Shown: in pieces, positions 1-11,216 of the stretch
Layout: each line of letters opens with the position of its first letter
Position numbering within the stretch: the first letter of the stretch is position 1
Origin: Streptomyces sp. NRRL S-646
GTDB lineage: Bacteria > Actinomycetota > Actinomycetes > Streptomycetales > Streptomycetaceae
Direction: 5' to 3'
Assembly: GCF_000720765.1 (NCBI RefSeq)
Contig: NZ_JODC01000052.1
Location: 1 to 11,216 of the forward strand
Length of the DNA stretch: 11,216 nt
Position numbers and translations under genes: made by a program
Notes under the pieces: generated by a model
What the model was told of the DNA's origin: nothing
Database searches by the model: none
What the model saw: the letters and a program-made list of their open reading frames with translations, nothing else

Positions 1-1433
1 ACCCCGCCACCACCGGCACCCGACCCGGCAGGCACCTCCTGCGGCTCAGCCTCTTCGACCACCTCGGCCTCTTCGAGGATCACATGCGCATTCGTGCCGG
101 AGATGCCGAAGGACGACACACCGGCCCGTCGCGGGCGGTCCTCGGTCTGTGCCCAGTCCTGCGGTTCGTGCAGCAGGTTCACCGCGCCCGCCGTCCAGTC
201 GACGCGGGTGGACGGGGCGTCGATGTGCAGGGTGCGCGGCAGCAGGCCATGCCGCATCGCCATGACCATCTTCATGACTCCGGCGATCCCTGCGGCGGCC
301 TGGGTGTGCCCGATGTTGGACTTCACCGACCCGAGCCACAAAGGCCGTTCACGATTCTGGCCGTAGGTCGCGAGCAGGGCCTGCGCCTCGATCGGGTCGC
401 CCAGCGTCGTACCGGTCCCGTGCGCCTCCACCGCGTCCACGTCCGCCGCCGACAACCCGGCACTCGCCAGCGCCGCCCGGATCACCCGCTGCTGCGACGG
501 ACCGTTCGGGGCGGTCAGACCGTTCGACGCGCCGTCCTGGTTGACCGCGCTTCCCCGCACCACCGCCAGCACCCGATGGCCGTTGCGGCGCGCGTCCGAC
601 AGCCGCTCCAGCAACAGCAGACCCGCACCCTCACCCCACCCGGTACCGTCCGCGGCGTCCGCGAACGGCTTGCAGCGGCCGTCGGGGCCCATGCCGCCCT
701 GGCGGCTGAACTCGACGAAGGCGCCCGGCGTGGACATCACCGCGACGCCGCCGGCCAGCGCCAGCGAGCACTCCCCGGCCCGCAGGGCGTGGGCCGCGAG
801 GTGCAGGGCCACCAGCGAGGAGGAGCACGCGGTGTCGACCGTCACCGCGGGGCCTTCCAGGCCCAGGGTGTAGGCGACGCGTCCGGAGACCACGCTGCCG
901 GTGTTGCCGGTGAGGATGTGTCCCTCGACTTCTTCGGGAATCGTGCGCAGCCCGGAGCCGTACTCCTGGTTGCTGCAGCCGACGAAGACACCGGTGCTGC
1001 TGCCGCGCAGGGCGGCGGGGGCGATGCCCGCGCGTTCCACCGTCTCCCAGGCGACCTCCAGCAGCAGCCGTTGCTGCGGGTCCATGGCCAGGGCCTCGCG
1101 CGGGGAGATGCCGAAGAAGTCGGCGTCGAAGCGGTCGGCGTCATGGACGAAGCCGCCCTGGGTGGCGGTGCTGCCGCCGGTGCCCTCGTGCCCGAACAGT
1201 GCGTCGAGGTCCCAGCCACGGTCGGTGGGGAAGTCCGTCATGGCGTCCGTGCCGTCGGCGAGGAGCCGCCAGAAGTCCTCGGGGGTGTCGGCTCCGCCAG
1301 GCCAGCGGCAGGCCATGGCGACGATGGCGACCGGTTCGGTCATCGCCTCCTGCAACCGCTGGTTGTGCTTGCGCAGTCGGTCGTTCTCCCGGAGCGAGGC
1401 ACGCAGGGCTTCGACGACTTTTTCGGAGGACAT
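1..1433 (-). CDS. Modular type I polyketide synthase, N-terminal part (docking helix + KS), runs off the window
   Basis: This is the start of the next protein in the assembly line; its ketosynthase accepts the chain from the upstream PKS and condenses it with an extender unit. I read 477 codons with no stop. Residues 1-31 are a charged coiled-coil N-terminal docking helix. Residues 34 to about 455 are a full KS with the catalytic triad in place: Cys203 in TACSSS, His338 in EAHGTGT and His376 in KSNIGH. An acidic, then Gly-rich, KS-AT linker follows to the edge. ATG at 1433 is chosen because the docking helix begins at once and a GGAG ribosome site sits 6 bases upstream. The gene lies 67 bases after the upstream PKS stop, on the same strand. 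Slightly odd: the KS opens with AIVAMACRW rather than the common AIVGMACR. The active-site Cys and the docking helix show that this is an extending KS, not a KSQ loading domain. Later domains are outside the window. Confidence 0.96.
70..1334 (-). other. Ketosynthase (KS) domain of the downstream PKS
   Basis: A complete condensing domain of about 420 residues. The nucleophile Cys203 is encoded at 825-827, His338 at 420-422 and His376 at 306-308. The Cys-to-His spacing (135) and His-to-His spacing (38) match those of the KS in the upstream protein. The conserved KS end ([10 protein letters not shown]) falls near base 70. All catalytic residues are present, so it should be active. Confidence 0.95.
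1335..1433 (-). other. N-terminal docking domain (coiled-coil helix)
   Basis: Residues 1-33 form a single amphipathic helix with a heptad-like pattern ([19 protein letters not shown]) directly before the KS. This is the classic form of class 1 N-terminal docking helices in actinomycete PKSs, which dimerise and bind the C-terminal docking tail of the preceding protein. The end of the helix is rich in Arg and Lys, which suits the acidic tail of the upstream PKS. The pairing is inferred from gene order and charge. Confidence 0.88.
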
Positions 1434-1439
1434 GCTCAG

Positions 1440-1443
1440 CTCC
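1440..1443 (-). promoter_or_regulatory. Ribosome binding site of the downstream PKS gene
   Basis: On the minus strand, GGAG is followed by six bases (CTGAGC) and then the ATG at 1433. This is a normal actinomycete Shine-Dalgarno spacing and it fixes the start, since the docking helix begins directly at this ATG. Confidence 0.75.
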
Positions 1444-1475
1444 ACACTTCGCGCTTCGATGCAGACAAGACAGAA

Positions 1476-1517
1476 AAATGATGAGAAAGAAAGCGGGCGC
1501 TCAGTCGTCGGCGCCCA
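1476..1517 (-). terminator. Terminator-like hairpin with pyrimidine tract overlapping the PKS stop codon
   Basis: On the minus strand, GGGCGC (1511-1516) pairs perfectly with GCGCCC (1495-1500) across a 10-base loop that contains the TGA stop. A flanking T-G wobble (1517 with 1494) extends the stem to seven pairs. The run CTTTCTTTCTC and then ATTTTT follows at once, which is strikingly T-rich for this genome. This has the shape of a weak intrinsic terminator or attenuator between two PKS genes expected to be co-transcribed. The stem is short and the T run is interrupted by C, so partial read-through is more plausible than full termination. No convincing promoter is visible in the rest of the 67-base gap. 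Confidence 0.35.
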
Positions 1518-4500
1518 GGGCCATCCGGACGAGTTCGTCCACGTCCATGCCGTCCACGTCCACGTCGTCGACGTCCACGTGGGCGCCGTTCTCCCTGACC
1601 GGCTCCTGGACGGCGGGGGCGGCGGCCGGCGCCAGGTCCATCAGCGCGTTCAGCAGTCCCGACTCGCGGAACCTGCTGATCGGGATGGACGTCAGCAGCT
1701 TGCGGATGGTCGCCTCGTCGGGTTCGCCCGCGCCGGGTTCCGCCGGGCCGGGTTCCGCCCCGCCGGCGAGGTGCTCCCGGCACAGGTGGTCGGCGAGCGC
1801 GGCGGGGGTCGGATAGTCGAAGACCAGGGTGGCGGGCAGCAGTACTCCGATGGCGGTGTTCATCCGGTTGCGCAGTTCGACGGCGGTGAGGGAGTCGAAC
1901 CCGAGTTCCTTGAAGGACTGGTCCGGGTCGATCCGGGCCGCGGAGGCGTGTCCCAGGACGGCGGCGACCTGGCGGCACACCTCCTCGACCAGCCTGCGCT
2001 TCCGGTCCGCCGCGCCGAGCCGGGCCAGTTCGACGGCGAGGTCCGCGCTGTCGCCCGGCTGGGCGGAGAGTGCGCGGTCCGCGACGGTGCGCCGGGTGCG
2101 GGCCAGGCCTTGCAGCAGCTCAGGCACCGGGGCCTCGGCACCGAGCCGGGAGGTGTCCACCGCCAGCGGCAGCCGCACGGCCGCCGGCTCGTCCAGGGCC
2201 TCGGTGAACAGGGCCAGGCCCTCCTTCGGCGCGAGCGGCGGCAGTCCGGCCCGTCCCATGCGGCGGACGTCGGCGTCGGTGAGGCCGCTGGTCATGCCGG
2301 TGGCCTGGGACCAGGGTCCCCAGGGCAGCGACAGTGCGGGCAGGCCCAGGGCGCGCCGGTGCTCGGCGAGCGCGTCGAGGAAGGCGTTGGCCGCGGCGTA
2401 GTTGCCCTGGCCGGGTGCGCCGAGGGTGCCCGCGACGGAGGAGAACAGGACGAACGCGGCCAGGTCGAGGGGGCGTGTGAGGTCGTGCAGATGGGCGGCG
2501 GCGTCCAGCTTGGGGCGCAGTACGGCGTCCAGCCGCTCGGGGGTGAGGTGGTCCACCACTGTGTCGTCGAGGACGCCGGCGGCGTGTACGACGGCGGTCA
2601 GCGGATGTTGGTCGGGGACGGAGGCGAGCAGCGCGGCGGCCTGGTCGCGGTCGGCGACGTCCGTCGCCCGCAGGTGCACCGTGGCACCCAACTCCTTCAG
2701 TTCCGTGGCGAGTTGCTGCGCTCCGGGAGCGGCGGGTCCGCGGCGCGAGGCGAGCAGCAGGTGGTGTACACCGTGCTCGGTGACCAGGTGGCGGGCGAGC
2801 AGGGCGCCGAGGCCGCTCGTGCCGCCGGTGATCAGGACGGTGCCGTCCGGGTCGAGCGGTGCGGGGACGGTGAGGACGACCTTGCCGATGTGGCGGGCCT
2901 GCGACATGTACCGGAAGGCCTCCGGCGCGCGCCGCACGTCCCACGGGGTGACCGGCAGCGGGGTGAGCACTCCGGCTTCGAAGAGCTCGACGAGGGCGGT
3001 GAGCATCTCGCCGATGCGGTCGGGGCCTGCCTCGATGAGGTCGAACGCCCGGTAGTGGACGCCGGGGTGGCGGGCGGCGACCTCCTCGGCGTCGCGTACG
3101 TCGGTCTTGCCCATCTCCAGGAAGTGTCCGCCGCGCGGCAGCAGCCGCAGGGAGGCGTCGACGAACTCGCCCGCCAGGGAGTCCAGGACGAGGTCGACCC
3201 CGCGGTCGCCGGTCGCGGCACGGAAGGCGGCCTCGAAGGACAGGTCGCGGGAGGAGGCGATGTGCGTGTCGTCCAGTCCGGCGGCGCGCAGTGCGCCCCA
3301 CTTTCCGGGGCCGGCGGTGGCGTACACCTCGGCGCCCAGGTGGCGGGCGAGCTGGGTGGCGGCCATGCCGACGCCGCCGGCCGCCGCGTGCACGAGGACG
3401 GTCTGGCCCGGGGTGACGCCGCCGAGGTCGACGAGGGCGTAGTAGGCGGTGAGGAAGACGATCGGCACGGTCGCCGCCTGGGCGAACGTCCAGCCGTCCG
3501 GGATGCGGCAGACGGTGCGTGCGTCGGCCACCGCGACGGGCCCGTAGGCGGCGGGGAACATGCCCATGACGCGGTCGCCGACGGCGAGACCGGTCACTCC
3601 GGGGCCGACCTCGGTGATCACTCCGGCGCCCTCCAGGCCGAAGTCGCGGGCCGGGCCGGGGTACATGCCGAGGGCGTTGAGCACGTCACGGAAGTTGACT
3701 CCGGCGACGCGGACGGCGATGCGTATCTCGCCGTCGGCGAGGGCGCGTTCGGCGTCGGGGGCGGCGACGAGTTCCAGGCCGTCGAGGGTGCCCTTGCGGA
3801 CCATGTCCAGCCGCCAGGCCGTCCCGGTGGGGGTGTGCGGGGGACGCAGCGCGGCGTCCGGGTCGGTACGGGCGATGCGCGGCAGGTGTACGGAGCCGTC
3901 GCGCAGGGCCAGTTGGGAGTCGGCGCGGCCGAGCGCGGCGGGCAGGGCGGCCAGTGAGGCGGCGGCCGTGTCGGTGTCGACGAGGACGAACCGGCCCGGG
4001 TGTTCGGACTGTGCCGAGCGCACCAGGCCCCAGGCCGCCGCCGCGGCGGGGTGGCGCACTCCGGGTCCGGCGGGCCCGTCCGGCATCAGCGCCTCGCGGG
4101 TCACCAGCACCAGCCGGGTCGCGGCCAGCCGCTCTTCGGCCAGCAACTGTCGTACGAGGGTGAGGGCGTGCTGTGCCGCCGCGTGTCCCGCCTCGTCCAG
4201 CGGACCGCTGTCGTGGGGTACGACGGCGAGTACGGTGCCGGGCGCGGTGTCGGCTCCGGCCGCCGCGAGGGCGGCGAGGTCGGCGGCCTCGGTGATGTCG
4301 GCGGGCACACCGGCTGCGGCGAGCCGGTCGGTGAACTCCCGTCCCGCGGCGTCGCCGAGGACGGTCAGCGTGCCCGGGTCCGGCCGTTCGCCGGAGTTGC
4401 CGTCGGTGGCCGGCTTCGGCTGCCAGTCGAGGCGGAACAGGTCGCCCGCGCCCCGGTCGGGCCGTTCCCGCAGCCGCTCGGGGTCGATCTCGCGCAGGGT

Positions 4501-7500
4501 GAGCGAGCCGATGGAGGCGACGGGCCGCCCGGTGGCGTCGGCCACGTCGAGGGCGACGGCGTCGTCGCCGCGCAGGATGAGCCGGACGCGTACGGCGGTG
4601 GCGCCGGTGGCGTGCAGGGTCACGTCCCGCCAGGAGAACGGCAGCCGCCCGGGCGCGGAGTCGTCCAGCGGCAGGAAGGCGGTGGCGTGCAGGGCGGCGT
4701 CCAGCAGGGCGGGGTGCAGCCCGTAGTGGGGGGCGTCGGCGTGCACTTGTTCCGGGAGGGCGATCTCGGCGTACACGTCGCCGTCGAGCCGCCAGGCGGC
4801 GCGCAGGCCCTGGAAGACGGGCCCGTAGCCGAAGCCGGCCGCGGCGAGGCGGTCGTAGGTGTCGTCGACGGGCAGTTCCTCGGCGCCCGCGGGCGGCCAG
4901 GCGGCGAGCTCGGCGCCGTCGGCCTCGGGCCGGGCTCCGGCGGCGATGATGCCGTCGGCGTGCAGGGTCCAGGGCCGGTCGGGGGCGGCGTCGGCGGGGC
5001 GGGAGCGCACCCCGACCTGGCGGTTGCCGTCGTTGTCGGGTGCGCCGACCCGCAGCTGGAGGGTGACGGCCTGTCCGGCGGCCAGCAACAGCGGTTCCAC
5101 CAGGGTCAGTTCGGTCACCCGGTCGCAGTCCACCCGGTCCCCGGCCAGCAGTGCCAGGTCGAGGTAGGCGGTGCCGGGCAGGACGGTGGTGCCGCCGACG
5201 GCGTGGTCGGCGAGCCACGGCTGGTCCGCGACGGAGAGCCGGCTGGTGAAGACGTGGCCGTCGCCGTCGGCGAGGTCGACGCGGGCGCCGAGCAGCGGGT
5301 GCCCGGCTTCGGCGAGGCCCGCGGCGGCGAGGTCGCCCGCGCCCCGGCCGCCCGCGGCGGGCCAGTAGCGCTGCCGTTGGAAGGCGTAGGTGGGAAGGTC
5401 GACGATCTCGCGGGAGCCCCCGGTGGCGGCGCTCCAGTCGACGTCGACGCCATGGGCGTGGGCGCGGGCCAGTCCGGCGAGCAGGCTGCCGGTCTCGTCC
5501 TGGCCGGGGCGCAGCAGCGCGATGGCGGCGGTGTCGGCGGGGGCGGCTTGGGCGTCGGCGGTCAGCGCGGTCAGGGTGCCGTCGGGGCCGATCTCGAGGT
5601 ACCGGCGGACGCCCAGGTCGTCGAGGGTGCGCACGCCGTCGTGGAATCGGACGGCCCGGCGCACATGCCGGACCCAGTAGTCGGGGGAGGCGAGTTCGTC
5701 GCTGGTGGCGGTTCGGCCGGTGACGTCGGAGACCACGGGGATACGCGGCTCGTGGTACTCCAGCGCGGCGCATGCCTCGCGGAATTCGTCGAGCATGGGC
5801 TCCATCAGCGGGGAGTGGAAGGCGTGGCTGACGCGCAGCCGCTTGGTGCGCCGGCCCAGGCTCTCGATGTGGGCGGCGACTTCCAGTACGGCGGCCTCCT
5901 CGCCGGAGACCACCACGGACCGGGGGCCGTTGACGGCGGCCACACCGACCTGGTGCTCCCGGCCGTCCAGCAGCGGCAGCACCTCCTCCTCGGCGGCCTG
6001 GAGCGCGACCATGGCGCCGCCGTCGGGGAGGGCGTCCATGAGCGTGCCGCGGGCGGCGACCAGGGCGCAGGCGTCGGCGAGGGAGAGCACTCCGGCGGCG
6101 TGCACGGCGGCGAGGGAGCCGATGGAGTGGCCGAGCAGCTGGTCGGGGTGCACGCCGAGGCTGCGGACGAGCCGGTACAGGGCGACTTCCAGCGCGAACA
6201 GGGCCGGCTGGGCGTACCCGGTACGGTCCAGCAGCCGTCCGGCGTCGCCCAGGACGGTCTCGCGCAGGGGGGTGCCGAGGACATCGGCGCCGAAGTGGGC
6301 GCACACCTCGTCGAAGGCGTCGGCGAACACCGGGAAGGTGGCGTACAACTCACGTCCCATTCCTGGGCGTTGGGATCCCTGCCCGGTGAACAGGAAGGCC
6401 GTTCGCCCGCCGCGGGCGGCGGCGCCGGGCCCGTCGGCCGGCAGGTCGCCCGAGGCGAGCCGGGCCAGGTCGGCGAGCAGGTCGTCGCGTCCCGTGCCGA
6501 GCAGTACCGCACGGTGTTCGAAGGCGGGGCGGGTGGTCGCCAGTGAGTGGCCGAGGTCGGCGGCGGACAGTTCAGGGTGCCGGACGGCGTGGTCGAGCAG
6601 CCTCTCGGCCTGGGCGCGCAGCGCCTCGGGCGTACGGGCCGACAGCGGCCAGGCGGTCGTCCCGTGCGTGACCGGCCGCCCGGAGGCGTGCGGGACCTCC
6701 TCCGGCACGGGCCGCGGGGCCTCTTCCAGGATCACATGGGCGTTGGTGCCGCTGAAGCCGAAGGACGAGACGCCCGCGCGCCGTCGGCGGTCCTCGTCCC
6801 GCTGCCACGGCCGGGCCTCGGTGAGCAGACGTACGGCGCCGGAGGCCCAGTCGACATGGGTGGAGGGCCGGTCGGCGTGCAGGGTGCGGGGCAGTTCGCC
6901 GTGACGCAGCGCCAGCACCGTCTTGATGACACCGGCGACGCCGGCGGCGGCCTGGGTGTGCCCGAGGTTCGACTTCACCGACCCCAGCCACAGCGGCCTT
7001 TCACGGTCCTGCCCGTAGGCGGCCAGGAGTGCCTGTGCCTCGATGGGGTCGCCGAGGACGGTGCCGGTGCCGTGTCCCTCGATGGCGTCGATGTCGGCCG
7101 GTGTGAGCCCGGCGTCGGCCAGCGCGGCCCGGATCACACGTTCCTGGGAGGGGCCGTTGGGCGCGGTCAGACCATTGCTGGCACCGTCGGAGTTGACGGC
7201 GCTGCCGCGCACCACGGCGAGCACCCGGTGCCCGTTGCGGCGGGCGTCGGACAGGCGCTCCACCAGCAGCATCCCGGCGCCCTCGCCCCAGCCGGTACCG
7301 TCCGCGTCGTCCGCGTACGCCTTGCAGCGCCCGTCCGGCGCGAGGCCGCGCTGGCGGCTGAACTCCAGGAACGCCGCCGGTGTCGACATCACGGTGACGC
7401 CGCCCGCGAGCGCCAGGTCGCACTCCCCCGCGCGCAGCGCCCGCACCGCCCAGTGCAGGGCGACCAGAGAGGAGGAGCAGGCGGTGTCGACGGTGACGGC

Positions 7501-10500
7501 GGGGCCCTCCAGGCCGAGGGTGTACGAGATACGGCCGGAGACGACGCTGGCGGCGTTTCCGGTGCCGAGGTAGCCGTCGAAGTCCTCCGTGGACGTCCGC
7601 AGCAGGGCCGTGTAGTCCTGCCCGTTGGTGCCGGCGAAGACGCCCGTGCGGGAGCCGCGCAGGGTCCGCGGGTCGACACCGGCCCGCTCCACGGCTTCCC
7701 AGCACACCTCGAGCAGCAGCCGCTGCTGGGGGTCCATGGCCAGGGCCTCGCGCGGTGAGATGCCGAAGAACGCGGGGTCGAACCGGTCGGCTCCGGCCAG
7801 GAAGCCGCCGGTGCGGGTGTAGCTGGTGCCCTCGTGGTCGGGGTCCGGGTGGTACAGCGAAGTGAGGTCCCAGCCGCGGTCGTCGGGGAAGCCGGTCAGG
7901 CCGTCGCCGCCCGAGGCGAGCAGGTCCCACAGCCGCTCGGGGGTGTCGGCGCCGCCGGGGAGCCGGCAGGCCATGCCGACGATGGCGATGGGGTCGTCCG
8001 CGCCCGTGTGCGTGTGGCGGGCCGGGGTGGTGGCGGCCGGGGCGGGCCGGTCGCCGGTCGGCAGGGCGCGCAGCAGATGGGCGGCGAGCGCGGCCGGGGT
8101 GGGGTGGTCGAAGGCGACGGTGGGCGCGAGCCGTATGCCGGTGCGGCGTTCCAGCGCGTTGCGCAGGTCGACGGCGGTCAGCGAGTCGAAGCCCAGGTCG
8201 CGGAAGGCGCGTTCGGGGTCGGCGGCCGGAGCGCCCGCGGTGTGGCCGAGGACGGTGGCGATCTCCGTCTGGAGCAGGCGCAGGACGGCGGCGGACCGCT
8301 CGGACTCCGGCAGCGCGGCGAGCGTACGGGCCAGCCGTCCACCCGATCGGTCCGCCCCCGCGGTACGGCGTACGGAGGCCCCGGGGGCGCGCAGCAGGGC
8401 CGGGGTGGGGGTGGCGGCGGCGCGAGCGGCGGCCAGGTCCAGCCGCACGGGCAGGAGCACCGCGCGGTCCTGCGCCAGGCCGAGGTCGAGCCGGTTGAGG
8501 GCGTCCTCGGTGGGCAGCGGCTCGATGCCCGCACGGGCCATCCGGGAGCGGTCGGCGTCCCCGAGCTCTGCCGTCATGCCGCTGTCCTCGGCCCACAGCC
8601 CCCAGCCGAGGGCGAGCGCTGGCCGGCCCTGCGCCCGCAGGGTGGCGGCCAGCGCCTCCAAGAAGGCGTTGGCGGCCGCGTAGTTGCCCTGGCCCGGGCC
8701 GCCGAAGGTGGCGGCGGCGGACGAGAAGAGCACGAACGCCGACAGGTCCATGTCCCGGGTGAGCCGCTCCAGGTGGACGGCGGCGTCCGCCTTGGGCCGC
8801 AGCACGGCCGACAGGCGCCCCGCGGTCAGCGCGGGGATCACCCCGTCGTCGATCACCCCGGCGGCGTGGAAGACGGCACCGAGCGGATGCTCCTGCGGTA
8901 CGGCGTCCAGGAGCGCCGCCAGCGCGGCGGGATCGGCCACGTCACACGCGGCGACCGCCACCTCGGCACCGGCCTGTTCGAGTGCGGCGCGCAACTCGGC
9001 GGCACCGGGGGCGTCCGGGCCGCGTCGGCTCGCGAGCAGCAGATGCCGTACTCCGTGCGCGGCGACCAGGTGCCGGGCGACGGCCGCGGCGACGGTGCCG
9101 CTCGCCCCGGTGATCAGCACGGTGCGCTGCGGATCGAGGGCCGGCGCCGTGGAGCGGTCCGGGTGGTGCCGGGCGAGGCGGGCGGCGTAGGTGCGACCGG
9201 CCCGCAGGGCGATCTCCGTCTCCCCGCTCCGCACCGCCTCGCCGACGGCGGCGAGGAGGGCCTCCGGGTCGGTCTCGGCGTCGCTTTCGGGGTCGTTGTC
9301 CGGAGCGATGTCCACGAGCAGGAAGCGCCCCGGGTTCTCCGACTGCGCGGAGCGCACCAGACCGCGTACGGCGGCCGAGGCGAGGTCGGCGACCGGCTCG
9401 CCGGGCCGGACGGCCACCGCGTTCCGGGTGACCACGACGAGCCGGGCGTCGGCGGTCCGCTCCGTGGCCTGCCAGCGCTGCAGCAGCTCCAGGGCCGTGG
9501 CGGTCGCCTCGTGCGTGGCGGCGGGCAGGTCCGCGTCGCCGGCCTGCCAGGACACGAGGACCAGTTCCGGCACGGGTGTGCCGGGGTCGTCGAGGGCGGA
9601 CAGGAAGGCGTCCGGGTCCGGGTACCGGTGGCCGTCCACCAGGGCCGTGCCGGCACCCACCACGGCCACCGAGGGCCGGTGCGCGGGCGCCGGCACGGCG
9701 GGCAGTTCGGTCCAGTCGACGACGAACAGGTCGTCCGCGGCCGGGGAGGCGGCGGGCAGGTTCAGTTCGTCGGCAGGGGTGAGGGTGACAGCGCCGACGG
9801 CGGCGACCGGGGCGCCGGACTCGTCGGCGAGGTCCAGCCGCAGCCCGCCCTCGGGCAGCGACCGCAGCCGGACCCGCAGTACCTCCGCGGAAGCCGCGTA
9901 CAGGGTGCAGTCCCGCCAGGTCACGGCGACGCCACCGGGGTGGCCGAGCGCGGGAGCCACGTGCAGCGCCGCCTCCAGCAGTGCCGGGTGCAGGGCGACC
10001 CGCAGGGCGTCCGCCCGGAATTCCTCCGGTACGGCGACCTCGGCGTACGCCTCGTCTCCCGCCCGCCAGACAGCGGTGAGCCCGCGGAAGGCGGGCCCGT
10101 GGTCCAGCCCCCGGCCCCGCAACTCCTCGTAGATCTCCTCGACTTCATCGACGTCGAGAGCCTCGGCACCGGGCGGCGGCCAGCTGCCGCCGGGTGCGGC
10201 CTGGTCGGGCCGCTCCGGCTCGGCACCGGCCGGCGCCAAAGCCCCTCGGGCGTTGCACGTCCAGGGCAGGCCGACCTCGGCGTCGTCGACGGAGCCGACG
10301 GTGGCCGGCCGCGAGTAGCAGGCGAAGGGCCTGACGCCGCCGTCCCCCGGGCCGTCGAGCACGACCTGGATTTCGACCGGTTCATGACCTTGGAGTACGA
10401 GCGGCTGCTCCTGGCCGATTTCCACGATGCGGTGGCAGCCGACCCGGCCGCCGAGATGCAGGGCGAAGTCGAGGTAGGCGGCGGTGGGAAGCACGGTGCT

Positions 10501-11127
10501 GCCCGCCACCGTGTGGTCGGCCAGCCAGGGGTGCGTGCGCGTGGAGAGCACGGTGGTGGACAGCACGGCGGAGGAGTCCGCCAGGGTCACCGCGGAGCCG
10601 AGCAGCGGGTGCCCGCCGCCACGCCGCCCGCCGCCGGGCATCGGATCGAGCCAGAGGCGGCGCTGTTGGAAGGCGTACGTGGGCAGTTCGACGTTCCGCG
10701 CGCCCGGGAACAGTGCGGACCAGTCCGGGCTGTGCCCGTGCACATGCAGGGCGCCAACGGCACCGAGCAGAGTTTCCGCCTCCGATCCCTCCTTGCGCAG
10801 CGCGGGCACCAGAACACGGCGGTCGTCGTCGAGCAGGGTGCGGGCGAGAGCTGTGAGGGTGCCGTCCGGGCCGAGTTCGACGAAGCGGGTGACCTTGCTC
10901 CGTGCGAGGGTGTGGACGGCGTCGGCGTACCGGACGGTGCGGCGCACGTGCTGCACCCAGTAGTCCGGCGACATCACCTCGTCGGCGGTGGCCTCCTCGC
11001 CGGTCACCGTGGAGACCAGAGGCAGCCTCGGCCGCTCGTACGACAACTCTTCCGCCACCGCACGGAAGTCCGCCAGCATCGGCTCCATCAGCGGCGAGTG
11101 AAAGGCATGACTGACCCGCAGCCTGCA
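1501..11127 (-). CDS. Modular type I polyketide synthase (AT')-DH-KR-ACP / KS-AT-DH-ER-KR-ACP-docking, 5' end missing or disrupted
   Basis: A giant cytosolic multienzyme that extends a polyketide chain by two malonyl units. The open frame runs from just inside the first AT to TGA at 1501-1503. Residues below are numbered from the first in-frame ATG at 11088 (3195 residues), but this ATG lies inside the AT motif and is not a genuine start. Order: AT C-terminal half; DH (H192, E372); KR (S790, Y803, N807); ACP (S969); KS (C1204, H1339, H1377); AT (S1655, HAFH 1755-1758); DH (H1962, D2130); ER; KR (S2884, Y2897, N2901); ACP (S3066); docking tail. There is no thioesterase, so the chain passes to the next protein, whose gene starts 67 bases downstream. 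Upstream of 11127 this frame meets a TGA (11128-11130), and the AT continues in another frame after a gap of about 194 bases relative to the sister AT. The gene is therefore either mutated or misassembled there. Confidence 0.96.
1504..1720 (-). other. C-terminal docking domain with acidic Val-Asp repeat
   Basis: After the last ACP and a Pro/Glu-rich linker come [20 protein letters not shown] and NALMDLA (the dimerising helices of class 1 docking domains). The protein ends with a short recognition helix ([11 protein letters not shown]). Between them lies an unusually regular acidic stretch, [18 protein letters not shown]. The tail is expected to bind the N-terminal coiled coil of the protein encoded from 1433. 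Confidence 0.88.
1537..1581 (-). repeat. Short imperfect repeat encoding the Val-Asp run of the docking tail
   Basis: The coding strand repeats GTGGACGT/GACGTGGAC units several times (on the plus strand, gtccac and cacgtc alternate through this stretch). The codons are in phase and give alternating Val and Asp. The pattern could grow or shrink by in-frame slippage in units of six bases, which is an inference. Confidence 0.6.
1768..2000 (-). other. Acyl carrier protein (ACP) of module B
   Basis: [13 protein letters not shown] contains Ser3066 (codon 1891-1893), the phosphopantetheine site, and [13 protein letters not shown] follows. As the last carrier of this protein, it holds the chain for transfer to the KS of the next PKS. 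Confidence 0.95.
2150..2853 (-). other. Ketoreductase (KR) catalytic domain of module B, B-type
   Basis: A Rossmann motif with intact glycines (TGGTSGLG), the LDD signature of B-type KRs ([10 protein letters not shown]), Lys in LRPK, Ser2884, Tyr2897 in GQGNYAAAN (codon 2398-2400) and Asn2901. It makes the D-hydroxyl used by the DH of the same module. Confidence 0.95.
2862..3813 (-). other. Enoylreductase (ER) domain of module B
   Basis: A medium-chain reductase-type ER from KGTLDGLEL to the [10 protein letters not shown] end. It contains [15 protein letters not shown] and the NADPH loop [19 protein letters not shown], then the conserved [13 protein letters not shown]. It reduces the enoyl intermediate to a saturated chain. 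The Tyr in GMYPG is the residue type linked to S-configured alpha-methyl centres, but the malonyl extender here leaves no methyl to set. Confidence 0.95.
3850..4446 (-). other. Structural subdomain of the module B ketoreductase
   Basis: A degenerate Rossmann half starting at DLFRLDWQP and including the conserved [19 protein letters not shown] stretch. As is usual in fully reducing modules, it is separated from the catalytic KR half by the inserted ER. It has no catalytic residues and its role is structural. Confidence 0.85.
4495..5301 (-). other. Dehydratase (DH) domain of module B
   Basis: A canonical [10 protein letters not shown], catalytic His1962 in [20 protein letters not shown], and catalytic Asp2130 in [10 protein letters not shown] (codon 4699-4701). 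It is predicted to be active, removing water from the B-type 3-hydroxyl made by the module KR to give an enoyl intermediate for the ER. Confidence 0.94.
5362..6405 (-). other. Acyltransferase (AT) domain of module B, malonyl-CoA specific
   Basis: A complete AT from [11 protein letters not shown] to the post-AT linker [13 protein letters not shown]. The nucleophile is Ser1655 in GHSIG (codon 6124-6126). HAFH at residues 1755-1758 (bases 5815-5826) marks malonyl selection. This intact domain is the internal reference that shows what is missing from the module A AT. Confidence 0.95.
6721..7995 (-). other. Ketosynthase (KS) domain of module B
   Basis: Runs from [15 protein letters not shown] to [10 protein letters not shown]. 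It catalyses decarboxylative condensation of the chain from module A with malonyl-ACP of module B. Cys1204 (TACSSS, codon 7477-7479), His1339 (EGHGTGT) and His1377 (KSNLGH) are all present. A minor variant is VNSDGASNG, where most KS domains, including the one in the next protein, have VNQDGASNG. Confidence 0.96.
8065..8282 (-). other. Acyl carrier protein (ACP) of module A
   Basis: A carrier domain of about 70 residues. [13 protein letters not shown] contains Ser969 (codon at 8182-8184), the phosphopantetheine attachment site. [10 protein letters not shown] closes the domain, as is typical of PKS ACPs. A short Pro/Ala/Thr-rich linker joins it to the KS of module B. Confidence 0.95.
8430..9736 (-). 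other. Ketoreductase (KR) domain of module A, B-type-like
   Basis: The structural half starts near DLFVVDW and the catalytic Rossmann half near VLITGASG. The active-site residues Lys (LRPK), Ser790, Tyr803 (GQGNYAAAN) and Asn807 are present, so ketoreduction is expected. The B-type LDD signature appears as IDD and the A-type Trp is absent (F instead), which points to a D-configured hydroxyl. The third Gly of the NADPH-binding loop is Ala (TGASGTVA). Confidence 0.92.
9769..10611 (-). other. Dehydratase (DH) domain of module A, with a non-canonical catalytic site
   Basis: A DH fold from HPLLGSAV to VTLTPADE. The catalytic His192 is present in [10 protein letters not shown] (HxxxGxxxxP). The second catalytic residue, Asp in HPALLD, is Glu372 here ([10 protein letters not shown]; codon GAG at 9973-9975). 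The Gly after the motif Pro is lost (LPTAAY, against LPGTAY in module B), and the usual GYGP-type motif reads LDHGPAF. Overall length is normal. It could be slow or inactive, which would leave a hydroxyl group; that is an inference. Confidence 0.9.
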
Positions 11128-11215
11128 TCAACCGGCCCCGCGCCACCACCAGACGGCACGCGTCCGCCAGCGACCACACCCCCGCCACATGCGCCGCAGC
11201 GATCTCACCGATGGA
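10684..11215 (-). other. Acyltransferase (AT) domain of module A, malonyl type, internally deleted
   Basis: The segment after the break carries [11 protein letters not shown], then [22 protein letters not shown] and the post-AT LPTYAFQ linker. HAFH, together with Ile after the active-site Ser in the other fragment, indicates malonyl-CoA selection in the established AT code (methylmalonyl ATs have YASH and GHSQG). The domain cannot work as sequenced, because the core between the active-site Ser/Arg part and HAFH is missing. Confidence 0.85.
11119..11215 (-). pseudogene. N-terminal part of the module A acyltransferase, out of frame with the rest of the PKS gene
   Basis: Reading from the right edge, the frame gives SIGEIAAAHVAGVWSLADAC and then ARGRLMQ. 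This is the AT segment from the nucleophile Ser (GHSIG) through the conserved active-site Arg. The next expected stretch (about 65 residues, including the AVNGP region) is absent. The sequence jumps to the coding of RLRVSHAFH in a different frame. If translated as it stands, this frame runs on as nonsense to TGA at 10382-10384. It is the upstream portion of the same PKS gene, broken by a real deletion or by an assembly error near the contig end. Confidence 0.8.
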
Positions 11216-11216
11216 G

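Follow-up and report, generated by a model that had tools for sequence, protein, structure and literature searches.

Does the frame break close to one end of a PKS contig of Streptomyces sp. NRRL S-646 reflect a true null allele, or did it arise when the genome was assembled? The window analyzed here is the complete contig NZ_JODC01000052.1 (11,216 bp; hereafter C52, the other contigs of the draft being designated likewise). It belongs to a draft assembly of 163 contigs and 10.70 Mb, which scores as 100% complete with 0.04 contamination. The minus strand of C52 encodes the 3' portion of one type I modular PKS gene, followed by the beginning of the next (Table 1), and the break falls in the acyltransferase (AT) of the module called module A. 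From sequence comparisons, we consider it very probable that this break arose from a misjoin of unresolved PKS repeats during assembly and is no null allele, and the strain's own module A gene would then be whole.

The Frame Break in Module A

When the minus strand is read through the junction, an ATG codon (11128-11126) is followed by a single base (11125) and by the Arg codon (11124-11122) that opens RLRVSHAFH, and the frame changes, as an earlier note on this DNA had described; the upstream frame stop that it placed at 10382 is likewise present in the sequence. Regarding the size of the loss, the earlier note had counted 194 missing bases, a value that holds against module B, where the two codons lie 65 codons apart in the translation (195 bases), but not against C47, Streptomyces sp. 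HD (hereafter HD) and S. bungoensis, all three of which give 185. Among the ten other AT copies of the genome for which both arms of the junction are listed, six have an arm spacing of +185 relative to C52, one of +188 and three of +194, and the HD and S. bungoensis orthologues both give +185. As far as these copies tell, module B is a distant yardstick for the size of the loss and not the closest copy. The change of frame nevertheless stands for every size, because 185, 188 and 194 all leave a remainder of 2 on division by three and none is a multiple of three. By contrast, the CAGGCT-like homology proposed for the junction is absent, the parental flanks having one base in common.

Both AT copies (window 11095-11121 and the AT of module B) carry HAFH, a motif usually read as a sign of malonyl-CoA specificity. 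At the other end of the contig, the repeat at window 1-99 leads into C61:1-444, which continues both C52 and C40 and leaves the gene order beyond this end ambiguous in the draft.

Table 1. Features of the window (C52) and blunt losses, relative to HD, in the PKS contigs of the draft.
Feature	Contig	Position	Strand	Details
Open frame, 3' part of modular PKS gene	C52	1501..11124	-	3,207 codons open; stop at 1501; Pfam domains: AT C-terminal piece, DH, KR, ACP, then KS, AT, DH, ER, KR, ACP (ER called from zinc-dehydrogenase and GroES-like matches)
Next PKS gene, start only	C52	3..1445	-	Docking domain and KS (Pfam); truncated by contig end
Other contig end, unresolved repeat	C52	1..99	.	99 bases exactly common to ends of C40 and C61
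Downstream arm, exact repeat	C52	11030..11121	-	92 bases identical to C61:718-809
Junction (blunt loss)	C52	11120..11121	-	185 bp; these bases of AT core absent relative to C47, HD and S. bungoensis; one base shared at join
Upstream arm, AT around active-site motif GHSIGE, cut at contig end	C52	11121..11216	-	96 bases identical to start of C47
Blunt loss	C61	444/445		175 bp; in one 3.6-kb contig with the next
Blunt loss	C61	808/809		218 bp; 1 shared base
Blunt loss	C55	357/358		140 bp
Blunt loss	C55	7166/7167		144 bp
Blunt loss inside PKS frame	C50	11829		182 bp; 0 shared bases
Blunt loss inside PKS frame	C56	274-275		452 bp
Blunt loss inside PKS frame	C53	661		72 bp
Blunt loss inside PKS frame	C60	3363-3365		107 bp
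Blunt loss inside PKS frame	C60	3835-3836		262 bp

The Same Gene in Close Relatives

Comparison with HD, itself a draft genome, identified an orthologous PKS gene with the same gene order. Positions 1-11121 of the window match NZ_JAQMYP010000066.1 3860-14980 without a gap over 11,121 bp and with 98.0% identity, C40 aligns to 15774-47394 (98.4%) and C61 aligns to 1-3958, in pieces, giving by HD coordinates the order C40, a stretch of 793 bp, C52 and C61. HD differs in that its AT is whole and that one unbroken frame of 4,129 codons runs across the place of the junction; the share of this frame held by C40 amounts to 657 codons, which are free of stops in the NRRL S-646 genome. S. bungoensis has the 185 bases too, with an intact AT, and in both relatives the GHSxG and HAFH-type motifs lie 99 residues apart. 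More broadly, 75 of the best 80 loci kept carry, at some point of the fetched stretch, an AT in which 94-107 residues of a single frame separate the two motifs. The reading of a PKS silenced by a real deletion finds no support, HD and S. bungoensis being intact at this very place.

Origin of the Two Arms

The upstream arm equals C47:1-96 at 96/96 bases, and C52 and C47 begin at the same base. Upstream of the junction, C52 holds no base unique to the locus, as is expected of a misjoin and not of a null allele, which would have unique sequence on both flanks. When the first 58 bases of this arm were searched for across the genome, with up to 3 mismatches allowed, C47 and C52 alone came back, although copies in masked contigs may escape such a search. 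Compared with HD, the arm shows 1/96 differences from the orthologue of C47 and 4/96 from HD's own copy at the locus. Moreover, at arm positions 1, 16 and 19, which distinguish the two HD copies, it is of the C47 type at all three. These bases would speak in favor of a misjoin while falling short of decisive, as about two differences are expected at 2% divergence, and the 4/96 differences do not alone exclude descent from an HD-type copy. In HD, the C47 region runs upstream into the C60 region, and in NRRL S-646 the end of C60 overlaps the start of C47 by 12 bases.

Regarding the downstream arm, C52 and C61 break at the two edges of the 92-base repeat that they have in common, C52 at the upstream edge and C61 at the downstream edge (808-809). 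C61 carries a version of the 185 bases missing from C52.

Similar Losses in Other PKS Contigs

A survey of blunt losses against HD covered ten PKS contigs (C52, C61, C55, C50, C56, C53, C60, C40, C47 and the tail of C7), and break sizes and junction bases were obtained by an ungapped recount against HD. The PKS-like C57, C58, C59 and C62 were left out, since none of them matched the fetched HD contigs over a long stretch. Ten losses were found in seven contigs, namely the one in C52 plus nine (72-452 bp) in six others; C40, C47 and the C7 tail show no blunt loss against HD. The C7 tail had supplied an eleventh candidate, which was dropped as a tandem-repeat difference. The size of the loss is not a multiple of three in 8/10 events, and between zero and two bases are shared at the join in 10/10, with the HD frame long and open across each of the nine other loss sites. 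In C55, two AT copies break off at the same base after an identical left arm of 99 bases, and each picks up again at a different point. C61:1-444 matches the 793-bp stretch of HD (95.3%) about as well as it does the place of the next module (95.0%), and looks like a collapsed repeat. The AT piece of C61 was also considered as the one belonging to module A; it was not reassigned, C61:445-717 being nearer to the place of the next module in HD (94.9%) than to that of module A (88.6%).

Repeat Edges, Contig Ends and Background Gaps

In 7/10 events, the break lies at most 8 bp from an edge of an exact repeat of 89-99 bp. These seven are partly dependent, since the C55 pair has a single 99-base arm in common and the 92-base repeat belongs to both C52 and C61. 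Of 2,000 positions drawn at random from the same contigs, one has such an edge for a repeat of at least 85 bp, and 20 for a repeat of at least 50 bp. For the breaks at C61:444, C50 and C56, the contigs read show no such repeat edge. A looser count, in which one repeat (C56) lies clear of the break, finds a repeat of at least 50 bp anywhere within 100 bp of the break in 8/10 events, versus 7.3% of 600 positions.

Contig ends were surveyed in parallel on 86 ends, namely the start of each of C1-C62 and the opposite end of 24 of them. Exact shared ends of at least 10 bp were found in 24 pairs, 19 of them at exactly 99 bp, C52/C47 at 96 bp and the rest at 28, 25, 12 and 12 bp, a distribution that points to an assembler word size of 99. 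The break in C52 coincides with the edges of two repeats of about this size, one of 96 and one of 92 bases, as a misjoin would have it. The overlaps of 28 bases (C53 start and C56 end) and of 25 bases (C51 end and C7 start) could belong to unjoined neighbors.

Inside the aligned blocks (117.7 kb, with 444 bp of C61 counted twice), there are two gaps of at least 15 bp, the larger being 18 bp. This background rate rests on the aligned blocks of the ten contigs because the non-PKS control failed, C45 having only a partial match in HD (89% over 1,160/3,001 bases) and C48 having no orthologue there.

Misjoin, Chimeric Molecule or Real Deletion

If the break is a misjoin, the true AT of module A would lie in the stretch between C40 and C52 (793 bp in HD), which is not continuous in the contigs read; the missing piece could be in C63-C80, which are masked, or in later contigs, none of which was read except C100, which was not used. 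The unique sequence of C52, which starts in the 92-base repeat of C61, would have been bluntly joined to a 96-base piece that also opens C47, and this join would skip 185 bases and break the frame on paper only. The agent would be a short-read assembler, if the reads were of the short type that we infer, joining through unresolved PKS repeats. What speaks for such a misjoin is that the repeats are of word size, the joins blunt and the upstream arm a copy of a contig end, that relatives are intact and that such losses recur. Indeed, the earlier judgment that a misjoin between AT copies was at least as likely as a deletion is strongly supported by the intact relatives, the arm copied from C47 and the nine sister events. 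Two observations sit less well with a misjoin: three of the ten events are without a repeat edge in readable contigs, and the shared end measures 96 and not 99 bases, leaving over a difference of three bases that a simple fork at word size, at the right end of C52, does not explain. This shorter shared end, with C52 and C47 starting at the same base, and the blunt join with its one shared base would also suit a chimeric read or library molecule that made the junction and extended a dead end of C52. We regard such an origin as unlikely, since the repeat edges of 89-99 bp at 7/10 breaks and the common left arm of the two C55 breaks point to the assembly graph, and the join was probably made by an assembler step rather than by a chimeric read. 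Were a chimeric molecule nonetheless responsible, the junction would still be an artefact and the verdict on the gene would be the same.

Very improbable, in our view, is a real frameshifting deletion of 185 bp in the AT of module A, that is, a null PKS allele whose arm became identical to C47 by gene conversion or by chance. The junction does stand in the contig, and a real deletion beside a C47-identical arm would end the contig exactly where it ends, which takes some weight from the contig end as an argument for a misjoin. Among the collections used, from which records very near this genome may be missing, no second assembly of the strain that might carry the junction was found. However, HD and S. 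bungoensis are intact. The nine similar losses in six other contigs would also need to be real, most of them breaking the frame and most sitting at the edges of word-size repeats, while elsewhere the aligned sequence has gaps of 18 bp at most. Nor do the routes by which such a deletion might form fit the junction. A microhomology-mediated deletion through CAGGCT would need several shared bases, and the parental flanks share one. As for recombination between AT copies, an in-register crossover should keep the length of the AT, and a break lying 185 bases out of register with one shared base would be unlike its product. Least probable of all would be a recent real loss of 185 bp following conversion of the upstream part to the C47 copy, with several PKS genes jointly eroding through short deletions, out of register, where domain repeats are nearly identical.

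Implications for Reading PKS Clusters

According to excerpts of a review, repeats in clusters of this kind cause misassembly (PMC5484115), and excerpts of a Streptomyces study report an earlier assembly in which repeats had collapsed and contig boundaries cut through PKS clusters (PMC3731836). The case of C52 resembles what these excerpts describe in having repeated domains, contigs that end within these domains and probable misjoins that give a false picture of the cluster (PMC5484115; PMC3731836). It differs by its signature of small, blunt, frame-shifting losses inside contigs, seen against a relative, which goes beyond the fragmentation and collapse covered in the same excerpts (PMC5484115; PMC3731836). 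The frame break of C52 is most likely not a real feature, and the locus most likely ordinary as biology. Misjoins of this type may be suspected even without reads, from breaks at the edges of exact repeats of about word size, from arms that duplicate the end of another contig and from a close relative in which the gene is whole. As ten such joins stand in an assembly that is scored as complete, genome mining would call broken or odd PKS modules in this strain.
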